DNA of 64,000 bases from Bacteroidales bacterium (lineage in GTDB: Bacteria; Bacteroidota; Bacteroidia; Bacteroidales; UBA932). Of the stretch, positions 1 to 64,000 are shown one piece after another (within the stretch, counting starts at the first letter, position 1; each line of letters begins with the position of its first letter). The notes beneath the pieces were generated by a model. That model made no database searches and was not told the DNA's origin. It worked only from the letters and a program-made list of their open reading frames with translations. The stretch covers positions 28,459 to 92,458 of the forward strand of contig JAKSJN010000009.1 of the NCBI GenBank assembly GCA_024402135.1. The letters run 5' to 3'. Made by a program: the position numbers and the translations under genes.

Positions 1-973
1 CGCGCTTGACGAGGATGTAGCAGAGAAGGAACGCCGGACTGAAGATTATCAGCAATATACCCGCAAGGATACAGTCGATTATTCGCTTGGTATTGCGTTC
101 GAACGAGCTCATGCCGTCCGGGATGAAATCGTCCTTCTTCGAGAAGCTCTGGACCGCGTGCTGGCTGAGTCCGCCGTAGTCGATCTCGGAAACCTGAGGG
201 GCGGTAAGAACGTGTATTCCGCAGTTGAGGAAGGATGTCACGAGCGCACCCATATCGTCGCCCGGAGCCATCTTCGGCAGGATGACGCCCTCGAGACCGA
301 GATCCTTGCTGAGCTGTGCGAGTTCTTCGTCGCTGGTGAATGAAAATACCTTCTTGCCCTGGATGACCTGACCGGCAGACTTTTCGCTTCGCGTCAGGAA
401 GCCGGCGATCATGTAGTTCGGGCTCTGCTCAAGGCGGGTCAGGAGAGCGACGCTCTTGTCATCGATGCCGAATACACCGACACAGAGACGGTCAACATCG
501 CGGCCGACATTCTTGTTCATATCGTCATAGATCACGATCATGACGACGCGGACCATGGTCAGAAGCACCAGGGTCGCCATGAAGTCGGTGACGGTCAGCA
601 GTCGCAGCGAGTAGCGCTGTCCCTCGTACAGGAAGTAGATGACGGGGAACATCAGCACACACTTGATCAGCGAGGCTGTCGCGATGCGGCCGATGCTGCG
701 CAGGTTGGCGTAGCGGATGACGATCTTCTGGGTGCCCATGGTCAGGAACGCGATGAGCGAACAGACCGCTGCGGCAACGAGCCAGGAGATCACGAATGTC
801 TGGAATCCCGCGAACGGGTTCAGGAGGAAACGGAGGAAGATGATGGAGAGCAGTGATGCTATGAGCGAGATGCCCATGTCCATCAACAGTACAAAGCTGG
901 CGCGCTGGCCGCTTTCTTCATTCTTTGGACGCAAATTTTCCATGGTATTGACGGTTCGATTATCTGGTTGCAT
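1..973 (-). CDS. polyprenyl glycosylphosphotransferase (partial, runs off the left edge)
   Basis: Transfers a sugar-1-phosphate to undecaprenyl phosphate at the inner membrane, the first step of exopolysaccharide or capsule assembly. The visible part (about 324 residues) has four to five hydrophobic segments in its first ~140 residues, then a soluble CoA-binding-like region. It ends in the opening of the bacterial sugar transferase domain (SSFERNTKRIIDCILAGILL, with the membrane hairpin beginning); the catalytic C-terminus lies outside the window. The start is ambiguous: ATG at 973 (MQPDNRTVNT...) or the in-frame ATG at 943 (MENLRPKNEE...). It lies downstream of the UpxY-like gene on the same strand, which fits a polysaccharide operon controlled by antitermination. 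Family assignment is from sequence patterns only. Confidence 0.82.
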   Translation of the reverse strand, partial: MQPDNRTVNTMENLRPKNEESGQRASFVLLMDMGISLIASLLSIIFLRFLLNPFAGFQTFVISWLVAAAVCSLIAFLTMGTQKIVIRYANLRSIGRIATASLIKCVLMFPVIYFLYEGQRYSLRLLTVTDFMATLVLLTMVRVVMIVIYDDMNKNVGRDVDRLCVGVFGIDDKSVALLTRLEQSPNYMIAGFLTRSEKSAGQVIQGKKVFSFTSDEELAQLSKDLGLEGVILPKMAPGDDMGALVTSFLNCGIHVLTAPQVSEIDYGGLSQHAVQSFSKKDDFIPDGMSSFERNTKRIIDCILAGILLIIFSPAFLLCYILVKR

Positions 974-1274
974 TATATAGTTTTTTCGTTGAATGGATGC
1001 GACTAAATCTTGCTTGTTTCGGATAAAGACACTGCTTCATCTCCCCTGAACATAGGCGAAAGAGCTGCCGTTCAGGGAGTTAGAGCAAATTCTGTTACAT
1101 GTGGAGCGCAAAGCTCCTCCGGTTCGAATCAATTTTTAATGGTGTTGTTGATTCTATATGCTGTGACCGGTTCGTGGGCAACCGCCCTCAACCCTGGTCT
1201 TGAATCCGATTTCATTCCCGTATCACTACGGACTTTTTTCTCTGCGATGATCCGTAATCCCCTATTCCCAGGGA
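974..1274. other. 301-base leader between the UpxY-like gene and the glycosylphosphotransferase gene
   Basis: No convincing gene is seen here. The stretch holds a small hairpin at 1103-1117 (GGAGC, loop GCAAA, GCTCC), followed on the + strand by GGTTCGAATC, which looks like a tRNA T-loop. On the minus strand it would be the untranslated leader of the glycosylphosphotransferase mRNA, where UpxY-type antiterminators usually act. I see no clear promoter. Confidence 0.5.
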
Positions 1275-1835
1275 CTAGCCATCAAGAAGTTCAACAAGTT
1301 CGTCACTGGTGAGTTTGACGCTTACCGTGAGGAAGTTGGAGAGTTTCACAACCATCTCCTTCCTGGCTCCGCGCTTGAGCTGTATGTATGTGCCTTCGAC
1401 GCCCTGGAAAGGGCCGTTGAGTATCCTGATCCGTGTTCCGGCGCTGAGGTTCATGTCCTCTAGCCGATGGACCTGCGGATTGCGGTCGTACTCGGTCGAT
1501 ACGCGCATGAAGTCTTCCATTTCCTTGTCGCGCACGAAAAGCGGTTCGTGGTGCACCCTGTGGCAGAGATCGTAGTAGAACCAGGCCGCTATCCGCTTGC
1601 CTTCAATCAGTTCTGTCAGCCGGTCCTTCGTCGAATGGACGAAAACATAGTCTTTCATAAGACAGACCTTGCGCTTGACTTTCCTGCCGTTCTCGGTGAC
1701 GATTGCCTCGCTGTATGGCTGGAACCATTCAATCTCCAGTCCGTCCAGAGCCGCACAGACCTTCGCCGCACTCATGCTGTGGCAGCGCAACACATACCAT
1801 TTCTGGTCAGGGTTGTTGTTCCGGTCCGTTTCCAC
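1275..1835 (-). CDS. UpxY/NusG-like transcription antiterminator
   Basis: A specialised NusG paralogue that binds elongating RNA polymerase and lets it read through the leader of a surface-polysaccharide operon. An N-terminal NusG-like domain opens with QKWYVLRCHSMSAAKV. A C-terminal KOW region follows (LSAGTRIRILNGPFQGVEG, about residues 128-146). The reading frame is open up to an ATG at 1916, but that start would overlap the upstream HAD gene by 71 bases. GTG at 1835, 10 bases after the HAD stop codon, gives a 186-residue protein beginning just before the NusG fold and is preferred. The next gene on the same strand is a glycosylphosphotransferase, matching the usual UpxY context. No UpxZ-like gene is seen beside it. 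Confidence 0.82.
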   Translation of the reverse strand: METDRNNNPDQKWYVLRCHSMSAAKVCAALDGLEIEWFQPYSEAIVTENGRKVKRKVCLMKDYVFVHSTKDRLTELIEGKRIAAWFYYDLCHRVHHEPLFVRDKEMEDFMRVSTEYDRNPQVHRLEDMNLSAGTRIRILNGPFQGVEGTYIQLKRGARKEMVVKLSNFLTVSVKLTSDELVELLDG

Positions 1836-1845
1836 TGATCTTGTA

Positions 1846-2268
1846 TTACCCGAAAATCTTCGAGAAGAATCCGCTTTTTTTCTCTTTGCCGTAGGTTTCA
1901 AGCACCCACTGTTCATATGTCAATCCGCGCGAAATCATGTCATATATAGCCACCCAGTCAGGCAGGCCGCCGAGGTTGCGGTCATCGATGAAGATGTCGG
2001 CCTTCAGCTTGCGGCAATGACGTGCATGGGTGTCGATTTCTTCGTCCGGATAGTTGCTGTTGACAGCGTAGAACTCAACTCCCCCTTTCTCGCGGCAGAA
2101 ATCGATCGCTTCCTGCAACAGCTTTCCCTCACGGACTGTCCAGAGGATCAGCTCGTGATGGTCATCCTGAAGCATCTTCAGGGTCTTCAATGCGAATGGG
2201 ATTTCCTTACCGATATGAGGGTATCGGTGCTCTACTATCGTTCCGTCGAAGTCGACTGCTATTACCAT
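1846..2268 (-). CDS. small HAD-superfamily hydrolase
   Basis: A 140-residue HAD-fold hydrolase of the short, cap-less type seen in Bacteroides. Motif I is at residues 4-9 (AVDFDGT, with the nucleophile and acid/base aspartates). A downstream acidic motif is FIDDRNLGG near residue 92. A small phosphate ester or sugar phosphate is the likely substrate, but it cannot be read from the sequence. It lies 10 bases upstream of the UpxY-like gene, so the two are probably cotranscribed; the polysaccharide context hints at nucleotide-sugar metabolism, which is inference. The minus-strand upstream region contains a possible -7 element (TATATTTG) about 60 bases before the start. Confidence 0.8.
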   Translation of the reverse strand: MVIAVDFDGTIVEHRYPHIGKEIPFALKTLKMLQDDHHELILWTVREGKLLQEAIDFCREKGGVEFYAVNSNYPDEEIDTHARHCRKLKADIFIDDRNLGGLPDWVAIYDMISRGLTYEQWVLETYGKEKKSGFFSKIFG

Positions 2269-2341
2269 GATTTCTTACTTTTTTGCGGGCATATCGTTGC
2301 AAATATGCGCCAATTACAAATATATGAATAAATATCTATAT

Positions 2342-2372
2342 TTTGCATACCGACGAAAAGTGTTTATCTTTG
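2342..2372 (+). promoter_or_regulatory. promoter of tRNA-Leu(TAG)
   Basis: TTTG at 2342-2345 and TATCTTTG at 2365-2372 are separated by 19 bases, a textbook Bacteroidota housekeeping promoter. Transcription would begin close to the first base of the tRNA at 2380. Confidence 0.8.
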
Positions 2373-2379
2373 CATCAGC

Positions 2380-2461
2380 GCGGGCGTGTTGAAATTGGTA
2401 GACAAGCCAGACTTAGGATCTGGTGCCTTCGTGTGTATGGGTTCGAGTCCCTTCGCCCGCA
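2380..2461 (+). tRNA. tRNA-Leu(TAG)
   Basis: Full cloverleaf with the long variable arm of class II tRNAs. The acceptor stem is GCGGGCG paired with CGCCCGC, and the anticodon stem CCAGA/TCTGG encloses CTTAGGA, giving anticodon TAG. The T-loop lies in GGGTTCGAGTCCC. CCA is not encoded. The gene sits at the left boundary of an AT-rich accessory segment, so it is a plausible past integration site. Confidence 0.95.
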
Positions 2462-2470
2462 CGAAAATAT

Positions 2471-2506
2471 AAGCTAACTTATTGATCTACAATAGGTTAG
2501 CTTTTT
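2471..2506 (+). terminator. intrinsic terminator after tRNA-Leu
   Basis: AAGCTAAC (2471-2478) pairs with GTTAGCTT (2496-2503), extended inside by TATTG/CAATA around loop ATCTA, and followed by a T run to 2506. Confidence 0.85.
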
Positions 2507-2548
2507 GATTTATCGAATTCGCACAACAAAAACAGATTTACTGTTCAA

Positions 2549-2734
2549 TTGTGCACTTTAGCATGCAAAGATCATGGAATTAGGGTAATCTATTATTCTG
2601 ATTTACAGATTCTGTATCCTTACTTTGTTGTTGAGGACTTTGAAACTTTGCTTCATCTTATTAAAGAACGGGGCATTGTGAAGGATAAAAGTTTGTGGGA
2701 AGATCCCGAGCTTCCTCTATTATTTGAAGAATAG
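2549..2734 (+). pseudogene. possible gene remnant, unknown
   Basis: A 61-codon open frame beginning at TTG, low in GC and acidic at its end (WEDPELPLLFEE). It has no recognisable domain and no good start signal; a hairpin (GCACAA / TTGTGC with AACAG/CTGTT inside, 2521-2554) covers its first codons. It could be the tail of a gene truncated when the surrounding segment was inserted, or a chance open frame. Confidence 0.25.
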
Positions 2735-2786
2735 TGGGCATTAAGTAGCCCGGTTATTAAGCTGTTTTGTTTTTTAGGAAAATATT

Positions 2787-2816
2787 TTTGGAGGACTAAA
2801 AATATTACTACATTTG
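2787..2816 (+). promoter_or_regulatory. promoter of the candidate ncRNA upstream of the AIPR gene
   Basis: TTTG at 2787-2790 and TACATTTG at 2809-2816 with 18 bases between them match the Bacteroidota -33/-7 pattern. The expected start site, a few bases beyond the -7 box, coincides with the first base of the first hairpin at 2821. Confidence 0.7.
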
Positions 2817-2820
2817 CAGT

Positions 2821-2981
2821 GTATTCGGATGAATACTGGCTTAGTCAGCCATTGAGCCTGGTTATACCGCTCACGGAAAATGTAGCCCTTAGGAATTAGG
2901 GATTTGTTCATAGCTTGGTTGTTACCCTCGACCATTTTTTTGAGTGCTACGTTGTTCCGTTAAAGAGACAGCGTCTTTTTT
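2821..2981 (+). ncRNA. candidate structured ncRNA or RNA leader linked to the AIPR gene
   Basis: No open frame is seen, but several inverted repeats are. Hairpin GTATTC/GAATAC lies at 2821-2836 and hairpin TGGCT/AGCCA at 2837-2851. A third, GAGC..GGT/ACC..GCTC, spans 2854-2872. A long-range helix pairs ACGGAA (2873-2878) with TTCCGT (2955-2960) and GTAGC (2882-2886) with GCTAC (2946-2950). It encloses a weak stem CCT/AGG (2887-2900) and GGTTG/CGACC (2917-2933). The RNA ends in a terminator hairpin at 2962-2980. I do not recognise a named RNA family. It may be an independent small RNA or an attenuating leader. A reverse transcriptase, which a retron would need, is absent. Confidence 0.55.
2962..2981 (+). 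terminator. intrinsic terminator ending the candidate ncRNA
   Basis: AAAGAGAC (2962-2969) pairs with GTCTTTTT (2973-2980) across loop AGC with one G-T pair, and its 3' arm is itself the T run. It lies 34 bases before the AIPR start, so the AIPR mRNA probably arises by read-through. Confidence 0.65.
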
Positions 2982-3014
2982 ATTATGTAATTGAGGGAGC
3001 AACTAGCATTGATT

Positions 3015-4358
3015 ATGGAACAGAATCCAACTTACACTTACATTAAGCTTGAATCAGGAAACACTCCTCAGCTCTCAAGAGAAGGTCTTAAACTCTGTAG
3101 AATTTCTTCAAGCATTTCTCCTTTCACCTTTATCAAACTCTTTGCAGCGGCGGACAATAAAATTAATCCACGTGTCGCAAAAGAGAATCAGATCACACAG
3201 GACATTCGTGCAACACTCGCCACAGAGCCTGAGATATTCTGGCTGAAAAGCAAGGGAATCGTTGTTGCGACACAGAACTGTAAACTCTCTGATAGAAACA
3301 GAGTCGGTATTACTCTTTCTGAGGATGTCGACAGAGAAGGTATAATGGATGGAGGCCATAACACCCTGGCTGTAGCACAGTTTCTTCTTGTTAATCTCTT
3401 CCCTGAGAATAAAATGATCAAGGACTGGGCTGGGATGAAGGAGTTCTGGGCAGAGAATACTGATGAGATTGTCGAGAGATTCAATAAAAATGTCAACAGT
3501 GGAATGTTTAACTTCTCTATTCCGATTGAGATTATCTTCCCGTCTGACGAAGAAGGTGCCTTTGAGGAATATCTCGAGTTTATTAATAGTATCTGTGATG
3601 GCCGTAACGCCAATGTCCAGCTTAGAGATTCGGCCAAAGATAATCAGGTCGGCATTTATGACGGCTTCAAAGATCTCATTGCTTGCAAGGACGATGTAAT
3701 CTGGAAAACCGGTATGCCTGGAAAGATAAAAGTTGAGAATGTTGTTAGCATTGCCTCTTTGCTTTTCATTTCACTTCAGGAGAAGAATCTCCTTCCCCCT
3801 AGCTTAAGTACTCTCAATCCAGTATCTATCTATAGTGGTAGCGGCAAGTGTGTTGATTTCTTCGGTGAGGTGATCCGCCATCAGGATGTCTCTGTTAAAG
3901 ATGGAGATAAGTATGTCATCACAAATCCAAGAGTAAAGTCTGCAATGTCTATGATTGACGACCTTCTTAAGTTTTACGATAAGATGTACCTTAAATTCCC
4001 TGCAATTTATCAGAGGACTCCTGGAAAGTTCGGCGGAATAAAAGCCGTGGAGATGAAGAGCAGTAAGTGTCCATTTGGATACTTTGAGGAGGTTATCGAC
4101 TATAAGTATCCTAATGGTTTCTTTATTCCACTCTTCTGTGGCGTGCGTGAGCTCATCACTTATAATGAAACGACAGATACGATTTCATGGATTATCAATC
4201 CCGCCACTATCAATTTTGATGATCTGGACTGTGAAACATATGTCGAAATGATCAAGTTCCTGAATTTCAATCCGCAGAGTGTTGGAAAAGCTGCCATGAT
4301 GTATAAGAACGGTGTTAACACCTTCAACGCATATAAAAATGCAGTACTCAACCGATAA
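3015..4358 (+). CDS. AIPR-family (abortive infection phage resistance) protein
   Basis: A 447-residue cytoplasmic protein resembling the AIPR family of abortive-infection proteins. Characteristic pieces are NPRVAKENQITQDIRATL (from residue 51), EIFWLKSKGIVV (about 73-84), where family members usually read FW..NNGI, and GIMDGGHNTLAVAQ (109-122). Family members act in phage defence, but the biochemical activity of this one is not readable from the sequence. The frame also allows a TTG start at 2991; ATG at 3015 is chosen, with AT-rich codon use unlike the core genes nearby. It stands alone behind the structured RNA and its terminator, which suggests expression limited by that RNA. Defence function is inferred from family and context. 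Confidence 0.65.
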   Translation: MEQNPTYTYIKLESGNTPQLSREGLKLCRISSSISPFTFIKLFAAADNKINPRVAKENQITQDIRATLATEPEIFWLKSKGIVVATQNCKLSDRNRVGITLSEDVDREGIMDGGHNTLAVAQFLLVNLFPENKMIKDWAGMKEFWAENTDEIVERFNKNVNSGMFNFSIPIEIIFPSDEEGAFEEYLEFINSICDGRNANVQLRDSAKDNQVGIYDGFKDLIACKDDVIWKTGMPGKIKVENVVSIASLLFISLQEKNLLPPSLSTLNPVSIYSGSGKCVDFFGEVIRHQDVSVKDGDKYVITNPRVKSAMSMIDDLLKFYDKMYLKFPAIYQRTPGKFGGIKAVEMKSSKCPFGYFEEVIDYKYPNGFFIPLFCGVRELITYNETTDTISWIINPATINFDDLDCETYVEMIKFLNFNPQSVGKAAMMYKNGVNTFNAYKNAVLNR

Positions 4359-4379
4359 TCGATGTTGGCTCCCCAGAAA

Positions 4380-4431
4380 TGGACATGTCCCTCCAGGTTA
4401 ACAGGTTCAACTTTTTGGAGGATTTAGTCCA
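4380..4431 (+). other. structured 3' region of the AIPR transcript
   Basis: A nested inverted repeat: TGGAC (4380-4384) with GTCCA (4427-4431), CCTCCA (4390-4395) with TGGAGG (4416-4421), and GTT/AAC inside. It lies between the AIPR stop and the terminator. It could stabilise the mRNA or be a second small RNA element. Confidence 0.45.
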
Positions 4432-4438
4432 CATGTTT

Positions 4439-4475
4439 AAGAAGCACCGCGTTAAGCGATGCTTCTTATTTTTTT
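4439..4475 (+). terminator. terminator between the convergent AIPR and fic genes
   Basis: AAGAAGCA / TGCTTCTT (4439-4446 and 4460-4467) with CGC/GCG inside, then T residues to 4475. The Fic stop codon overlaps its 3' arm. Confidence 0.8.
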
Positions 4476-5773
4476 ATAATTTGATCGAAGTTGTCTCCTC
4501 TTATGTAAGCCGATTTTACTTTGTTTATTGGAATGCGCTTTATGAAATCTCTATCCACTAATGAATCAAGATCCGTTTTTGCCGTAGTATGGCTGACGGC
4601 AAATCTTGTCTCAATCTCTTTAACTGTGATAACCATTTTGGGGTTATCGCGAACTAATGATAAGATAACGGCTTGCCTTTCATTTATATTTCCGAGTTGC
4701 ATAAAATCTACACTTTGCTGTTTCTGGAGAATTTTCCGCTCAATGTAATTCTTTAGGTCTTTAAACGCTAGATCAAGGACCCTTAAATGATAATTGACAA
4801 AGTAGCCAATATCTTTCCCATCGGCTTCCGCATATAGGAAGGCTTTCTCATAACTTGGCTTGCTTCTGTATATGATTCGCGATATGGACAGATATTCCGT
4901 TAACCAATATCCGCTCTTCAGCATATACCAATAGAACAATGCGCGAGCAGTTCTACCGTTCCCATCGACAAATGGGTGAACATAAGAAACGAGAAAATGG
5001 ATAAAAATTGCCTTTAGAATAGGATGAACGAAAGTGCCATTTATAGAGTCATTAGTATTTACGAACTCGCACAAATCATTCACAAACTCAGGGATGTCTT
5101 TATATGTCGGTGGAGTATGGACTATTTCATGGGTGAGGGAGTTCTCAACCACAACGTCATCGTTAGTCCGGAATCTTCCCGCATCTTTTTCTTCTTCCAA
5201 TGTCTTCCGAGTCATAAGAGAATGTATCTCTAACAACAATCCGGCTGTGAGATTTTCATCCTTATGCTCGACTATAAATCTAATTGAAGCATAGTTGTTG
5301 AAGATCATCTGTTCAGAACGAGTCCTTGGTGAAATTTTCTTTCTCAACATGTCCTTTGCAACCTTCCTCGTAGTTGACGCTCCTTCCATTTGGCTAGATG
5401 AAATAGCCTCTTCCATCAAAGCGGATATCAAGTACCGTTCCCTATCATCTGAAGGAATGATGGAGTTGTTACCCCATGAGCCACCAAAGTTCATGTCAAA
5501 ATTATGGCATAACGCCTGCATTCTATTTGTAATGGGTAATGTTATTCCGTACCTTTCCCATTGAAAGCCTCGTATCATCAATCTGCTGAATTTGACCAAA
5601 GACCATAATTCTTCCGAAGAAATATCTTCTGGCTTCTTTTTATATTTTAAGTCAGTCCAATACCAATATTCATTATTCGCAGTTTGGATAATTGCCTGCA
5701 CATCAGCTCTTTCGTAGAGGGATAAAAACTTCTTATCAAGAGGTTTTGATATCTTTGGGGTTGGTTCTATCAT
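4466..5773 (-). CDS. Fic-family protein with autoinhibitory motif and C-terminal winged helix
   Basis: Fic enzymes usually transfer AMP from ATP to a hydroxyl on a target protein. The 435-residue protein has an N-terminal Fic_N-like region and an inhibitory-helix motif SSQMEG around residues 126-131 (class II Fic). The complete core HPFVDGNGR starts near residue 267, with the catalytic histidine intact. A C-terminal winged-helix-like domain follows (ERQAVILSLVRDNPKM onward). ATG at 5773 (MIEPTPKISK) is preferred to the upstream ATG at 5821, because Fic proteins normally start near this point. It converges with the AIPR gene in the AT-rich segment. Many chromosomal proteins of this class are self-regulated housekeeping enzymes, so a defence role is only possible. 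Confidence 0.88.
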   Translation of the reverse strand: MIEPTPKISKPLDKKFLSLYERADVQAIIQTANNEYWYWTDLKYKKKPEDISSEELWSLVKFSRLMIRGFQWERYGITLPITNRMQALCHNFDMNFGGSWGNNSIIPSDDRERYLISALMEEAISSSQMEGASTTRKVAKDMLRKKISPRTRSEQMIFNNYASIRFIVEHKDENLTAGLLLEIHSLMTRKTLEEEKDAGRFRTNDDVVVENSLTHEIVHTPPTYKDIPEFVNDLCEFVNTNDSINGTFVHPILKAIFIHFLVSYVHPFVDGNGRTARALFYWYMLKSGYWLTEYLSISRIIYRSKPSYEKAFLYAEADGKDIGYFVNYHLRVLDLAFKDLKNYIERKILQKQQSVDFMQLGNINERQAVILSLVRDNPKMVITVKEIETRFAVSHTTAKTDLDSLVDRDFIKRIPINKVKSAYIRGDNFDQIIKK

Positions 5774-6000
5774 ACTTCTATTTTTACTGCAAATATAGGT
5801 GAATTCTTGCAAATACTTCAAAAACTTGCAAGAATTAGCATCCTAACATACTGTTCTGCTTATTAATCGGATTCTACTTGAAATGACTTGAGATCTGAAG
5901 ATCGTCTACTTAATAGAATTCTGGGCTTTGTCTTCAAAACACTGATAGACGGCCTCCAGATCACGAAAAAGGGTTCGAAATCTGTCAACGATCACGCACA

Positions 6001-6039
6001 AAAAAAACGAGGTTGACTAAAAAGTCAACCTCGTTTTTT
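6001..6039 (-). terminator. terminator after the lipoprotein gene
   Basis: GAGGTTGACT / AGTCAACCTC around loop AAAA, flanked by A and T runs on both sides, so it can work on both strands. Confidence 0.85.
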
Positions 6040-6591
6040 CTAATAGTAGCCGTCGAATGGGGTTAGACCCTTGTATTTGATGTCGATGACGGTAGAGTCT
6101 TTGAGTTTGATACTGATGTCGATGACAGAATCCTCGATCTGCTTTCCATTGACATCATGTCTTCCAAAATAATAGGATTTGACTTTCACGGACTTGACAA
6201 GATCGTTGCTGCCTTTATAGACACCCTGATCAAGTTCAACCCCCAAGCCATCAAGCCCATGAGCCCCGCCAAGGCTGAATCCAACAAAAGAAAGATATTG
6301 GCCCGGAGATGTATACTCGGTTCCCTTATACCTGAAACCATTGATATACACCACGGATAGAACTTCATGCCAACTCGGGCCATTTTCATAGTATTCACTG
6401 TACATGTTGAACCGATGAAAAGATCCTTTGGAAGGATTCGAAACACCGCCGCCGACAAAGGCCGACTCGATAGGAACGACCTTCACACCGTCCACAAAGA
6501 TTCCGTTTTTTCCCTTGAAGACATAGTCTTCCTTCGTACAGCCAGCAAGGGCGAGTACGAAAACCAGAAACATGTACAGAGCTTTTCTCAT
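6040..6591 (-). CDS. hypothetical lipoprotein
   Basis: A 183-residue exported protein of unknown function. It begins MRKALYMFLVFVLALAGC, a type II signal peptide whose lipobox cysteine would be lipidated. ATG at 6591 is chosen over 6636 because it starts the signal peptide directly. The mature part is rich in beta-type sequence with no family I recognise. It stands alone between two terminators, at the right edge of the AT-rich segment that follows tRNA-Leu. Confidence 0.7.
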   Translation of the reverse strand: MRKALYMFLVFVLALAGCTKEDYVFKGKNGIFVDGVKVVPIESAFVGGGVSNPSKGSFHRFNMYSEYYENGPSWHEVLSVVYINGFRYKGTEYTSPGQYLSFVGFSLGGAHGLDGLGVELDQGVYKGSNDLVKSVKVKSYYFGRHDVNGKQIEDSVIDISIKLKDSTVIDIKYKGLTPFDGYY

Positions 6592-6660
6592 AAAACAGAT
6601 GTCTTGATAACAGTCAAATATACACATTAAACACAAAAAACCTCAAAACCTTGCTTCCAG

Positions 6661-6698
6661 ATGCAAAAAAGACGCAAGGGGTTTAATCCCTTGCGTCA
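6661..6698 (-). terminator. terminator after the S15-family peptidase gene
   Basis: GACGCAAGGG / CCCTTGCGTC (6671-6680, 6688-6697) followed on the minus strand by a T run. Confidence 0.85.
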
Positions 6699-6722
6699 TA
6701 TATAGATAACTCGCGTCAAAAG

Positions 6723-8690
6723 CTATTTTACAACAGGAAGCTTGACGCAGGATGCTGCCGAAGGTTCGCAGTGGATTGTTATGTCGGACTTGACGTATGC
6801 GGACTCGTCGCAGGTGTAGATGTCGCAGAAGGTCTGCGGGTTGCGGTCCACAAGAGGGAACCAGCTTGACTGGACCTGAACCATCAGCTTGTGGCCAGGC
6901 TTGAAGGTATGACGTACGTCAGGCATTGTGAAGCGTACCTTTGTGGTCTCTCCTGGAACGAATGGAACAGGCTCGGAGAAACTCTCGCGGAACTTTCCTC
7001 TCATCACCTCTCCCCTGACCATAAGCTGATATCCACCCATAGGAAGAGTCGTCGATGGAAGGGTCTTCACACGCTGATCGGCATCGCGGGGATCCCTTGA
7101 AAAGCCGGTTTCTTCGAACCAGTTGAAAGCGTCAGGGAAAACATCGATGACCTTCACGATAAAGTCAGCATCGGTAGAAGTGATGTCAACCATAAGTTCC
7201 ACCTCAACCTCGCCGGAGAGCGAAAGAGCCTCGCTGAGGGCAGGAGTCTGGAAGCAGACAACATCAGGCCTCTGCGCAGCAAAGCGCTGGTCATCGATCA
7301 TGTAGTCCTTGCTGACACTGGTCTCGAGCACAGCACGGTAAGGAACCGGTTTTGCAGGATCGCTGGTATAGGTAATCTTGCCGGATGTACGTGGAGCGCT
7401 TGTAGAGATGCTTCCGTCGCCATGGAGATAGAACGGGGTCGTCCTGGCAAGTTCAACCTCTGGCCAGCCGGTCTGGTAGTACTTCCAATCACGATTTCCT
7501 GAATCGAACACATAGGCTCCGGTCTTAGGTTTCTCACCCTTGCCTTCGAGATAATATGCGAAGAACGGATACTCGAACGTAGCATTGTAATACTCAGAAG
7601 TCGCCTCGTCTCCAAAGTACATGTTTGCCCACGAAGCTGTCATCGAACGTGACCATGCGCCGTGGAACCAAGGGCCCTCTACAAGGTAAAGGTCTGTTGC
7701 CGGGCTCTGCTCCTTGATGGCCTTGTAGGTATCGAATGCGCCGTAGCAGTCCTCCTTGTCGAACAGACCGCCGACGATAAGCACAGCAGGTTTCACGTCG
7801 TGCATGTGACCCTTTGTCACTGTATGTGACTCCCAGTACTCGTCCCAGTTCGGATGCTCACGGATCGTGCGGAGATAGGCAAGGCTGTCCGCATATACCG
7901 CAGTATAGTTGCTGTATGTACCGATTCCAAGGTAGTCGCCATAGATGTCATTCTTCATCATCTTCGGGAAACGGAAGTCCTGGACTCCCGCCTTGACATA
8001 CTTGTTTCCCATCATGTACTCGAACCAGGACTGGAACGAAACGGTTTCGGCAAGCATAAGGGCGCCATTGTGGTGGGCATCATCGCCGTGGAACCAGTCA
8101 GTAACAGGAGCCTGCGGAGATACAGCCTTGACCGCAGGATGTCCCGAAAGTGCCGCCATGGTCGTATAGAATCCTGGATAGGAAATGCCCATCTGGCCCA
8201 CGCAACCGTTGTTATTGGTGTTGTGTACGAGCCACTCCACTGTATCGTAAGTGTCGCTGGCCTCATCAGTCTGGCCGACGTTCTTGGCTTCTTTCTTGTT
8301 GAGCTTCTTGCCCTCTATGAAGGCCCTGATCTCCTCGAACTCTCCTTCGGACATGTTCTTTCCGCGGACATCCTGGAACACGAGGATGTATCCCGCGTCG
8401 ATGTAAGGGGCATACGAACGCATGTTCATGTACTGGTCCTCGCCGTATGGAGATACCGCATAGCAGGTTCTCTCCATGAGGATAGGATGCTTGACGCTCT
8501 TGTCCTTCGGCTCGTAGATAGAGGTGAAGAGCGACACGCCGTCGCGCATTCGGATCATCACTTCCTTCTTGTCATAGGTTTGCTTGATAGCCTCAGGAGC
8601 GTACTTGCTGGCCTGTGCCGCCATATTGCCCTGGCCGAAAAGGCTCAGGGTCATGCACAGTGCAATGATTGTCGAGATCAGTTTTCTCAT
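6723..8690 (-). CDS. CocE/NonD-family hydrolase (X-Pro dipeptidyl-peptidase, S15-like)
   Basis: A 655-residue exported alpha/beta hydrolase. A Sec signal peptide covers residues 1-26 (MRKLISTIIALCMTLSLFGQ). The S15/CocE catalytic domain follows, with the nucleophile serine near residue 170 in QMGISYPGF and the usual LMERTCYAVSPYG and QDVRGKNMSEGEF blocks. The C-terminal jelly-roll PepX_C domain covers roughly residues 400-650. Relatives cleave X-Pro dipeptides or acyl esters and amides; the substrate here is unknown and the site is probably periplasmic. It is transcribed divergently from the PatB-like gene, with about 100 bases between starts. Confidence 0.87.
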   Translation of the reverse strand: MRKLISTIIALCMTLSLFGQGNMAAQASKYAPEAIKQTYDKKEVMIRMRDGVSLFTSIYEPKDKSVKHPILMERTCYAVSPYGEDQYMNMRSYAPYIDAGYILVFQDVRGKNMSEGEFEEIRAFIEGKKLNKKEAKNVGQTDEASDTYDTVEWLVHNTNNNGCVGQMGISYPGFYTTMAALSGHPAVKAVSPQAPVTDWFHGDDAHHNGALMLAETVSFQSWFEYMMGNKYVKAGVQDFRFPKMMKNDIYGDYLGIGTYSNYTAVYADSLAYLRTIREHPNWDEYWESHTVTKGHMHDVKPAVLIVGGLFDKEDCYGAFDTYKAIKEQSPATDLYLVEGPWFHGAWSRSMTASWANMYFGDEATSEYYNATFEYPFFAYYLEGKGEKPKTGAYVFDSGNRDWKYYQTGWPEVELARTTPFYLHGDGSISTSAPRTSGKITYTSDPAKPVPYRAVLETSVSKDYMIDDQRFAAQRPDVVCFQTPALSEALSLSGEVEVELMVDITSTDADFIVKVIDVFPDAFNWFEETGFSRDPRDADQRVKTLPSTTLPMGGYQLMVRGEVMRGKFRESFSEPVPFVPGETTKVRFTMPDVRHTFKPGHKLMVQVQSSWFPLVDRNPQTFCDIYTCDESAYVKSDITIHCEPSAASCVKLPVVK

Positions 8691-8794
8691 ATCGTGTGTG
8701 ATTGTTTTCCGAGTCCAAAGATATGGAATCTTTCCCTGCCGGAAAGGAAAAATAGTCCATAATTGCTATATTGCAATGATAAAACCATACGAAC

Positions 8795-9997
8795 ATGAAA
8801 TACAGCTTTGACGAAATCATAGAGAGACGCGGCACCGACGCGTACAAGTACATGAACCTCAAGATGGTCTGCGGACGCGATGACGTGCTCCCGATGTGGG
8901 TTGCCGACATGGACTTCGCGACACCGCCGTTCGTGATGAACGCAATCCAGAAAAGATGCGACCAGCGCGTGCTCGGCTACACCTGCAGCACTGACCGTTA
9001 CCGCGCAAGCATCGTCGGCTGGTGCAAGAACCACTATGGCTGGGAGGTACTTCCCGAGCACATCACCTACATCCCGGGCGTCGTAGCCGGCATCTATCTC
9101 GCAATGCAGGCATTCACAGAGAAGGGCGACAAGATTCTCATCCAGGACCCGGTATATCACCCATTCAGAATCGTTCCCGAGGGCAACGAAAGGCAGATTG
9201 TCTGGAATCGCCTTGTACGTAACGAGGAGACCTTCGGAATGGATCTTGACGCGCTCAGAAACGACATCAAGGGCTGCAAGATGATGATTCTGTGCAATCC
9301 TCACAACCCCGCAGGAGTATGCTGGAGCCGCGAGACTCTCGAGCAGGTAGCTCATATCTGCAGCGAGGAAGGCGTGATCGTAGTAAGCGACGAGATCCAC
9401 TGCGACATGATATTCGGAGAGCGCAGACACATTCCATTCGCAAGCGTCAGTGACGAGGCCAAGGCAATCACGATCACCCTCCAGGCTCCAAGCAAAACCT
9501 TCAACATGCCGGGCATCGTATGCTCCCAGGCAATCGTGCCGGACGACAGCTTGAGAGAAAAATACTTCGACTACATCGAGCGCAGCGACATGGGCCTTGG
9601 CAACGTATTTACCTTCAGCTGTGCGGAAGCTTGCTACTCCGACGAAGGCGACGAGTGGAGACGTCAGATGCTCGAGTATGTCAATGGCAACATCGACGCT
9701 TTCCAGGCAGGTCTGGCAGCAATCACCGACAAGGTCAGCATAATCCGCCCGCAGGCATCATTCCTTGTATTCATGGACTGCCGCCCACTCATGGCAGAAC
9801 TGGCAGCAGGCAAGAGCGACGAGGAGGCTCAGGAGTGCCTTATCAGGTTTTTTGCCGACAAGTGCGGTCTCGGTTTCAATCCGGGCAACATGTTTGGCCA
9901 GAACGGCACAGGCTACATGAGAGTCAACATGGGCTGCCCTCGATCTACCATTGAAGAAGCACTAAAGAGAATCGCCCAAGGCTTCACAACCCTGTAG
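8795..9997 (+). CDS. PatB/MalY-type PLP-dependent C-S lyase (cystathionine beta-lyase)
   Basis: A fold-type I PLP aminotransferase-like enzyme of 400 residues, the usual length. The opening MWVADMDFATPP (about 34-45) is typical of the MalY/PatB subgroup. NPHNPAG (168-174), SDEIH (198-202) and the PLP lysine in SKTFN (K234) are all present. It probably splits cystathionine or cysteine conjugates to pyruvate and ammonia in the cytoplasm. A weak -7 element (TATATTGC, 8767-8774) lies 20 bases before the start. A hairpin terminator follows it. Confidence 0.88.
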   Translation: MKYSFDEIIERRGTDAYKYMNLKMVCGRDDVLPMWVADMDFATPPFVMNAIQKRCDQRVLGYTCSTDRYRASIVGWCKNHYGWEVLPEHITYIPGVVAGIYLAMQAFTEKGDKILIQDPVYHPFRIVPEGNERQIVWNRLVRNEETFGMDLDALRNDIKGCKMMILCNPHNPAGVCWSRETLEQVAHICSEEGVIVVSDEIHCDMIFGERRHIPFASVSDEAKAITITLQAPSKTFNMPGIVCSQAIVPDDSLREKYFDYIERSDMGLGNVFTFSCAEACYSDEGDEWRRQMLEYVNGNIDAFQAGLAAITDKVSIIRPQASFLVFMDCRPLMAELAAGKSDEEAQECLIRFFADKCGLGFNPGNMFGQNGTGYMRVNMGCPRSTIEEALKRIAQGFTTL

Positions 9998-10000
9998 ATA

Positions 10001-10037
10001 AAAAGGTCCTGCTTGATGGCGGGACCTTGATTCTTTT
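10001..10037 (+). terminator. terminator after the PatB-like gene
   Basis: GGTCCTGC and GCGGGACC pair around TTGATG, and a T run follows at 10033-10037. It may also serve the convergent hydrolase gene. Confidence 0.65.
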
Positions 10038-10053
10038 TACCTATTACGGAATA

Positions 10054-10938
10054 CTAGTCGATGTTCTTCTTTGCGAAAGTCCAGCCCTCGAGATGGTTCA
10101 TGCCGCAATCTGCGCCCTTGAACATCTTGGCTGCCTTCTTGTCGCCCTTGAGGTGCCACTCGAGCCATGCGGTAGCCACGGTGCTGAATTCGCCGCCATA
10201 TGGCTTGTGATAGGTACCGCCATGGCCTACTGGGAAGTTTGCAGCCGCTGCAGGAACATGGTTGATACGGCTGAAGTCATCCATACCGTTTGCATATGCG
10301 ATATCAGTCTCGCCGCCGAGGATGTAAATGATAGGAGTATGGATCTTGTTGAGTTTCTCCTTTGCCGGCATAGGCATGCCAGGGACTGCGGTAGAAGGGT
10401 CGCTGAACAGACCGCTGTTGCAGATCATGACAGTCTTGAGACGTGGTTCCTCGCAGATGTCGAGGGTCTGGAGACCACCGCAGGACATACCGGCAGCAGC
10501 GATATTCTTTACATCAAGTTTGTTATAGTACTGACTGTTCTTGTCAGCATTCTGTGCGATTGCCCAGTTGATGGCATCGATGAGCTGCTTTGACTCCGAG
10601 CGTCCGCCGCCGCGCTCTCCTTCCTTTGGCATAGGGCCGATAGCTACGACAAGGAATCCGTGTGAAGCGATCTCATTGAGGAAGTTGACGTGCTCGAACG
10701 GAGAATTATTGCAGGCACCGTTTCCCCACACGAGGATAGGCAGTTTGTTGCCACCCTTGAAAGGCTTGAGATCCTGAGGCTTGAACACAGTATGGGTGGT
10801 CAGGCTCGCATCGGTGACCATTATGGCCTTGTACTTTCCTGAACCGCCGTTGTCAAGGATGCGCGAATTGATGTCCTGAGCGCCAGCGATACCTGCTCCC
10901 AGCAGCATCGCCGCGATAAGAATGATTGCCTTTTTCAT
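10054..10938 (-). CDS. exported alpha/beta hydrolase (dienelactone hydrolase / cutinase-like)
   Basis: 294 residues with a signal peptide (MKKAIILIAAMLLGAGIAGAQ). The mature fold is an alpha/beta hydrolase with an oxyanion region ILVWGNGACNNSP (68-80) and the nucleophile serine in GMSCGG (S152). A downstream GGETDIAY stretch is where the acidic residue is expected. The substrate is unknown; relatives include acyl esterases and polyester hydrolases. ATG at 10938 is preferred to 10977, since it begins the signal peptide. It appears monocistronic. Confidence 0.72.
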   Translation of the reverse strand: MKKAIILIAAMLLGAGIAGAQDINSRILDNGGSGKYKAIMVTDASLTTHTVFKPQDLKPFKGGNKLPILVWGNGACNNSPFEHVNFLNEIASHGFLVVAIGPMPKEGERGGGRSESKQLIDAINWAIAQNADKNSQYYNKLDVKNIAAAGMSCGGLQTLDICEEPRLKTVMICNSGLFSDPSTAVPGMPMPAKEKLNKIHTPIIYILGGETDIAYANGMDDFSRINHVPAAAANFPVGHGGTYHKPYGGEFSTVATAWLEWHLKGDKKAAKMFKGADCGMNHLEGWTFAKKNID

Positions 10939-11001
10939 ATCAGTGCTATTAATGTGTTGATTCTGTGGTTTTGACAAATATATGCCTTTTACGCGAAAAT
11001 G

Positions 11002-14000
11002 CTAGATATCAAGTTCGAAACCGCTGAGAAGCGACTCGATCTCAGCCTCAAGGGCCTCCTGTTCCTGGGCAACCTCGAAATCAAGCATCATCGAATCGAG
11101 CTCTGCGAGTTCCTCCGAATCAAGCAGTTCGTCTTCTTCCTCCTCGCGGAGAGCCTCGCCCCGACGCTGGGCCTCGCGGCGTACAGACTCGTTTCCACGC
11201 ATGACCTGATCGACTCCGACGCTGAAGATATCGCGGATCGAACTTGAAAGATTGTTCTGGATGCTCTCGACGAGCGGCAATACCTGAGGCAGCTTGCGGT
11301 TGCGGTATCTTGCACGACCGATAGAATAGTTCCAGTTGTCGAAGTTGCCAAGAAGATTCAGGCCGAAACGGAACGGCAGCGGAGCATCCACGATCGAGAT
11401 GTGATAGTCGAAATTGGAGTCAAACTTCTGCTGGCCATACAGGGCCAGAGTATAGCGGTCCACACCAAGCAGGAATGGATATATCTGCAGCCTGTTGTTG
11501 GAGATGATTCCATACAGGGTCATGTCCTTGATATGGCCGGCGCGCGCGTCCTTGAACATCAGCAGCTGTGCGATGCGGCGCAGGCTGCCGGTATCCTCGA
11601 GCAGGAGATCCTTGCCGTCAAGCTTGACCATGCCGTCGATAGATGGAAGAACAAGGTTCATGTTGGTATCCAGAGGCGATGTCGCAGCCATCTCAAGGTT
11701 GAGCAGGCCCTTGAAGGACTTGAGCATAGGCACGAGACTGTCCACAACTGGGAACAGCTCGATGACCTTGTCCGCAGTCACGTCAGACAGAGCCAGATTG
11801 AAACCGGCCTTGATATCCTTCTTGGTCCTGGTCGAATAGAAGGCATCGAACTGGGCATTGCCGACGTCTGACATAACCAACGTGTTCAGCAACTGTACAG
11901 TACGGTCCCGCATCGTGATATCCGAAGCAAGTCCGTCAAGAACGAAGTTAGACACATTGACCTCGCCTGCCTTTACACGGACACTTGCGTTCAGGTTTGA
12001 AGGTACCACTATCAGAGGCATATCCAGGCCGACCACGGCATTCTCCAGCGTATCTACGACAATGCTGTTCTGGTACTCCCGGTTATCCTCGATTATGACA
12101 TGCTCGATGGTATCCACGGCAGCAATCTCGAATGCTGCAAGCAGTTCATTGACGTTAAGGCGCGGTGACTCGATGTCCATGTCCAGATTCATCCTGCCGC
12201 GTCCCTGGAACGCCTGGCGCAAGCCGCGGAGAGAACCTTTGGCGCTGAGTGATGATGTACCGGCAGCGACCCCGAGACTGTTGAGGGTAAGGACGTTGTC
12301 CGTGAAGTCGAGATCAAGGGAATCAGCGCTGGTACGCAAAGGCAGCATAGGTGTGACGATCTTTGCCGAAGCGACCTTCAATGATCCGTATGGATTGTAC
12401 TTCCTGTACATGTCGAACAGAGAACTGTCGAGCTTGATGTCGATGTCTTTCAGCTTGAAATCAGACTCGGTCTCAACGGCGTTCTGGCGGCGTCTGGTCG
12501 AGTCTCGAGGAGTATTGTTGCGGCGTATGGCAGCGCTTCGGGTATTCAGGTCCAGCGCAGCGTTCCTGAGGAGAACACGGTTCTCGCCCATGTTCAAGAT
12601 AAGGGCATTCTCGGCCGTGTTTGCCTTCAGCACCGGAGTCGACCCGGAGCCTTTCTTCATAGAGAAGCGGTTACGGCTGCCGCGTACCATCACCTCGAGG
12701 TCATCCCCGCTCTGCATGTCGACTGAATTGGCGTCAAGTGCTATGTCCACCTGAGGAAAACCGTTCGAGAGTGTATCCGATGAATTGACTGCCTGGGCGC
12801 GCAGTTTGGCACCCTGGGCACGCAGAGCCTCGCCGAGAGTGAACGACAAGGTATCCATAGCCGCTGAGTATCGACCGTTTTCAAGCCTGACAACCGGTCT
12901 TCCAAGATTTGCGTACAGTGTATCAGCCGGCATCGCGAACTTCACGAGGTCGCCAGATAGCGCAGCCTTCAGTTCGCTGGAGCTGATTTTGTAAAGTGAC
13001 AGCTGGGAAGGACGGAAAGCTCCGCCGAGAACAAGGTCGACATCACCGTCAGCCACTATGCCAAGGTCTGCTGGAAGATATGCCATAAGCTTGTCCAAAG
13101 CCGCATGGGCACTTCCATCGACAGCCACCCTTGGATCATCAGCCAGCGCATCCTCGGACTTGCCCTTTACAGTCAGGGACAGGCCATCCATGTCAAAGCA
13201 GAAATCCTCAAGGTCAGCCAGGAGATGACCATCATTGAACAGAGCCTTGAAGGTCATGTCAAACTCCGAATCCATCACCAGATCAGAGTATGCAAAGTGC
13301 GCATCAGGGACGGTCAGGACGGCATTCACGGTCGGCATACGGCCATCATCGAAACCAAAGGTTCCGTTTGCCTTGGCCTCGAGTTTAATGTCAGCATCAG
13401 TCTTCAGTTCCTTGAGAGCCGGCACAAACGGCACAAGATAATCATTGATGATTTCCCCTATCGAGCATTCTTTGACGTCTGCAGCAAGATCCATGTCGAT
13501 ATGGTCGCCATATATATCAGCCTTGCCGGACAATTCCATCAGCATGGCAGCAATCCGTGCATTGAATTCAAGGACGTCGAGAGACACTATTCCGCCATCC
13601 TTTACCGGAGGAAAGCCTATTTCGGTATCCAGAACCAATGGAGCATGGATAAGATCGTATCCATACATCTTATATGAAGCCTCGGACTCCATTTCCACGT
13701 CGATATGGTTCTGATGTTCATGCAGGCAGAGATCGCTCAGTTCCAATGCAACGCTGTCAACCACGTTCCTTTTCTCCACATCCACCAGCCTTGCCTCTAC
13801 AAGAAGGTTTGCAAGATCAAGATGCAGGCGGTCCTTCTCTGGACGTGAACCGATAGTGTACAGCTTGTCCATCAGTTCCGCGTCAAAACGGCCCAGAAGC
13901 GACAATTCGTCGAAGCCCAGGCGGGCGTAGATTCCGGCGACACGGTCAGTATAGACAGCCATAGGGCTGCCGTCCACGAGTACTTTGCCAAGATTGATTT

Positions 14001-14541
14001 CCGGAAGTGGTGTGGAAGACTCCGTGGTATCGCTTTCGAACAAGAACATATCCCAGTTCACCGCAGTCGAGTCATAGCGATGCGCGTAAGCCCGCAATCC
14101 GTTGATACCTATGATCGGCAGGGTGTATTCACCTTTGATAAGGTCCAGGACATCCACCGCTGCCATAAGCAGGTCTGCATGTGCAAGGGTATCATCGGCA
14201 AAGGATAGTGAATCGACATGGCCGATACCCATGGAGGCAAGGACCTCCGGATCATCCTGATATGCTTCGAAACGGCTGTGCGGATATGTCAGGTCCACGT
14301 CATGCAGTTCCACACGGAAATGTGGAAAGTTGCGGATGGCGCTGACCTTGATGCGGCCTATATCGAGATTGCCATCCACGTATTGCGGCACTAGCTTGTC
14401 AACGACCTTCTGGAGCACAAAGTCACTGAGTACCGCGTCGAGCAGCATCAACAGCACGACTGGAACAGCAACAAGCACGACGAGGAGACGTTTCAGCCAC
14501 CTCAGGCGCGATGTATTGGACTTTTTCTCTTCGCTCTCCAT
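11002..14541 (-). CDS. AsmA-like family protein
   Basis: A very long protein (1179 residues) with one N-terminal transmembrane segment (RLLVVLVAVPVVLLMLLDAV, about residues 18-37) and a periplasmic remainder of repeating beta-type sequence, as in AsmA/TamB-type bridge proteins. The C-terminal region (DKVIELFPVVDSLVPMLKSF, then MAATSPLDTNMNLVLPSIDG) looks like the AsmA C-terminal domain. The tail is acidic and Glu/Leu-rich. Such proteins are thought to move phospholipids to the outer membrane or shape its composition. ATG at 14541 is used, as the longer frame adds only ten residues upstream of a charged start. It is followed downstream by the exported hydrolase gene. Confidence 0.8.
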   Translation of the reverse strand: MESEEKKSNTSRLRWLKRLLVVLVAVPVVLLMLLDAVLSDFVLQKVVDKLVPQYVDGNLDIGRIKVSAIRNFPHFRVELHDVDLTYPHSRFEAYQDDPEVLASMGIGHVDSLSFADDTLAHADLLMAAVDVLDLIKGEYTLPIIGINGLRAYAHRYDSTAVNWDMFLFESDTTESSTPLPEINLGKVLVDGSPMAVYTDRVAGIYARLGFDELSLLGRFDAELMDKLYTIGSRPEKDRLHLDLANLLVEARLVDVEKRNVVDSVALELSDLCLHEHQNHIDVEMESEASYKMYGYDLIHAPLVLDTEIGFPPVKDGGIVSLDVLEFNARIAAMLMELSGKADIYGDHIDMDLAADVKECSIGEIINDYLVPFVPALKELKTDADIKLEAKANGTFGFDDGRMPTVNAVLTVPDAHFAYSDLVMDSEFDMTFKALFNDGHLLADLEDFCFDMDGLSLTVKGKSEDALADDPRVAVDGSAHAALDKLMAYLPADLGIVADGDVDLVLGGAFRPSQLSLYKISSSELKAALSGDLVKFAMPADTLYANLGRPVVRLENGRYSAAMDTLSFTLGEALRAQGAKLRAQAVNSSDTLSNGFPQVDIALDANSVDMQSGDDLEVMVRGSRNRFSMKKGSGSTPVLKANTAENALILNMGENRVLLRNAALDLNTRSAAIRRNNTPRDSTRRRQNAVETESDFKLKDIDIKLDSSLFDMYRKYNPYGSLKVASAKIVTPMLPLRTSADSLDLDFTDNVLTLNSLGVAAGTSSLSAKGSLRGLRQAFQGRGRMNLDMDIESPRLNVNELLAAFEIAAVDTIEHVIIEDNREYQNSIVVDTLENAVVGLDMPLIVVPSNLNASVRVKAGEVNVSNFVLDGLASDITMRDRTVQLLNTLVMSDVGNAQFDAFYSTRTKKDIKAGFNLALSDVTADKVIELFPVVDSLVPMLKSFKGLLNLEMAATSPLDTNMNLVLPSIDGMVKLDGKDLLLEDTGSLRRIAQLLMFKDARAGHIKDMTLYGIISNNRLQIYPFLLGVDRYTLALYGQQKFDSNFDYHISIVDAPLPFRFGLNLLGNFDNWNYSIGRARYRNRKLPQVLPLVESIQNNLSSSIRDIFSVGVDQVMRGNESVRREAQRRGEALREEEEDELLDSEELAELDSMMLDFEVAQEQEALEAEIESLLSGFELDI

Positions 14542-14573
14542 CCGGATTAAGGATTGACACAAATATAACAAAA

Positions 14574-14600
14574 AAGAGACCGACTGATGTCGGTCTCCTT
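14574..14600 (-). terminator. terminator after rpsU
   Basis: GAGACCGAC / GTCGGTCTC with a T run on the minus strand, located between rpsU and the AsmA-like gene. Confidence 0.85.
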
Positions 14601-14625
14601 ATATTTCGTAAAGGTGAATACGAAA

Positions 14626-14820
14626 TTACTGCTCCTCCTCAAGACGAAGATGCTGTACATAGATTGCCTTCTGACGAGCAATTCTGTTCTTTACTGAAGG
14701 CTTCTCGAAGTTCTTGCGTGCACGGAGCTCACGGATAGCGCCGGTCTTCTCGAACTTTCTCTTGAACTTCTTAAGAGCTCTCTCGATGTTTTCGCCTTCT
14801 TTGATTGGAACTATGATCAT
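14626..14820 (-). CDS. rpsU: 30S ribosomal protein bS21
   Basis: A 64-residue basic protein with the typical bS21 pattern (MIIVPIKEGENIERALKKFK, then RELRARKNFEKPS). It binds the small subunit near the 3' end of 16S rRNA, where in Bacteroidia it helps hide the anti-Shine-Dalgarno sequence. Its own mRNA carries an unusually strong Shine-Dalgarno (14827-14837), which suggests autoregulation. It lies downstream of the AAA ATPase gene and ends at an intrinsic terminator. Confidence 0.97.
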   Translation of the reverse strand: MIIVPIKEGENIERALKKFKRKFEKTGAIRELRARKNFEKPSVKNRIARQKAIYVQHLRLEEEQ

Positions 14821-14826
14821 TTCTTT

Positions 14827-14837
14827 ATCACCCCCTT
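14827..14837 (-). promoter_or_regulatory. extended Shine-Dalgarno sequence of rpsU
   Basis: On the minus strand the leader reads AAGGGGGTGAT, six bases before the ATG. It matches the full anti-Shine-Dalgarno complement AAGGAGGTGAT at all but one base, which would still form a G-U pair. Almost no other gene in the window has such a site. Confidence 0.85.
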
Positions 14838-14901
14838 TTTCTTTCTAATTTTGCGGGCACAAAGGTAAGAATAAATCTCAATAATCCAAAAGAATTATCA
14901 A

Positions 14902-15939
14902 CTATGCCTCAACCTTGCCGAAGAAGTACTTGGTAACCCAGTACTTGAAGAGCGGATCCAGGAAGTATGGCTCGTCTTCTTCATTGAAGCTGATGATCTC
15001 CTTCTTGCACAAGGCATCCTTGAGGCGTCTCACATTCGCCGATGAATTAAGGCCATATTTTCGTATGACGTCACTGGTGCTGAAATGCTTGTGACCGTCA
15101 ACCACAGCCTCGAGCAATCCTACCTGGAATGTGGTGAGGTCGTTCATCATTGCAGTGAAACGTGGCTCATGCACGGCAATCATCATCGACATGGCATCGA
15201 TGAGCACCGGCTGCAGGATATATCCTCTGGTCAGTGTATCGCAGATCGAGATGAAATGGTTGATATACCAGAGATTATTCTCGAAGCGTTCACAGATGCT
15301 CAGGAGCAGGTCGTTCTCGATCACCTTGCCGCTGCTGAGAAAGCCTCGGATGACGTGATCGACAACCTCTCTGTCCTCGACCTTGCTTACCGGAAGATGC
15401 TCGGCGCAACGCCAGAAGAACTTGTGATGCTCGAAGATTTCCTTCATCGCATTAACCTTCGAACCACTCATTATGTAGCAGGCATTGCTATCCTCTGTGT
15501 GCTCTCGCAGTACGGTCTCAAAGGTCTTGTAAAGGCGATATGAATCCTCTGTGAAATCCAGGTTCTGGAACTCGGACAGGAAGACGACCACCTTCTGGCC
15601 AGTCTCAGCCGCCACTTTCCATGGCAATGACAGGGTTTCGGAGAGTTCACACTCCCCTTCCGGGCTTACGCCGGTCAGTTCTGTGCTGAGCCTGCGAAGG
15701 AACTCAGCCTCTGTCCTTACTGTCAAGAGATTGAGACGCGCGACCTTTAATGAGACACCCTTCTGTTTCAGGTTAAGCAGAGTCTGCTCGACCAGGGATG
15801 TCTTGCCGGTCTTGGGAGCCTCGTACAAGACGACATTACGGCCGCCCGCAAGCAGGTCTGCGAGTGATGCGCAATCCTGCCTGCGACCGACGAAATGCTT
15901 TCCCGTTACGTAGGAGCTATACTCGAATGGCTGATCCAC
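14902..15939 (-). CDS. AAA ATPase (ATPase_2 / STAND-like) of unknown role
   Basis: 345 residues. An N-terminal P-loop domain has Walker A at about 40-48 (EAPKTGKTS) and a Walker B-like strand VVVFLSEFQNLD near 115-126. A sensor-like stretch YIMSGSKVNAMKEIF follows. The C-terminal part looks like a winged helix (FSTSDVIRKYGLNSSANVRRL) ending in EPYFLDPLFKYWV, the closing module common in archaeal-type ATPase_2 proteins. The start codon is GTG at 15939, 18 bases after the fumarase stop, so it is cotranscribed with fumarase. Function is unknown. Confidence 0.75.
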   Translation of the reverse strand: MDQPFEYSSYVTGKHFVGRRQDCASLADLLAGGRNVVLYEAPKTGKTSLVEQTLLNLKQKGVSLKVARLNLLTVRTEAEFLRRLSTELTGVSPEGECELSETLSLPWKVAAETGQKVVVFLSEFQNLDFTEDSYRLYKTFETVLREHTEDSNACYIMSGSKVNAMKEIFEHHKFFWRCAEHLPVSKVEDREVVDHVIRGFLSSGKVIENDLLLSICERFENNLWYINHFISICDTLTRGYILQPVLIDAMSMMIAVHEPRFTAMMNDLTTFQVGLLEAVVDGHKHFSTSDVIRKYGLNSSANVRRLKDALCKKEIISFNEEDEPYFLDPLFKYWVTKYFFGKVEA

Positions 15940-15957
15940 GGCCGGAAATATCAGTTA

Positions 15958-17583
15958 TTAAAGACCGATGGTCTTGAAGAAGTCGTTACCCTTGTCGTCA
16001 ACGAGGATGAATGCCGGGAAGTTCTCGACCTCGATCTTCCAGATAGCCTCCATGCCGAGTTCAGGATACTCTACGCACTCGATGCTCTTGATGTTGTTCT
16101 GTGCGAGGATTGCTGCAGGACCACCGATTGAACCGAGGTAGAAGCCGCCATGCTTCTTGCATGCGTCGGTGACAGCCTGGCTGCGGTTACCCTTTGCGAG
16201 CATGATCATTGAACCGCCGTTGTCCTGGAACTCGTCTACATATGGATCCATACGGCCTGCGGTGGTAGGTCCCATCGAACCACATGCCATGCCTGCAGGG
16301 GTCTTTGCAGGTCCAGCATAGTAGATAGGGTGATCCTTCATGTACTGAGGCATGCCCTCTCCTGCGTCAAGACGAGCCTTGAGCTTGGCGTGAGCGATGT
16401 CACGGCCGACGATGATGGTGCCCTTGAGGTTGAGACGGGTACCTACAGGATAGTTTGTGAGAATCTTGCATACCTCTGACATTGGCTGATTGAGGTCGAT
16501 CTCGACTGCTCCGCTCTCGCCTGCGTTGCGGAGCTCCTCTGGGATGAGCTCGTATGGCTTGTCGTCCATCTTCTCGATCCAGATACCGTCCTCGTTGATC
16601 TTTGCCTTGATGTTACGGTCTGCCGAGCAGCTTACGCCGAGACCGATAGGGCAGCTTGCACCGTGGCGTGGAAGACGTACGACGCGGATGTCGTGTGCCA
16701 TGTACTTGCCGCCGAACTGTGCGCCGAGACCGATCTTGTGGGTCTCCTCGAGGAGCTGCTTCTCAAGCTCGATGTCGCGGAATGCGCGGCCTGTCTCGTC
16801 ACCGGTGGTAGGGAGCTCGTCATAGTAGTGTGTAGAAGCGAGCTTCACGGTAAGGAGGTTCTTCTCTGCAGAAGTACCACCGACTACGATAGCGATGTGG
16901 TATGGAGGACAAGCGGCTGTACCGAGTGTCTTCATCTTGGCTACGAGGAAAGGAACGAGGGTACCAGGGTTCTGGATACGTGCCTTGGTCTCCTGGTAGA
17001 GATATGTCTTGTTGGCTGAACCGCCGCCCTTGGTGACCATGAGGAAATGATACTCAGCGCCCTCGCAAGCCTCGATGTCGATCTGTGCAGGGAGGTTGCA
17101 CTTGGTGTTGACCTCATTATACATGTCGAGAGGTGCGTTCTGGCTGTAACGGAGATTCTCCTCTGTGTAGGTCTTGTATACACCAAGAGAGAGAGCCTCT
17201 TCGTCACAGAATCCGGTCCATACCTGCTGGCCCTTCTCGCCGTGGATGATTGCGGTACCTGTATCCTGGCAGAGTGGGAGCTTGCCCTTTGCTGCAACCT
17301 CAGCATTGCGGAGGAAGGTAAGTGCTACATACTTGTCGTTAGCGCTGGCCTCAGGGTCGCTGAGAATCTTTGCGACCTGCTCGTTATGCGAGCGGCGGAG
17401 AAGGAAGCTTACATCGCGGAATGCGGTGTTTGCCATAACGGTAAGACCTTCCTTGGCTACCTTGAGCATCTTGTGACCCTCGAACTCCGAGGTGCTTACA
17501 TACTGCTCTGATCCTGGGATCTTGTAGTATTCAGTGGTGTCTGGACCAAGCTGAAACATTGGAGCATATTTGAATTCTGCCAT
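15958..17583 (-). CDS. fumA: fumarate hydratase, class I (iron-sulfur)
   Basis: A 541-residue [4Fe-4S] enzyme interconverting fumarate and malate in the cytosol, full length for the FumA/FumB type with both the catalytic N-terminal and the beta C-terminal domains. Landmark stretches include [32 protein letters not shown] and [20 protein letters not shown]. In anaerobic Bacteroidales it acts in the reductive branch that makes succinate. It lies 23 bases downstream of prfB. Confidence 0.95.
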
Positions 17584-17606
17584 GATTATTATTAGGTTTT
17601 ATTAGT

Positions 17607-18746
<1,140 letters not shown>

Positions 18747-18767
18747 TTTCTACACTGTTATATCGTA

Positions 18768-18775
18768 CAAATCTA
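18768..18775 (-). promoter_or_regulatory. -7 element of prfB
   Basis: TAGATTTG on the minus strand, 22 bases before the prfB start. No clear -33 TTTG is seen. Confidence 0.45.
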
Positions 18776-18818
18776 CTAAAAAATGAGCATTTCTTAACAT
18801 AAATGTTTCATAAAACGC

Positions 18819-19041
18819 AACTTTAATTCGATCCTCTCGTTGAAGTTACTCCCGCTCGGAAATGACCAAACCAGTTTGTCATTTCTCTCGACTCCGAACT
18901 TTAATTCGATCCTCTCGTTGAAGTTACTCCCGCTCGGAAATGATCAAACCAGTTTGTCATTTCTCTCGACTCCGAACTTTAATTCGATCCTCTCGTTGAA
19001 GTTACTCCCGCTCGGAAATGATCAAACCAGTTTGTCATTTC
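18819..19041. repeat. three tandem 78-base repeats upstream of murI
   Basis: Two complete copies (18819-18896, 18897-18974) and one partial copy (from 18975 to about 19041) are almost identical. Each contains an inverted repeat, GAAATGA-C/T-CAAAC, loop CA, GTTTG-TCATTTC, a 12-pair stem with one bulged base (first copy 18859-18885). Each also contains the TTTG that, in the last copy, serves as the -33 element of murI. The block fills the divergent prfB-murI intergenic region, which has no gene. It is not a CRISPR array, because there are no spacers. Confidence 0.9.
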
Positions 19042-19061
19042 CTCGCTTAATCGTAACTTTG
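19031..19061 (+). promoter_or_regulatory. murI promoter
   Basis: TTTG (19031-19034), 19 bases, then TAACTTTG (19054-19061). The ATG follows only five bases after the -7 box, so the mRNA is probably leaderless. The -33 element is the 3' arm of the last repeat's palindrome. Confidence 0.75.
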
Positions 19062-19066
19062 TCCCC

Positions 19067-19837
19067 ATGGCAAAGATAGGAATATTCGATTCCGGATCCG
19101 GCGGACTATCAGTCTACAGAGAGATCCATAAACTGCTCCCCAGAGAGCAGTACGTATACGTCTCTGACAGTGCCTACTGCCCATACGGCGGCAGAACCCG
19201 CGAGGAGATTGAATACCGCGCGACAGTCATCAGTGAATACCTGATAGGCATGGGCTGCGAGCTGATTGTCGTAGCCTGCAACACCGCCACCGCCGCAGCC
19301 ATCGCATTTCTCCGCGAGAAGTTTCCTTCAGTTCCTTTCATAGGAATGGAGCCTGCAGTCAAACCCGCAGCCCTTGCGACCAAGACCGGAGTCATAGGAG
19401 TTCTCGCCACAGCCGGCACACTGAAGGCATCAAAATACCTTGACACCAGGGACCGTTTCAGCGACGGCATCAAGGTCATCGAGCATGTCGGCCAAGGATT
19501 TGTCGAACTGGTTGAAAACGGCATTCTGGAGGGTCCTGAGGCCGAATCTACAGTCCGCGAAAGCGTCGCTCCACTTGTAGAGTCAGGGGCTGACTTCATA
19601 GTTCTTGGCTGTACCCACTATCCATTCCTGCGCCCGGTGATCGAAAAGGTTGCAGCCGAACTCGCCCCTGACAGGGAAATAACCGTAATCGATCCCGCCC
19701 CAGCTGTCGCACGCCAGCTTGTCAACGTCATGGCACAAAAAAATATTCCTTCCTCACCCGAAGGAGAGGAAGGAAGTATCGATCTTTACGCTTCAGGCGA
19801 CCTTGAGTCGCTCAGAAGGATCTATAAGCTGATCTAG
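19067..19837 (+). CDS. murI: glutamate racemase
   Basis: Makes D-glutamate for peptidoglycan, using two cysteines for proton transfer. The 256-residue protein has D8-S9 in GIFDSGSGG, the first catalytic cysteine in VACNTAT (C71) and the second in LGCTHYPF (C182). Its stop overlaps the stop of the convergent DUF6515 gene within a CTAG. Across the gap prfB is divergent. Confidence 0.96.
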   Translation: MAKIGIFDSGSGGLSVYREIHKLLPREQYVYVSDSAYCPYGGRTREEIEYRATVISEYLIGMGCELIVVACNTATAAAIAFLREKFPSVPFIGMEPAVKPAALATKTGVIGVLATAGTLKASKYLDTRDRFSDGIKVIEHVGQGFVELVENGILEGPEAESTVRESVAPLVESGADFIVLGCTHYPFLRPVIEKVAAELAPDREITVIDPAPAVARQLVNVMAQKNIPSSPEGEEGSIDLYASGDLESLRRIYKLI

Positions 19838-21225
19838 TTCCAATATCTTGAAGCCATCTGGTATGGCATCTGACCGAGTACCTCGAGGAGAGGAGTTCCG
19901 TCCACAAGAGTGAGGCGGTATACGGTGTCGTCTACTCTGTAGTACTCGATTCCGTTAAGGACGATGATATCGTAATCATCTGGGAGCTCGTCTACAAGCG
20001 CACCTGCTGGAGGAACGATGACCTCGTAGCGGCCTCTCTTGTTGATTGCGTAGAATACGCCATCCTCGTAGAAGTACTCGCTGTCGAGTCCTGCATAGCT
20101 CTGGACAAGTCCGAGGGCGTTTGCAATGTTGTGTGCTGAATATGCTCTGTCAGCGTTGAGCGCGATTGAAGCGTTCTGCTGAGCGATTCTGGCATTGTTG
20201 GCAGCGATGACTCTGTTCTGCTCCATGATGGTGCGGTAGTTGTCGTCGATGACATTGAAAGTACGATACACATTGTAGTAATATGCGAAGCGTACTGTCG
20301 CGAACTGCATGCGGCGCAGGCTGCGGCTGAATGTCACTCCGAAAGGAGGACGGCAGACAACGTAGATGTTACCATGGCGGCGATAGTAGATATCGTTGTG
20401 GAAGTAGTAGTCAACTCCCCAATGATGCATGTGGCTGTAGTGAGGTGGCAGCTTGTGCACTCCGTAGCCAAAGTAGTGATTGCCAGGATTGAAGAAATGA
20501 TCAGGAGTGTTGTACTGGATCTTGTCACGCTGTACAGGAGCCACGCGGCTGATATTTCTCTTGTCGTCCATCTTCATGTTGTTCAGGTTCTGAGCAGACA
20601 TATTGATGTTGGTGTTCTCTCGTGAAGTGCGGGTGCTGCTTGAAACATTGTTCAGGCCCTTTGCCGAGCTTGCGCTTGAGCGTGCAGCTGCAGCCGAGCT
20701 CTGGCTCTTGGTATTGTTGTTTGAAGCTGCGCTCTGACGAGCCACCTGCTGGGTATTGCTGTTCTCGCGTACAGCGGCAGAACTGTTGTTCGCACGTGCA
20801 GCAGCGGCGCTGTTGTTCTGACGGGCAGATGCAGAACCGGTGCTCTGAGTAGCCTCAGTGCGGGAATTGCGCTTTACCTGTGGTGTTGCCGCTGTGCTTC
20901 TGGTTGAAGAGCTTGAGCTTGACCTCGCAGTCGAACTTGAACTTCTTGTAGAAGTGTTGGCTGAGCTGCGCTGCTGGCTTGAACTGCTGTTGTTGCGGCT
21001 GACCTGAGGTGTGGTTGCTGAATTATTTCGTGAAGTTGAAGCCGATGATGAGCGTGATGCTGAAGAGCTCCTGGTTGAAGAAGAGCTGGAAGAACTACGC
21101 TGCTGGCTTGAGCTGGTGCTCGATGAAGATCTGGCTGCACGTGACTGTGCGTTGAGATCTGCTGAGCCTGCGACCATAGCTATCGCTACGAGTCCTGCAG
21201 AGATGTAGTTGAATAAATTCTTCAT
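19834..21225 (-). CDS. exported DUF6515-type protein with Ser/Asn/Arg-rich N-terminal region
   Basis: 463 residues. A signal peptide (MKNLFNYISAGLVAIAMVAG) is followed by about 180 residues of low-complexity Ser-, Asn-, Arg- and Thr-rich sequence. A conserved C-terminal half is rich in Tyr and His (FGYGVHKLPPHYSHMHHWG, then IVVPPAGALVDELPDDYD). Homologues are common exported proteins of Bacteroidales with unknown function. The disordered stretch could be a linker for the cell wall or outer membrane. It follows namZ by five bases and is probably cotranscribed with it. Confidence 0.75.
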   Translation of the reverse strand: MKNLFNYISAGLVAIAMVAGSADLNAQSRAARSSSSTSSSQQRSSSSSSSTRSSSASRSSSASTSRNNSATTPQVSRNNSSSSQQRSSANTSTRSSSSTARSSSSSSTRSTAATPQVKRNSRTEATQSTGSASARQNNSAAAARANNSSAAVRENSNTQQVARQSAASNNNTKSQSSAAAARSSASSAKGLNNVSSSTRTSRENTNINMSAQNLNNMKMDDKRNISRVAPVQRDKIQYNTPDHFFNPGNHYFGYGVHKLPPHYSHMHHWGVDYYFHNDIYYRRHGNIYVVCRPPFGVTFSRSLRRMQFATVRFAYYYNVYRTFNVIDDNYRTIMEQNRVIAANNARIAQQNASIALNADRAYSAHNIANALGLVQSYAGLDSEYFYEDGVFYAINKRGRYEVIVPPAGALVDELPDDYDIIVLNGIEYYRVDDTVYRLTLVDGTPLLEVLGQMPYQMASRYWN

Positions 21226-21230
21226 AGTGT

Positions 21231-22514
21231 TTAATCGTATAAGTGGTACTTCTTTGAAAGTTCCTTGAAGGAGTCGACGTCCTTGTTCCAGTAGGCTTCG
21301 ATGTCGGCGACCTTGAAGTTCCTTTGCATGTTCAATCTTACATAATCCGTGCCACAGACTTTATCGAACATGTTGTTGCGAAGTCCCTCGAATGGATTGA
21401 TCTTAGGATATAGCTCGTGAACAGCCTGCATCACATAGAACTGGGTCATGGTCAGCTGGGCCTTGTCATAGTCGGAATAGAAGTACTCCACGCCCTGTAT
21501 AAGCTTGCCTGCAGAACCGCCTGAGAATGGCTTGAAATATATTGTACGGAAGCTGGTTCCAGGGATTTCATAGCTGTCCAGCTTTGCCTTGAGAGCTTCT
21601 GCGTCCAGCCATTCAGCCGCGAAGGTTCCGAACGGAATCGTATAGCCGACACCGATGTTCAGGTAGTTGTTGAACTCACCGACGAGGCCTGAGCTTGGGT
21701 AGCCGATAGCGCTCTGGGGATAAGGGATGTTCGGCGATGGAAGCACCCATGGAAGACCTGTATCCACGAATGTCATGTCGCGTGTCCAACCCTCCATAGG
21801 AATGACGCTGAGCTTGCACTTGAGAGGCGCATCCTTGCCCTGCTCGCCGCAGTTGAGACCTTCCTCGTTGATGAGGATGGCAAGTTCACCGACTGTCAGA
21901 CCGTAAACGTATGGAATCTTGAACTCGCTGACGAATGAATGGAAGCCGTCCTCGACAAGACAGCCTTCGACCTTGAGGCCGTTGACAGGGTTAGGACGGT
22001 CAAGGACCATCACCTCGACACCCTGCTCCGCACATGCGCGCATCATGAGGCCAAGCGAGCTGATGAATGTGTATGAACGTGAGCCGACGTCCTGGATGTC
22101 ATAAACCACCACATCGAGCCCCTTGAGCATTTCTGGAGTAGGTTTGCGTGTATTGCCATATACAGAATAGACCTTCAGGCCAGTGCTCTTGTCGATGGTA
22201 TCATCGGCGTGACCGCCGGCATAGATGTCACCGCGTACTCCATGCTCGGGAGCGAACATGCATACAAGATCCACATTCTCGGCATTGAAAAGGATATCGA
22301 TTGTGGAGCGGAGGTTGTGGTCCACGCCGCTCGGGTTGGTGAGCAGACCGACTTTCTTGCCCTCGAGTCCGGCAAAATTACGTTCCTGGAGAACCTCGAT
22401 GCCTGGCTTTACGCGAATCTTGGATGCAGGCTGAGCCTCAACTTTGTTTTCAGCCTGTACTGCACATCCGAATGAGAGCAGCAATGATGCTGCAGCTATG
22501 ATTATCTTTTTCAT
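21231..22514 (-). CDS. namZ: exo-beta-N-acetylmuramidase NamZ-type (DUF1343)
   Basis: 427 residues with a signal peptide (MKKIIIAAASLLLSFGC, where the cysteine may be lipidated). The DUF1343 core has the family blocks LLTNPSGVDHN, MFAPEHGVRGD, YDIQDVGSRSYTF and VLDRPNPVNG. Characterised relatives release N-acetylmuramic acid from the non-reducing end of peptidoglycan fragments. It lies six bases after the AmpG-like permease gene, which suggests a joint role in wall recycling. Confidence 0.85.
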   Translation of the reverse strand: MKKIIIAAASLLLSFGCAVQAENKVEAQPASKIRVKPGIEVLQERNFAGLEGKKVGLLTNPSGVDHNLRSTIDILFNAENVDLVCMFAPEHGVRGDIYAGGHADDTIDKSTGLKVYSVYGNTRKPTPEMLKGLDVVVYDIQDVGSRSYTFISSLGLMMRACAEQGVEVMVLDRPNPVNGLKVEGCLVEDGFHSFVSEFKIPYVYGLTVGELAILINEEGLNCGEQGKDAPLKCKLSVIPMEGWTRDMTFVDTGLPWVLPSPNIPYPQSAIGYPSSGLVGEFNNYLNIGVGYTIPFGTFAAEWLDAEALKAKLDSYEIPGTSFRTIYFKPFSGGSAGKLIQGVEYFYSDYDKAQLTMTQFYVMQAVHELYPKINPFEGLRNNMFDKVCGTDYVRLNMQRNFKVADIEAYWNKDVDSFKELSKKYHLYD

Positions 22515-22520
22515 ATCCGA

Positions 22521-23837
22521 TTATTTATTCTTTCTACCGTACTCGGCAGGGATGAACTTCTTTACCAGCAACGCTGCAATGATGCCCGGGATGGTGCAGA
22601 GGCACACCCAGACGAAGAATGAAGGATAGCCGATGGCTTCCTGGATCATTCCGGCGAACATGCCCGGAATCATCATGCCGGCAGCCATGAAACCGGTACC
22701 GATTGCATAGTGCGATGTCTTCTGGGCTCCCTGAGCGATGAACATGAGGAACATCATGTATGCGGTGAATCCGAATCCGTAGCCGAACTGCTCGAGAATG
22801 ATGCAGAGAGCTACCAGCACCGGACTGTTAGGGAGCAATGTCGCGAGGAGAACATAAAGCAGGTCCGGGATGTTGATCATGAGCGCCATAGGTATGATCC
22901 ACTTGCGGAAACCGTCCTTGCTCACCACGATACCGCTGACGATACCGCCAAGGAGAAGGGCTATCACGCCGAAGGTGCCGTAGAACATACCCACCTGCGC
23001 TGTAGGGAGGTCAAGTCCGCCTGCAGCGCCGTTGTCAAGCATGAATGGCTGGGCAATCTTTGCAAGCTGGCTCTCTCCAAGACGATAGGTCAGGAGGAAG
23101 AACAGGATGAGGCCCATATGCGGTTTCTTGAAAAAGCTCACGAAAGTATTCACGAACTCCTTGAGAATCGTCTTCGCGCTGATATCGGTACGAGGGCTGT
23201 CAGACTCCGGCTTAGGAAGGATGAATCTATGATAGATCGTCGTAGCGATGAATATGCCCGCCAGAAGGTAGAAGCATATGGTCCATGAAAGCACGATTTT
23301 TCTGTCTGCAGCAATCGACGGGAAGAGCTTGCCAGTCTCGATAAGGCCGGCAATCATAACCAGGATGCCCTGTCCGAAAATGGTCGCAAAGCGATAGAAA
23401 ATGTTGCGGATACCGACAAAGAGGCTCTGGTCACCCTCGTCAAGCGCCAGCATATAGTATCCGTCAGCCGCGATGTCATGTGTCGCGGACGAGAACGCCA
23501 TAATCCAGAAGAAAGCGAGCGTCACCTGGACATAGAAGTCGGTAGGGATGAAGAACGCAACTCCCGCAAAAGCCGCGGCAATCAAGGTCTGCATGGAATT
23601 TACCCACCAGCGTTTTGTCTTGATAAGGTCTATGAACGGGCTCCAGATCGGCTTGATCACCCATGGCAGGTAGAGCCACGAGGTGTAGAGAGCGATGTCA
23701 GCATTGCTCAGTCCAAGCTTTTTGTACATGACCACAGCCACTGTCATCACAGCGACATATGGAAGACCTTCAGCGAAATAAAGGGTCGGAATCCATGTCC
23801 ATGGATTTCTCTTTCCGTTCAGTTTGTTGGTTGCCAT
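22521..23837 (-). CDS. AmpG-like MFS permease
   Basis: A 438-residue inner-membrane protein with about 12 hydrophobic segments and the AmpG/SLC33-like start WIPTLYFAEGLPYVAVMTVA. Later blocks include SSATHDIAADGYYMLALDE and YRLGESQLAKIAQPFML. AmpG-type carriers import anhydro-muropeptides for recycling. Coupling to namZ and to the SpoIID-containing gene supports that substrate class, but transport of another solute cannot be excluded. Confidence 0.82.
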   Translation of the reverse strand: MATNKLNGKRNPWTWIPTLYFAEGLPYVAVMTVAVVMYKKLGLSNADIALYTSWLYLPWVIKPIWSPFIDLIKTKRWWVNSMQTLIAAAFAGVAFFIPTDFYVQVTLAFFWIMAFSSATHDIAADGYYMLALDEGDQSLFVGIRNIFYRFATIFGQGILVMIAGLIETGKLFPSIAADRKIVLSWTICFYLLAGIFIATTIYHRFILPKPESDSPRTDISAKTILKEFVNTFVSFFKKPHMGLILFFLLTYRLGESQLAKIAQPFMLDNGAAGGLDLPTAQVGMFYGTFGVIALLLGGIVSGIVVSKDGFRKWIIPMALMINIPDLLYVLLATLLPNSPVLVALCIILEQFGYGFGFTAYMMFLMFIAQGAQKTSHYAIGTGFMAAGMMIPGMFAGMIQEAIGYPSFFVWVCLCTIPGIIAALLVKKFIPAEYGRKNK

Positions 23838-23890
23838 ATATGTTTCAGTGTCTTTATTCTTGATTTGTATACGCAGCAGCTGAGAAGCTT

Positions 23891-26071
23891 CTAAATCAGC
23901 TTCAGTTCCGAGCCAGGATAATAATGGCGGAGGATGGCATCGTAGCCATATCCCTTTGCCGACATTACTGCTGCGCCGATCTGGCAGAAGCCGACGCCAT
24001 GGCCCCAGCCCTTGCCGTCAAGGACAATGCTGTCACCATCATAGCTGACATCAAAAGCAGAGCTCTTCAGATGACTCTCGGAAAGCCAGCGCCTGATGAT
24101 AAGTTCCTTGCCGATATTCATGCTGCGTCTGCTTCCCACGACACGAAGCAGCCCGAGTCGTCCGGAACCGCCTCTTTCAAGAGGTTCGAGTGCCTCTATC
24201 GTGCCGAAATCGATGCCTGAGCGTCGACGGACAAGATCCGACAGTTCTTCCTTGGTGTATCGGACCTGCCATTTATAGAAATCCCTGGTTTCAAGATCGT
24301 AGTCATTGAGGACCTGGGAAAGGATGGCCTGATCGTCAGTATCACAGAAATCCTTTCCATCTCCATCCCTGTCAGGAATGGCCTGGAGGTATGGATGATC
24401 AACGTCTTCCCAACAGGTATCGAATGTCTCCATCATACCTCCGCAGCACTTCGAGAATCTGGCGTCGCAGATCTCGCCATCGTACATGAGTACCTGTCCC
24501 CAGGTAGCATCGATAGCCTTGCGGACGGTCTCTCCCGCCGCCATGCCTATTCCCTGATAGCGCTGGCAATGATCGTCGGCGCACACATCGAAGTTGACAT
24601 GGTCATCATGATCGAACCACTTGATGTATGTATCTTCAGTCTCCACGCCCGTGCTGATGCCTGGCTGCTTGTGACCTCGTATCTGGGACATCACCCATGA
24701 ACGGGATATTACAGAATGAGCCTTGAGATATTCCAGAGAAGCTGTCGACTTCATCTCGGAAGAAATCACGCTGAGCAGGTAATCCTCGATTCCGATGACA
24801 TTGATGGCGGTTATCTTGTCACCCTCGACGATGAACTTGAGGGAACCGGCGAATTTCTGGTCGACCTTTCGCTGCCAATGGAAATCCACTCCGATGACAA
24901 CGTCGTGAAGGATGAATGACGCCTCTGCGAACATGGTGGATGGTGTTTCCGCCTCGAAGAAGAGTTCGTCATAGAGAGTTCCGTTATAGTCTATCTGGCC
25001 GTTGCACCAGCGGACTTTCTGGGTCCCGGCGCCGTCGGCGATCATTTCGAAGGCAATCTCAGGCGCGGACATGATTCCTACCTTGAGTTCAGCTTGGCTG
25101 CGTGTCAATTTCCAGATGATTGTTGCTTCGTCTTCTGCGCTGAGCGAAACCTCGGAGAGCATGTCTTCGAGCAGCCCGGAGTTGAGCTTTGCGTAATCTT
25201 CAGCGACCGGGACTATCAGGAAACCTGCCATGTCGGCGGCGCCAGGTCCCATCGTCAGATGATCCGGGCCGTCGCAGTCAAAGTGATGGCTGAAATGCCT
25301 GTCTCTGAATGTTACGAAAGAGCGGTATTCTCCGTTCGAGCAGTAGGCGAAAAGGTTGAACATTGGTTCAGGACTTCCCGCATGCATAGGAGCACAGTCA
25401 AGAAGCCTGTAGAACAGTTTCGCGAGTGATTTCGAGGTCTTCGCACGCAGGGCGAATACGCCGCGGGTGAAACCCTCGTAGTGGTACAGGTCGGCATCGC
25501 GGACCGAGCTGAGATATTTCAGTTTTCCGGAAGCATCTCCGTCATTGAAAAGAGCCTCGATATCATTCTCTAGCGGCATGAGTCCCTTGGGACATGCCTG
25601 AAAGTGCATATGGTCAGGTGCGGAAGCTCCGCACTGAGGACCGTTGTAGAAGATGCAGAAGTCGTCAAAGCGCTGAGCAAGGTCAAGCATGTCGACATAG
25701 CGGTGCCAGATCGACTGGGGTTCATGATTGACAGACGAGATGACAAGATGGTCCGGGAATATCGGATATGGGTTTGCCCTTACATAGTAGCGACGTCCCT
25801 TGCGCCCGTCAAACAGGAAATTCAGCTGTTCCTCGGGACAGTTCTCTGCACAGAGAAAACAAGGGCGGGCGGCGACTGACTCGGGATCGGCCTTCGCTGT
25901 CGAGGATGTTATGCGTGCTGGATTGTGCTGAAGCAGGACCTCAAGACCTCCGACCACCAGATTTCGTGTTTCGGCCGATTTGAGCGCACGGAAGTTCGAC
26001 GCCGCCAAAGGCCAGACTGAAAGCTGGTCACTCATGAATTTGAGTATGGATTTGTCGGTAGTGCGCCTCAT
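23891..26071 (-). CDS. DUF4922-SpoIID/LytB fusion protein
   Basis: 726 residues joining two unrelated domains. Residues 1 to about 320 form a HIT/GalT-like nucleotidyltransferase fold (DUF4922) with RPCFLCAENCPEEQ (69-82) and the histidine triad-like HMHFQ (154-158). Residues of about 370-726 form a SpoIID/LytB domain, with ISSEMKSTASLEYLKAHSV and the closing GKGWGHGVGFCQIGA. SpoIID proteins are lytic transglycosylases acting on peptidoglycan, usually outside the cytoplasm, but no signal peptide is visible. A cytoplasmic enzyme acting on imported muropeptides would fit the neighbouring AmpG-like gene; that is inference. Confidence 0.82.
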   Translation of the reverse strand: MRRTTDKSILKFMSDQLSVWPLAASNFRALKSAETRNLVVGGLEVLLQHNPARITSSTAKADPESVAARPCFLCAENCPEEQLNFLFDGRKGRRYYVRANPYPIFPDHLVISSVNHEPQSIWHRYVDMLDLAQRFDDFCIFYNGPQCGASAPDHMHFQACPKGLMPLENDIEALFNDGDASGKLKYLSSVRDADLYHYEGFTRGVFALRAKTSKSLAKLFYRLLDCAPMHAGSPEPMFNLFAYCSNGEYRSFVTFRDRHFSHHFDCDGPDHLTMGPGAADMAGFLIVPVAEDYAKLNSGLLEDMLSEVSLSAEDEATIIWKLTRSQAELKVGIMSAPEIAFEMIADGAGTQKVRWCNGQIDYNGTLYDELFFEAETPSTMFAEASFILHDVVIGVDFHWQRKVDQKFAGSLKFIVEGDKITAINVIGIEDYLLSVISSEMKSTASLEYLKAHSVISRSWVMSQIRGHKQPGISTGVETEDTYIKWFDHDDHVNFDVCADDHCQRYQGIGMAAGETVRKAIDATWGQVLMYDGEICDARFSKCCGGMMETFDTCWEDVDHPYLQAIPDRDGDGKDFCDTDDQAILSQVLNDYDLETRDFYKWQVRYTKEELSDLVRRRSGIDFGTIEALEPLERGGSGRLGLLRVVGSRRSMNIGKELIIRRWLSESHLKSSAFDVSYDGDSIVLDGKGWGHGVGFCQIGAAVMSAKGYGYDAILRHYYPGSELKLI

Positions 26072-26077
26072 GGCTTA

Positions 26078-27097
26078 TCAATCTATTGGATAGTTCAGGA
26101 TTTCAAGTTCTTCAGCAGTATAGAGTAACTTGTCGGTCGATCCAGGGCTTACGCGTGAAACTGCGACAAAGAGTATCAGCGCGGCTGCGACGGTTCCGAT
26201 AGTGGCCAAGGTAGCCGCTATGGCCGTGCGGGCCCACTGAGGCATCGGCTTCCTGATTTTTTCCGGCCTAGGTTCCGGTTTGACAGGTTCGGACTTGACA
26301 GGTTCGGACTTGACAGGTTCGGTTTTGACTGGTTCTTCCTTTACAGGTTCCACTTTGACCGATTCCGGGATGGTTGGTTCCGGGATAGCCGGTTCTGGGA
26401 TAATTGGCTCCTGAGCCTTTACTTCCTCTGAAGGTTTTACCTCTACAGCCTGGACTGGTTCCGGAACGATTGAATCTTCCTTTGATGGTACATCTTCCAC
26501 AGTCTGGACTGGTTCCGGAAGTTCCGGTTCCGGCAATGATACTGATTTTATTTCTGGTTCTGTTACAGGCTCAGAAGGGGCAGAGACAGGTTCAGAAGGA
26601 GCCACTACTGCGGATGCAGCGGCAAGCATGTCTCCGAGGGACTCGACCGCCGAAGCGATTTCCTCTGCTGTCTCTTCGTGAGTCTTCAGGGATAGAGACT
26701 TCATCCAGAAACCTTCAGGGTAGATATTCAGATTCTCGTCGGGGACGAAAAAAAAGTTATTTTCTCGAGTTGCCCTGAGACGTCCAAGACCAGGAAATAC
26801 TACGGTCTTCTTTTCAATGAGATTCTCTTTCAGTTCGCCAAGGAACTTTCCAAGAATAGACGCCGCATCTTTCGGTGCAAGGCGGTTGCTGTCAGCGTAG
26901 AGGTCGACCAGAAGCGTGTCGTTCTCCTGCTTCTGGCGGAAACTGAGGCGCCGATATGGCGGATTGATGGTGTATCCCTTGTCCGAAAAGGACGCAGGAA
27001 CCATCTCAGCCACGAATACGCCAAGCCCAGGCAGCGACACTTCGTCGTTGTCGAGGATCAGTTCCGCAACCATTTTTGATAGAAGATCGATATTCAT
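26078..27097 (-). CDS. HU-domain membrane protein with Pro/Glu/Val repeats
   Basis: 339 residues. The N-terminal ~140 residues look like the HU/CCDC81-type domain found in Bacteroidota wall proteins (SLPGLGVFVAEMVPASF, then VFPGLGRLRAT). A low-complexity run of EPVK-type repeats follows, and one transmembrane segment lies near residue 295 (TAIAATLATIGTVAAALILF). The tail is short and periplasmic; the SPOR domain that related proteins carry there is absent. ATG at 27097 is chosen over 27109. The gene sits upstream of the SpoIID fusion by seven bases, in the same operon. Confidence 0.7.
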   Translation of the reverse strand: MNIDLLSKMVAELILDNDEVSLPGLGVFVAEMVPASFSDKGYTINPPYRRLSFRQKQENDTLLVDLYADSNRLAPKDAASILGKFLGELKENLIEKKTVVFPGLGRLRATRENNFFFVPDENLNIYPEGFWMKSLSLKTHEETAEEIASAVESLGDMLAAASAVVAPSEPVSAPSEPVTEPEIKSVSLPEPELPEPVQTVEDVPSKEDSIVPEPVQAVEVKPSEEVKAQEPIIPEPAIPEPTIPESVKVEPVKEEPVKTEPVKSEPVKSEPVKPEPRPEKIRKPMPQWARTAIAATLATIGTVAAALILFVAVSRVSPGSTDKLLYTAEELEILNYPID

Positions 27098-27201
27098 AAG
27101 TTTGAGCAAATTTTGTTAACTTACAAATATAGTTATTTTCGGCAATAATCTCCACCGGAAGACAGGTACTGAACGGGTTACAGAACCCAGCAGCATACAC
27201 G

Positions 27202-27232
27202 AAAAAAGCGGGCGACTTTCGTCGTCCGCTTT
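27202..27232 (-). terminator. terminator after tRNA-Asn
   Basis: AAAGCGGGCGAC / GTCGTCCGCTTT around TTTC, with a T run on the minus strand. Confidence 0.85.
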
Positions 27233-27234
27233 CG

Positions 27235-27308
27235 CTCCCCTTCTAGGACTTGAACCTAGGACCCCCTGATTAACAGTCAGGTGCTCTAACCAACTGAGCT
27301 AAAGAGGA
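27235..27308 (-). tRNA. tRNA-Asn(GTT)
   Basis: Cloverleaf with acceptor TCCTCTT/AAGGGGA, anticodon arm CCTGA CTGTTAA TCAGG (anticodon GTT) and T-arm CTAGG TTCAAGT CCTAG. CCA is not encoded. Confidence 0.96.
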
Positions 27309-27383
27309 ATGTTTTCCTTTCGGGATTGCAAAGGTAGCAAGGAATTTTTATTCTGCAAACTTTTTGAACATTTTTTTCAAAAA

Positions 27384-27866
27384 TTATTGCTCAGGATAAT
27401 GCAGGTTCTCCTCCGTAATGTTCTCTAGCACCTCGTGAAGATACTTTGAGGACTCCCATTTTGCCATCGGCAGATCGTGAAGAAGCCAGTTTCCGCAATC
27501 CTTTGGCGCAGCACCCGGGACTTCTCCGTCAAACTCGGCCACAAAACGGAATGTATCCTGCATAAGTTTCACTATGTCAGACGATTCAAGATCGCCACGC
27601 ATAAGAAGATAATTACCCGTAAGGCAACCCATAGGACCCCAGTAGACAATCCTGTCCGCCCATTCGGGATCGTTGCGGAGATAGGTCGCCGCAAGGTGTT
27701 CTATGGTATGTATCGCGCCCTGACCGAGAGCCGGTTCACGGTTTGGCTCCTTCATCCGGATGTCGAATGTTGTGACGACCTCTCCCCCGACATTGTCTTT
27801 GCGTGAGACATATATTCCTCTCTTGAGTCTTATATGATCGATGGTAAAACTTGGTATCTTTTTCAT
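27384..27866 (-). CDS. luxS: S-ribosylhomocysteine lyase
   Basis: Splits S-ribosylhomocysteine into homocysteine and the autoinducer-2 precursor as part of the activated methyl cycle. The 160-residue protein starts MKKIPSFTIDHIRLKRGIYV (ATG at 27866; the open frame runs to 27908, but this is the family start). It has the metal-binding HTIEH and the GCLTGNY block. It lies alone between tRNA genes. Confidence 0.96.
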   Translation of the reverse strand: MKKIPSFTIDHIRLKRGIYVSRKDNVGGEVVTTFDIRMKEPNREPALGQGAIHTIEHLAATYLRNDPEWADRIVYWGPMGCLTGNYLLMRGDLESSDIVKLMQDTFRFVAEFDGEVPGAAPKDCGNWLLHDLPMAKWESSKYLHEVLENITEENLHYPEQ

Positions 27867-27893
27867 CTTGTTGTCTTTTCCACACAAATATAA

Positions 27894-27925
27894 TAAAAAA
27901 AGGAGCAACGGATACGTGCTCCTTT
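27894..27925 (-). terminator. terminator after tRNA-Pro
   Basis: AAAGGAGC / GCTCCTTT with ACG/CGT inside, followed on the minus strand by a long T run. Confidence 0.85.
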
Positions 27926-27926
27926 G

Positions 27927-27999
27927 TCGGGATGATCCGACTCGAACGGACGACCCCTACGTCCCGAACGTAGTGCGCTACCAACTGCGCTACATCCCG
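27927..27999 (-). tRNA. tRNA-Pro(CGG)
   Basis: Acceptor CGGGATG/CATCCCG, anticodon stem CTACG/CGTAG around TTCGGGA (anticodon CGG). CCA is not encoded. Confidence 0.95.
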
Positions 28000-28030
28000 A
28001 AAAAAAGAGGCTGCTTTTTCAAGCAGCCCT
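28000..28030 (-). terminator. terminator after rpsT
   Basis: GGCTGCTT / AAGCAGCC around TTTC with a T run on the minus strand just before tRNA-Pro. Confidence 0.88.
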
Positions 28031-28037
28031 TAATTCC

Positions 28038-28292
28038 TTAGGCAAGTTTGTTGATGTAAACTGCGATACCGCTCTTGAGGTTTGCTGCCTTGTTCTTGTG
28101 GATAAGGCCCATCTTTGCGAGCTTATCGATCATTGCATATACCTTAGGGGCGTTAGCCTCAGCGGTCTTCTTGTCAGTGGTGTTTCTGATGTCACGAATT
28201 GCGTTTCGTGTTGTCTTTGCATAATACTTATTATGCAATCTGTGCCTCTCGCTCTGGCGGATGCACTTCTCTGCAGATGCGTTGTTTGCCAT
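28038..28292 (-). CDS. rpsT: 30S ribosomal protein bS20
   Basis: 84 residues, lysine- and arginine-rich, with the family start [20 protein letters not shown] and the conserved end [16 protein letters not shown]. It binds 16S rRNA early in 30S assembly. It lies 24 bases downstream of tRNA-Glu on the same strand with no terminator between them, so the two are probably on one transcript. Confidence 0.96.
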
Positions 28293-28316
28293 TATTGTAT
28301 TTTTTATTTATTATAG

Positions 28317-28388
28317 TAGTGGGTAGGAGAATCGAACTCCTATTGCGGGAATGAAAATCCCGAGTACTAGCCGTTATACGAACCCACC
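28317..28388 (-). tRNA. tRNA-Glu(TTC)
   Basis: Anticodon stem CGGGA/TCCCG around TTTTCAT (anticodon TTC), T-arm AGGAG TTCGATT CTCCT, acceptor GGTGGGT/ACCCACT with a terminal G-T pair. CCA is not encoded. Confidence 0.95.
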
Positions 28389-28470
28389 AGGCCGTTCCAT
28401 TACGCATTTCTACGAATGGGTTGCAAAGTTAGCAATTATTTTTGGAATGACAATACCTTTTGAAAAATTC

Positions 28471-29466
28471 TTATTTATTCTTCCATTCGAACGAGTAGAG
28501 CAAAGACTCTACCTGACGCAGATACTGTCTCTTGTCAAAGCGTGGTGCGTAAACGAATGCTTCGCACACGATAACCTCCGAGCCGTCCTGGCTATACTGT
28601 GAATGCGACACGAACGGACCGCCCATGAAGTCGTTTTCCACCTCCCAGAAACCGCGGGTCTGGACGAATGCCCTGCCCTGGTAACGGATGGATTCGGTCG
28701 TGAAGGCGCCGATCTCTGATGTTGTCACATAGGTATTCTCGAACATTCCCGGAATATTGTACATCATGACCTCGTTACGATGCGCACGGATTGCATCTTC
28801 CGAAAGATCCTTCTGTGGATCTCCAGTTGCCGGATAACGGTACATCACGATCGACTGGTTGGTGTACTGGCGTTCATCGGCAATCCAGATGAAGTCCTCG
28901 GTAGCCTTCTTGAGCTTGTATCCTGTAGGGAAATGTGGAGCGCCGCCGAATATGCTGCTTGCCTGGGTATAGAGTTCCCTCTCTTCATAAAGCATGGTGT
29001 TGCGGATGACACGGTCACGTTCAGCCTGCTCAAGAGCTGAAGTCATAAGCTGAGCCTCGTCGGCAACGACCTTTGCAGCACCCTCGTCGGTAAACGCCGA
29101 GATCTGGAGCACGATCTGTGGAGCAGCCCATACATCATTGCTGATTGCAACGCCTTCCTTGCTTGCCTGCGGGTCGACATTGACGATGACGATGTTCCTG
29201 TGAACCTTGAAAAGGTCTGCAAATCCACCCGGAGCCACATTCACAAGGGTATAGAGAGGCTCGCTCTGGGCAAGCCATGGACATTCATCTGCAAGGAGTC
29301 CACGGATTGCGTCTCCAAGGTCTCCGTCCCACTTTTCCTTTTCGATCACGACCAGGACCTCGCCAGCCTTGCCGCTGACGTTAGGGAGAAGCGCCTTGAT
29401 GGTCTTCTTCGAGTTGCATGAGATGAGGCACATAGCCGCCATCAGGAGAATCGCCAGTCTTTTCAT
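28471..29466 (-). CDS. DUF4837 family lipoprotein
   Basis: 331 residues starting MKRLAILLMAAMCLISC, a type II signal peptide with lipobox cysteine. The conserved DUF4837 body includes GKAGEVLVVIEKEKWDG and GGFADLFKVHRNIVIVNVD. Widespread and single-copy in Bacteroidota, with unknown function. It is the last gene of a run that begins with the M23 peptidase and dxr, three bases after rseP. Confidence 0.88.
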   Translation of the reverse strand: MKRLAILLMAAMCLISCNSKKTIKALLPNVSGKAGEVLVVIEKEKWDGDLGDAIRGLLADECPWLAQSEPLYTLVNVAPGGFADLFKVHRNIVIVNVDPQASKEGVAISNDVWAAPQIVLQISAFTDEGAAKVVADEAQLMTSALEQAERDRVIRNTMLYEERELYTQASSIFGGAPHFPTGYKLKKATEDFIWIADERQYTNQSIVMYRYPATGDPQKDLSEDAIRAHRNEVMMYNIPGMFENTYVTTSEIGAFTTESIRYQGRAFVQTRGFWEVENDFMGGPFVSHSQYSQDGSEVIVCEAFVYAPRFDKRQYLRQVESLLYSFEWKNK

Positions 29467-29469
29467 ATC

Positions 29470-30807
29470 TTATCTTATTAATCTTACTATATCGTTACCG
29501 AATGCCAGGGCCATCAGCATGAGAAGCAGCACCATGCCCACCATCTGCGCCCCGATGAGGAACTTCTCGCTTGGCTTATGACCGGTCACCATTTCACAGA
29601 TGGTGAAAAGGATATGGCCACCGTCAAGGCCAGGAATAGGAAGCAGGTTCATCACTCCAAGCATTATCGAGAGCATGGCCAGTAGTTCAAGGAACTGATA
29701 CCAATCCCAATAGCTAGGGAAAACCTGACCGATGGAGATGAAGCTGCCGACAGACTTGTATGCTCCAGTGCTTGGCTTTGCAACAAGTCTGAGATCGCGG
29801 ACATAGCCCGCTATGTTGTCCCATGTCCTGGCGCATCCCTGAGGAATCGCCGTAAGGAAATTGAAACTCATTACGCGAAGGCCGGGAGTCTCCATCACGA
29901 CCCCTATCAGGCCATTGGCATCCACAATCATACGGCGGGAAAGGGTATCCGCACCACGGAGGATTGAAGCGGTGATCTCCGATCCTGCCCTGGCGTCAAG
30001 CAGCGGTCTGGCATCCTGGACAAAATCGACCTTGATGCTGTCGATTGCAAAGATCCGGTCTCCATGCTGAAGATCGGCTCCCGCGTTCGGCGAGCCCTCT
30101 CCAAATGAATCAATCACAAAAGGAACCGCGAGCTGAAACATCCCGGAACTGTTCAGTATCTCCCCTACCCGGGCGCTGTCCATGTACAAAGCCACTGTAT
30201 CTCCGTCACGAAGGACATTGACGCAGCGTACCGAACGGCGTACAAGGTCAGCCTGGAGCAAGCCGAAATTCTCGGGCACGTAACCGTCCATGTCCAGGAT
30301 ACGGTCTCCGTTGCGGAATCCCATATCATATGACAGGTCATTCACATATATGGCGTTACCCTCATTCGCGATGTATGATTCTCCCCAGATCGAGAGGATG
30401 GAAGTATACGCAATGATGGCCAGGAAGAAGTTGAACATCACGCCTCCTGCCATTACCAGCAGGCGCTTCCATGCTTTCTTCGACCTGAATTCCCATGGCT
30501 TCGGATCCTCCTTGAGTCCTTCGACATCGAAAGATTCATCGACCATTCCATTTATCTTGCAATAGCCGCCAAGCGGCAGCCAGCCTATGCCATATTCAGT
30601 TTCTGAATCAGCAGCTTTCGGAAAAATCTTCGTGAACCAGGCAGACTTTGAGCTGAACAGCTTCACGCCGTTGACATCGAAGAAAAGGAAGAACTTGTCG
30701 ACCCTGATCCCGAATATCTTGGCGAATAGAAAATGTCCGAACTCATGTATGGCCACGAGTACGGACAATGCCAGTATCACCTGAAGTATCTTGAAAACAA
30801 CTACCAT
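29470..30807 (-). CDS. rseP: RIP-type site-2 zinc metalloprotease
   Basis: An intramembrane protease that in other bacteria cuts anti-sigma factors and remnant signal peptides. The 445-residue inner-membrane protein has HEFGH (21-25) in the first transmembrane helix, two PDZ-like regions in the middle, and the second metal-binding motif GLDGG near residue 393. Its start overlaps the dxr stop by seven bases, so the two are translationally coupled. Confidence 0.94.
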   Translation of the reverse strand: MVVVFKILQVILALSVLVAIHEFGHFLFAKIFGIRVDKFFLFFDVNGVKLFSSKSAWFTKIFPKAADSETEYGIGWLPLGGYCKINGMVDESFDVEGLKEDPKPWEFRSKKAWKRLLVMAGGVMFNFFLAIIAYTSILSIWGESYIANEGNAIYVNDLSYDMGFRNGDRILDMDGYVPENFGLLQADLVRRSVRCVNVLRDGDTVALYMDSARVGEILNSSGMFQLAVPFVIDSFGEGSPNAGADLQHGDRIFAIDSIKVDFVQDARPLLDARAGSEITASILRGADTLSRRMIVDANGLIGVVMETPGLRVMSFNFLTAIPQGCARTWDNIAGYVRDLRLVAKPSTGAYKSVGSFISIGQVFPSYWDWYQFLELLAMLSIMLGVMNLLPIPGLDGGHILFTICEMVTGHKPSEKFLIGAQMVGMVLLLMLMALAFGNDIVRLIR

Positions 30808-31958
30808 TTATCAATCAGTTCATTCGCCTTGGCAAAAACCTCGGCATTGGTCTGGAATATATCATCCAGAGATGGATCAGCTGCAAAAACCGTGCTCTCC
30901 ATCATCTTCTCGGACACGGCTGCGATATCGTAGAATCCTATCCTGTCACGGAGGAAAGCCGCCACGGCAGCCTCGTTTGCCGCGTTGAGCATGCAAGGCA
31001 TGTTTCCACCCTTCTCTATTGCCTCGAATGCGAGTGCGAGACATGGAAAGAGTTTCAGGTCAGGTTCATGGAACGACAGAGAGCCAAGGGTCGCGAAATC
31101 CAGCTTCTTGTTGTTCAGGCTGAGACGGTCAGGAAAGCTGAGAGCAAACTGAATGGGTTCCCTCATGTCGGGATGGCCAAGCTGCGCGATGACTGCGCCG
31201 TCCTCGAATTCTACCATGGAATGAATGATGGACTCAGGATGGACGACGACATTGATATCCTTTGGAGTCATGTCGAAAAGCCAGCGGGCCTCCATCACCT
31301 CGAAGCCCTTGTTCATCATCGTCGCAGAGTCTATGGTGACCTTCGCGCCCATGTTCCAGTTTGGATGCTTAAGTGCTGAAGCCGCTGTTGCCTGTGCGAT
31401 ATGCTCTTTGTCCCAGGTACGGAATGGTCCTCCGGATGCTGTAAGATGTATGCGGGTCACATTGTTTCCCTGAGCTGCAAGAAGGCACTGAAAGATTGCC
31501 GAATGTTCAGAATCAACCGGAAGGATAGGTGCATTGTATTTGCGGGATTCGCGCATTACTATTGCACCGGCAGCCACCAGGGTTTCCTTGTTGGCAAGCG
31601 CGATGATCTTGCCGGCACGGATCGCCGCGAGGGTTGGAGCAAGGCCGCTGAAGCCCACCATGGATGCCACAACGATGTCGATATCGTCACCGGCGACCAG
31701 GCCGCATGCAGAATCGATTCCTGCGAACACCTTGATGTCTCGGCTCTGAAGTGCGTCCGCAACCTGACCGTACAGGGCCTCGTTGCAGATGACAACGTTC
31801 GCAGCATCGAATTCTATCGCCTGCTGGATCAGCAGATCACTGGAATTGTTCGCAGTTAGCAGGACGACTTCAAAGAGATCCGGATGCTGACGTACCACGT
31901 CAAGAGTCTGGGTTCCTATCGATCCGGTGGATCCAAGTATAGCTATCCTTCTTTTCAT
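30801..31958 (-). CDS. dxr: 1-deoxy-D-xylulose-5-phosphate reductoisomerase
   Basis: Second enzyme of the MEP isoprenoid pathway, making 2-C-methyl-D-erythritol 4-phosphate with NADPH. The 385-residue protein has the NADPH-binding start AILGSTGSIGTQTLDVV, the metal/substrate block PVDSEHSAIFQCL, and TIDSATMMNKGFEVMEARWLF. Its ATG overlaps the stop of the M23 peptidase gene by one base. Confidence 0.97.
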   Translation of the reverse strand: MKRRIAILGSTGSIGTQTLDVVRQHPDLFEVVLLTANNSSDLLIQQAIEFDAANVVICNEALYGQVADALQSRDIKVFAGIDSACGLVAGDDIDIVVASMVGFSGLAPTLAAIRAGKIIALANKETLVAAGAIVMRESRKYNAPILPVDSEHSAIFQCLLAAQGNNVTRIHLTASGGPFRTWDKEHIAQATAASALKHPNWNMGAKVTIDSATMMNKGFEVMEARWLFDMTPKDINVVVHPESIIHSMVEFEDGAVIAQLGHPDMREPIQFALSFPDRLSLNNKKLDFATLGSLSFHEPDLKLFPCLALAFEAIEKGGNMPCMLNAANEAAVAAFLRDRIGFYDIAAVSEKMMESTVFAADPSLDDIFQTNAEVFAKANELIDKW

Positions 31959-32800
31959 CAGAAATTTATGAATTTGGTAGGGTCGACAGCATCGCCCTTG
32001 TACCAGAGTTCGAAATGGAGGTGGTCGAAGCCGGCAGAGCCTGAAGAACCGATAAGAGCAATCGGTGCGCCCGCAGTAACACGGTCTCCCGCCTTGCGCA
32101 GAAGCTTCTCGTTATGTCTGTATACCGAAATGATGTCGTTTGCGTGCTGGACCTGGATCACGTAACCGAAATCATCCATCCATCCGTCGAAGATGACCGT
32201 TCCGTCAAGCACCGACAAGACCGCAGAGTTGTCCGGAGCGCTGATATCCAGGAAAGGATGAAGCACAGGGTCGTAAGCCTTGACGATCGCACCTTTGAGC
32301 GGAACGAAGAAATGCAGACCCTCCATCGTGAGGTTACGTTCATGTCCACCGATCTCGAACTGTTCCAGATCAGAGACTGTTTCTCGAAGAAGCGAGTCAC
32401 GGGATGCGAGGTAGGCCTCGTCGGCTTCCGCCACGGCTGCCGATGTCAAAGTCAGTATGCTGTCGATGCTCAAAGGTTCCTCACCATCAATGACGCGGAG
32501 AAGATTCTCGGAATAGAGTTCCCAGCGCTTGACGACCTGTTCAAGAGAGTCGGTACGGATAGCGTTCTGGACGACGGCACGACGAGCGTGACCGTCAGGA
32601 TATCCTGGAATCGCCATGCGCAGCGGAGTGAATGCAAACAGACTGAAAGCCAGGGCTAGAACAAGAACCGAAAGAGTGATCAGCGTCACGAAGATACCGA
32701 CGCGGGAAAGCGTCAGAACCCTTATTGCCCTATGGGTTTCCGCATCTGTCACAGACAGGCGGAATACATTGACTTTTGGCTCTTTATTTTGTTTGGACAT
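31958..32800 (-). CDS. M23-family (LytM) metallopeptidase, membrane-anchored
   Basis: 280 residues with an N-terminal transmembrane anchor (VGIFVTLITLSVLVLALAFS), a short helical linker, and a C-terminal LytM domain. Metal ligands are visible as HPFLD and HLHFELW. It should cleave or help cleave peptidoglycan cross-links in the periplasm. ATG at 32800 is chosen over 32821. It heads the operon with dxr and rseP and is divergent from ruvX, only 22 bases away. Confidence 0.88.
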   Translation of the reverse strand: MSKQNKEPKVNVFRLSVTDAETHRAIRVLTLSRVGIFVTLITLSVLVLALAFSLFAFTPLRMAIPGYPDGHARRAVVQNAIRTDSLEQVVKRWELYSENLLRVIDGEEPLSIDSILTLTSAAVAEADEAYLASRDSLLRETVSDLEQFEIGGHERNLTMEGLHFFVPLKGAIVKAYDPVLHPFLDISAPDNSAVLSVLDGTVIFDGWMDDFGYVIQVQHANDIISVYRHNEKLLRKAGDRVTAGAPIALIGSSGSAGFDHLHFELWYKGDAVDPTKFINF

Positions 32801-32818
32801 TCTTTTTCGGTAAATTTG
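32788..32818 (+). promoter_or_regulatory. ruvX promoter inside the start of the divergent M23 gene
   Basis: TTTG (32788-32791), 19 bases, TAAATTTG (32811-32818). The ruvX ATG is at 32823, so the mRNA is probably leaderless. The -33 element lies within the first codons of the M23 gene. Confidence 0.7.
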
Positions 32819-32822
32819 CACA

Positions 32823-33245
32823 ATGGACAGGTTAATCGGAATCGACTACGGAAGAAAAAGAACAGGGCTGGCGGCCAGCGATCCGCTCGGCATCTTCGCG
32901 TCGGCACTCGACACCGTACCATCTGCAAAGATAATAGATTATCTTAAAAAATACGCCGAAAAGGAGACCATAACCCGCTTCGTGGTTGGCTATCCGCTCA
33001 ATCTTAACGGCGCCCCGGCAGAGGCTGCGGCAGATGTCGACGTGTTCCTCAAAGTGCTCAGAAAGGCATTCCCGGACATTCCGGTCACACTCGAAGACGA
33101 AAGATTCACCTCCGTGCTCGCCCACCGCGCAATGATCGACGGAGGAATGAAGTACAAGGACCGCAGAGACAAGAATTCAGTCGACAAGATCAGCGCGGCA
33201 ATCATCCTCCAGGGATACATGGACAGAAATTCAAGAAACGTATGA
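32823..33245 (+). CDS. ruvX: RuvX/YqgF-family Holliday junction resolvase-like nuclease
   Basis: 140 residues with an RNase H-like fold. The first catalytic aspartate is in LIGIDYGRKRTG, and the second acidic motif is VTLEDERFTSV. Family members act in pre-16S rRNA 5'-end processing and possibly junction resolution. The stop overlaps the def start (ATGA), so the genes are coupled. Confidence 0.93.
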   Translation: MDRLIGIDYGRKRTGLAASDPLGIFASALDTVPSAKIIDYLKKYAEKETITRFVVGYPLNLNGAPAEAAADVDVFLKVLRKAFPDIPVTLEDERFTSVLAHRAMIDGGMKYKDRRDKNSVDKISAAIILQGYMDRNSRNV

Positions 33246-33796
33246 TACAGCCAATATATCTTTACGGCTCGGAAGTACTCAGAGCCAAGGCCGAGGAAAT
33301 CGACCTCAACGACAAGGAGTACATCGCAAACCTTCTCACCGACCTCAGAGAGACCCTCAAGGTAAGCGAGGGTTGCGGCCTTGCAGCGCCTCAGATCGGT
33401 GTGAGCAAGAGGATGGTGATAGTTGACGGCCGCGAAATGACCGAATCTTACCCTTATCTCGAGGGTTTCGTTCGCGTGCTCATCAACCCGACAATCATCG
33501 AGGAGAGCGAAAAGAAATGCGAGTTCAACGAGGGATGCCTCAGCGTCCCTGGAATATACTGCGACGTTGTCCGCTCCGAGTCGATGACAGTAGAGTACTG
33601 GAACGAAAATCTCGAGAAGGTGACAGAGACTTTCGACAAGTTCGCCTGCCGCATGGTCCAGCACGAGCTGTCTCATCTTGACGGAGTGCTCTTCACCGAC
33701 CTCGTTCCTCCTATCCGCAAGAAGATCATCTCGAAGAAGCTGCTGAACATCACAAAGGGCAAGATTTCGACCCATTACAAATCGAAGATAAAGTAA
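33242..33796 (+). CDS. def: peptide deformylase
   Basis: Removes the formyl group from nascent proteins using Fe2+ or another metal. All three motifs are intact in the 184 residues: GCGLAAPQIG (44-53), EGCLSVP (97-103), QHELSH (140-145). Confidence 0.96.
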   Translation: MIQPIYLYGSEVLRAKAEEIDLNDKEYIANLLTDLRETLKVSEGCGLAAPQIGVSKRMVIVDGREMTESYPYLEGFVRVLINPTIIEESEKKCEFNEGCLSVPGIYCDVVRSESMTVEYWNENLEKVTETFDKFACRMVQHELSHLDGVLFTDLVPPIRKKIISKKLLNITKGKISTHYKSKIK

Positions 33797-33799
33797 GCC

Positions 33800-35161
33800 A
33801 TGGGAGCATTCCACGCATATGACATACGCGGCATCTATGGAGTAGATTTCGACAAGGAGACCGCGTACAAGACCGGTTATTTCATTCCTCAGTTGCTCGG
33901 CACCGACAAGGTTCTGGTCGGCAGGGACTGCCGTACCAGTTCCCCCGAAATCCATGACGCCGTGCTCCAGGGTATCACCGATGCCGGAGCTGACGTTTAC
34001 GACATAGGGCTCAGCTCTACCCCGATGGTATATTTCGGAACCGCAAATTATGGTTTCAAGGCGTCTGTCCAGATTACTGCGTCCCACAACTCTGCCGAGT
34101 ACAACGGCATGAAGGTTTCGTGCGAGAACGCCGGACCTGTCGGCCTGGACAGCGGACTTGGCCAGATAAAGACATGGATCGAGGAAGGACGTCCGACACC
34201 TCCCGCCGAGAAGAAGGGTTCTGTTTACCAGAAAAACGTCAAGGATGACTATCTCGCATTCCTTCGCAAGTATATGGGCGAAAGCGAGGGACTGAAACTG
34301 GCCTTCGACCTTTCCAACGGCATGTCGTGTCTCTTCGCAAAGGAAATCTTCGGTGAAGGTCATACATACCTGTTCGACGAGATGGACGGCCGTTTCCCTA
34401 ATCACGACCCTAATCCGCTGCTGTCACGCAATCACAAATGGCTGCGCGAGGCTGTCCTCAACGACGGTGCCGACCTTGGTGTCATCTTTGACGGCGACGC
34501 CGACCGCGTAATGTTCCTGGACGAGAAGGGACGTTTCATCTCTCCAGACCTCATGATCGCTCTTCTGGGAATCTATTTCATCGGCGAACGCGGCGAAAAG
34601 GGCGTGGTTCTCCAGGATATCCGCAGCTCAAAATCCGTAAAGGAATTCCTTGAGCCTATGGGCGCAAAGGTCGAGACATGGAGAGTCGGTCGTGCATTCG
34701 CTGCTCCAAAGCTCCGCAGCCTTGACGGCGTCTGGGGCGGAGAGCTCGCCGGACACTATTATTTCCGCGATTTCTTCTATTCGGACAGCGGCATGCTCGC
34801 GGCCATCCTTGCGCTGCGCGTGGTTGCCAAGCTCAAGAAGGATGGCATCAGCATCAGCGAGATGGTTGACAAGATTTCCCACTATCACAATTCTGGAGAA
34901 ATCAACTACCGCGTAGAGGAGAAGGCAGCAGCGATGGATGCTGTCAAGGAGATGTTCACCTCGAAAGAAGAAGCCCTTGCATTCATGGACTTCGACGGAT
35001 ATCGCGTAGAGTTCAAGGACTGGTGGTTCAATATCCGTCCTTCGAACACCGAACCTTACCTCCGTTTCCTTTGCGAGGCAAACAGCAAGGAGCTGCTCCA
35101 GGAGAAGATCGAGGCAACCTGGACTCTTCTTAGAGACAGATTCGGAGCCGAGAAGGCATAA
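33800..35161 (+). CDS. manB: phosphomannomutase/phosphoglucomutase
   Basis: Alpha-D-phosphohexomutase of 453 residues, interconverting sugar 6- and 1-phosphates for nucleotide-sugar synthesis. The catalytic serine is in TASHN (93-97), the metal loop is DGDADR (231-236) and the phosphate-binding end is RPSNTEPYLR. Whether mannose, glucose or both are used cannot be told. It starts three bases after def. Confidence 0.92.
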   Translation: MGAFHAYDIRGIYGVDFDKETAYKTGYFIPQLLGTDKVLVGRDCRTSSPEIHDAVLQGITDAGADVYDIGLSSTPMVYFGTANYGFKASVQITASHNSAEYNGMKVSCENAGPVGLDSGLGQIKTWIEEGRPTPPAEKKGSVYQKNVKDDYLAFLRKYMGESEGLKLAFDLSNGMSCLFAKEIFGEGHTYLFDEMDGRFPNHDPNPLLSRNHKWLREAVLNDGADLGVIFDGDADRVMFLDEKGRFISPDLMIALLGIYFIGERGEKGVVLQDIRSSKSVKEFLEPMGAKVETWRVGRAFAAPKLRSLDGVWGGELAGHYYFRDFFYSDSGMLAAILALRVVAKLKKDGISISEMVDKISHYHNSGEINYRVEEKAAAMDAVKEMFTSKEEALAFMDFDGYRVEFKDWWFNIRPSNTEPYLRFLCEANSKELLQEKIEATWTLLRDRFGAEKA

Positions 35162-35204
35162 TTATTGCAGCCTTTCGAACCGTTAATTATTTGTAAAGAC
35201 GTAT

Positions 35205-36263
35205 ATGAATTTCCCTAAACGACTGATAATGACGCTGTCGATAGCGTCTACTTTCTTCTTTTCAGCCGCTGCCAGGAATTTCAGAGCTCGCCCGGACACC
35301 ACGGAAATGACTCTCGACCGTGCCGAGCTGCTGATTCCCAGGGAGGACCTGAAACCTAAGAAATCGATGGTTCCCACAGGAGCCAAGCCTTATGATACCC
35401 TCGAGACCTCGGACCCACGTGTAATCCTTGTCCTCATGGACGACCACACATGGAGATACGAGAAGAACGGAGACCTTATAAAGAACGAGGACTATTTCAG
35501 CACTCATTGGGACAATGAGAATTCAGACCCATACCGTGCCGAGTTGTCTTCGCTTCCGGAAAGAATCACCCTCTGGCTTGTCGACACCACCTCGCAGTAC
35601 TGCTGTCCTTACCAGACCAAGGTCTATTCAAAGTTCGGTTATCGACGCGGACGCAGACATCAGGGCGTAGACCTTCCTCTCAAGACCGGAACTCCGATCC
35701 GTGCCGCCTTTGACGGCAAGGTGCGCGTCGCACGTTATTCACGCGGTTACGGCAACCTGGTCATCATCAGACATGAGAATGGACTTGAGACGTCATACGG
35801 TCATCTTTCCAAGATTGGTGTAGAACCAGGTCAATGGGTTCATGCCGGCGACGAGATCGGCTTGGGCGGCAGTACAGGACGTTCTACCGGTCCGCATCTC
35901 CATTTCGAGACACGATACATGGGCTACGCATTCGATCCCGAATGGCTCATAGACTTTGAAGCTGGAGAACTCCGCTACAGTGCATTCACATTACGACGCA
36001 AGTACCTCAGTCCAAGCAGCAACTACGTTCCTCAGTCAGAGGACGAGGAGGAAGAGATCCTGCTCGCTGAAGCGGAGGACCGTGCCGCAGCCGAAAAGAA
36101 GGCTGCTGAAGAGGCTGCAAAACGCTACCATACCATCAAGCAAGGTGATACCTTAGGTGCTCTCGCCCGCAAGTATGGAACCACCGTCCGTCAGCTCTGC
36201 GCATGGAACGGCATCAAGGAGACAACCATCCTGAGCCTCGGCCGCAAGCTGCGTGTGAAATAA
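35205..36263 (+). CDS. exported M23 peptidase with C-terminal LysM domain
   Basis: 352 residues: a signal peptide-like start (MNFPKRLIMTLSIASTFFFSAAA), an N-terminal region of unknown type, and a LytM catalytic domain with HQGVDLPLKTG and HLHFETR. An Ala/Glu-rich helix and a LysM domain at the end (HTIKQGDTLGALARKYGTT) complete it. It binds and cuts peptidoglycan in the periplasm, or activates amidases. It follows the ruvX-def-manB run with a 43-base gap. Confidence 0.9.
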   Translation: MNFPKRLIMTLSIASTFFFSAAARNFRARPDTTEMTLDRAELLIPREDLKPKKSMVPTGAKPYDTLETSDPRVILVLMDDHTWRYEKNGDLIKNEDYFSTHWDNENSDPYRAELSSLPERITLWLVDTTSQYCCPYQTKVYSKFGYRRGRRHQGVDLPLKTGTPIRAAFDGKVRVARYSRGYGNLVIIRHENGLETSYGHLSKIGVEPGQWVHAGDEIGLGGSTGRSTGPHLHFETRYMGYAFDPEWLIDFEAGELRYSAFTLRRKYLSPSSNYVPQSEDEEEEILLAEAEDRAAAEKKAAEEAAKRYHTIKQGDTLGALARKYGTTVRQLCAWNGIKETTILSLGRKLRVK

Positions 36264-36280
36264 GGTTCGATTGAAACTTA

Positions 36281-36328
36281 TTTGTGTTTCTATGAAACAT
36301 CGCTATCTTTGTAAAAACGATAGCGATG
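36281..36328 (+). promoter_or_regulatory. toxin-antitoxin promoter with overlapping operator
   Basis: TTTG (36281-36284), 19 bases, TATCTTTG (36304-36311). A perfect 10-base inverted repeat, CATCGCTATC (36298-36307) and GATAGCGATG (36319-36328), spans the -7 box, and its right arm includes the antitoxin ATG. The HTH antitoxin is the obvious candidate to bind it. Confidence 0.75.
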
Positions 36329-36829
36329 GATGAGATGCAATTGAGAGACGCAAGGAAGAGACTTGGTATGACACAGAAAGACATAGCCGAGGCATTGGGT
36401 GTGTCCCGAAGTTTCTATGCCCTAATGGAGACGGGGAAAAGGGAGGTTTCAGATGAAATAGCTGCACAGATTGTCCGCATGGACCCCGATACTCTGGTTG
36501 ATGGCTATCAAGGTCAGGACAAAAACAGGCCGATTGAAACTCTGAATGAACCTGCCGGAGTCTATTCCGTAACACCTCAATATGTACGAAAAAATTTCAT
36601 GTCTTTGATTGATCGTGTAGACGCTGGTCAGGAAGTCGTTATTTCGGTAGGTGCGAAAAAATATAGACTGACAGAGTGTGATCAGTCAGTATCACCGACG
36701 CTTGATTCATGGTTTGAAAGGCCGGAAAACATAGCCATGTTGACAGCGAGGATAAGAGAGTATGAGTCTGGGAGAGAAAAGACAATGAGTCTTGATGAGG
36801 CGAGGGAGCTATGGACAAATACAAAATAG
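36326..36829 (+). CDS. HTH-type antitoxin with Phd/YefM-like C-terminal part
   Basis: 167 residues. An XRE-type helix-turn-helix (LRDARKRLGMTQKDIAEALG, residues 6-25 and beyond) is followed by a linker and a region resembling Phd/YefM antitoxins (VRKNFMSLIDRVDAGQEVVI). The C-terminus overlaps the toxin start by 19 bases. It probably neutralised a YoeB-type toxin and represses its own promoter through the inverted repeat at 36298-36328. Typical YefM antitoxins are shorter and lack the HTH, so this is a fused form. Confidence 0.75.
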   Translation: MDEMQLRDARKRLGMTQKDIAEALGVSRSFYALMETGKREVSDEIAAQIVRMDPDTLVDGYQGQDKNRPIETLNEPAGVYSVTPQYVRKNFMSLIDRVDAGQEVVISVGAKKYRLTECDQSVSPTLDSWFERPENIAMLTARIREYESGREKTMSLDEARELWTNTK

Positions 36830-37035
36830 AGCTTACCGAAACAGCTGTAGAAGATATCTCCGATTATCTCAAACACGGAGACATTGTTTCCTTCAATAAG
36901 ATCCAGTCATTACTTGATGAACTGTCTCTTCATCCTAGAACCGGAACCGGTAAACCAGAAGAATTGAAATATTCATTGAGTGGCTACTGGTCCAGACGAA
37001 TCAATAGGAAGGATAGAGGTCCACATGACTGCTGA
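36811..37035 (+). pseudogene. truncated YoeB/Txe-family toxin
   Basis: 74 residues starting MDKYKIELTETAVEDISDYL. The family hallmarks GKPEELKYSLSGYWSRRI are present, including the conserved Glu and Arg of the RNase site. The frame then runs into NRKDRGPHDC and stops, so the last ~15 residues with the conserved catalytic His and Tyr are missing. In another frame the DNA continues as a 43-codon frame that does not restore the YoeB end. The toxin is probably inactive, consistent with a decayed module. Confidence 0.75.
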
Positions 37036-37156
37036 TGTGGGATTCTTCCAGGTTGAAGAAGTTCTTATGCAAAAGATCCTTTCAAGCCCGGCCAAGGAAC
37101 TTGTCGAGCTTTATGCCGGAATCATCGGCCAGGACGTTTTCAAGAGATACCTATAG
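37025..37156 (+). pseudogene. 43-codon fragment of unknown origin fused behind the broken toxin
   Basis: An open frame (MTADVGFFQVEEVLMQKILS... to TAG at 37154) overlapping the end of the toxin remnant. It looks like the C-terminal tail of some other protein; I do not recognise the family. It probably marks the deletion junction that removed the toxin's end. Confidence 0.35.
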
Positions 37157-37160
37157 AAAA

Positions 37161-37204
37161 AACCAATCAGCCCTCAAGTCAAATGAACTTTAGGGCTGAT
37201 TGGT
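37161..37204 (-). terminator. terminator after the 37.2 kb lipoprotein gene
   Basis: CCAATCAGCCCT / AGGGCTGATTGG, with AAGT/ACTT inside, between the convergent toxin remnant and lipoprotein gene. Confidence 0.8.
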
Positions 37205-37207
37205 TAA

Positions 37208-37639
37208 TTAAATCAAGTCAGCATTTGCGATGAGTCGGGCGATGCCCTCGTCGGTCAAAGTCACCTTGTAAACATGATGCAATCCCGTGGAATTAATCTC
37301 GATATCCCATCCATACAAGTCAAAGAAATCATTGGCTTTGCTCGTTGATTTAAGGATATAGGTCTTTCCATCGACGACCAGCTTTCTTGGACCTATACTG
37401 AAGCTTGGGTCAAGACTCCTTGAGTCGGAATCCGTGACAAAACTGTACAGGTGCGACTCTCCTGGAGCCAGGTTGAAACCATCCGACTCAGATTCACCGA
37501 TAAGTGCACCGGACACCTGACTCGATGACTGATTGTCAACGACGACATCAACTAGAAGGTGGAAAGTTTCCTTGTAACAAGATGTAGCCATGATCAGTGT
37601 CACAATCAAGGCTGTGATTGTAAAAAAAATCTTTTTCAT
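37208..37639 (-). CDS. hypothetical lipoprotein
   Basis: 143 residues beginning MKKIFFTITALIVTLIMATSC, with a lipobox cysteine. The mature part has beta-type sequence (LLVDVVVDNQSSSQVSGAL) and no recognised family. ATG at 37639 is preferred to 37651. It is the last gene of the run beginning with the ECF sigma factor gene, 21 bases after the upstream barrel-like gene. Confidence 0.65.
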   Translation of the reverse strand: MKKIFFTITALIVTLIMATSCYKETFHLLVDVVVDNQSSSQVSGALIGESESDGFNLAPGESHLYSFVTDSDSRSLDPSFSIGPRKLVVDGKTYILKSTSKANDFFDLYGWDIEINSTGLHHVYKVTLTDEGIARLIANADLI

Positions 37640-37660
37640 TATGCTGTTCAAAAAAAATGT

Positions 37661-38380
37661 CTAGAAATTATATGAAACCGAAAGGGTCGTGAAATTGCGT
37701 CCAAAGGCTGCATGATAGTCGCTGTAGACAATCATGTTCCAATCATAATTGATGGCGAATGAAAAATTTTTCCAGTCTATGCCCGCTGCAGGCCTGAAAA
37801 AGTGTCCCACGGCCATCTTGGCGATGTCGACAACAAATCCTCCCTTCAAAGCGACATAGGGGCTGACCTTCCTGTTCAGGAATGAATACTTGGTGGCAAG
37901 ATATACAGGAACCGTAAATGTATGGTTGTAAGTATACCAATCTGCATAATAATAATGCCAGTCCTCGACATTCAGCCCGATACCACCGCCGATCATCAGT
38001 CCGTTTCCAAGACTGTATCCATGCGTTGTAGAGAATGTATATGCCATAGGAGATTTGACTGCCACTGCCGCGCCAAATTCCACATCTGCCACGTATCCTT
38101 TCCTGTACAGAGGCAATCTTGATGCCATCTCCGCAGCTGCTTCGCTGAAAAAGTCTACAGTCGATGTATGATGTGATCTGACATTCCCGGACTCGATGCT
38201 GGTTGTATAGCTGTAAGTTGGATTTTCCTTTGATCCGGATATTGTAACCGACAGTCCCTCAGGTGTTGATACAACTGTCACCGAATCCGGCTTTTCAACC
38301 TTTGTAGTAGTTGTGCTTTGAGCAAAAGCAGCCGAACCTGCGGCAGCGATGGCCGCGATTATTGCAATTATCTTCTTCAT
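37661..38380 (-). CDS. exported outer-membrane beta-barrel-like protein
   Basis: 239 residues with a signal peptide (MKKIIAIIAAIAAAGSAAFAQ) and alternating aromatic and polar strands ending in LSVSYNF, a C-terminal phenylalanine typical of outer-membrane barrels. Glycine-rich strand pairs such as GLMIGGGIGLNVEDWHYY support a small barrel. It overlaps the upstream gene by four bases. Function is unknown. Confidence 0.65.
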   Translation of the reverse strand: MKKIIAIIAAIAAAGSAAFAQSTTTTKVEKPDSVTVVSTPEGLSVTISGSKENPTYSYTTSIESGNVRSHHTSTVDFFSEAAAEMASRLPLYRKGYVADVEFGAAVAVKSPMAYTFSTTHGYSLGNGLMIGGGIGLNVEDWHYYYADWYTYNHTFTVPVYLATKYSFLNRKVSPYVALKGGFVVDIAKMAVGHFFRPAAGIDWKNFSFAINYDWNMIVYSDYHAAFGRNFTTLSVSYNF

Positions 38381-38844
38381 TTATTACTCTTTTTTCTTAT
38401 AAACTTCTCTTTTAATTCCTCCGCCGTAGTCTTTCCCGAAAACAGCAGAACCGTAATTTCATACCTGCCGGAATCCCCATTCACCTGGTATCCCATATAT
38501 GTCTTCTTTTCTGTTCCACCAAGGTATATCAGGGCATAGGTCAGGACACCACCGAATGACTCTGTATCAGATTCCACAGATTGTGCCACAGCGTTGGAAA
38601 TGATTGTCCCGACCTGCATCAGCCTTTGGGAATCTGCACTGAACCTGACGCTCTTGAAGGAATCGAGTCCGAGACTGCGAAGCTTGTCTCCTCTGACCTC
38701 GGTCAGCATCATCTCCTTTTTCGGGACGACCTTGCCTTCGAACAGGTCGGTATATGTCAACGAAGAACGTTGGGCGTATGCCTTGTTCAGCATAAAGGCC
38801 ATCAACAGAATGACGACCGTCACTATCTTTCTACTCTTCATCAT
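38377..38844 (-). CDS. exported hypothetical protein
   Basis: 155 residues with a signal peptide (MMKSRKIVTVVILLMAFMLNKAYAQ). The mature protein has no family I can name. Its position between a putative anti-sigma gene and a barrel gene, with short overlaps on both sides, suggests an envelope-stress or envelope-assembly role under the ECF sigma factor; this is inference. Confidence 0.6.
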   Translation of the reverse strand: MMKSRKIVTVVILLMAFMLNKAYAQRSSLTYTDLFEGKVVPKKEMMLTEVRGDKLRSLGLDSFKSVRFSADSQRLMQVGTIISNAVAQSVESDTESFGGVLTYALIYLGGTEKKTYMGYQVNGDSGRYEITVLLFSGKTTAEELKEKFIRKKSNK

Positions 38845-39245
38845 TACTCGATTGCGCTTGAATCAACATCTGAATCATTATCACCGGCCGAGAAGAATTG
38901 GGTCAGCTGCTCATCAACCGCGTCCATCACAATATTGGAATCCGTGATCCTTTCGCCAGAATAGTCCACATAGCATCTGTCTGAGTTGATCGACGATGGG
39001 ATTATGACGGCTGCAGCAACCAGGCAGCAGCAGACGGCATACGCTGCCCATCCCATATTCCTGCTGACTCTCGTTGTCTCCATTCTCTTTCTGAGAGCGG
39101 TATATCCCATCACGGCCTTTACATCGTCAAAATCCTCATCATCCGTGTCCGCAAGAAATCTACGAAGCCTGATTTCCTCCGATTCAGATGTCTCTGCGTT
39201 GAAATACTTCTCAACGAGTTCTATATAATATCTCTTATTCTTCAT
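38844..39245 (-). CDS. putative anti-sigma factor
   Basis: 133 residues with one transmembrane segment near residues 66-82 (MGWAAYAVCCCLVAAAVIIP), a cytoplasmic helical N-terminus (YYIELVEKYFNAETSESEE) and a short acidic periplasmic tail. It overlaps the ECF sigma gene by 11 bases. Topology and position match single-pass anti-sigma factors. Sequence similarity to a named family is weak. Confidence 0.65.
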   Translation of the reverse strand: MKNKRYYIELVEKYFNAETSESEEIRLRRFLADTDDEDFDDVKAVMGYTALRKRMETTRVSRNMGWAAYAVCCCLVAAAVIIPSSINSDRCYVDYSGERITDSNIVMDAVDEQLTQFFSAGDNDSDVDSSAIE

Positions 39246-39780
39246 GTCTCAGTGCCTCCCTCAAAGTGATTCTTGCTCTTGACAGCTGTTTTCTCACTGC
39301 CGCTTCCTGCATGTCCAACTCGGCTGCTATCTCTTCTATCGACGCCCCTTCGTATTCCTTTCTTTTCAGTATGTATCGCTGTGTTTCTGTCAATCTTCCT
39401 TCTATGTTGTTTTCCATTGAACGTATCATCCGTTCTTTATCTTCATTCTGGTTGTCATCTTCGGTATCCGGCATTTCATCAACCCTGGCTATCAAAGACC
39501 GCCTTCGCTTTCGAAGTTCTGACACGCTCATGTTTCGGACAATCCTGAACAGAATGCGTTCAGCCTCGCTGTCGCTTGCAACGGGATACTGTTTCTCATA
39601 TGCCCGGCAGAACGTCTCCATCAACACATCTTCCGCAGAGTCATTGTCATAAAGGATCCTCGCGGCCTGTGCAAAGAGATTTTTCTGGATCCTGACGAAT
39701 GTATTTGTAATAAGGTCTTCTTTCACTAGTTCTTTCTTTCTGTATAAATAACGCCGGGATAGGCGGATTGTGACATTCAA
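39235..39780 (-). CDS. ECF-type RNA polymerase sigma factor
   Basis: 181 residues from ATG 39780. Region 2 is seen in FVRIQKNLFAQAARILYDNDSAEDVLMETFCRAYEKQ. Region 4 is the helix-turn-helix EYEGASIEEIAAELDMQEAAVRKQLSRAR. It directs a small regulon, usually its own operon plus envelope genes. A GTG at 39726 (VKEDLITNTFVRIQ) would give a start closer to that of typical ECF factors and is a real alternative. The three downstream genes are probably its first targets. Confidence 0.85.
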   Translation of the reverse strand: MNVTIRLSRRYLYRKKELVKEDLITNTFVRIQKNLFAQAARILYDNDSAEDVLMETFCRAYEKQYPVASDSEAERILFRIVRNMSVSELRKRRRSLIARVDEMPDTEDDNQNEDKERMIRSMENNIEGRLTETQRYILKRKEYEGASIEEIAAELDMQEAAVRKQLSRARITLREALRHEE

Positions 39781-39916
39781 AAATTCGTTTTCTTCAGATT
39801 TTTTTCATGAGCCAGAATAATGTGAAAAATGTGCCACTACTTCCAGAAAGTCACATGATGCATGTAATTGATCCCTCCACTTCTATCGGATATGGAAGAT
39901 GTATCACCAGAAAACG

Positions 39917-39950
39917 AAAAAGGCTCCAGACTAATGTCTGAAGCCTTTTT
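39917..39950 (-). terminator. terminator following the tRNA-Arg 3'-end copy
   Basis: AAAAAGGCT / AGCCTTTTT with CAGAC/GTCTG inside and loop TAAT. Its position relative to the tRNA-end copy is the same as that of the real tRNA-Arg terminator. Confidence 0.8.
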
Positions 39951-39968
39951 CGTAGCCCCAACAGGACT
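39946..39968 (-). repeat. duplicate of the tRNA-Arg 3' end
   Basis: A 23-base block identical to 40284-40306, that is, the last bases of tRNA-Arg(CCT) from the T-loop to the discriminator plus a few bases beyond. The copy breaks off inside the T-arm and is followed (on the + strand) by a perfect 10-base inverted repeat, ATGGAGTCGC, AAA, GCGACTCCAT (39969-39991). It is either a decayed second tRNA or an attachment-site-like duplication. Confidence 0.75.
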
Positions 39969-39990
39969 ATGGAGTCGCAAAGCGACTCCA

Positions 39991-40229
39991 TTTCCTCCTC
40001 GCGGCTCGGCAGAGCTCAAGCAAGTTTGGCTCTGCTCTCGCTCCGCATCGTCGCTATGTCTTCGCTTTGCAATCCATTTCCTCCTCGCGGCTCGGCAGAG
40101 CTCAAACAAGTTTGGCTCTGCTCTCGCTCCGCATCGTCGCTATGTCTTCGCATTGCGATCCATTTCCTCCTCGCGGCTCGGCAGAGCTCAAGCAAGTTTG
40201 GCTCTGCCTCGCTCCGCATCGTCGGTTCG
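39991..40229. repeat. three tandem 86-base repeats
   Basis: Copies start at 39991, 40077 and 40163 (spacing 86); the third is shortened. Each holds an inverted repeat, GCAGAGC ... GCTCTGC, around a loop with CAAGTTTG. The open frames across them on both strands are artefacts of the periodicity. The stretch between the sigma gene (39780) and tRNA-Arg contains no real gene. Confidence 0.85.
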
Positions 40230-40255
40230 AACAGGGTTCTCGTCCTGTGTATACG

Positions 40256-40288
40256 AAAACAGGCAGGTCACATGACCTGCCTGTTTTT
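40256..40288 (-). terminator. terminator after tRNA-Arg
   Basis: AAAACAGGCAGGTC / GACCTGCCTGTTTT, with T residues on the minus strand. Confidence 0.85.
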
Positions 40289-40290
40289 CG

Positions 40291-40362
40291 TAGCCCCAAC
40301 AGGACTCGAACCTGTATTTAAGGTTTAGGAAACCTTCGTTCTATCCCTTGAACTATAGGGCC
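40291..40362 (-). tRNA. tRNA-Arg(CCT)
   Basis: Anticodon stem AAGGT/ACCTT around TTCCTAA (anticodon CCT), T-arm ACAGG TTCGAGT CCTGT, acceptor GGCCCTA/TGGGGCT. CCA is not encoded. It follows rpmF by 23 bases on the same strand. Confidence 0.95.
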
Positions 40363-40385
40363 ATCAAGAGCCCCTCCGGGAAGAA

Positions 40386-40568
40386 CTACTCAGCGCTCTT
40401 CTCGATGATCTGACGTCCTCTGTAGTAGCCACACTCAGGGCATACTCTGTGATACATGATGGTAGCACCACAGTTAGAGCAAGTAGCAAGGGTAGGGACA
40501 GGAGCGAAGTCATGAGTTCTTCTCTTGTCTCTTCTCTGCTTAGAGATTTTGTGTTTTGGATGTGCCAT
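40386..40568 (-). CDS. rpmF: 50S ribosomal protein bL32
   Basis: 60 residues starting MAHPKHKISKQRRDKRRTHD, with the zinc-ribbon pair CSNCG and CPECG. It lies in the usual place directly after yceD. No FapR/PlsX genes follow here; tRNA-Arg does. Confidence 0.97.
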   Translation of the reverse strand: MAHPKHKISKQRRDKRRTHDFAPVPTLATCSNCGATIMYHRVCPECGYYRGRQIIEKSAE

Positions 40569-40582
40569 TTTACTATTACTTT

Positions 40583-41110
40583 TTAATTATTACTATTACT
40601 CTTTTCCATAAGTGCCTTCAGTGCCGCGAACGGTGAGTCCATCGGACCATCAGGCTGTTCCTCCTTGATCTCATCCTCGTCGGCAAGATGTCTGAGAACC
40701 TCAGGATTGCATCCGCCTTCTTCGTGGACTCTCTGAACCGGAAGATCGAGACAGCAGTAGTCGTAGACTATCTGGTCCATGTCCAGTTCCGCTTCGCCGT
40801 CAGGAAGGGTGATGATCTCACGGTCATCGGTCTCAGCCGTCTCGGCAGTCGCACCGAACTTGATGCTGAGCCTCACCTGGGTATCGATCGGAAGGGCAAG
40901 ATCTTCGAGACAACGGTCGCACTCGACAACCACTTCTCCATTCATGCTGACTTCAACGCCGATAAAACGCCCTGACTTTTCGACCTCAGCGACAACATCA
41001 ATCCGTGCATCTTTGATTTCCGAATTGTCGAATGCGCTAAAGAACGATCCGTCGAGCTTCCAGCTGTATTCCGTCCTGCCGTTGGCAAGTCCATTTACGG
41101 GAATAACCAT
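40583..41110 (-). CDS. yceD: YceD-family (DUF177) 23S rRNA accumulation protein
   Basis: 175 residues with the conserved core VEVSMNGEVVVECDRCLEDL, then DYCCLDLPVQRVHEEGGCN. Homologues support 23S rRNA accumulation and are nearly always paired with rpmF, as here (14-base gap). The C-terminal tail is acidic and ends in Asn. Confidence 0.88.
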   Translation of the reverse strand: MVIPVNGLANGRTEYSWKLDGSFFSAFDNSEIKDARIDVVAEVEKSGRFIGVEVSMNGEVVVECDRCLEDLALPIDTQVRLSIKFGATAETAETDDREIITLPDGEAELDMDQIVYDYCCLDLPVQRVHEEGGCNPEVLRHLADEDEIKEEQPDGPMDSPFAALKALMEKSNSNN

Positions 41111-41140
41111 AAAAGGGATGCAAAGTTAATCAAAAAAAAT

Positions 41141-42952
41141 CTATAAACAATCGTCTTCTCCGCCTTTTCTCTTTCTCTCAATAGGATCGAGGAGAATCTT
41201 TCTCAATCTCATGTGGTGTGGAGTTACCTCAACGAGCTCATCTTCCTGGATATATTCGAGTGCTTCCTCAAGAGAGAACTTGATTGCAGGAGGGAGCATC
41301 ACCTTCTCATCCGAGCCTGCTGCACGCACGTTGGTAAGCTTCTTGGTCTTGCAGACATTGATGTTCAGGTCGCGCTCACGGGTATGCTCACCAAGCACCT
41401 GACCACCGTAGATCTCCTCACCTGGTTCAACGAAGAAACGTCCACGGTCGAGAAGCTTGTTCATCGAGTAAGCGATAGCCTCACCTGTCTCGAGAGACAC
41501 GAGAGATCCGTTGTTTCGACGCTCGATCTCTCCCTTGAACGGCTGATACTCCTTGAATCTGTGAGCGACGATCGCCTCTCCCTGGCTTGCAGTAAGAAGG
41601 TTGCTGCGGAGTCCCATGAGACCTCTGGTAGGAATTTCGAACTCGAGCAGGGTCCTGTCCCCTCTTGGTTCCATACGGATGAGGGCACCCTTGCGGCGGG
41701 TTGATATTTCGATGGCAGCACCCACGAATGCCTCAGGAACCTCGATTGAAAGATCCTCGATAGGTTCGCAGCGTACACCATTGATTGTCTTGTCAAGCAC
41801 CTTCGGCTGGCCGACCTGAAGCTCAAAGCCTTCGCGACGCATTGTCTCGATAAGGACTGAAAGATGGAGGACACCACGGCCGAACACCACGAATGAATCA
41901 GCGGTAAGACCCGGCTTCACGCGGAGTGCAAGGTTCTTCTCAAGCTCCTTGTCAAGTCTATCCTTGATATGGCGTGAGGTAACGAACTTACCGTCCTTGC
42001 CGAAGAAAGGAGAATTGTTGATGCTGAAGAGCATGCTCATGGTAGGCTCGTCGATGGCGATTGGTGGGAGTGCCTCCGGATTTTCGAAATCAGCGATGGT
42101 GTCACCGATCTCGAATCCATCGATACCTACGACTGCGCAGATGTCGCCGCACATTGCCTCTTCCACATTTGCCTTGCCAAGGCCTTCGAAGATCTGGAGC
42201 TGCTTGATCTTCTGCTTCTGGATGATATCGTATCTTTTGCAGAGACTGATGTTCTGACCTGTCTTGAGCGATCCTCGGGTGATACGGCCGACTGCGATAC
42301 GGCCTACGTATGGAGAATACTCGAGAGACGAGATAAGCATCTGAGGGGTACCCTCGATCACCTGCGGTGCAGGGACTTCCTCAAGGATTGCATCGAGAAG
42401 TGCAGTGATATCGTTGGTAGGCTCGTTCCAGTCATTTGACATCCAGCCCTGCTTTGCGCTTCCGAATATGGTCTTGAAGTCAAGCTGGTCCTCAGTCGCG
42501 TTAAGATTGCACATGAGGTCGAAAACCTCTTCCTGAACCTCGTCAGGACGGCAGTTAGGCTTGTCCACCTTGTTGACAACAACGACTGGCTTCTTGCCCA
42601 TCTCAAGTGCCTTCTGGAGCACAAAACGGGTCTGAGGCATACAGCCTTCGAATGCGTCTACGAGAAGGAGCACGCCGTCCGCCATGTTGAGGACACGCTC
42701 GACCTCGCCGCCGAAGTCACTATGTCCAGGAGTATCGATTACGTTGATCTTGACGCCCTTATAGACGAGCGATACATTCTTTGCGAGAATGGTGATACCT
42801 CTTTCACGCTCGAGGTCATTATTGTCCATGATCAGCTGACCGAGATTCTCCGGCTGACGGACAAGGTTTGCCTGATAGATCATCCTGTCGACGAGAGTCG
42901 TCTTGCCGTGGTCGACGTGCGCGATGATCGCAATGTTCCTGATTTCCTGCAT
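41141..42952 (-). CDS. typA: ribosome-associated GTPase BipA/TypA
   Basis: 603 residues from ATG 42952 ([20 protein letters not shown]). An alternative start nine bases upstream is also open. Contains G1 [10 protein letters not shown]3 DTPGHSDF and G4 NKVDKPN, then EF-G-like domains and the BipA C-terminal domain ([19 protein letters not shown]). It acts in 50S assembly and stress adaptation. It reads in the same direction as yceD and rpmF, 30 bases upstream of yceD. Confidence 0.96.
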
Positions 42953-43086
42953 ATAAGTCAATTCTCTTTGTCTAATTCTAAAAATCTGGCAAAATTACTC
43001 ATTTCTTCGAAAATAATGTGAATTATTATGCTAAATTTGTGATAGTCGGACAAGGTTCGGACGCTTGAATTTCAATGCACTACACC

Positions 43087-44010
43087 ATGAAAATCGTATT
43101 TCTCGATGCAGCTACGATGGGAGACACCCCATTGACAGAAATTGCCGGGCTCGGAGAGCTCATCTGCTATGACAATTCTACCCCGGAAGAGGCTCTCGCA
43201 AGAGTCCAGGACTGCGAAGTTCTCATCATCAACAAGGTAAAGGTCACAAAGGATCTCATCGATGCCGCACCAGCCCTCAGACTGATCTGCGAGGCCGCGA
43301 CAGGCACGAACAACATTGACATTCCATACGCTGCATCCAAAGGAATACCGGTACGCAACGTGGCCGCCTATTCAACAGAGGCCGTCGTTCAGGCAACCTT
43401 CATGCACATTCTGTCACTTATGGGCAATGCCCCATATTTCGACGCCAGGGTAAAGGATGGAACCTATTCAGGTTCAGGAATGTTCACCGATCTCACCAAG
43501 CCATTCCGCGAGCTGGACGGAAAGAAGATGGGCATCATCGGCCTGGGTGCCATCGGCAAGAGAGTCGCTGCTGTGGCAAGTGCATTCGGAATGAAGGTAA
43601 GCTATTATTCTACCTCTGGCACAAGCCACTGTTCCGATTACCTTTCAATTTCTCTGGAGCAGCTTATGAGCGAATCGGACGTGATTTCAGTCCACGCTCC
43701 GCTCAATGAAAGGACAGACGGGCTTGTCGGAGAACGCGAACTTGCTCTCATGAAGCCGGAAGCAATCATAGTCAACATGGGACGCGGAGGTATCGTAAAC
43801 GAAAAGGCCCTTGCCGATGCAATAGACACAGCAAGCATAGGAGGAGCTGCGCTCGATGTATTCGTCAAGGAGCCGCTGCCAGCCGACAGTCCCCTCCTCC
43901 ATACCGCTCATCCGGAACTTCTCAGACTTACTCCACACACCGCATGGGCAAGCGTCGAAGCCCGCCAGAGACTGGCACACGGCGTTGCCGAGAACATCAG
44001 GAAGGGCTAG
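43087..44010 (+). CDS. D-2-hydroxyacid dehydrogenase (hydroxypyruvate reductase-like)
   Basis: 307 residues of the D-isomer-specific NAD-dependent family. NAD-binding motif GLGAIGKRV lies near residue 155, and the catalytic Arg/Glu/His trio is seen as VNMGRGGIVNE, DVFVKEPLP and LTPHTAWAS. Relatives reduce hydroxypyruvate or glyoxylate; the true substrate is not readable. ATG at 43087 (MKIVFLDAATMG) is preferred to 43075. It converges with the large outer-membrane gene. Confidence 0.87.
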   Translation: MKIVFLDAATMGDTPLTEIAGLGELICYDNSTPEEALARVQDCEVLIINKVKVTKDLIDAAPALRLICEAATGTNNIDIPYAASKGIPVRNVAAYSTEAVVQATFMHILSLMGNAPYFDARVKDGTYSGSGMFTDLTKPFRELDGKKMGIIGLGAIGKRVAAVASAFGMKVSYYSTSGTSHCSDYLSISLEQLMSESDVISVHAPLNERTDGLVGERELALMKPEAIIVNMGRGGIVNEKALADAIDTASIGGAALDVFVKEPLPADSPLLHTAHPELLRLTPHTAWASVEARQRLAHGVAENIRKG

Positions 44011-44016
44011 TAGCCA

Positions 44017-46914
44017 TCAGTAGGCCATCTGCATCATGGCAGACTGAGCCTTCGTATTCTGCTTTGCACTCATCTTTCCGAAGTTGAAGGACACTCCCGC
44101 AAGGAAGTATCTTCCCATGACGTTGTGATAAGTGTCCTGCATATACTCTGCTGAAGTATGACGGCGCAGTGCCTTTTCATGATTCAGAATATCTGAAACT
44201 GAAAGCCGCACGGTGGCAGACTTTACCGTTTTGCTCAGCCGCAAGTTCCACAGGAACTCGGGTTTGTCATATCCTTCAGAGTATCCGCTGAAGAAATTCG
44301 CCGAGAAATCAGATCCGGCTTCCCAGCCTTTGCCACCCGACCAGAGGAACTCTCCGGTGAGCCTGTAGTTCCATATATTGTTATCAGCCGTCTTGTCAAT
44401 GGAATATCTGCTGATGACATTGCCTGAATAGGCGCCAACGGCGACAGAGCAGTCTCTGGTCCTGTAATCCAGTTTCAGGTCAACGGAATAATCCAGACTT
44501 GTCGTCCTGCTTTCTGCGAATCCACTGTTCCCGCTGTAGAAACGCTCCCCGTCGACGTCTCCCCAGAACCATGACATCGTTCTGTCATAATCGAAGTCTT
44601 CCATGTCCAGCCCTGGAAGACGTGTCTTCGCCTGGTAGCTGATACTGCTGGTATACCTCAGCATCGGCTGGCATGTCAACGTCAGTTTCCTGTCCTGACT
44701 GACAGGCTTTCTATATCCGGCGTAGGACAGAAAGTCGTACCCTGGATATCCAGAGTTGACAGGAATGGCATAACGGACACCGTTCTCGTCAAACCAGCTT
44801 GCATATACAATGTTGTTCCGCATCATGTTTCCCCAGAGCTGAATGCTATGATACGATAGGGTCTTGGGGTCGCTGTGACGGAACTCTGCCGAAACATTCT
44901 GCTGGAAGCCGGTCTTTAGATAGATATTTCCTGCCGTAACCTGAACAGGGTCGCTGACATTCAGGATAGGCATGATCGCGGCACCCATCGGGGTGTCGGG
45001 CCTGCCCCCTGCCGACATGGAGAATGCACTGTTTTCCTTTGACCATCCTATGTCGGCGTATGGAGCAAGATTAACGGCCCATTCCCCTCTTCCCGTCCTG
45101 CTCCCACGCCCTGGAATACCTGAGGATATCTCATTCTTCTCCCGGTCGACCTGCAATCCAAACACAGCCTTGAGACCCTCTTTTTCATACTGCGCAAGCA
45201 CACGCTCCCGAAGTAGCATATCCTTGTTGCCGGACAGGGCAGAATAGCCGTCATTGACACTGCCATCAGCCGTATTGAATGCAGATCTGTCATCCGCCTG
45301 GAATATATAACAGGCAGTCAGACGAGCCTGGATCGCCCATTTTTCGCCAAGCGGCTCCACATAAGAAAGGACTCCTTCCGTTGCCAGATAATCAGTATTG
45401 TTGTAATAATCCAGAGCCATGATATCCGAGCCTTTGACATTCGTTACCTCAGAATACTCCGTACTGAGCACGTCTTTATTTCTGTATGTGAAGTTCCCGC
45501 CGAAAGTCACGCTGCGTCTTGGCTTGCCGAGGTCCCTGACGCCCAGGTTCCAGTCCGTCCTCGTATTGAAGACATCCGCTTCAGACAAGGCAAAGGACCG
45601 GCTGCTGTTGAGATCAACGCCGTTACGTACAGACCGTGAGCTGGAATTCTCCTTTCTCTCCTTTTTCGCGTAATAGAATACAGGTTTTATACTGAACAGG
45701 TACTTTCGCGTATCAATATTCTTGATATAGAAACTTCCGCTTACCCTGTCATCGGAACCGGAACCGCTGTACTCCCCTTCCTTCTCAATATCTGCACCAT
45801 CAGGCTGGAATGAAGTGCGTACAGACATTTCACGCGAATCTTTCATACTGTAGTTGTAAGCTACATTGGCACTTGCCTCCATCCCTTTTATCCTTTCCGT
45901 ATTGCAGTTTACTCCTGCCTGGGCAGAAGTCACCAGGCCGTCCCGTTCAGAGAATGCGTCAATATCGTCGGTTCCAGAATAATAGACCATCGACCCGTTT
46001 CCAGGCTCACTGGCATTCTTCCCATTAGCGACCAATGTAAGCTGATCCTTTTCATCATACCAAGCCGTTATTGCACTCATATTGAAAAGCGACTTTGTAT
46101 CGTCCCTCATCCCTTCTGTCACATTCATCTGAGCCGTCCGTCCTCCCCCTAGCTTTGCATTCCCGAACCATCCTTTCCTATACTGTTCCTTCAGTTCAAC
46201 GTCCATCACCTTCTCTTTTTCATCGTCAGTTCTTACGCCGCTGAACTCGGATTCATCGTTTCCCTTGTCAATGACCCTGATCTTTTCAACCACCTTTGCC
46301 GGAAGATTTTTCAAAGCCATAGCTGGATCATTGAAGAAAAACGTCTTTCCTCCTATCGTTATCTTGTCGACGGGCTCACCATTGACTTTGACGGTTCCGT
46401 CAGGAGCCACTTCCATCCCTGGCATCTTCCTGACGAGGTCCTCGAGCATGGCATCCCCGCCGACATGAAAAGATGAAGCATTGTATGTAATGGTATCACC
46501 TTGCACTGCCATGGCGCGTCCGATTGCAATTACAGATGCGGCCCTGATGGATTCTATATCCTCTTTGAGTTCTATGATTCCAAGACTGTTATTCTCGTGC
46601 CTAAGATTATGAGCCCTCCGGTAGGGCTTGTATCCTACCATCTCCGCATTCAGCAAGTACCAGCCAGATACAATATCTCTGATTTCAATCTCGCCTTTTT
46701 CATTGGATAAGGCAAAGTGGGTTATCGTCGTGTCGCCCTGGGGAATGAGATAGACAGTCGCAAAGCCGAGAGCGGCCTTTGTCTTTGCATCCTGCAGAGA
46801 CAGGTTGAGCGAGACGTTCCGGCTGCGATTGTAGTTTTCCAGGTCAATAACGACCTGTGCATTGAGAGACAGGGCTGACAGCATGAGGGTCAGCAGAGAT
46901 GATAATTTCCGCAC
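44017..46914 (-). CDS. outer-membrane beta-barrel protein with carboxypeptidase-like N-terminal domain
   Basis: 965 residues. A signal peptide (MRKLSSLLTLMLSALSLNA) is followed by a carboxypeptidase-regulatory-like fold (VYLIPQGDTTITHFALSNEKGE) and a plug-like domain (DALEDLVRKMPGMEV-type stretch near residue 155). A long C-terminal barrel ends in repeated aromatic strands. This is the OMP_b-brl_3 type common in Bacteroidales. No SusD partner is seen, so glycan import is not implied. The neighbouring membrane-anchored winged-helix gene, 89 bases upstream on the same strand, may regulate it. Confidence 0.8.
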   Translation of the reverse strand: MRKLSSLLTLMLSALSLNAQVVIDLENYNRSRNVSLNLSLQDAKTKAALGFATVYLIPQGDTTITHFALSNEKGEIEIRDIVSGWYLLNAEMVGYKPYRRAHNLRHENNSLGIIELKEDIESIRAASVIAIGRAMAVQGDTITYNASSFHVGGDAMLEDLVRKMPGMEVAPDGTVKVNGEPVDKITIGGKTFFFNDPAMALKNLPAKVVEKIRVIDKGNDESEFSGVRTDDEKEKVMDVELKEQYRKGWFGNAKLGGGRTAQMNVTEGMRDDTKSLFNMSAITAWYDEKDQLTLVANGKNASEPGNGSMVYYSGTDDIDAFSERDGLVTSAQAGVNCNTERIKGMEASANVAYNYSMKDSREMSVRTSFQPDGADIEKEGEYSGSGSDDRVSGSFYIKNIDTRKYLFSIKPVFYYAKKERKENSSSRSVRNGVDLNSSRSFALSEADVFNTRTDWNLGVRDLGKPRRSVTFGGNFTYRNKDVLSTEYSEVTNVKGSDIMALDYYNNTDYLATEGVLSYVEPLGEKWAIQARLTACYIFQADDRSAFNTADGSVNDGYSALSGNKDMLLRERVLAQYEKEGLKAVFGLQVDREKNEISSGIPGRGSRTGRGEWAVNLAPYADIGWSKENSAFSMSAGGRPDTPMGAAIMPILNVSDPVQVTAGNIYLKTGFQQNVSAEFRHSDPKTLSYHSIQLWGNMMRNNIVYASWFDENGVRYAIPVNSGYPGYDFLSYAGYRKPVSQDRKLTLTCQPMLRYTSSISYQAKTRLPGLDMEDFDYDRTMSWFWGDVDGERFYSGNSGFAESRTTSLDYSVDLKLDYRTRDCSVAVGAYSGNVISRYSIDKTADNNIWNYRLTGEFLWSGGKGWEAGSDFSANFFSGYSEGYDKPEFLWNLRLSKTVKSATVRLSVSDILNHEKALRRHTSAEYMQDTYHNVMGRYFLAGVSFNFGKMSAKQNTKAQSAMMQMAY

Positions 46915-47003
46915 TTTCTATGTATCTTGATCCAGTGCAATGATACATGAGATGTGTGAAAAAGAAGGGAGAAACAGACTGACAATTACCTGACAAATGG
47001 TTG

Positions 47004-47660
47004 TCAGCGCTTTTTCAGACGATATCCAAAGCCTCTTCGGCTCTCAATCTCATATTTGCTGCCGGAAAGGGAGGATTTCAGATGTCTTATGAGAGAGTAA
47101 AGCGTCTCGTCCGGCTGAGGTTTGTTTGGCCAAAGGGCGTTACATATGTCATCCTTCGAAAGCTCTCCGTCCTTGGCGGAAACGAGCATGTCAAAGAGTT
47201 GACGCTGCATCGGCGTGAGCTGACTGAGGACAGGATCCTGTTTTTTTCTCGTCAGTGCCGCAGATCCCAAAAGCCACATGAATGCAAGTGCGGAAAACGC
47301 AACCGGCATACGCTTGTCTGCAATCCCCAGGACGGATGCGAATGAAATGTCAGCGTAACCGCGGACCTCCGTCTCGTCAAGCATCATTATCTCGCTGCAC
47401 AGGCCGACTGACTTGTCACCAGGAAGGCAGTACGAGATATATGTGCTATCCCTAAGTTCCGGAATCGTGAGATTATCCCTGAAAAGCGAAATCGTATCCG
47501 GAGTGATCGCATTGGTATGTATCCTAGCCAAGGTTTCCGAAAGAGCCCGGTTGAGATCGCTCACAATGTACCTGCGTGCATTCTTATAGCTTCTCTCTCC
47601 TGAAAAGATGGCGGCAAGAAACAGGGACACAACAATTATTGAAGACAACTTGCTTTTCAT
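47004..47660 (-). CDS. membrane-anchored winged-helix transcription regulator
   Basis: 218 residues. A transmembrane helix near residues 7-20 (SSIIVVSLFLAAIFSG), a periplasmic domain of about 90 residues, a second helix near 118-135 (VAFSALAFMWLLGSAAL), and a cytoplasmic C-terminal winged helix of the OmpR/ToxR type (LTPMQRQLFDMLVSAKDGELSKDDICNAL). This is the reverse of ToxR, whose DNA-binding part is N-terminal. ATG at 47660 is chosen, as earlier starts would run into the tRNA-Leu sequence. It probably senses an envelope signal and controls the adjacent barrel gene. Confidence 0.78.
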   Translation of the reverse strand: MKSKLSSIIVVSLFLAAIFSGERSYKNARRYIVSDLNRALSETLARIHTNAITPDTISLFRDNLTIPELRDSTYISYCLPGDKSVGLCSEIMMLDETEVRGYADISFASVLGIADKRMPVAFSALAFMWLLGSAALTRKKQDPVLSQLTPMQRQLFDMLVSAKDGELSKDDICNALWPNKPQPDETLYSLIRHLKSSLSGSKYEIESRRGFGYRLKKR

Positions 47661-47718
47661 GGTAAACCACACTGAATATGATAATGGCAAATATAGGCTT
47701 TTTCCCATTCTGATACGC

Positions 47719-47747
47719 AAAAACCCCAGGCATAGCCTGAGGTTTTT
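47719..47747 (-). terminator. terminator after tRNA-Leu(CAG)
   Basis: AAAACC / GGTTTTT with CAGGC/GCCTG inside, followed by T residues on the minus strand. Confidence 0.85.
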
Positions 47748-47751
47748 CGAG

Positions 47752-47834
47752 TGCGCGGGATGAGACTCGAACTCACACGTCGCAATTGACACTAGCTCCT
47801 GAAACTAGCGCGTCTACCATTTCGCCACCCGCGC
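47752..47834 (-). tRNA. tRNA-Leu(CAG)
   Basis: Acceptor GCGCGGG/CCCGCGC, anticodon loop TTCAGGA (anticodon CAG), long class II variable arm, T-arm with GTTCGAGTC. CCA is not encoded. Confidence 0.95.
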
Positions 47835-47905
47835 AAAGTGGAGTGCAAATATACGGATTTTTTCGTAATTGCAAGTCCCGCAGGCCGTTTTTCCTGCCTC
47901 CTGAT

Positions 47906-48694
47906 TCAGAAGCGGATGTCAAAAGACAAGGTATGCTCCCAAGCCTCTGTCCTGACGCGCACATGGTAGTCTGAATAATCTATCTCGATAGTTACATCCT
48001 CAAGAGACCTTGCGGTCCAGTCGTATCCGCTGTCATCAAGGAAACGCCCGACCGGGAATAACCTCAACACTCCGGATGACTCAATTTCAAGGGACAGGGA
48101 ATCGTCATACTGACGCGGAACGCCGACCGTCCATCGTCCACTATTGTCTTTTCTTCCGGCTTCTCCCGCGAGGCAATGGAATTCACCGAGCGCCGGATTT
48201 CCGTCATTGGTCACTCCCCGGACCTTCCCCAGCAATGCCATCGTCCTGGCCTTTCCTGCGCCACTGACAACAAAAGTGATGCATGCGCGGCTGCGATACA
48301 GGTCGACAGTATCTGACACAACAGGAGCTGTCGCATCAAGCATCGCTGAATGGGTCCAGATTTCGGGGCACTCATGGCCGGAAGGGATCAGGAAGTTTCC
48401 TGATTCATCATAATAATCCTCCTTGGCCGAGTATGAAGCGAAACTTTCAAGTAACCGACGAGGGACCTCGATCGAAACCGCGCTGTCTGCATCACACATG
48501 AACACATCACTCCATACAGTTTCTTCCTCCGACTCAAGATGATATCTGACTGGAACATCTGTTGCCCGCAGACCAGGCACTACACGCAGCGGCATGGGGC
48601 ATTCCGATCTATCCTCCTTCACAGTACAGCCAGCAAGCAGCAGGACAATTAGAAACAGCGCCAGAAACGCCTTTGGCGGGAAGCTAGAAGACAT
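47906..48694 (-). CDS. DUF5119/FimB-like lipoprotein
   Basis: 262 residues with a lipoprotein signal (FLALFLIVLLLAGC). The mature start CTVKEDRSECP is the pattern of FimB/Mfa2-type and DUF5119 lipoproteins found in fimbria-related operons of Bacteroidales. The rest is beta-rich. It is the last gene of a three-gene overlapping operon with a DUF3575-like protein. A fimbrial role is suggested by family context only; no fimbrillin gene is present here. Confidence 0.65.
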   Translation of the reverse strand: MSSSFPPKAFLALFLIVLLLAGCTVKEDRSECPMPLRVVPGLRATDVPVRYHLESEEETVWSDVFMCDADSAVSIEVPRRLLESFASYSAKEDYYDESGNFLIPSGHECPEIWTHSAMLDATAPVVSDTVDLYRSRACITFVVSGAGKARTMALLGKVRGVTNDGNPALGEFHCLAGEAGRKDNSGRWTVGVPRQYDDSLSLEIESSGVLRLFPVGRFLDDSGYDWTARSLEDVTIEIDYSDYHVRVRTEAWEHTLSFDIRF

Positions 48695-49253
48695 ACGCGA
48701 TACTTAGAATAAAATCATCCGGAAGAATGAATGATTCTTTCCCGCTATCAATGATACGCCCGCAGCGAGGGCATGTATATCTGGTAAAGAAATCGTATCC
48801 GGCCCAGACTCCAGCACCTGCTCCAACATTGAAATGCTCACTGAGCATATAGCTGTAGCCAATGGAAAGGCCAGCACCTATCCGGTCCCCTTCACGTGTT
48901 TCCGGCGAACGGAAACCACCGATATTGTACTCCTGGTACCTGATCTTTCCTGACAGCCACCATCCGGAATGTATATGCCATGGCCAGAAACCAAGTCCCA
49001 GCGAATATGACTGCTGACGGTTGCGCATCGGTTCACCGGTCTTTGGACGCTGGAATGTAAATGGATTATACCGGACTCCAGCCACTGCTGTCCATCTTCT
49101 CGCAAATCCATATGATGCCTCCACATTCATGGTGCCCATGTTTGCCCACCCCAGCAGGTTGGTAGCTACCGAATACTCCTGCGCCGGCAGTTTCGCTGTC
49201 GAAAACAGCAGTATGAAGGCTGACACGATTATCCTGATCCTATTGTTTGCCAT
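48684..49253 (-). CDS. DUF3575-family exported protein
   Basis: 189 residues from ATG 49253 with a signal peptide (RIIVSAFILLFSTAKLPAQ). The conserved block YSVATNLLGWANMGTMNVEASYGFARRW matches DUF3575, a small outer-membrane barrel-like family often paired with DUF5119. A short CPRCG stretch near the end is unusual for an exported protein. It overlaps both neighbours (11 and 14 bases). Confidence 0.75.
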   Translation of the reverse strand: MANNRIRIIVSAFILLFSTAKLPAQEYSVATNLLGWANMGTMNVEASYGFARRWTAVAGVRYNPFTFQRPKTGEPMRNRQQSYSLGLGFWPWHIHSGWWLSGKIRYQEYNIGGFRSPETREGDRIGAGLSIGYSYMLSEHFNVGAGAGVWAGYDFFTRYTCPRCGRIIDSGKESFILPDDFILSIAYVF

Positions 49254-50823
49254 ATCTGTCAAATGCCTGATTGATTAAACTTTCATACGTTGGATACAGT
49301 TCAGCCAGCTTCTCCCTAAGCTGAGAGACATTGATGACGTCACTGGTGAAGGCTGCGAATATCTTTGAAGCCGTAAGTCCCCTTTCGTCCAGATACATGA
49401 GAATCTGAGGAGAGAACCAGTGCGCCGTACCCTGCACAACAACATCGTCTCCATATCGATTGCGAAGCATCATGTTTTCAAGATAATAAGCCCACATCTC
49501 ACCGAGTTCGCAGTAGCCCGAATCCTTCTCGGTACCCACACCGTAGACAGCCCCAAGAGAGCCGACAAAGGACTCGATTATGAAGCTGATGTACTTGTTC
49601 CAGTAGTCAGTTCCGACTTGCTGGAAATGACTTGCATGAGCCAGTTCATGAACAGTCAGCGAATAGATCGACTTATAGGTATCAGCACCGGACAGACCGA
49701 TGGTGATGTCGGGCATGAAGGTCTGGATGAGGTCCTTGAAAGCGCCAAGATACTTGCTCAGAAGAGTTCCCTCAATGACAGGTCCCTGCTGGAGCATAGG
49801 AGTACTGCTGCTCCCCATTCCATCGAAGAGCCAGATGCGGGTCTGATACGGAGGCTGCGGCAGCTGGTCTTCATCATCATTGCAGCGCTGCCAGTACTCG
49901 TATGCGGCATTGTTGACCACTGAACGGGCAAACAGCTTATGGTCAGATGAAGAATCTATGACGAGATCGACACCCTCTGACGTGTTGGTGCCCATAGTGG
50001 ACATGGACGCAGGAACAAGAAGAAGATTGAATCCTATGGCGAAGGACTTCTGGTTCTTGAACACGATCCTGTACCGCACATCAGAACTGAATTTCTTCTC
50101 GAACTGGTAATAGCCCTCCTCATCTGTATAGGTCGTCGCAAATTTGACAAATGTGTTGCAGCTGATCATGACGCCTGCAAGACCGACCGGGGCTCCCCCA
50201 TTGTGATCGGCATCAACCAATGTGATACGTCCCGAGGGTGATGCGCTTGCTTTTGTTGCAGGCACCAGCATATCCGAATTGCCAGTCAGTTCGAAAGCAG
50301 TCCTTTCGACCAGATTCCAGTCTATGTCATTGCCGGCACGCGTTCCTGATGCATTGTCAGGGATGAAACATTCATCAAGAATCTCGCTTTCTATGCCAGC
50401 CGGGCACTTGAAGCCTGCCGGGACGACAGCATACTGCCAAGTGATTCTGGAATCTTCCAGAGACGGATCGTGATAATAGTCTCCATCCCTGACTATCCTA
50501 TAGTCGACAGGATGGTCAAGAAGGTGCAGACCTGCATCGAGGAGTCTGTCATATTCGTTCTCATTCTTTGGAAGGAAACGCATATACATATCAGTAGGCT
50601 TGATTTCCACTTCCCTTCCTTTGGCAGGATAAGCCTTTGTTACGGCATCCTTCATATTCTTCAATGAATAAGGATCATCCAACTGCTCCCCAAGAACTAT
50701 CATGTCATGGGAAACTTCTCCAAGGCTTTGACCTCCGACATCCGGGTCTCTAAAGTCCGGATCGGTTCCATTACAGGCAGCCAGCAGAATCGCCGACGCT
50801 GCAATCATCATCATTCTTTTCAT
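49240..50823 (-). CDS. lipoprotein with a zinc-metalloprotease-like HExxH motif
   Basis: 527 residues. Lipobox at the start (MKRMMMIAASAILLAAC), a long N-terminal region, a carboxypeptidase-like beta domain around 195-250 (ITLVDADHNGGAPVGLAGV), and a C-terminal region with VHELAHASHFQQVG (HELAH at about 392-396), which would bind zinc. An acidic third ligand may be in the GYCELGEMWAYYLEN stretch. ATG at 50823 is used; the open frame extends to a TTG six bases earlier. It heads the operon with DUF3575 and DUF5119 genes. I know no named family. Confidence 0.65.
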   Translation of the reverse strand: MKRMMMIAASAILLAACNGTDPDFRDPDVGGQSLGEVSHDMIVLGEQLDDPYSLKNMKDAVTKAYPAKGREVEIKPTDMYMRFLPKNENEYDRLLDAGLHLLDHPVDYRIVRDGDYYHDPSLEDSRITWQYAVVPAGFKCPAGIESEILDECFIPDNASGTRAGNDIDWNLVERTAFELTGNSDMLVPATKASASPSGRITLVDADHNGGAPVGLAGVMISCNTFVKFATTYTDEEGYYQFEKKFSSDVRYRIVFKNQKSFAIGFNLLLVPASMSTMGTNTSEGVDLVIDSSSDHKLFARSVVNNAAYEYWQRCNDDEDQLPQPPYQTRIWLFDGMGSSSTPMLQQGPVIEGTLLSKYLGAFKDLIQTFMPDITIGLSGADTYKSIYSLTVHELAHASHFQQVGTDYWNKYISFIIESFVGSLGAVYGVGTEKDSGYCELGEMWAYYLENMMLRNRYGDDVVVQGTAHWFSPQILMYLDERGLTASKIFAAFTSDVINVSQLREKLAELYPTYESLINQAFDRYGKQ

Positions 50824-50928
50824 GGCCAAACAGTTTTTTGCAAAAGTACCGGCAGCTATCCGTGTTTCACAGCTGCTACACGTTTACATCCGTATTCCCT
50901 GCCCGCAGAGCCTTGAAAGGCATAAAAA

Positions 50929-50953
50929 AACCGGTTCCCGCTATGAGAACCGG
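50929..50953 (-). terminator. terminator after deoC
   Basis: AACCGGTTC / GAACCGGT around CCCGCTATGA with a T run on the minus strand. Confidence 0.8.
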
Positions 50954-50987
50954 TCAAATATCCCGATAATTAAAAGAAAAAACTTTC

Positions 50988-51881
50988 CTAGAACACGCTG
51001 ACGGTCTTCTGCTCAATGGCAGACATCAATGCATTTGCCAGGCGGCTTACGCCAAAGCGGAAATGTTCCTTGTCAAGCCACTTGTTTCCAAGGATAGATT
51101 TTACTATTCCGTAGTACGAAAGAGCATCCTTGGCGGTGGAGATGCCGCCGGCGGCCTTGAAGCCGACCATACGGCCAGTCTTCTCGTAGAATTTTGCGAT
51201 ACTCTCGCACATCACATAGGCTGCCACAGGAGTTGCATTTATGCTTACCTTTCCCGTCGATGTCTTGATGAAGTCCGCGCCCTCTTCCATGGCAAGGAAA
51301 GAAGCCTCGGCGATTGCCTCTGGGGTGACAAGCAGACCGGTCTCGAGGATTACCTTCAGCACAACCTTGCGTCCAAGTGAAGCTGCCTTGCTGTCGATGG
51401 CAGCCTTCATTTCGCGTATTTCCTTGCGCGCACGCTCATAGTCACCTGCGAGGAATGCATTGAGAGCAAGAACAATGTCGATCTCATCGGCACCATTCTC
51501 TACAGCAAGTTCACACTCACGCACCTTGACTTCAAGGAATGACTGAGCTGATGGGAAACAGCTTGATACTGCAGTTGCATGAAGTTCAGGATCCTTACGG
51601 TCCGATGCAACGACATTGACAAGATTAGGATAGACGCATACCGATGCCGGGCATGGGTAGTCAGGGAAAAGCGTCTTTACCGAGTTCACCTTGGCGACAA
51701 ATGCCTTTACCGACTTCTCCGTATCATTTGTGGCAAGAGTAGTCACGTCCATGAGCGAGAAACAGTTCTTGAGAACCTCCGGTGTATTCATGGCCTCAAG
51801 ATTTGCGGCCATCATTTCAAGGCTTCTGCCCATAGCTTCCTCGTTAGGGCGGTAACCATACTTGTCAAGCAATTCGTACAT
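50988..51881 (-). CDS. deoC: deoxyribose-phosphate aldolase
   Basis: Splits 2-deoxyribose 5-phosphate into glyceraldehyde 3-phosphate and acetaldehyde. The 297 residues include the Schiff-base lysine in VVLKVILETG and the second lysine region GADFIKTSTGK, then VGFKAAGGIST. ATG at 51881 is chosen because the open frame upstream to 51986 overlaps the radical SAM gene and has no DeoC-like sequence. Confidence 0.95.
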   Translation of the reverse strand: MYELLDKYGYRPNEEAMGRSLEMMAANLEAMNTPEVLKNCFSLMDVTTLATNDTEKSVKAFVAKVNSVKTLFPDYPCPASVCVYPNLVNVVASDRKDPELHATAVSSCFPSAQSFLEVKVRECELAVENGADEIDIVLALNAFLAGDYERARKEIREMKAAIDSKAASLGRKVVLKVILETGLLVTPEAIAEASFLAMEEGADFIKTSTGKVSINATPVAAYVMCESIAKFYEKTGRMVGFKAAGGISTAKDALSYYGIVKSILGNKWLDKEHFRFGVSRLANALMSAIEQKTVSVF

Positions 51882-51903
51882 AGTATTATGTCTAGTAGTT
51901 AAA

Positions 51904-52659
51904 TTATCCTCTGATCTGGATCTTGAAACCTTCCTCCACAAGAGGGGCGACCATTGAGGCCATCTGTTCCTTTGTAAACTTCTCAAGATCCTTCTGCGGT
52001 GTTTCGCGGTCTATGGTATACACCATGACCTCGCGGGGACGCAGTTCCCTTACAATATCCATCCAAGGTCCAAGGACCTCCGGAGATGAGGAATCGAAAT
52101 CGCCGCTTCTCAGGAACATGGTCTGCAGGACGAAGTTGCCGTTGAAGCGCTTAAGATCCTTCACGACCTCTGCGACGATGTAATCACCCTGAGGGTGGTT
52201 TATCTTCTCGGCAAGCACCTCAGAAGGTGCATCCAGCTTCAGTATAGGATTGTCAACCTTGCACAGTGCCTCGAATACTCCATTCCTCGCAATCCTGGTT
52301 GCATTAGAAAGGACAGAGACCTTTGCTTCAGGAAAATACCTGTCGCGCAGTTCGAGTGTGATGTCTATCATCTCCGGGAACTGCGGGTTGAGAGTAGGTT
52401 CTCCATCTCCCGAGAATGTTATCGAGTCGATTCCTGTACCATTGGCAGCACATTCGGAGAGCTTTCTGTCCAGGGCAGTACGAAGTTCATCTGCCGTCGG
52501 CAGACGCTTGTCATCGCGTCCGTCCCTGTTCCATCCACATTCACAGTAGATGCAGTCGAAATTGCACAACTTGCCTTTCTCCGGGAGAAGATTGATTCCC
52601 AGAGATGACCCCAGTCTTCTTGAGAAGATTGGTCCGAACACGAGTTCTTCCCTCATCAT
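51904..52659 (-). CDS. radical SAM protein
   Basis: 251 residues with the [4Fe-4S] motif CNFDCIYCECGW (CxxxCxxC) near residue 32 and the SAM-binding stretch TFSGDGEPTLNP. The compact length and motif order match small radical SAM proteins of unknown reaction that are widespread in anaerobes. It overlaps the DUF4296 gene by four bases and is probably in the operon running from pheT to deoC. Confidence 0.88.
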   Translation of the reverse strand: MMREELVFGPIFSRRLGSSLGINLLPEKGKLCNFDCIYCECGWNRDGRDDKRLPTADELRTALDRKLSECAANGTGIDSITFSGDGEPTLNPQFPEMIDITLELRDRYFPEAKVSVLSNATRIARNGVFEALCKVDNPILKLDAPSEVLAEKINHPQGDYIVAEVVKDLKRFNGNFVLQTMFLRSGDFDSSSPEVLGPWMDIVRELRPREVMVYTIDRETPQKDLEKFTKEQMASMVAPLVEEGFKIQIRG

Positions 52660-53348
52660 AGCTGCGCTTCCTCTACTTTTTTCTGCTTTATTGACTGTCT
52701 TTGTCTTCTTTCTGTCGCATTACGTTCATCCAGCCAGTTGTCTATGCTCTCGAGACGTCCTGGCCTTGTGCGCATAACCTCAGCATTCTCTGCCGCTTCA
52801 GTGGTATCCGGTTCAGCGATGATCAACCTTGGTCCGAAGAACGAAGTGTCTTCATAAACCTTATTGAATACATAACGCCCGTACTCGTCCATGGATATAT
52901 CGACCCTGTCGGTAAAACCGGCTCTGGCGATGAGAGTATCGAACATCACCTGGTCTCTGGCGGCATACTTTCCCTTACGGATATAATTCTCAAGGTTGTT
53001 CTCAGCATCAACGACAAGCTGGAGCTTATCCACCTCCTTTTCAAGGATCTTTCTGGATTCCTCGATTATCTTGGCAAAGCGGTATGGATCCTCCAGATAG
53101 TGGTCAAGGCTGCGCCTGTAATCCTCGGCGGTATAGCCATATGATTCAAGTATCGGCAGATAGAAATTGGTCGTGTCTGCCTTTGACCTGTAATCAGAAT
53201 GGGATTCCAGCCAGGCGTCAGCCTTGAAAAGAGACGCATACAGCTGCGCAAAGCGGCCGCGGGGAATGATCTTTCCCTGCTTTGAGCCGCAGGCAACCAT
53301 CATCATGACGATTGCGGACAGCAACGCGATGCGTCCCAGGTGTCTCAT
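52656..53348 (-). CDS. DUF4296 family lipoprotein
   Basis: 230 residues with a lipoprotein signal (MRHLGRIALLSAIVMMMVAC). The DUF4296 core covers residues of about 25-110 (GRFAQLYASLFKADAWLESH). A coiled-coil-like charged tail ends RQRQSIKQKKVEEAQL. Of unknown function; starts one base after pheT ends. Confidence 0.8.
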   Translation of the reverse strand: MRHLGRIALLSAIVMMMVACGSKQGKIIPRGRFAQLYASLFKADAWLESHSDYRSKADTTNFYLPILESYGYTAEDYRRSLDHYLEDPYRFAKIIEESRKILEKEVDKLQLVVDAENNLENYIRKGKYAARDQVMFDTLIARAGFTDRVDISMDEYGRYVFNKVYEDTSFFGPRLIIAEPDTTEAAENAEVMRTRPGRLESIDNWLDERNATERRQRQSIKQKKVEEAQL

Positions 53349-53349
53349 A

Positions 53350-55791
53350 TTATCTGAGCACTGCTCCGAACTGGTTGGTGAAGGTTGAAAGCAGCTTTGC
53401 CATCACCTTCTCAACCTCTGCATCGGTAAGAGTTCTCTCTGCGTCCTGAAGTACGAAACTGAGTGCGTACTGCTTCTTGCCGGCTGGGATCTTGTCTCCA
53501 CGATATACGTCGAAGAGTGTAACCTGCTTTAGAAGTTTCTTGGCTGCCTTCTGAGCTGCAGTAAGAAGATCGGCATACTTGACGCTTTCATCAAGAAGGA
53601 GCGCGAGGTCACGACGTACCTCAGGGAACTTAGGAAGCTCGGTGAAAGCCACCTTATTGCGCTTGATGAGTTCGAAAAGGATGTTCCAGTTGATCTCGGC
53701 TGCATATACCGGCTGCTTAACGCCGAAACGGCGTGCAAATGCAGGATTGACGGTACCGATGACAGCGAGAGCCTGCTTCTGGCCTGGCATGCTGTAGCTT
53801 ACGCCCTCAGAGAAGATATCTGACGGAGCAGCGGCAGTGAACATGCTGTAGAGATTGGCTCCGAAACGCTTGAGAAGCAGTTCAAGATAACCCTTCAGCT
53901 GGAAATAGTCACCCTTTGCAGGGGTTGACTTCCAGTGCTTCTCCGGTGTTCCGGTAAGAATGAGAGAGAAGCAAGGATGCTCCTCGTAGCTTGCGAGGGT
54001 CTGACCATCGCCTTCTGCGAGTCTTCTGTATACTGAACCGTACTCAAATGTCTTCACTGAAGCGATCTGACGGTTGGTGTTGTATGCAACGACCTCAAGG
54101 CCACCAGGAATGAGTGACTGACGGAGTACATTGAGATCGGAACTGAGAGGGTTCACAATCTTTACGCTTGCCTCCGATGGCCAGGTCTGGAGTCCGTTAT
54201 AGTAGTCTCCCTTGGTGAGAGAGTTGTTCATGATCTCGACGAAACCATTTGCAGCAAGGAAGTTGCTGATGCTGTTTCGAAGGGCCTCTGGCTCTGGTGA
54301 AGGTGTTGCGTTCACGGACATCTTCATGTGCTTAGGCAGATCAATGTTATTGTAGCCATAGATTCTGAGGATTTCCTCGACTACATCGCACTCGCGGGTA
54401 ACGTCGATCATGTATGACGGAGCGGCTACCTTGAGAGCAGAGCCTTCCTCACAGATGAAATCGTATGAAAGAGCTTCGAGGATGGTCTTGATGGTGTCGT
54501 GCCCGATCTTCTTGCCGATGAACTCCTCGATACGGTCAAGGTCAAGATCGATTTCCTTCTTTGCGATAGGCTCCGGATATACTTCCTGTACCTTACCGAT
54601 CACGGTACCGCCTGCGAGCTCCTGGATAAGGGTTACGGCTCTGCGGAGTGCATACGGAGTTACAAGTGGATCTGCGCCACGCTCATAACGGAATGATGCG
54701 TCAGTCTGGAGTGTATGGGTCTTGCTGGTCTTGCGGATTGAACCAGGATCGAAGTATGCGCTCTCGACGAATACGTCAACGGTTGACTCTGTAACACCTG
54801 AGTCCTCGCCGCCGAACACACCTGCGATGCACATAGGGCCGTCAGCATTGGCGATGACCATGTCGCGGGCGGTCAGCTTACGCTCGATACCGTCAAGTGT
54901 GCGGATGATCTCGCCCTCGGCAGCACGGCGCACGATAACCTTTCCTCCGGTGATCTTGGAAGCATCGAAAGTATGGAGAGGCTGGCCAAGCTCCATGAGG
55001 ACGTAGTTAGAGATATCAACGATGTTGTTGATCGGGCGAAGTCCGATGGACAGGAGCTTCTTCTGGAGCCATTCAGGAGAATCGGCAACCTTTACACCCT
55101 TGATGGTGATTCCACTGTAACGAGGTGCGCCGCTGTTGTCGAGAACCTCTACAGGAATACCCTCTCCTTCACCCTCGGCGAATGCCGATACGTCAGGACG
55201 CTTGAGCTCGCAAGGAATGCCGTTGAGCTTGAGGTAAGCGTAAATATCACGGGCAACGCCCCAGTGTGACGCAGCGTCGACACGGTTGGCGGTGATTTCA
55301 TACTCGATGACTGCCTCTGTCTTGAGATGCAGATATTCCTTGGCAGGAGTACCGATGACGGTCTCAGGCTCAAGCACCATGATGCCCGAGTGATCAGAGC
55401 CGATACCAAGCTCGTCTGCCGCGCAGATCATACCGAATGACTCGACTCCACGGATCTTGGACTTCTTGATCTTGAAGTCACCTGGAAGAACGGTGCCGAG
55501 GGTTGCGAAAAGAACCTTCTGACCCTTTGCAACATTTGGAGCACCACAGACAACGGTCAGAAGTTCACCCTGGCCAGCATCGACCTTTGTGATATGGAGA
55601 TGGTCTGAATCAGGATGATTCTCACACTCTACGACCTCAGCGACAACAACGCCGGCAAGGCCTCCTGGAATTTCCTCCTGTTCCTCTACGGAGTCAACCT
55701 CGATACCGATCGAGGTCATGGCCTCAGCCACCTGTACTGGAGTCAGGTCACACTCAAGATAGTCCTTGAGCCAATTGTAAGAAAGTTTCAT
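53350..55791 (-). CDS. pheT: phenylalanine-tRNA ligase beta subunit
   Basis: 813 residues, normal length. It has the N-terminal tRNA-binding/EMAP-like domain (VVAEVVECENHPDSDHLHITKVD), the B3/B4 editing domain, the B5 domain and the C-terminal ferredoxin-like anticodon-binding domain (FDVYRGDKIPAGKKQYALS). The alpha subunit gene is not in the window, so pheS and pheT are unlinked here. The upstream neighbour ftsY is 17 bases away. Confidence 0.97.
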   Translation of the reverse strand: MKLSYNWLKDYLECDLTPVQVAEAMTSIGIEVDSVEEQEEIPGGLAGVVVAEVVECENHPDSDHLHITKVDAGQGELLTVVCGAPNVAKGQKVLFATLGTVLPGDFKIKKSKIRGVESFGMICAADELGIGSDHSGIMVLEPETVIGTPAKEYLHLKTEAVIEYEITANRVDAASHWGVARDIYAYLKLNGIPCELKRPDVSAFAEGEGEGIPVEVLDNSGAPRYSGITIKGVKVADSPEWLQKKLLSIGLRPINNIVDISNYVLMELGQPLHTFDASKITGGKVIVRRAAEGEIIRTLDGIERKLTARDMVIANADGPMCIAGVFGGEDSGVTESTVDVFVESAYFDPGSIRKTSKTHTLQTDASFRYERGADPLVTPYALRRAVTLIQELAGGTVIGKVQEVYPEPIAKKEIDLDLDRIEEFIGKKIGHDTIKTILEALSYDFICEEGSALKVAAPSYMIDVTRECDVVEEILRIYGYNNIDLPKHMKMSVNATPSPEPEALRNSISNFLAANGFVEIMNNSLTKGDYYNGLQTWPSEASVKIVNPLSSDLNVLRQSLIPGGLEVVAYNTNRQIASVKTFEYGSVYRRLAEGDGQTLASYEEHPCFSLILTGTPEKHWKSTPAKGDYFQLKGYLELLLKRFGANLYSMFTAAAPSDIFSEGVSYSMPGQKQALAVIGTVNPAFARRFGVKQPVYAAEINWNILFELIKRNKVAFTELPKFPEVRRDLALLLDESVKYADLLTAAQKAAKKLLKQVTLFDVYRGDKIPAGKKQYALSFVLQDAERTLTDAEVEKVMAKLLSTFTNQFGAVLR

Positions 55792-55807
55792 ATCTGTTTC
55801 TGTTTTT

Positions 55808-56740
55808 TTATTTCTTCAAATCATCGATCGTGAAGAGGGACTCCACGAATTCCTTCTTGTCGAAAGGCTTGAGGTCATCGATTCCTTCGCCTACTCCAAG
55901 GAAACGGATCGGTACCTGGAACTGATCGACTATGCCGATCACGACTCCACCCTTGGCAGTTCCGTCAAGCTTGGTAACCGCGAGGGAATTTACATCCGTG
56001 GCACGCGAGAATTCCTTTGCCTGCTGGAAAGCATTCTGACCGGTAGAAGCATCGAGGACGAGCATGACTTCATGAGGAGCATCAGGAATGACCTTGCGCA
56101 TCACGTTGCGGATCTTGGTGAGCTCGTTCATAAGGTCGATACGGTTATGAAGACGTCCGGCCGTGTCGATGATGACGACATCGGCATCTCTGGCAACGGC
56201 AGCACTGACGCTGTCATAAGCGACAGACGCAGGATCTGCACCCATGGACTGACGCACGATGTCCACTCCGGCACGTTCAGCCCATATTTCAAGCTGCTCT
56301 ACAGCCGCAGCACGGAATGTATCGGCAGCACCGAGAATCACCTTTTTACCCTGGGCCTTGAACTTGGATGCAAGCTTTCCGATCGTAGTAGTCTTACCTA
56401 CTCCGTTCACACCTACAACCATGATGACATATGGTTTTGACGGCATCGAACTGAAGTCTGCAAGCTTCTTCTCTTCCTGGATGTCCATGAGCGCTCCAAT
56501 CTCTTCGCGGAGCATGCCCACGAGTTCCTCGAAAGACATATACTTGTCTCTTTCAACGCGTTCTTCAAGGCTGTCGATAATCTTCAGGGTCGTATCCACA
56601 CCCATGTCAGAGGAAACGAGAGCCTCCTCTATTGCGTCAAGGACGTCATCGTCTACGCGGGATTTTCCCACGATGGCTCTGGAGAGTTTCGAGAAGAAAC
56701 TTTCCTTTGTCTTGCGCACTCCTTTGTCAAATAATCCCAT
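55808..56740 (-). CDS. ftsY: signal recognition particle receptor FtsY
   Basis: 310 residues from ATG 56740 (MGLFDKGVRKTKESFFSKLS). The open frame further upstream to 57004 overlaps the DUF4295 gene and is not used. The NG domain has GVNGVGKTTTIGKLA, DTAGRLH and TKLDGTAKGG. The acidic A domain of many FtsY proteins is short or absent. It targets ribosomes to the Sec translocon with SRP. Confidence 0.96.
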   Translation of the reverse strand: MGLFDKGVRKTKESFFSKLSRAIVGKSRVDDDVLDAIEEALVSSDMGVDTTLKIIDSLEERVERDKYMSFEELVGMLREEIGALMDIQEEKKLADFSSMPSKPYVIMVVGVNGVGKTTTIGKLASKFKAQGKKVILGAADTFRAAAVEQLEIWAERAGVDIVRQSMGADPASVAYDSVSAAVARDADVVIIDTAGRLHNRIDLMNELTKIRNVMRKVIPDAPHEVMLVLDASTGQNAFQQAKEFSRATDVNSLAVTKLDGTAKGGVVIGIVDQFQVPIRFLGVGEGIDDLKPFDKKEFVESLFTIDDLKK

Positions 56741-56810
56741 AGTCAAAAAATACGCAACGCAGCAGCATTGCTTAATCAAGCAAAGATACGAAAACGCAGA
56801 TAATAAAAAA

Positions 56811-56841
56811 AACGGCACAGTCCTGATTGACTGCGCCGTTC
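56811..56841 (-). terminator. terminator after the rpmB-rpmG-DUF4295 run
   Basis: AACGGC / GCCGTT with CAGTC/GACTG inside, followed by a T run on the minus strand just before ftsY. Confidence 0.85.
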
Positions 56842-56861
56842 GACGTATTGTATCGACAAGA

Positions 56862-57020
56862 TTACTTCTTCTCGAAGAACTCCTTTGCCTTAGCCTCCTC
56901 GATAACCTGCTCAGTGAAAACGTAAGCACCGGTCTTTGGAGACTTCTCCATACGGATGCAACGAACCATGCTCTTAGCACCGGCCTTTGCTGCGAATGTT
57001 GCAACTGCTTTCTTTGCCAT
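56862..57020 (-). CDS. DUF4295 family small protein
   Basis: A 52-residue basic protein, MAKKAVATFAAKAGAKSMVR at its start and ending KAKEFFEKK. It lies 12 bases after rpmG. DUF4295 proteins are found almost only in Bacteroidota in exactly this place after rpmB and rpmG, and are probably ribosome-associated. It is easily missed because of its length. Confidence 0.9.
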   Translation of the reverse strand: MAKKAVATFAAKAGAKSMVRCIRMEKSPKTGAYVFTEQVIEEAKAKEFFEKK

Positions 57021-57032
57021 AGTCTATTCGTA

Positions 57033-57221
57033 TTATTTAATTTCGCGATGAACAGTTACCTTCTTGAGGTAAGGGTTGTACTTCTTGCGCTCAAGACGCT
57101 CAGGAGTATTCTTCTTGTTCTTGGTGGTAATGTATCTTGACATTCCTGGAACACCGCTCTCTCTCTGCTCGGTGCACTCAAGGATCACCTGGATTCTGTT
57201 TCCTTTAGATTTCTTTGCCAT
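57033..57221 (-). CDS. rpmG: 50S ribosomal protein bL33
   Basis: 62 residues, [20 protein letters not shown] at the start, zinc cysteine pattern reduced to one cysteine (the zinc-free form). Between rpmB and the DUF4295 gene. Confidence 0.96.
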
Positions 57222-57233
57222 AATTCAAGGGAA

Positions 57234-57476
57234 TTAAACGAGGTTAATCAATCCATTCTTCTGAGCGTCACGGAGAGTAGCCTCGAGTCCGTTCTTCTCG
57301 ATGATTCTCATACCCTTTGCGGATACCTTGAGGGTGATGAATCTCTGCTCCTCCTCAGACCAGAACTTCTTGGTCTTGAGGTTGAGAGAAAAAGTACGCT
57401 TGGTGCGCAGCTTAGAGTGGGAAACGTTGTTTCCGATCATTCTCTTTCTTCCAGTTACTTGACAAACCTTTGCCAT
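57234..57476 (-). CDS. rpmB: 50S ribosomal protein bL28
   Basis: 80 residues, MAKVCQVTGRKRMIGNNVSH with the family start CxxTGR and the conserved HSKLRTKRTF stretch. First gene of the rpmB-rpmG-DUF4295 run. Confidence 0.97.
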   Translation of the reverse strand: MAKVCQVTGRKRMIGNNVSHSKLRTKRTFSLNLKTKKFWSEEEQRFITLKVSAKGMRIIEKNGLEATLRDAQKNGLINLV

Positions 57477-57538
57477 ATCTTTTACTTTTTATTTTGATTC
57501 TTAACAATTTACGACGGGCGCAAATTTCGTTGTTTTTA

Positions 57539-58885
57539 TTAATTGTTGCAAGTATTCCTCACAATTTTGAAGAACCTGCCCCATCGTATGTTCTTAGGGA
57601 ATTTACGGTCCCTGTCCGTCGAGAGCCAGACCATAATAGGCGTTCCGACCACATGATCCTCGGGAACGAAGCCCCAATATCGCGAGTCAAGCGAATTATG
57701 TCTGTTATCTCCCATCATGAAGTAATAATTCTGCTGGAAAGTATACTCATCCGCAGCCATACCATTGATGAGAATGGTGCCGTTGTTCTCAACCTTGAGC
57801 TCGTTGCCCTCGTAAGCGGTGATGATTCTTCTGTACAGTGGAAGATTCTCCGCAGTGAGTCTGACAGTTGCTCCCTTTTCAGGAACCCAGATCGGGCCGT
57901 ATGAATCTCTGGTCCAGCCAGTCTCCACATAAGGGAAGAGATACAGGGGATCCTCCTGAGGATCAAGGTTAGGTCTTACGCTTGCAACGCCAGGCTGCAC
58001 GCTGACCTTCTCCAACATCTCTGCCGTGAGAGGCATCGCAGGATAACCAGGGAGATTCGGGTCGAAATAAAGTTCTCCGAGATTGAGTCCTAACTTTTCA
58101 ATGAACTTCGAATTGAGTCTCTGACCTTCGGTCTTGACTTCGTAGCTGAGCTGAACGCCAGGGAAAACTTCCTGTTTTACGGAATTCACGTAAACCAATC
58201 CTTCCTTGACCTCGAGTGAATCGCCTGCGACAGCGACGCATCTCTTTACGTAGTGATCTTTCTTGTCCGATGGACGGGTGATCACCGGTCCAAGTCTGTT
58301 TTCCACCATTTCCTTGCCATACATCCTTACGAGAGTGTAATAATCCTCTGAAGGAGCTTTGACAAGCACCGAATCTCCGTTAGGGAATCCGAATACGACG
58401 ATGTCTCCATTCTTTACCTCCCTGAATCCCTTCAGTCTCCTGTAATCATTCCGGATGAGAGTCGAATATGACTTCTTACCCATGATCTGATTGTGAGTGA
58501 AAGGGATGGTCAGCGGGGTCTGTGGAACCGCCGGTCCATATGTCAGCTTTTCAACGAAGAGATGATCTCCGGTATAGAGAGTACTCTCCATAGATGATGA
58601 AGGAATCTTGAAGGCCTGGAAGAAGAAGATGTTGAGAAATGTAACCAGTACGACGGCATAGATTACTGCATCCAGCCAATCGAGGATCGCGTTTCTTTTC
58701 TCTCCCTCCTTGTACTCCTTTTTCCAAGGCAGCCAATTGACTTTCTTTGTTACATAATAGTCAAACAGTACTGCCAGGCCGAGGAGCCACCAATAGTTTC
58801 CGAGCCAAATCACCCACAGAACATAAAGCAGGGCGGCAGCGCCGAACTTTACATATCTGTTCTGGCGAAATTCCTTCAAGCTCAC
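57539..58885 (-). CDS. lepB: signal peptidase I, long Bacteroidota form
   Basis: 448 residues, longer than the ~320 of E. coli. Three hydrophobic segments precede the catalytic part. The nucleophile serine is in PSSSM (S98), the catalytic lysine in YVKRCVAVAGD (K214). Box E is GDNRHNSLDSRYWG. A large insertion between the lysine region and box E accounts for the length. It cleaves Sec signal peptides on the periplasmic face. It follows rplT by seven bases. Confidence 0.94.
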   Translation of the reverse strand: MSLKEFRQNRYVKFGAAALLYVLWVIWLGNYWWLLGLAVLFDYYVTKKVNWLPWKKEYKEGEKRNAILDWLDAVIYAVVLVTFLNIFFFQAFKIPSSSMESTLYTGDHLFVEKLTYGPAVPQTPLTIPFTHNQIMGKKSYSTLIRNDYRRLKGFREVKNGDIVVFGFPNGDSVLVKAPSEDYYTLVRMYGKEMVENRLGPVITRPSDKKDHYVKRCVAVAGDSLEVKEGLVYVNSVKQEVFPGVQLSYEVKTEGQRLNSKFIEKLGLNLGELYFDPNLPGYPAMPLTAEMLEKVSVQPGVASVRPNLDPQEDPLYLFPYVETGWTRDSYGPIWVPEKGATVRLTAENLPLYRRIITAYEGNELKVENNGTILINGMAADEYTFQQNYYFMMGDNRHNSLDSRYWGFVPEDHVVGTPIMVWLSTDRDRKFPKNIRWGRFFKIVRNTCNN

Positions 58886-58892
58886 CTGTCAA

Positions 58893-59237
58893 CTACTTTA
58901 CAGAATTGATGATAGCCTCAAATGCCTGAGGATTGTTCATGGCGAGGTCTGCAAGAACCTTGCGGTTGAGACTGATGTTCTGCTTAGCGAGTCTGCCCAT
59001 AAACTGTGAGTATGAAAGGCCATACTGACGAGCGGCAGCGTTGATTCTCTGGATCCAAAGAGCGCGGAAGTTGCGCTTCTTTGCCTTACGGTCACGGTAA
59101 GCGTAGGTCAAACCCTTCTCATAGGTGTTCTTTGCTACGGTCCAAACATTCTTCCTTGAAAGGAAATTACCGCGGGTTCTCTTAAGAATCTTCTTGCGGC
59201 GTGCCCTTGAAGCAACTGAATTTACTGATCTTGGCAT
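58893..59237 (-). CDS. rplT: 50S ribosomal protein bL20
   Basis: 114 residues, basic, [20 protein letters not shown] at the start, ending [13 protein letters not shown]. Belongs to the infC-rpmI-rplT operon; no intrinsic terminator is seen before lepB. Confidence 0.97.
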
Positions 59238-59312
59238 AATTGATTTGATTTATGGAGGCAGTGACTTCCTTTCGAAGTGCTTTCTTTACTGCTCATCCAA
59301 GTTTAACATTAA

Positions 59313-59507
59313 TTAGATTGCAAGAAGCTCCTTTACGCGTTTAACATCGACCTTCTCCACGATAGCGAAGTGATCGAGGTTTCTCTTCTGCTTCTTGGTC
59401 TTCTTGGTGAGAATGTGGCTGTGGTAAGCGTGCTTTCTCTTGATTTTACCCGATCCGGTAAGCGTGAAACGCTTTTTGGCACCGGAGATGGACTTAAGCT
59501 TTGCCAT
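59313..59507 (-). CDS. rpmI: 50S ribosomal protein bL35
   Basis: 64 residues, [20 protein letters not shown] with the family [19 protein letters not shown]. Located between infC and rplT. Confidence 0.97.
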
Positions 59508-59552
59508 TTTTAATAATTATTATTGGTTTATAATAAGTATCCGCCAAGCGGA

Positions 59553-60158
59553 TTACTGTTTCTTCTTCAGAGGGGCAAGCATCATCGTCATTCTCTTTCC
59601 TTCGAGAACAGGCATGTTCTCAGCTCTTCCATAGTCCTCGAGCTCGACAGCAAAGCGGAGAAGCTGCTTCTCGCCCTGGTCAGCGAACTGGATGGAACGG
59701 CCACGGAAAAAGATCGAAGCCTTGACCTTGGAACCTTCCTGAAGGAACTCCTGTGCATGCTTCAGCTTGAACTGGAAGTCATGCTCGTCGGTGTTCGGAC
59801 CGAAACGGATTTCCTTGATCACGATCTTTGCAGAATTCGACTTCATCTCCTTAGCCTTCTTGCGCTGCTGGTAGAGATATTTGCTATAGTCGAGAATCTT
59901 GCAAACAGGAGGATCCGACTTCGCAGTGATTTCCACAAGATCCAGACCGAGCTCATCAGCCATTGCCATAGCCTTGGCGATAGGATAGATGCCCTGCTCA
60001 GGGATGTTATCTCCTACAAGGCGTACCTGAGGAGCAGTTATCTCCTCGTTGATGTTCAGTTCGTCATCAGCTTTCTTCTGATTCTGGAATCTGTTCTTTG
60101 GTCCGTTGTTAGGTCTTGGACCTGCCGGTCTGGGACCGGGTTTGAAAGGCGTTGCGAT
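59553..60158 (-). CDS. infC: translation initiation factor IF-3, AUC start
   Basis: 201 residues. The N-terminal domain (ELNINEEITAPQVRLVGDN) and C-terminal domain (IRFGPNTDEHDFQFKLKHAQ) are complete. The frame upstream of the first ATG (59969) continues with clear IF-3 sequence up to ATC at 60156-60158, and an in-frame TAA lies 12 bases before it. ATC is thus the only plausible start, with AGAGGAAA a few bases ahead. AUU/AUC/AUA starts on infC are known and let IF-3 limit its own synthesis. A Pro/Gly/Asn-rich leader (residues 3-25) precedes the domain, as in other Bacteroidota. Confidence 0.94.
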   Translation of the reverse strand: MATPFKPGPRPAGPRPNNGPKNRFQNQKKADDELNINEEITAPQVRLVGDNIPEQGIYPIAKAMAMADELGLDLVEITAKSDPPVCKILDYSKYLYQQRKKAKEMKSNSAKIVIKEIRFGPNTDEHDFQFKLKHAQEFLQEGSKVKASIFFRGRSIQFADQGEKQLLRFAVELEDYGRAENMPVLEGKRMTMMLAPLKKKQ

Positions 60159-60186
60159 AGTGTTTCCTCTTTAAAATTGTTAATAA

Positions 60187-62148
60187 CTAAACGTTCAGTT
60201 CTCCTGCCACCTGCGCCTTGAAGTAATCAAGGAAACCCTGGAGGCTCATAGAGCCCTGATCTACTCCCTCGCGGCGAACTGACACTGTCTGCTCCTCGAC
60301 CTCCTTCTCACCTACAATCACAAGAAGAGGGACCCTGAGCTGAGAGATCTCGCGGATTCTCTTGCCAAGTGTCTCGTTACGACCGTCTATGGAAGCGCGA
60401 ATTTCGGAATTATTCAGCAAATCGCAAACTTTTTTTGCATAATCTGCGTATTTTTCGCTGACAGGCAGTACTTTAACCTGATCTGGAGCAAGCCAGAGAG
60501 GGAGGTGACCGCCAGTATGCTCGAGAAGCACTGCGGTGAAACGCTCGAGCGAGCCGAATGGTGCGCGATGGATCATGACAGGACGCTTCTTGCTGCCGTC
60601 ACTGTCGGTATACTCGAGCTGGAATCTCTCAGGGAGATTGTAATCTACCTGAATTGTTCCAAGCTGCCACTTTCTACCGATAGCATCCTTTACCATGAAG
60701 TCGAGCTTAGGGCCATAGAATGCAGCCTCGCCGTACTCCACAACTGTCTTGAGACCCTTGTTTGCAGCAGCATCGATGATACCCTGCTCCGCCTTAGCCC
60801 AGTTCTCGTCACTTCCGATATACTTGCTCGGATTGTTAGGGTCACGGAGTGACACCTGTGCAAGATAGTTGTCGAAATTGAGAGTCTTGAAAACATAAAG
60901 GATGATGTCGATAACCTTCTCGAACTCCTCCTGCACCTGATCTGGGCGGCAGAAGAGATGTGCATCATCCTGGGTGAAGCTGCGGACACGGGTAAGACCA
61001 TGGAGCTCACCGCTCTGCTCGTAACGGTATACGGTTCCAAACTCGGCGAAGCGGAGTGGAAGGTCCTTGTATGAGCGAGGTGATGAACGGAAGATCTCAC
61101 AGTGGTGAGGACAGTTCATTGGCTTGAGGAGGTACTCCTCACCCTCCTGAGGTGTATGGATAGGCTGGAACGAATCCTTGCCGTATTTTGCATAATGGCC
61201 AGATGTCACATAAAGGTCCTTGCTGCCGATATGCGGGGTCACTACAGGGAGATAGCCAGCCTCAGCCTGTTTCTTGCGAAGGAAGGTCTCAAGCGTATGT
61301 CTCAACTGAGCACCTCTTGGGAGCCACATCGGAAGACCCATGCCAACTCGAGAAGAGAAGGTAAAGAGCTCCATCTCCTTGCCGAGCTTGCGGTGATCTC
61401 TCTTCTTTGCCTCTTCCATGACAACGATATACTCGTCAAGGAGAGACTTCTTAGGGAATGAGATACCATAGATACGGGTGAGCTGGTTGCGCTTCTCGTC
61501 TCCTCTCCAATATGCACCGGCGATAGCTGTGAGCTTTACGGCCTTGATAACCTCGGTGTTAGGGATGTGAGGTCCGCGACAGAGATCGGTGAACTGGCCG
61601 TTCTGATAATATGTGATGGTACCATCCTGGAGCTCGCTGATGAGCTCACACTTGTACTGGTCGCCCTTTTCTGTGAAATACTTGAGAGCCTCATCCTTGC
61701 TGACGTCGATACGCTGGAAAGCCTCCTTGGTGCGGGCAAGCTCGATCATCTTCTTCTCTACCTTTGGAAGATCAGACTCCGAGAATGGCTGTCCGCCGAA
61801 GTCCACATCATAGTAGAAGCCGTTCTCGATAGCAGGACCGATACCGAACTTCACGCCAGGATAGAGAGACTCGAGAGCCTCTGCAAGAAGATGTGATGAA
61901 GAATGCCAGAATACGCGCTTGGCGTCATCATCCTCCCACTTGAGAAGGTTGATAGATGCATCCATGTTGATAGGACGCATGAGGTCATAGGTGATTCCCT
62001 TGCCTACAGTCGTGTCATCAGCAGCCTTCACAGATACTGCAAGCACGTCAGCTGCGAGTCTTGGGCTGATGCTCATGGCGATTTCATAACCGGTCACGCC
62101 TTCGTTGTAGGTCCTGACACTTCCGTCAGGAAATTTAATGTTGATCAT
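60187..62148 (-). CDS. thrS: threonine-tRNA ligase
   Basis: 653 residues with the N-terminal TGS domain ([20 protein letters not shown]), editing domain, class II core (motif 2 [20 protein letters not shown]-like region, zinc ligand block [10 protein letters not shown]) and anticodon-binding domain ([17 protein letters not shown]). First gene of the thrS-infC-rpmI-rplT operon, 28 bases ahead of infC. Confidence 0.97.
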
Positions 62149-62256
62149 AAACTCTAAATATTAGTTGTTAGGGACTGACCGGTAGTTACAAACCAAGTAC
62201 TTGAACTCGGCCAGCCTTCGTTGTTTTCCAATCATACAAAGTTAATCATATTTTTT

Positions 62257-62264
62257 TATCTTTG
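62257..62264 (+). promoter_or_regulatory. -7 element upstream of the DUF4199 gene
   Basis: TATCTTTG, 26 bases before the ATG. A good -33 TTTG at the usual distance is not seen. Confidence 0.45.
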
Positions 62265-62290
62265 TAGGAGACAATCAACAATCTGATATT

Positions 62291-62854
62291 ATGGAACAAG
62301 GTATCAACTCTAAATCAATGTGGGACGCAGCATCCAAGGCCGGACTGGCTCTGGGGGCAGTATCCTGCGCATTCATGCTGATCAACCCGCTCACAGCGAT
62401 AAAGAGCAGTTCGGTCGTGCTGAACCTGTTCGGTTCATTCTTGGGGCTGGTACTCTGGGCAGCGAAGTTCTTCGGTTGTATCTGGCTCATGAAATATTTC
62501 ATGAAGAAGCTTTGCAAGGACTTCCCTGATGCAGACAACATGCACACCAGAAGGTTGGGAATCATGGCTGCGGCTTTATCCGCACTTGTCTATTCTGCAT
62601 TCAGCCTTGCTTATGTAAGCTACATCAACCCAGAGATGTTCAATGAGTCAATCGACCTGGTAATGCAGAGTTATTCGAGCATGCTGTCATCCGACGAACT
62701 CAGTCAGATTGAAGAAATGAAAGGCGACATGGGCAAGCTCTCATTCTTCTCCAACTTCTTCTACTGCCTGATCTATGGATGCATCCTTTCGGCGATTGTA
62801 TCAAGGAACATCCCAAGCCAGAATCCTTTCGAAGACACAACTGACAATCAGTAA
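62291..62854 (+). CDS. DUF4199 family membrane protein
   Basis: 187 residues with four hydrophobic segments (AGLALGAVSCAFMLINPL; LFGSFLGLVLWAAKFFGCIW; RLGIMAAALSALVYSAFSLA; FFSNFFYCLIYGCILSAIV), as in the DUF4199 family of Bacteroidota. Its stop overlaps the ATG of the glycosyltransferase gene, so the pair is translationally coupled. DUF4199 genes are often found next to a GT2 enzyme of this sort; their job is unknown. Confidence 0.85.
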   Translation: MEQGINSKSMWDAASKAGLALGAVSCAFMLINPLTAIKSSSVVLNLFGSFLGLVLWAAKFFGCIWLMKYFMKKLCKDFPDADNMHTRRLGIMAAALSALVYSAFSLAYVSYINPEMFNESIDLVMQSYSSMLSSDELSQIEEMKGDMGKLSFFSNFFYCLIYGCILSAIVSRNIPSQNPFEDTTDNQ

Positions 62855-63807
62855 TGAAAGATATTTCAATAGTAGTACCTCTATTCAACGAGGAAGAATC
62901 GATTCCCGAACTTGTCAGCTGGATTGACCAGGTGATGACTCGCGAAGGCTATGACTATGAGGTCATCCTTGTCGACGACGGCAGCAATGACGGCTCATGG
63001 AAATGCGCAAAGAACCTTTCAGCAAAAGATGAAAGGATAAAGGGCATTTCTTTCAGAAGAAACTACGGCAAATCTGCTGCCCTTTACTGCGGATTCGAGA
63101 AAGCGGAAGGCAACGTGGTCATCACAATGGACGCCGACCTCCAGGACTCTCCTGAAGAGATTCCTGAAATGTATCGCATGATAGTCGAAGAAGACTATGA
63201 CGTGGTCTCTGGTTGGAAGCAGCACAGACAGGACAACAAGCTTACCAAGAACCTGCCGTCAAAGCTGTACAATGCCACCGCAAGGTGCATCACAGGCATC
63301 AAGCTGCATGACATGAACTGCGGACTGAAGGCATACAAGAAAGAGGTAGTGAAAAGCATCGAGGTATACGGCGAAATGCACAGATACATTCCTTATCTTG
63401 CCAAGAACGCAGGTTACACCAAGATTGGCGAAAAACCTGTTCATCACCAGAAACGCAAGTTCGGCAAGAGCAAGTTCGGCATGGAGCGCTTCGTCAACGG
63501 ATTCCTCGATCTCATGTCACTGTGGTTCCTCAGCACATTCGGCAAAAAGCCGATGCATTTCTTCGGCTACACAGGAATCTTCATGTTCATCGTAGGTTTC
63601 GTGATGACAGCCTGGATCATAATCGCAAAACTGATCAACCAGGCCAATCACTTGAAATACCGCGCAGTTACAGATCAACCTCTGTTTTACCTTGCCTTAG
63701 TCGCAGTAATGATAGGAGTTATATTGTTCCTTGCCGGATTCATATGCGAAATGATTTCAAGGACATCTAGCGACAGAAACAAGTATAACGTCAAGGAGAC
63801 AATCTAA
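62854..63807 (+). CDS. GT2 glycosyltransferase, GtrB/DPM-like, with two membrane helices
   Basis: 317 residues. GT-A fold with VVPLFNEEESIPELV at the start, VDDGSNDGS, and the DxD motif in TMDADLQDSPEEI. The later HHQKRKFGKSKFG stretch and two C-terminal transmembrane helices (about 230-255 and 270-300) are typical of polyprenyl-phosphate glucosyl- or mannosyltransferases. It would load a sugar onto undecaprenyl phosphate for later transfer outside the cytoplasm. Confidence 0.9.
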   Translation: MKDISIVVPLFNEEESIPELVSWIDQVMTREGYDYEVILVDDGSNDGSWKCAKNLSAKDERIKGISFRRNYGKSAALYCGFEKAEGNVVITMDADLQDSPEEIPEMYRMIVEEDYDVVSGWKQHRQDNKLTKNLPSKLYNATARCITGIKLHDMNCGLKAYKKEVVKSIEVYGEMHRYIPYLAKNAGYTKIGEKPVHHQKRKFGKSKFGMERFVNGFLDLMSLWFLSTFGKKPMHFFGYTGIFMFIVGFVMTAWIIIAKLINQANHLKYRAVTDQPLFYLALVAVMIGVILFLAGFICEMISRTSSDRNKYNVKETI

Positions 63808-63828
63808 GACATTGAAATAAAATAAATG

Positions 63829-63856
63829 AAGCCACACTCACCAGGGTGTGGCTTTT
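63829..63856 (+). terminator. terminator after the GT2 gene
   Basis: AAGCCACAC / GTGTGGCTT around TCACCAGG with a T run. Confidence 0.85.
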
Positions 63857-63952
63857 CTATTGAATATATCGCAATAGAATCAAAAATGAAGAAAGTTGTA
63901 TAATCAAGTCCAAGGATTATACGATATATAATGCGTCAGAACCGGCATAAAA

Positions 63953-63986
63953 CAAAAATCCCTGACCATCGTTAGATGATCAGGGA
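63953..63986 (-). terminator. terminator for a minus-strand gene beyond the right edge
   Basis: TCCCTGA / TCAGGGA with CATC/GATG inside and a T run on the minus strand. The gene it serves begins outside the window; the last 14 bases are too short to identify. Confidence 0.7.
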
Positions 63987-64000
63987 CTCGAAGAACGGCA

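Follow-up and report, generated by a model that had tools for sequence, protein, structure and literature searches.

Few abortive-infection proteins are known to be controlled by an RNA, i.e., the kin of ToxN, AbiF, and AvcD. The type III toxin-antitoxin systems (ToxIN, CptIN, TenpIN) consist of a promoter, an RNA, a terminator, and a gene for a ToxN/AbiQ toxin, and their RNAs contain several structural units that are near-identical sequence repeats, and they have a pseudoknot. The RCd22-AbiF system of Clostridioides difficile is co-transcribed and has two RNA motifs and a Rho-independent terminator, and its RNA binds and neutralises the protein, as described in PMC12373285. The RNA of the AvcI-AvcD system is lost once host transcription stops, according to PMC10511110.

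The locus analysed here lies in a window (the whole stretch of DNA studied, 64,000 nucleotides) from a Bacteroidales genome of 2.6 Mb in 34 contigs, and contains a gene of AIPR, a little-studied family connected with antiviral defence in bacteria, preceded by a structured leader RNA (Table 1). By analogy, the closest tested precedent for this leader is RCd22-AbiF. AbiF with its abiF RNA (RF03085) resembles the window in having one promoter, a leader RNA with hairpins, a terminator, and then the gene, but its protein is Abi_2, Cas13-related instead of AIPR, ParB/Srx-like, its RNA is a different one, and the terminator is not general among the AIPR loci. The type III systems resemble the window in the predicted order of its elements, and most AIPR relatives in the several structural units predicted per RNA, and a pseudoknot is proposed for AIPR leaders too, but they differ in the toxin and in their sequence repeats, which are replaced in the AIPR loci by a hairpin array. 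In AvcID, too, an RNA is paired with a protein outside the ToxN family, and PMC10511110 describes no predicted terminator between the two; its RNA and its protein AvcD, a deoxycytidylate deaminase, differ from those of the AIPR loci.

On the protein side, GmrSD/DUF262, BrxU, SspE, and DndB, which are ParB/Srx or DGQHR-type members of defence systems, resemble the AIPR protein in a ParB/Srx-like N-terminal part and a DGxH motif (PMC4619093). They differ from the AIPR protein of the window, in which no nuclease domain was found by Pfam. We know of no RNA companion for any of them. CsrB/RsmZ-type RNAs likewise contain series of GGA-loop hairpins; the AIPR array differs from these in preceding one gene.

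Table 1. Features of the AIPR locus and its surroundings (positions in the window).
Feature	Position	Strand	Evidence or remark
tRNA-Leu	2380-2462	+	553 nt upstream of AIPR start
61-codon open frame	2549-2734	+	between tRNA-Leu and leader RNA; possibly a gene remnant
Bacteroidota-type promoter (predicted)	2786-2816	+	-33-like TTTTGG (2786-2791), -7 box TAcaTTTG (2809-2816)
Structured leader RNA, whole element	about 2819-2997	+	folding, covariation, covariance models, L007 fold, PB pairing
Hairpin 1, GUAUUC-GGAU-GAAUAC	2821-2836	+	MFE; U-A to C-G change in L007
Hairpin 2, UGGCU-UAGUC-AGCCA	2837-2851	+	MFE; U-A to G-C change in L007
Hairpin 3, GAGC CU GGU UAU ACC GCUC	2854-2872	+	MFE, L007 fold; identical in L007
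Long helix PA, 5' arm	2873-2886	+	MFE; equivalent helix covaries in relatives
HP4, possible inner hairpin CCUUA-GGAAU-UAGGG, GGA in loop	2887-2901	+	by comparison with relatives
Inner hairpin UGGUUG...CGACCA, CCCU in loop	2916-2934	+	consensus scan, centroid fold, L007 MFE
Pseudoknot helix PB (proposed), 5' arm CCCUCGA	2925-2931	+	last three bases also in inner-hairpin stem
Long helix PA, 3' arm	2946-2960	+	MFE
Weak terminator-like hairpin and U-tract	2962-2981	+	stem 2962-2980 in MFE; L007 fold
PB (proposed), 3' arm UUGAGGG	2991-2997	+	ends 18 nt upstream of AUG
AIPR-family protein, 447 aa	3015-4358	+	Pfam; ParB/Srx-like about 22-203, C-terminal part mostly helical
Fic protein, HTH-like C-terminus	4469-5773	-	PADLOC SoFic E 6e-43
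Strong hairpin GAGGTTGACT..AGTCAACCTC, then T run	6008-6041		past the Fic gene region; terminator-like by eye

Anatomy of the Leader RNA and Its Promoter

A sequence-only reading of this DNA had described a promoter whose start site falls on the first base of a hairpin-rich RNA, a long-range helix within it, and an intrinsic terminator 34 bases before the AIPR start. The MFE fold contains three small hairpins, the long helix (14 pairs with one bulge), and a terminator-like hairpin, and thus the observation of a structured RNA ahead of the AIPR gene is confirmed. The fold of positions 2819-2986 has an MFE of -49.4 kcal/mol (z -2.95), and 2 of 200 shuffles were equally good. The terminator is present, though weak, its U-tract ending 34 nt ahead of the ATG; its hairpin is not listed by the consensus scan of the window region, and the hairpin given for the window by the terminator scan over 81 loci overlaps it and takes in some of the long helix. 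HP4 is absent from the window's own MFE, and hairpin 1 is the only one of the three small hairpins with a GGAU loop.

The promoter consensus of Bacteroidota is TAnnTTTG, and a sigma-70-like pair of boxes was considered for the other loci. The first base of the TAcaTTTG box is found 12 nt upstream of hairpin 1. Of the 18 Bacteroidota-type loci, 16 have a TAnnTTTG box no more than 25 nt ahead of hairpin 1, compared with 37 of 3600 random positions, and in 13 of those 16 it stands at exactly -12; among 34 other loci, 23 have a sigma-70-like pair no more than 55 nt ahead of the first hairpin, compared with 288 of 6800 random positions. This register suggests that, in distant phyla, the predicted 5' end of the RNA is the first hairpin. 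The predicted promoter of the window has a register common to its relatives, and the claimed absence of a second promoter agrees with an inspection by eye, which found no further TAnnTTTG between 2819 and 3015.

The tRNA-Leu upstream of the window locus has a counterpart in the Subdoligranulum plasmid locus L003, 484 nt ahead of its AIPR gene, and any tRNA within 1.5 kb was found in only 7 of 87 loci.

The closest relative, L007, comes from a goat reticulum Bacteroidales MAG, and its AIPR protein is 83% identical to that of the window. Its leader, folded alone, has the same layout (z -3.47; 1 of 200 shuffles equally good). The changes in hairpins 1 and 2 (Table 1), read from the alignment, affect both sides of the stems, and the long helix persists, one C-G pair close to its base having become A-U and the outermost A-U pair being lost. 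The first loop of L007 is GGUA, and this locus was counted as having no GGA-loop hairpin. Its PB pairs GCCCUUC with GAAGGGU in the same place as in the window (p 0.13); by our own reading, one C-G pair has changed to U-A between both loci.

The AIPR Protein

The identity proposed for the protein holds, since PF10592 matches, weakly but above its gathering score (26.3 bits against a cut-off of 25), covering only residues 52-122 of 447. The same family matched 45 of 60 relatives scanned at E up to 0.01; four Pfam families were found over these 60 members, and AIPR was the only one found in more than one member. The structure model of the window protein resembles ParB/Srx-fold NTPases, and the ParB/Srx-like part contains an EGIMDGGHN motif, in which D112, G113, G114, and H115 are invariant in 60 sequences and are followed by a nearly invariant N. 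The GmrS and DGQHR domains have R where the AIPR relatives carry N, according to PMC4619093.

The Pfam sequence profiles gave no match to a ToxN/AbiQ/CptN/TenpN toxin in the window protein or in the 60 members, although the structure comparisons would allow a remote relationship of folds, and no Abi_2 domain appeared in the window protein or among the four families of the 60 members. The C-terminal part had no match that would name an activity, and none of the 60 members matched PADLOC-DB 2.0.0 at E up to 0.001.

Distribution of the Gene and Its RNA

Relatives were searched in genome contigs with one genome per species (84,980 species), using an alignment of four proteins as the query, and 118 encoded relatives were found, of which 80 were kept. 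Judging from the record names, we take them to belong to Bacteroidota, Alpha-, Beta-, and Gammaproteobacteria, a Geobacter, Bacillota, Actinomycetota, an Akkermansia, and a Blastocatellia MAG. The IMG/VR database contains one contig with a relative, 50,697 phage records yielded none, and 72,556 plasmid records yielded ten, five of them only 22-23% identical. The AIPR gene of this subfamily is rare and patchy, being present in 2 of 393 genomes of the order and 2 of 398 genomes of the family, the own genome included in both cases.

Most of the relatives examined have a comparable element, with tandem hairpins that have GGAU/GGAC loops from the predicted start, a core, and a long-range helix with its 3' arm close to the start codon. 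An order-wide search of the 393 genomes with the covariance model R1, run with stricter filters that lose weak matches, gave 3 matches at E up to 0.01, 2 of them beside the gene, in the own genome and in G113. The third match, in genome G098 (E 0.0035), considered as an RNA without the gene, was judged false; it overlaps the opposite-strand start of an apparent ribosomal-protein gene.

A 5'-truncated AIPR copy was observed at L020:3223-4008, 64% identical over residues 194-447, and the 10 kb of L020 contain neither an N-terminal AIPR part elsewhere nor a match to the window RNA; this copy is a decayed relative. The Muribaculum MAG locus L065 has a Bacillota-type RNA and a terminator despite its Bacteroidota label, reflecting either a recent transfer or a misbinned contig.

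Covariation and Covariance Models

Covariation was examined for a hand-named structure (hairpins 1-3, PA, and HP4) in 18 Bacteroidota-type loci after plain alignment with MAFFT. Double changes were found in 25 of 28 pairs, and 75.9% of the cells were paired, compared with 58.1% in shuffled and 39-54% in slid controls. When the window, L007, and L002 were left out, the remaining 15 loci gave double changes in 25 of 30 pairs, with 81.5% of cells paired against 60.4%. The three hairpins of 16 proteobacterial-type loci, one of which is the IMG/VR contig, had double changes in 12 of 18 pairs and 87.7% of cells paired against 78.8%. The structure was read from the same sequences, and thus these counts lean towards it; the slid controls and the use of two separate locus groups limit this concern. 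RNAalifold, unaided, proposed only hairpin 3.

A second covariance model, R2, was trained on the 15 loci, with the window left out, and was tested on both strands of 69 other loci (782,083 bases). It gave 22 matches at E up to 10, of which 20, in 20 loci, are located immediately ahead of the AIPR gene and share its strand; the matches outside the training loci include Bacillota and proteobacteria. R2 had no match upstream of the gene in 49 of the 69 left-out loci, L007 included. With default filters, R2 missed the element in the 64-kb window, giving only one chance match elsewhere; with filters off, over 12 kb, the window element ranked first of 7 (12.3 bits, E 0.11). Model R1, whose training set contains the window, scored it at 38.5 bits. 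The window RNA is a divergent member of the family and, given the weak R2 score, it is recognised mainly by its place, its promoter register, its layout, and its relative L007.

Neither the window element nor those of 11 relatives matched a family of Rfam 15, the abiF RNA (RF03085) included, in the cmscan at gathering scores; at E up to 10, for positions 2460-3060, it listed just two other families, both outside the element. The sequence-only reading knew of no named family with this shape, which is consistent with this result, and its own refuting condition, a lack of conserved or covarying helices upstream of related AIPR genes, turned out in its favour. Together, the comparisons support the view that the RNA is a conserved, covarying element tied to this AIPR subfamily in several phyla.

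The Array of GGA-Loop Hairpins

Hairpins were counted in the 250 nt upstream of the start codon in 80 loci (7 of 87 were dropped), with 50 sets of dinucleotide shuffles and two in-gene controls. The 80 loci contain 142 hairpins with GGA in the loop, compared with a mean of 15.0 (maximum 26) in the shuffles and with 18 and 7 in the in-gene controls. At least one such hairpin was found in 69 loci (13.8 in shuffles), at least two in 48 (1.1 in shuffles, maximum 4), and at least three in 22 (0.04 in shuffles). The loops are mainly GGAU (79) and GGAC (19), the others being mixed. The units are not near-identical sequence repeats; the sequence-only reading had stated that tandem repeats are absent, and this holds for the window as far as repeated sequence is concerned, but in most relatives hairpins are repeated in tandem.

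The script rule found no GGA-loop hairpin in 11 of the 80 loci, L007 included, and L016 has two of them with only ~40 nt from the array to the ATG, too short for the core. In a first, over-strict count, no such hairpin was seen for two distant AIPR genes of Enterococcus (about 22% identical), which suggests that the element is tied to this AIPR subfamily and not to AIPR proteins at large. That first count overlooked the perfect GGAU hairpins (e.g., GTTGAT-GGAT-ATCAAC) observed about 100-210 nt ahead of the AIPR gene in L069 and L071, which are included in the 80-locus count.

Long-Range Pairing and the Terminator

In the Bacteroidota-type loci, a segment inside PA can pair with a segment near the AUG (PB), which would form a pseudoknot. 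The combined Fisher P over 18 loci is 6.6e-8, with 6 of the 18 at p 0.05 or below, and the 3' arm of the best helix starts 20-32 nt ahead of the AUG in 16 of the 18; for the window alone, PB is not significant (p 0.19). In the proteobacterial-type loci, GGUUCUGG, part of which belongs to the last array hairpin, pairs with CCAGAACC close to the start, with 89.1% of cells paired but double changes in only 2 of 8 pairs. As the GGUUC arm serves both this last GGA hairpin and the long-range helix, the two would be mutually exclusive, in a switch-like manner. A cruder, energy-based scan for long-range pairing over 79 loci gave a weak signal. Taken together, the comparisons establish the predicted anatomy of the leader, i.e., a start at the first hairpin, the array, the long helix, and, in Bacteroidota-type loci, the proposed pseudoknot.

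A terminator between the RNA and the gene is not general. A terminator-like hairpin was found there in 24 of 81 loci (4.1 in shuffles, maximum 10), among them many loci of Bacillota, some of Actinomycetota, and part of those of Bacteroidota, including the window, where the order is promoter, RNA, terminator-like hairpin, and gene.

Proposed Mechanism and Alternatives

We tentatively favour, at close to an even chance and by analogy with the systems described above, that the RNA is both the 5' leader of the AIPR gene and a companion RNA that may bind and restrain the AIPR protein and limit its expression. Following the logic of RCd22-AbiF and AvcI-AvcD, we take the GGA hairpins as sites where the AIPR protein would dock, whereas PB and the terminator would limit its expression. 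The protein would recognise the GGA hairpin loops of its own RNA, with several sites per RNA, and would be held inactive when bound. PB would crowd the start codon and, with early termination in some loci, expression would be low; we propose that this low expression from the same structure would let the RNA outnumber the protein. A phage that halts or takes over host transcription would cause the loss of the RNA, and the freed NTPase-fold protein would then act. A wider proposal, possible but rather doubtful, is that ParB/Srx-like AIPR proteins with a GGAU-hairpin RNA form a new RNA-leashed defence class, with the RNA as inhibitor and mRNA switch, horizontal transfer over at least five phyla, and the array as a multivalent dock for an oligomeric protein.

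The leader and companion reading is favoured by the array, the covariation, the R2 matches, PB, the linkage of RNA and gene, the lack of a constant partner, the defence genes among the neighbours, and the SoFic gene next door in the window. Against it count the scarcity of the terminator, the two window loops lacking GGAU, the weak R2 score of the window, the loci without an R2 match or a GGA-loop hairpin, the short L016, the PB of the window, the weak energy scan, and the unmatched C-terminal part. The sequence-only reading had held that the RNA restrains or activates the AIPR protein; this claim is partly supported, as the conserved covarying RNA and the order of the elements in the window speak for it, but the protein has no ToxN or Abi_2 match and the terminator is restricted to part of the loci. 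The closeness of the RNA and PB to the start codon fits equally well the main rival, which we consider doubtful, i.e., a purely cis-acting leader whose array would be an operator in the AIPR mRNA with no separate RNA function, so that binding of AIPR or of a host RNA-binding protein would repress translation or favour termination. The location of the RNA immediately ahead of the gene and on its strand (20 of 22 R2 matches), the place of the PB 3' arm in 16 of 18 loci, the switch-like exclusion in the proteobacterial-type loci, and the terminator-like hairpins agree with such a leader, which has a precedent in the control of AbiD1 at its 5'UTR (PMC12373285), but several conserved hairpins and a core kept over phyla would probably be more than an operator needs.

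The linkage of RNA and gene and the several hairpins per RNA could also mean that AIPR activity needs the RNA as a cofactor, i.e., as an activating scaffold or as a sensor in a ribonucleoprotein, and not as an inhibitor. SspE, a ParB/Srx relative by fold match, couples GTP hydrolysis to the recognition of modified DNA, according to PMC13251355, in line with this alternative; we regard it as unlikely, since PB near the AUG and the terminators of some loci would fit restraint better. Finally, the chance folding of AT-rich intergenic sequence, with no functional RNA, could account for the window alone, given its moderate z of -2.95, weak terminator, weak R2 score, and PB p of 0.19, but it is most improbable, as the covariation and hairpin counts over many loci, the R2 test, the similar fold of L007, and the promoter in register already speak against it at the family level.

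Among the literature matches listed, subscription papers aside, no paper linked AIPR to an RNA. If the leader and companion mechanism holds, this would be an RNA-controlled Abi-type gene in which both the RNA and its protein partner are new, and the small RNA-controlled set would gain the AIPR family, together with an RNA family that has no Rfam 15 match, is marked by a defined hairpin motif, and extends over several phyla. Stand-alone AIPR proteins would become testable for their role, with versus without the RNA, and AIPR genes cloned without their leader may misbehave.

Gene Neighbourhood

The neighbours scanned (57 of 74 listed downstream and 49 of 73 listed upstream) include no constant partner gene, with a maximum of 4 members per Pfam family downstream and 2 upstream. 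Several of them match restriction-modification, DndB, DISARM, MADS, or Cas9 models, with at most 3 members per model, and housekeeping genes are also found beside these defence matches, all being raw counts. In the window, the SoFic gene is convergent with the AIPR gene, both forming a small defence-like cluster. Directly upstream of the AIPR gene, L030 and L046 both carry a gene of about 1160 codons that follows another of about 710 codons, a pair that might point to an association with a two-gene system in some proteobacteria. In the Bradyrhizobium loci L070 and L072, a downstream gene of 1048 codons overlaps the AIPR stop codon by a few bases.
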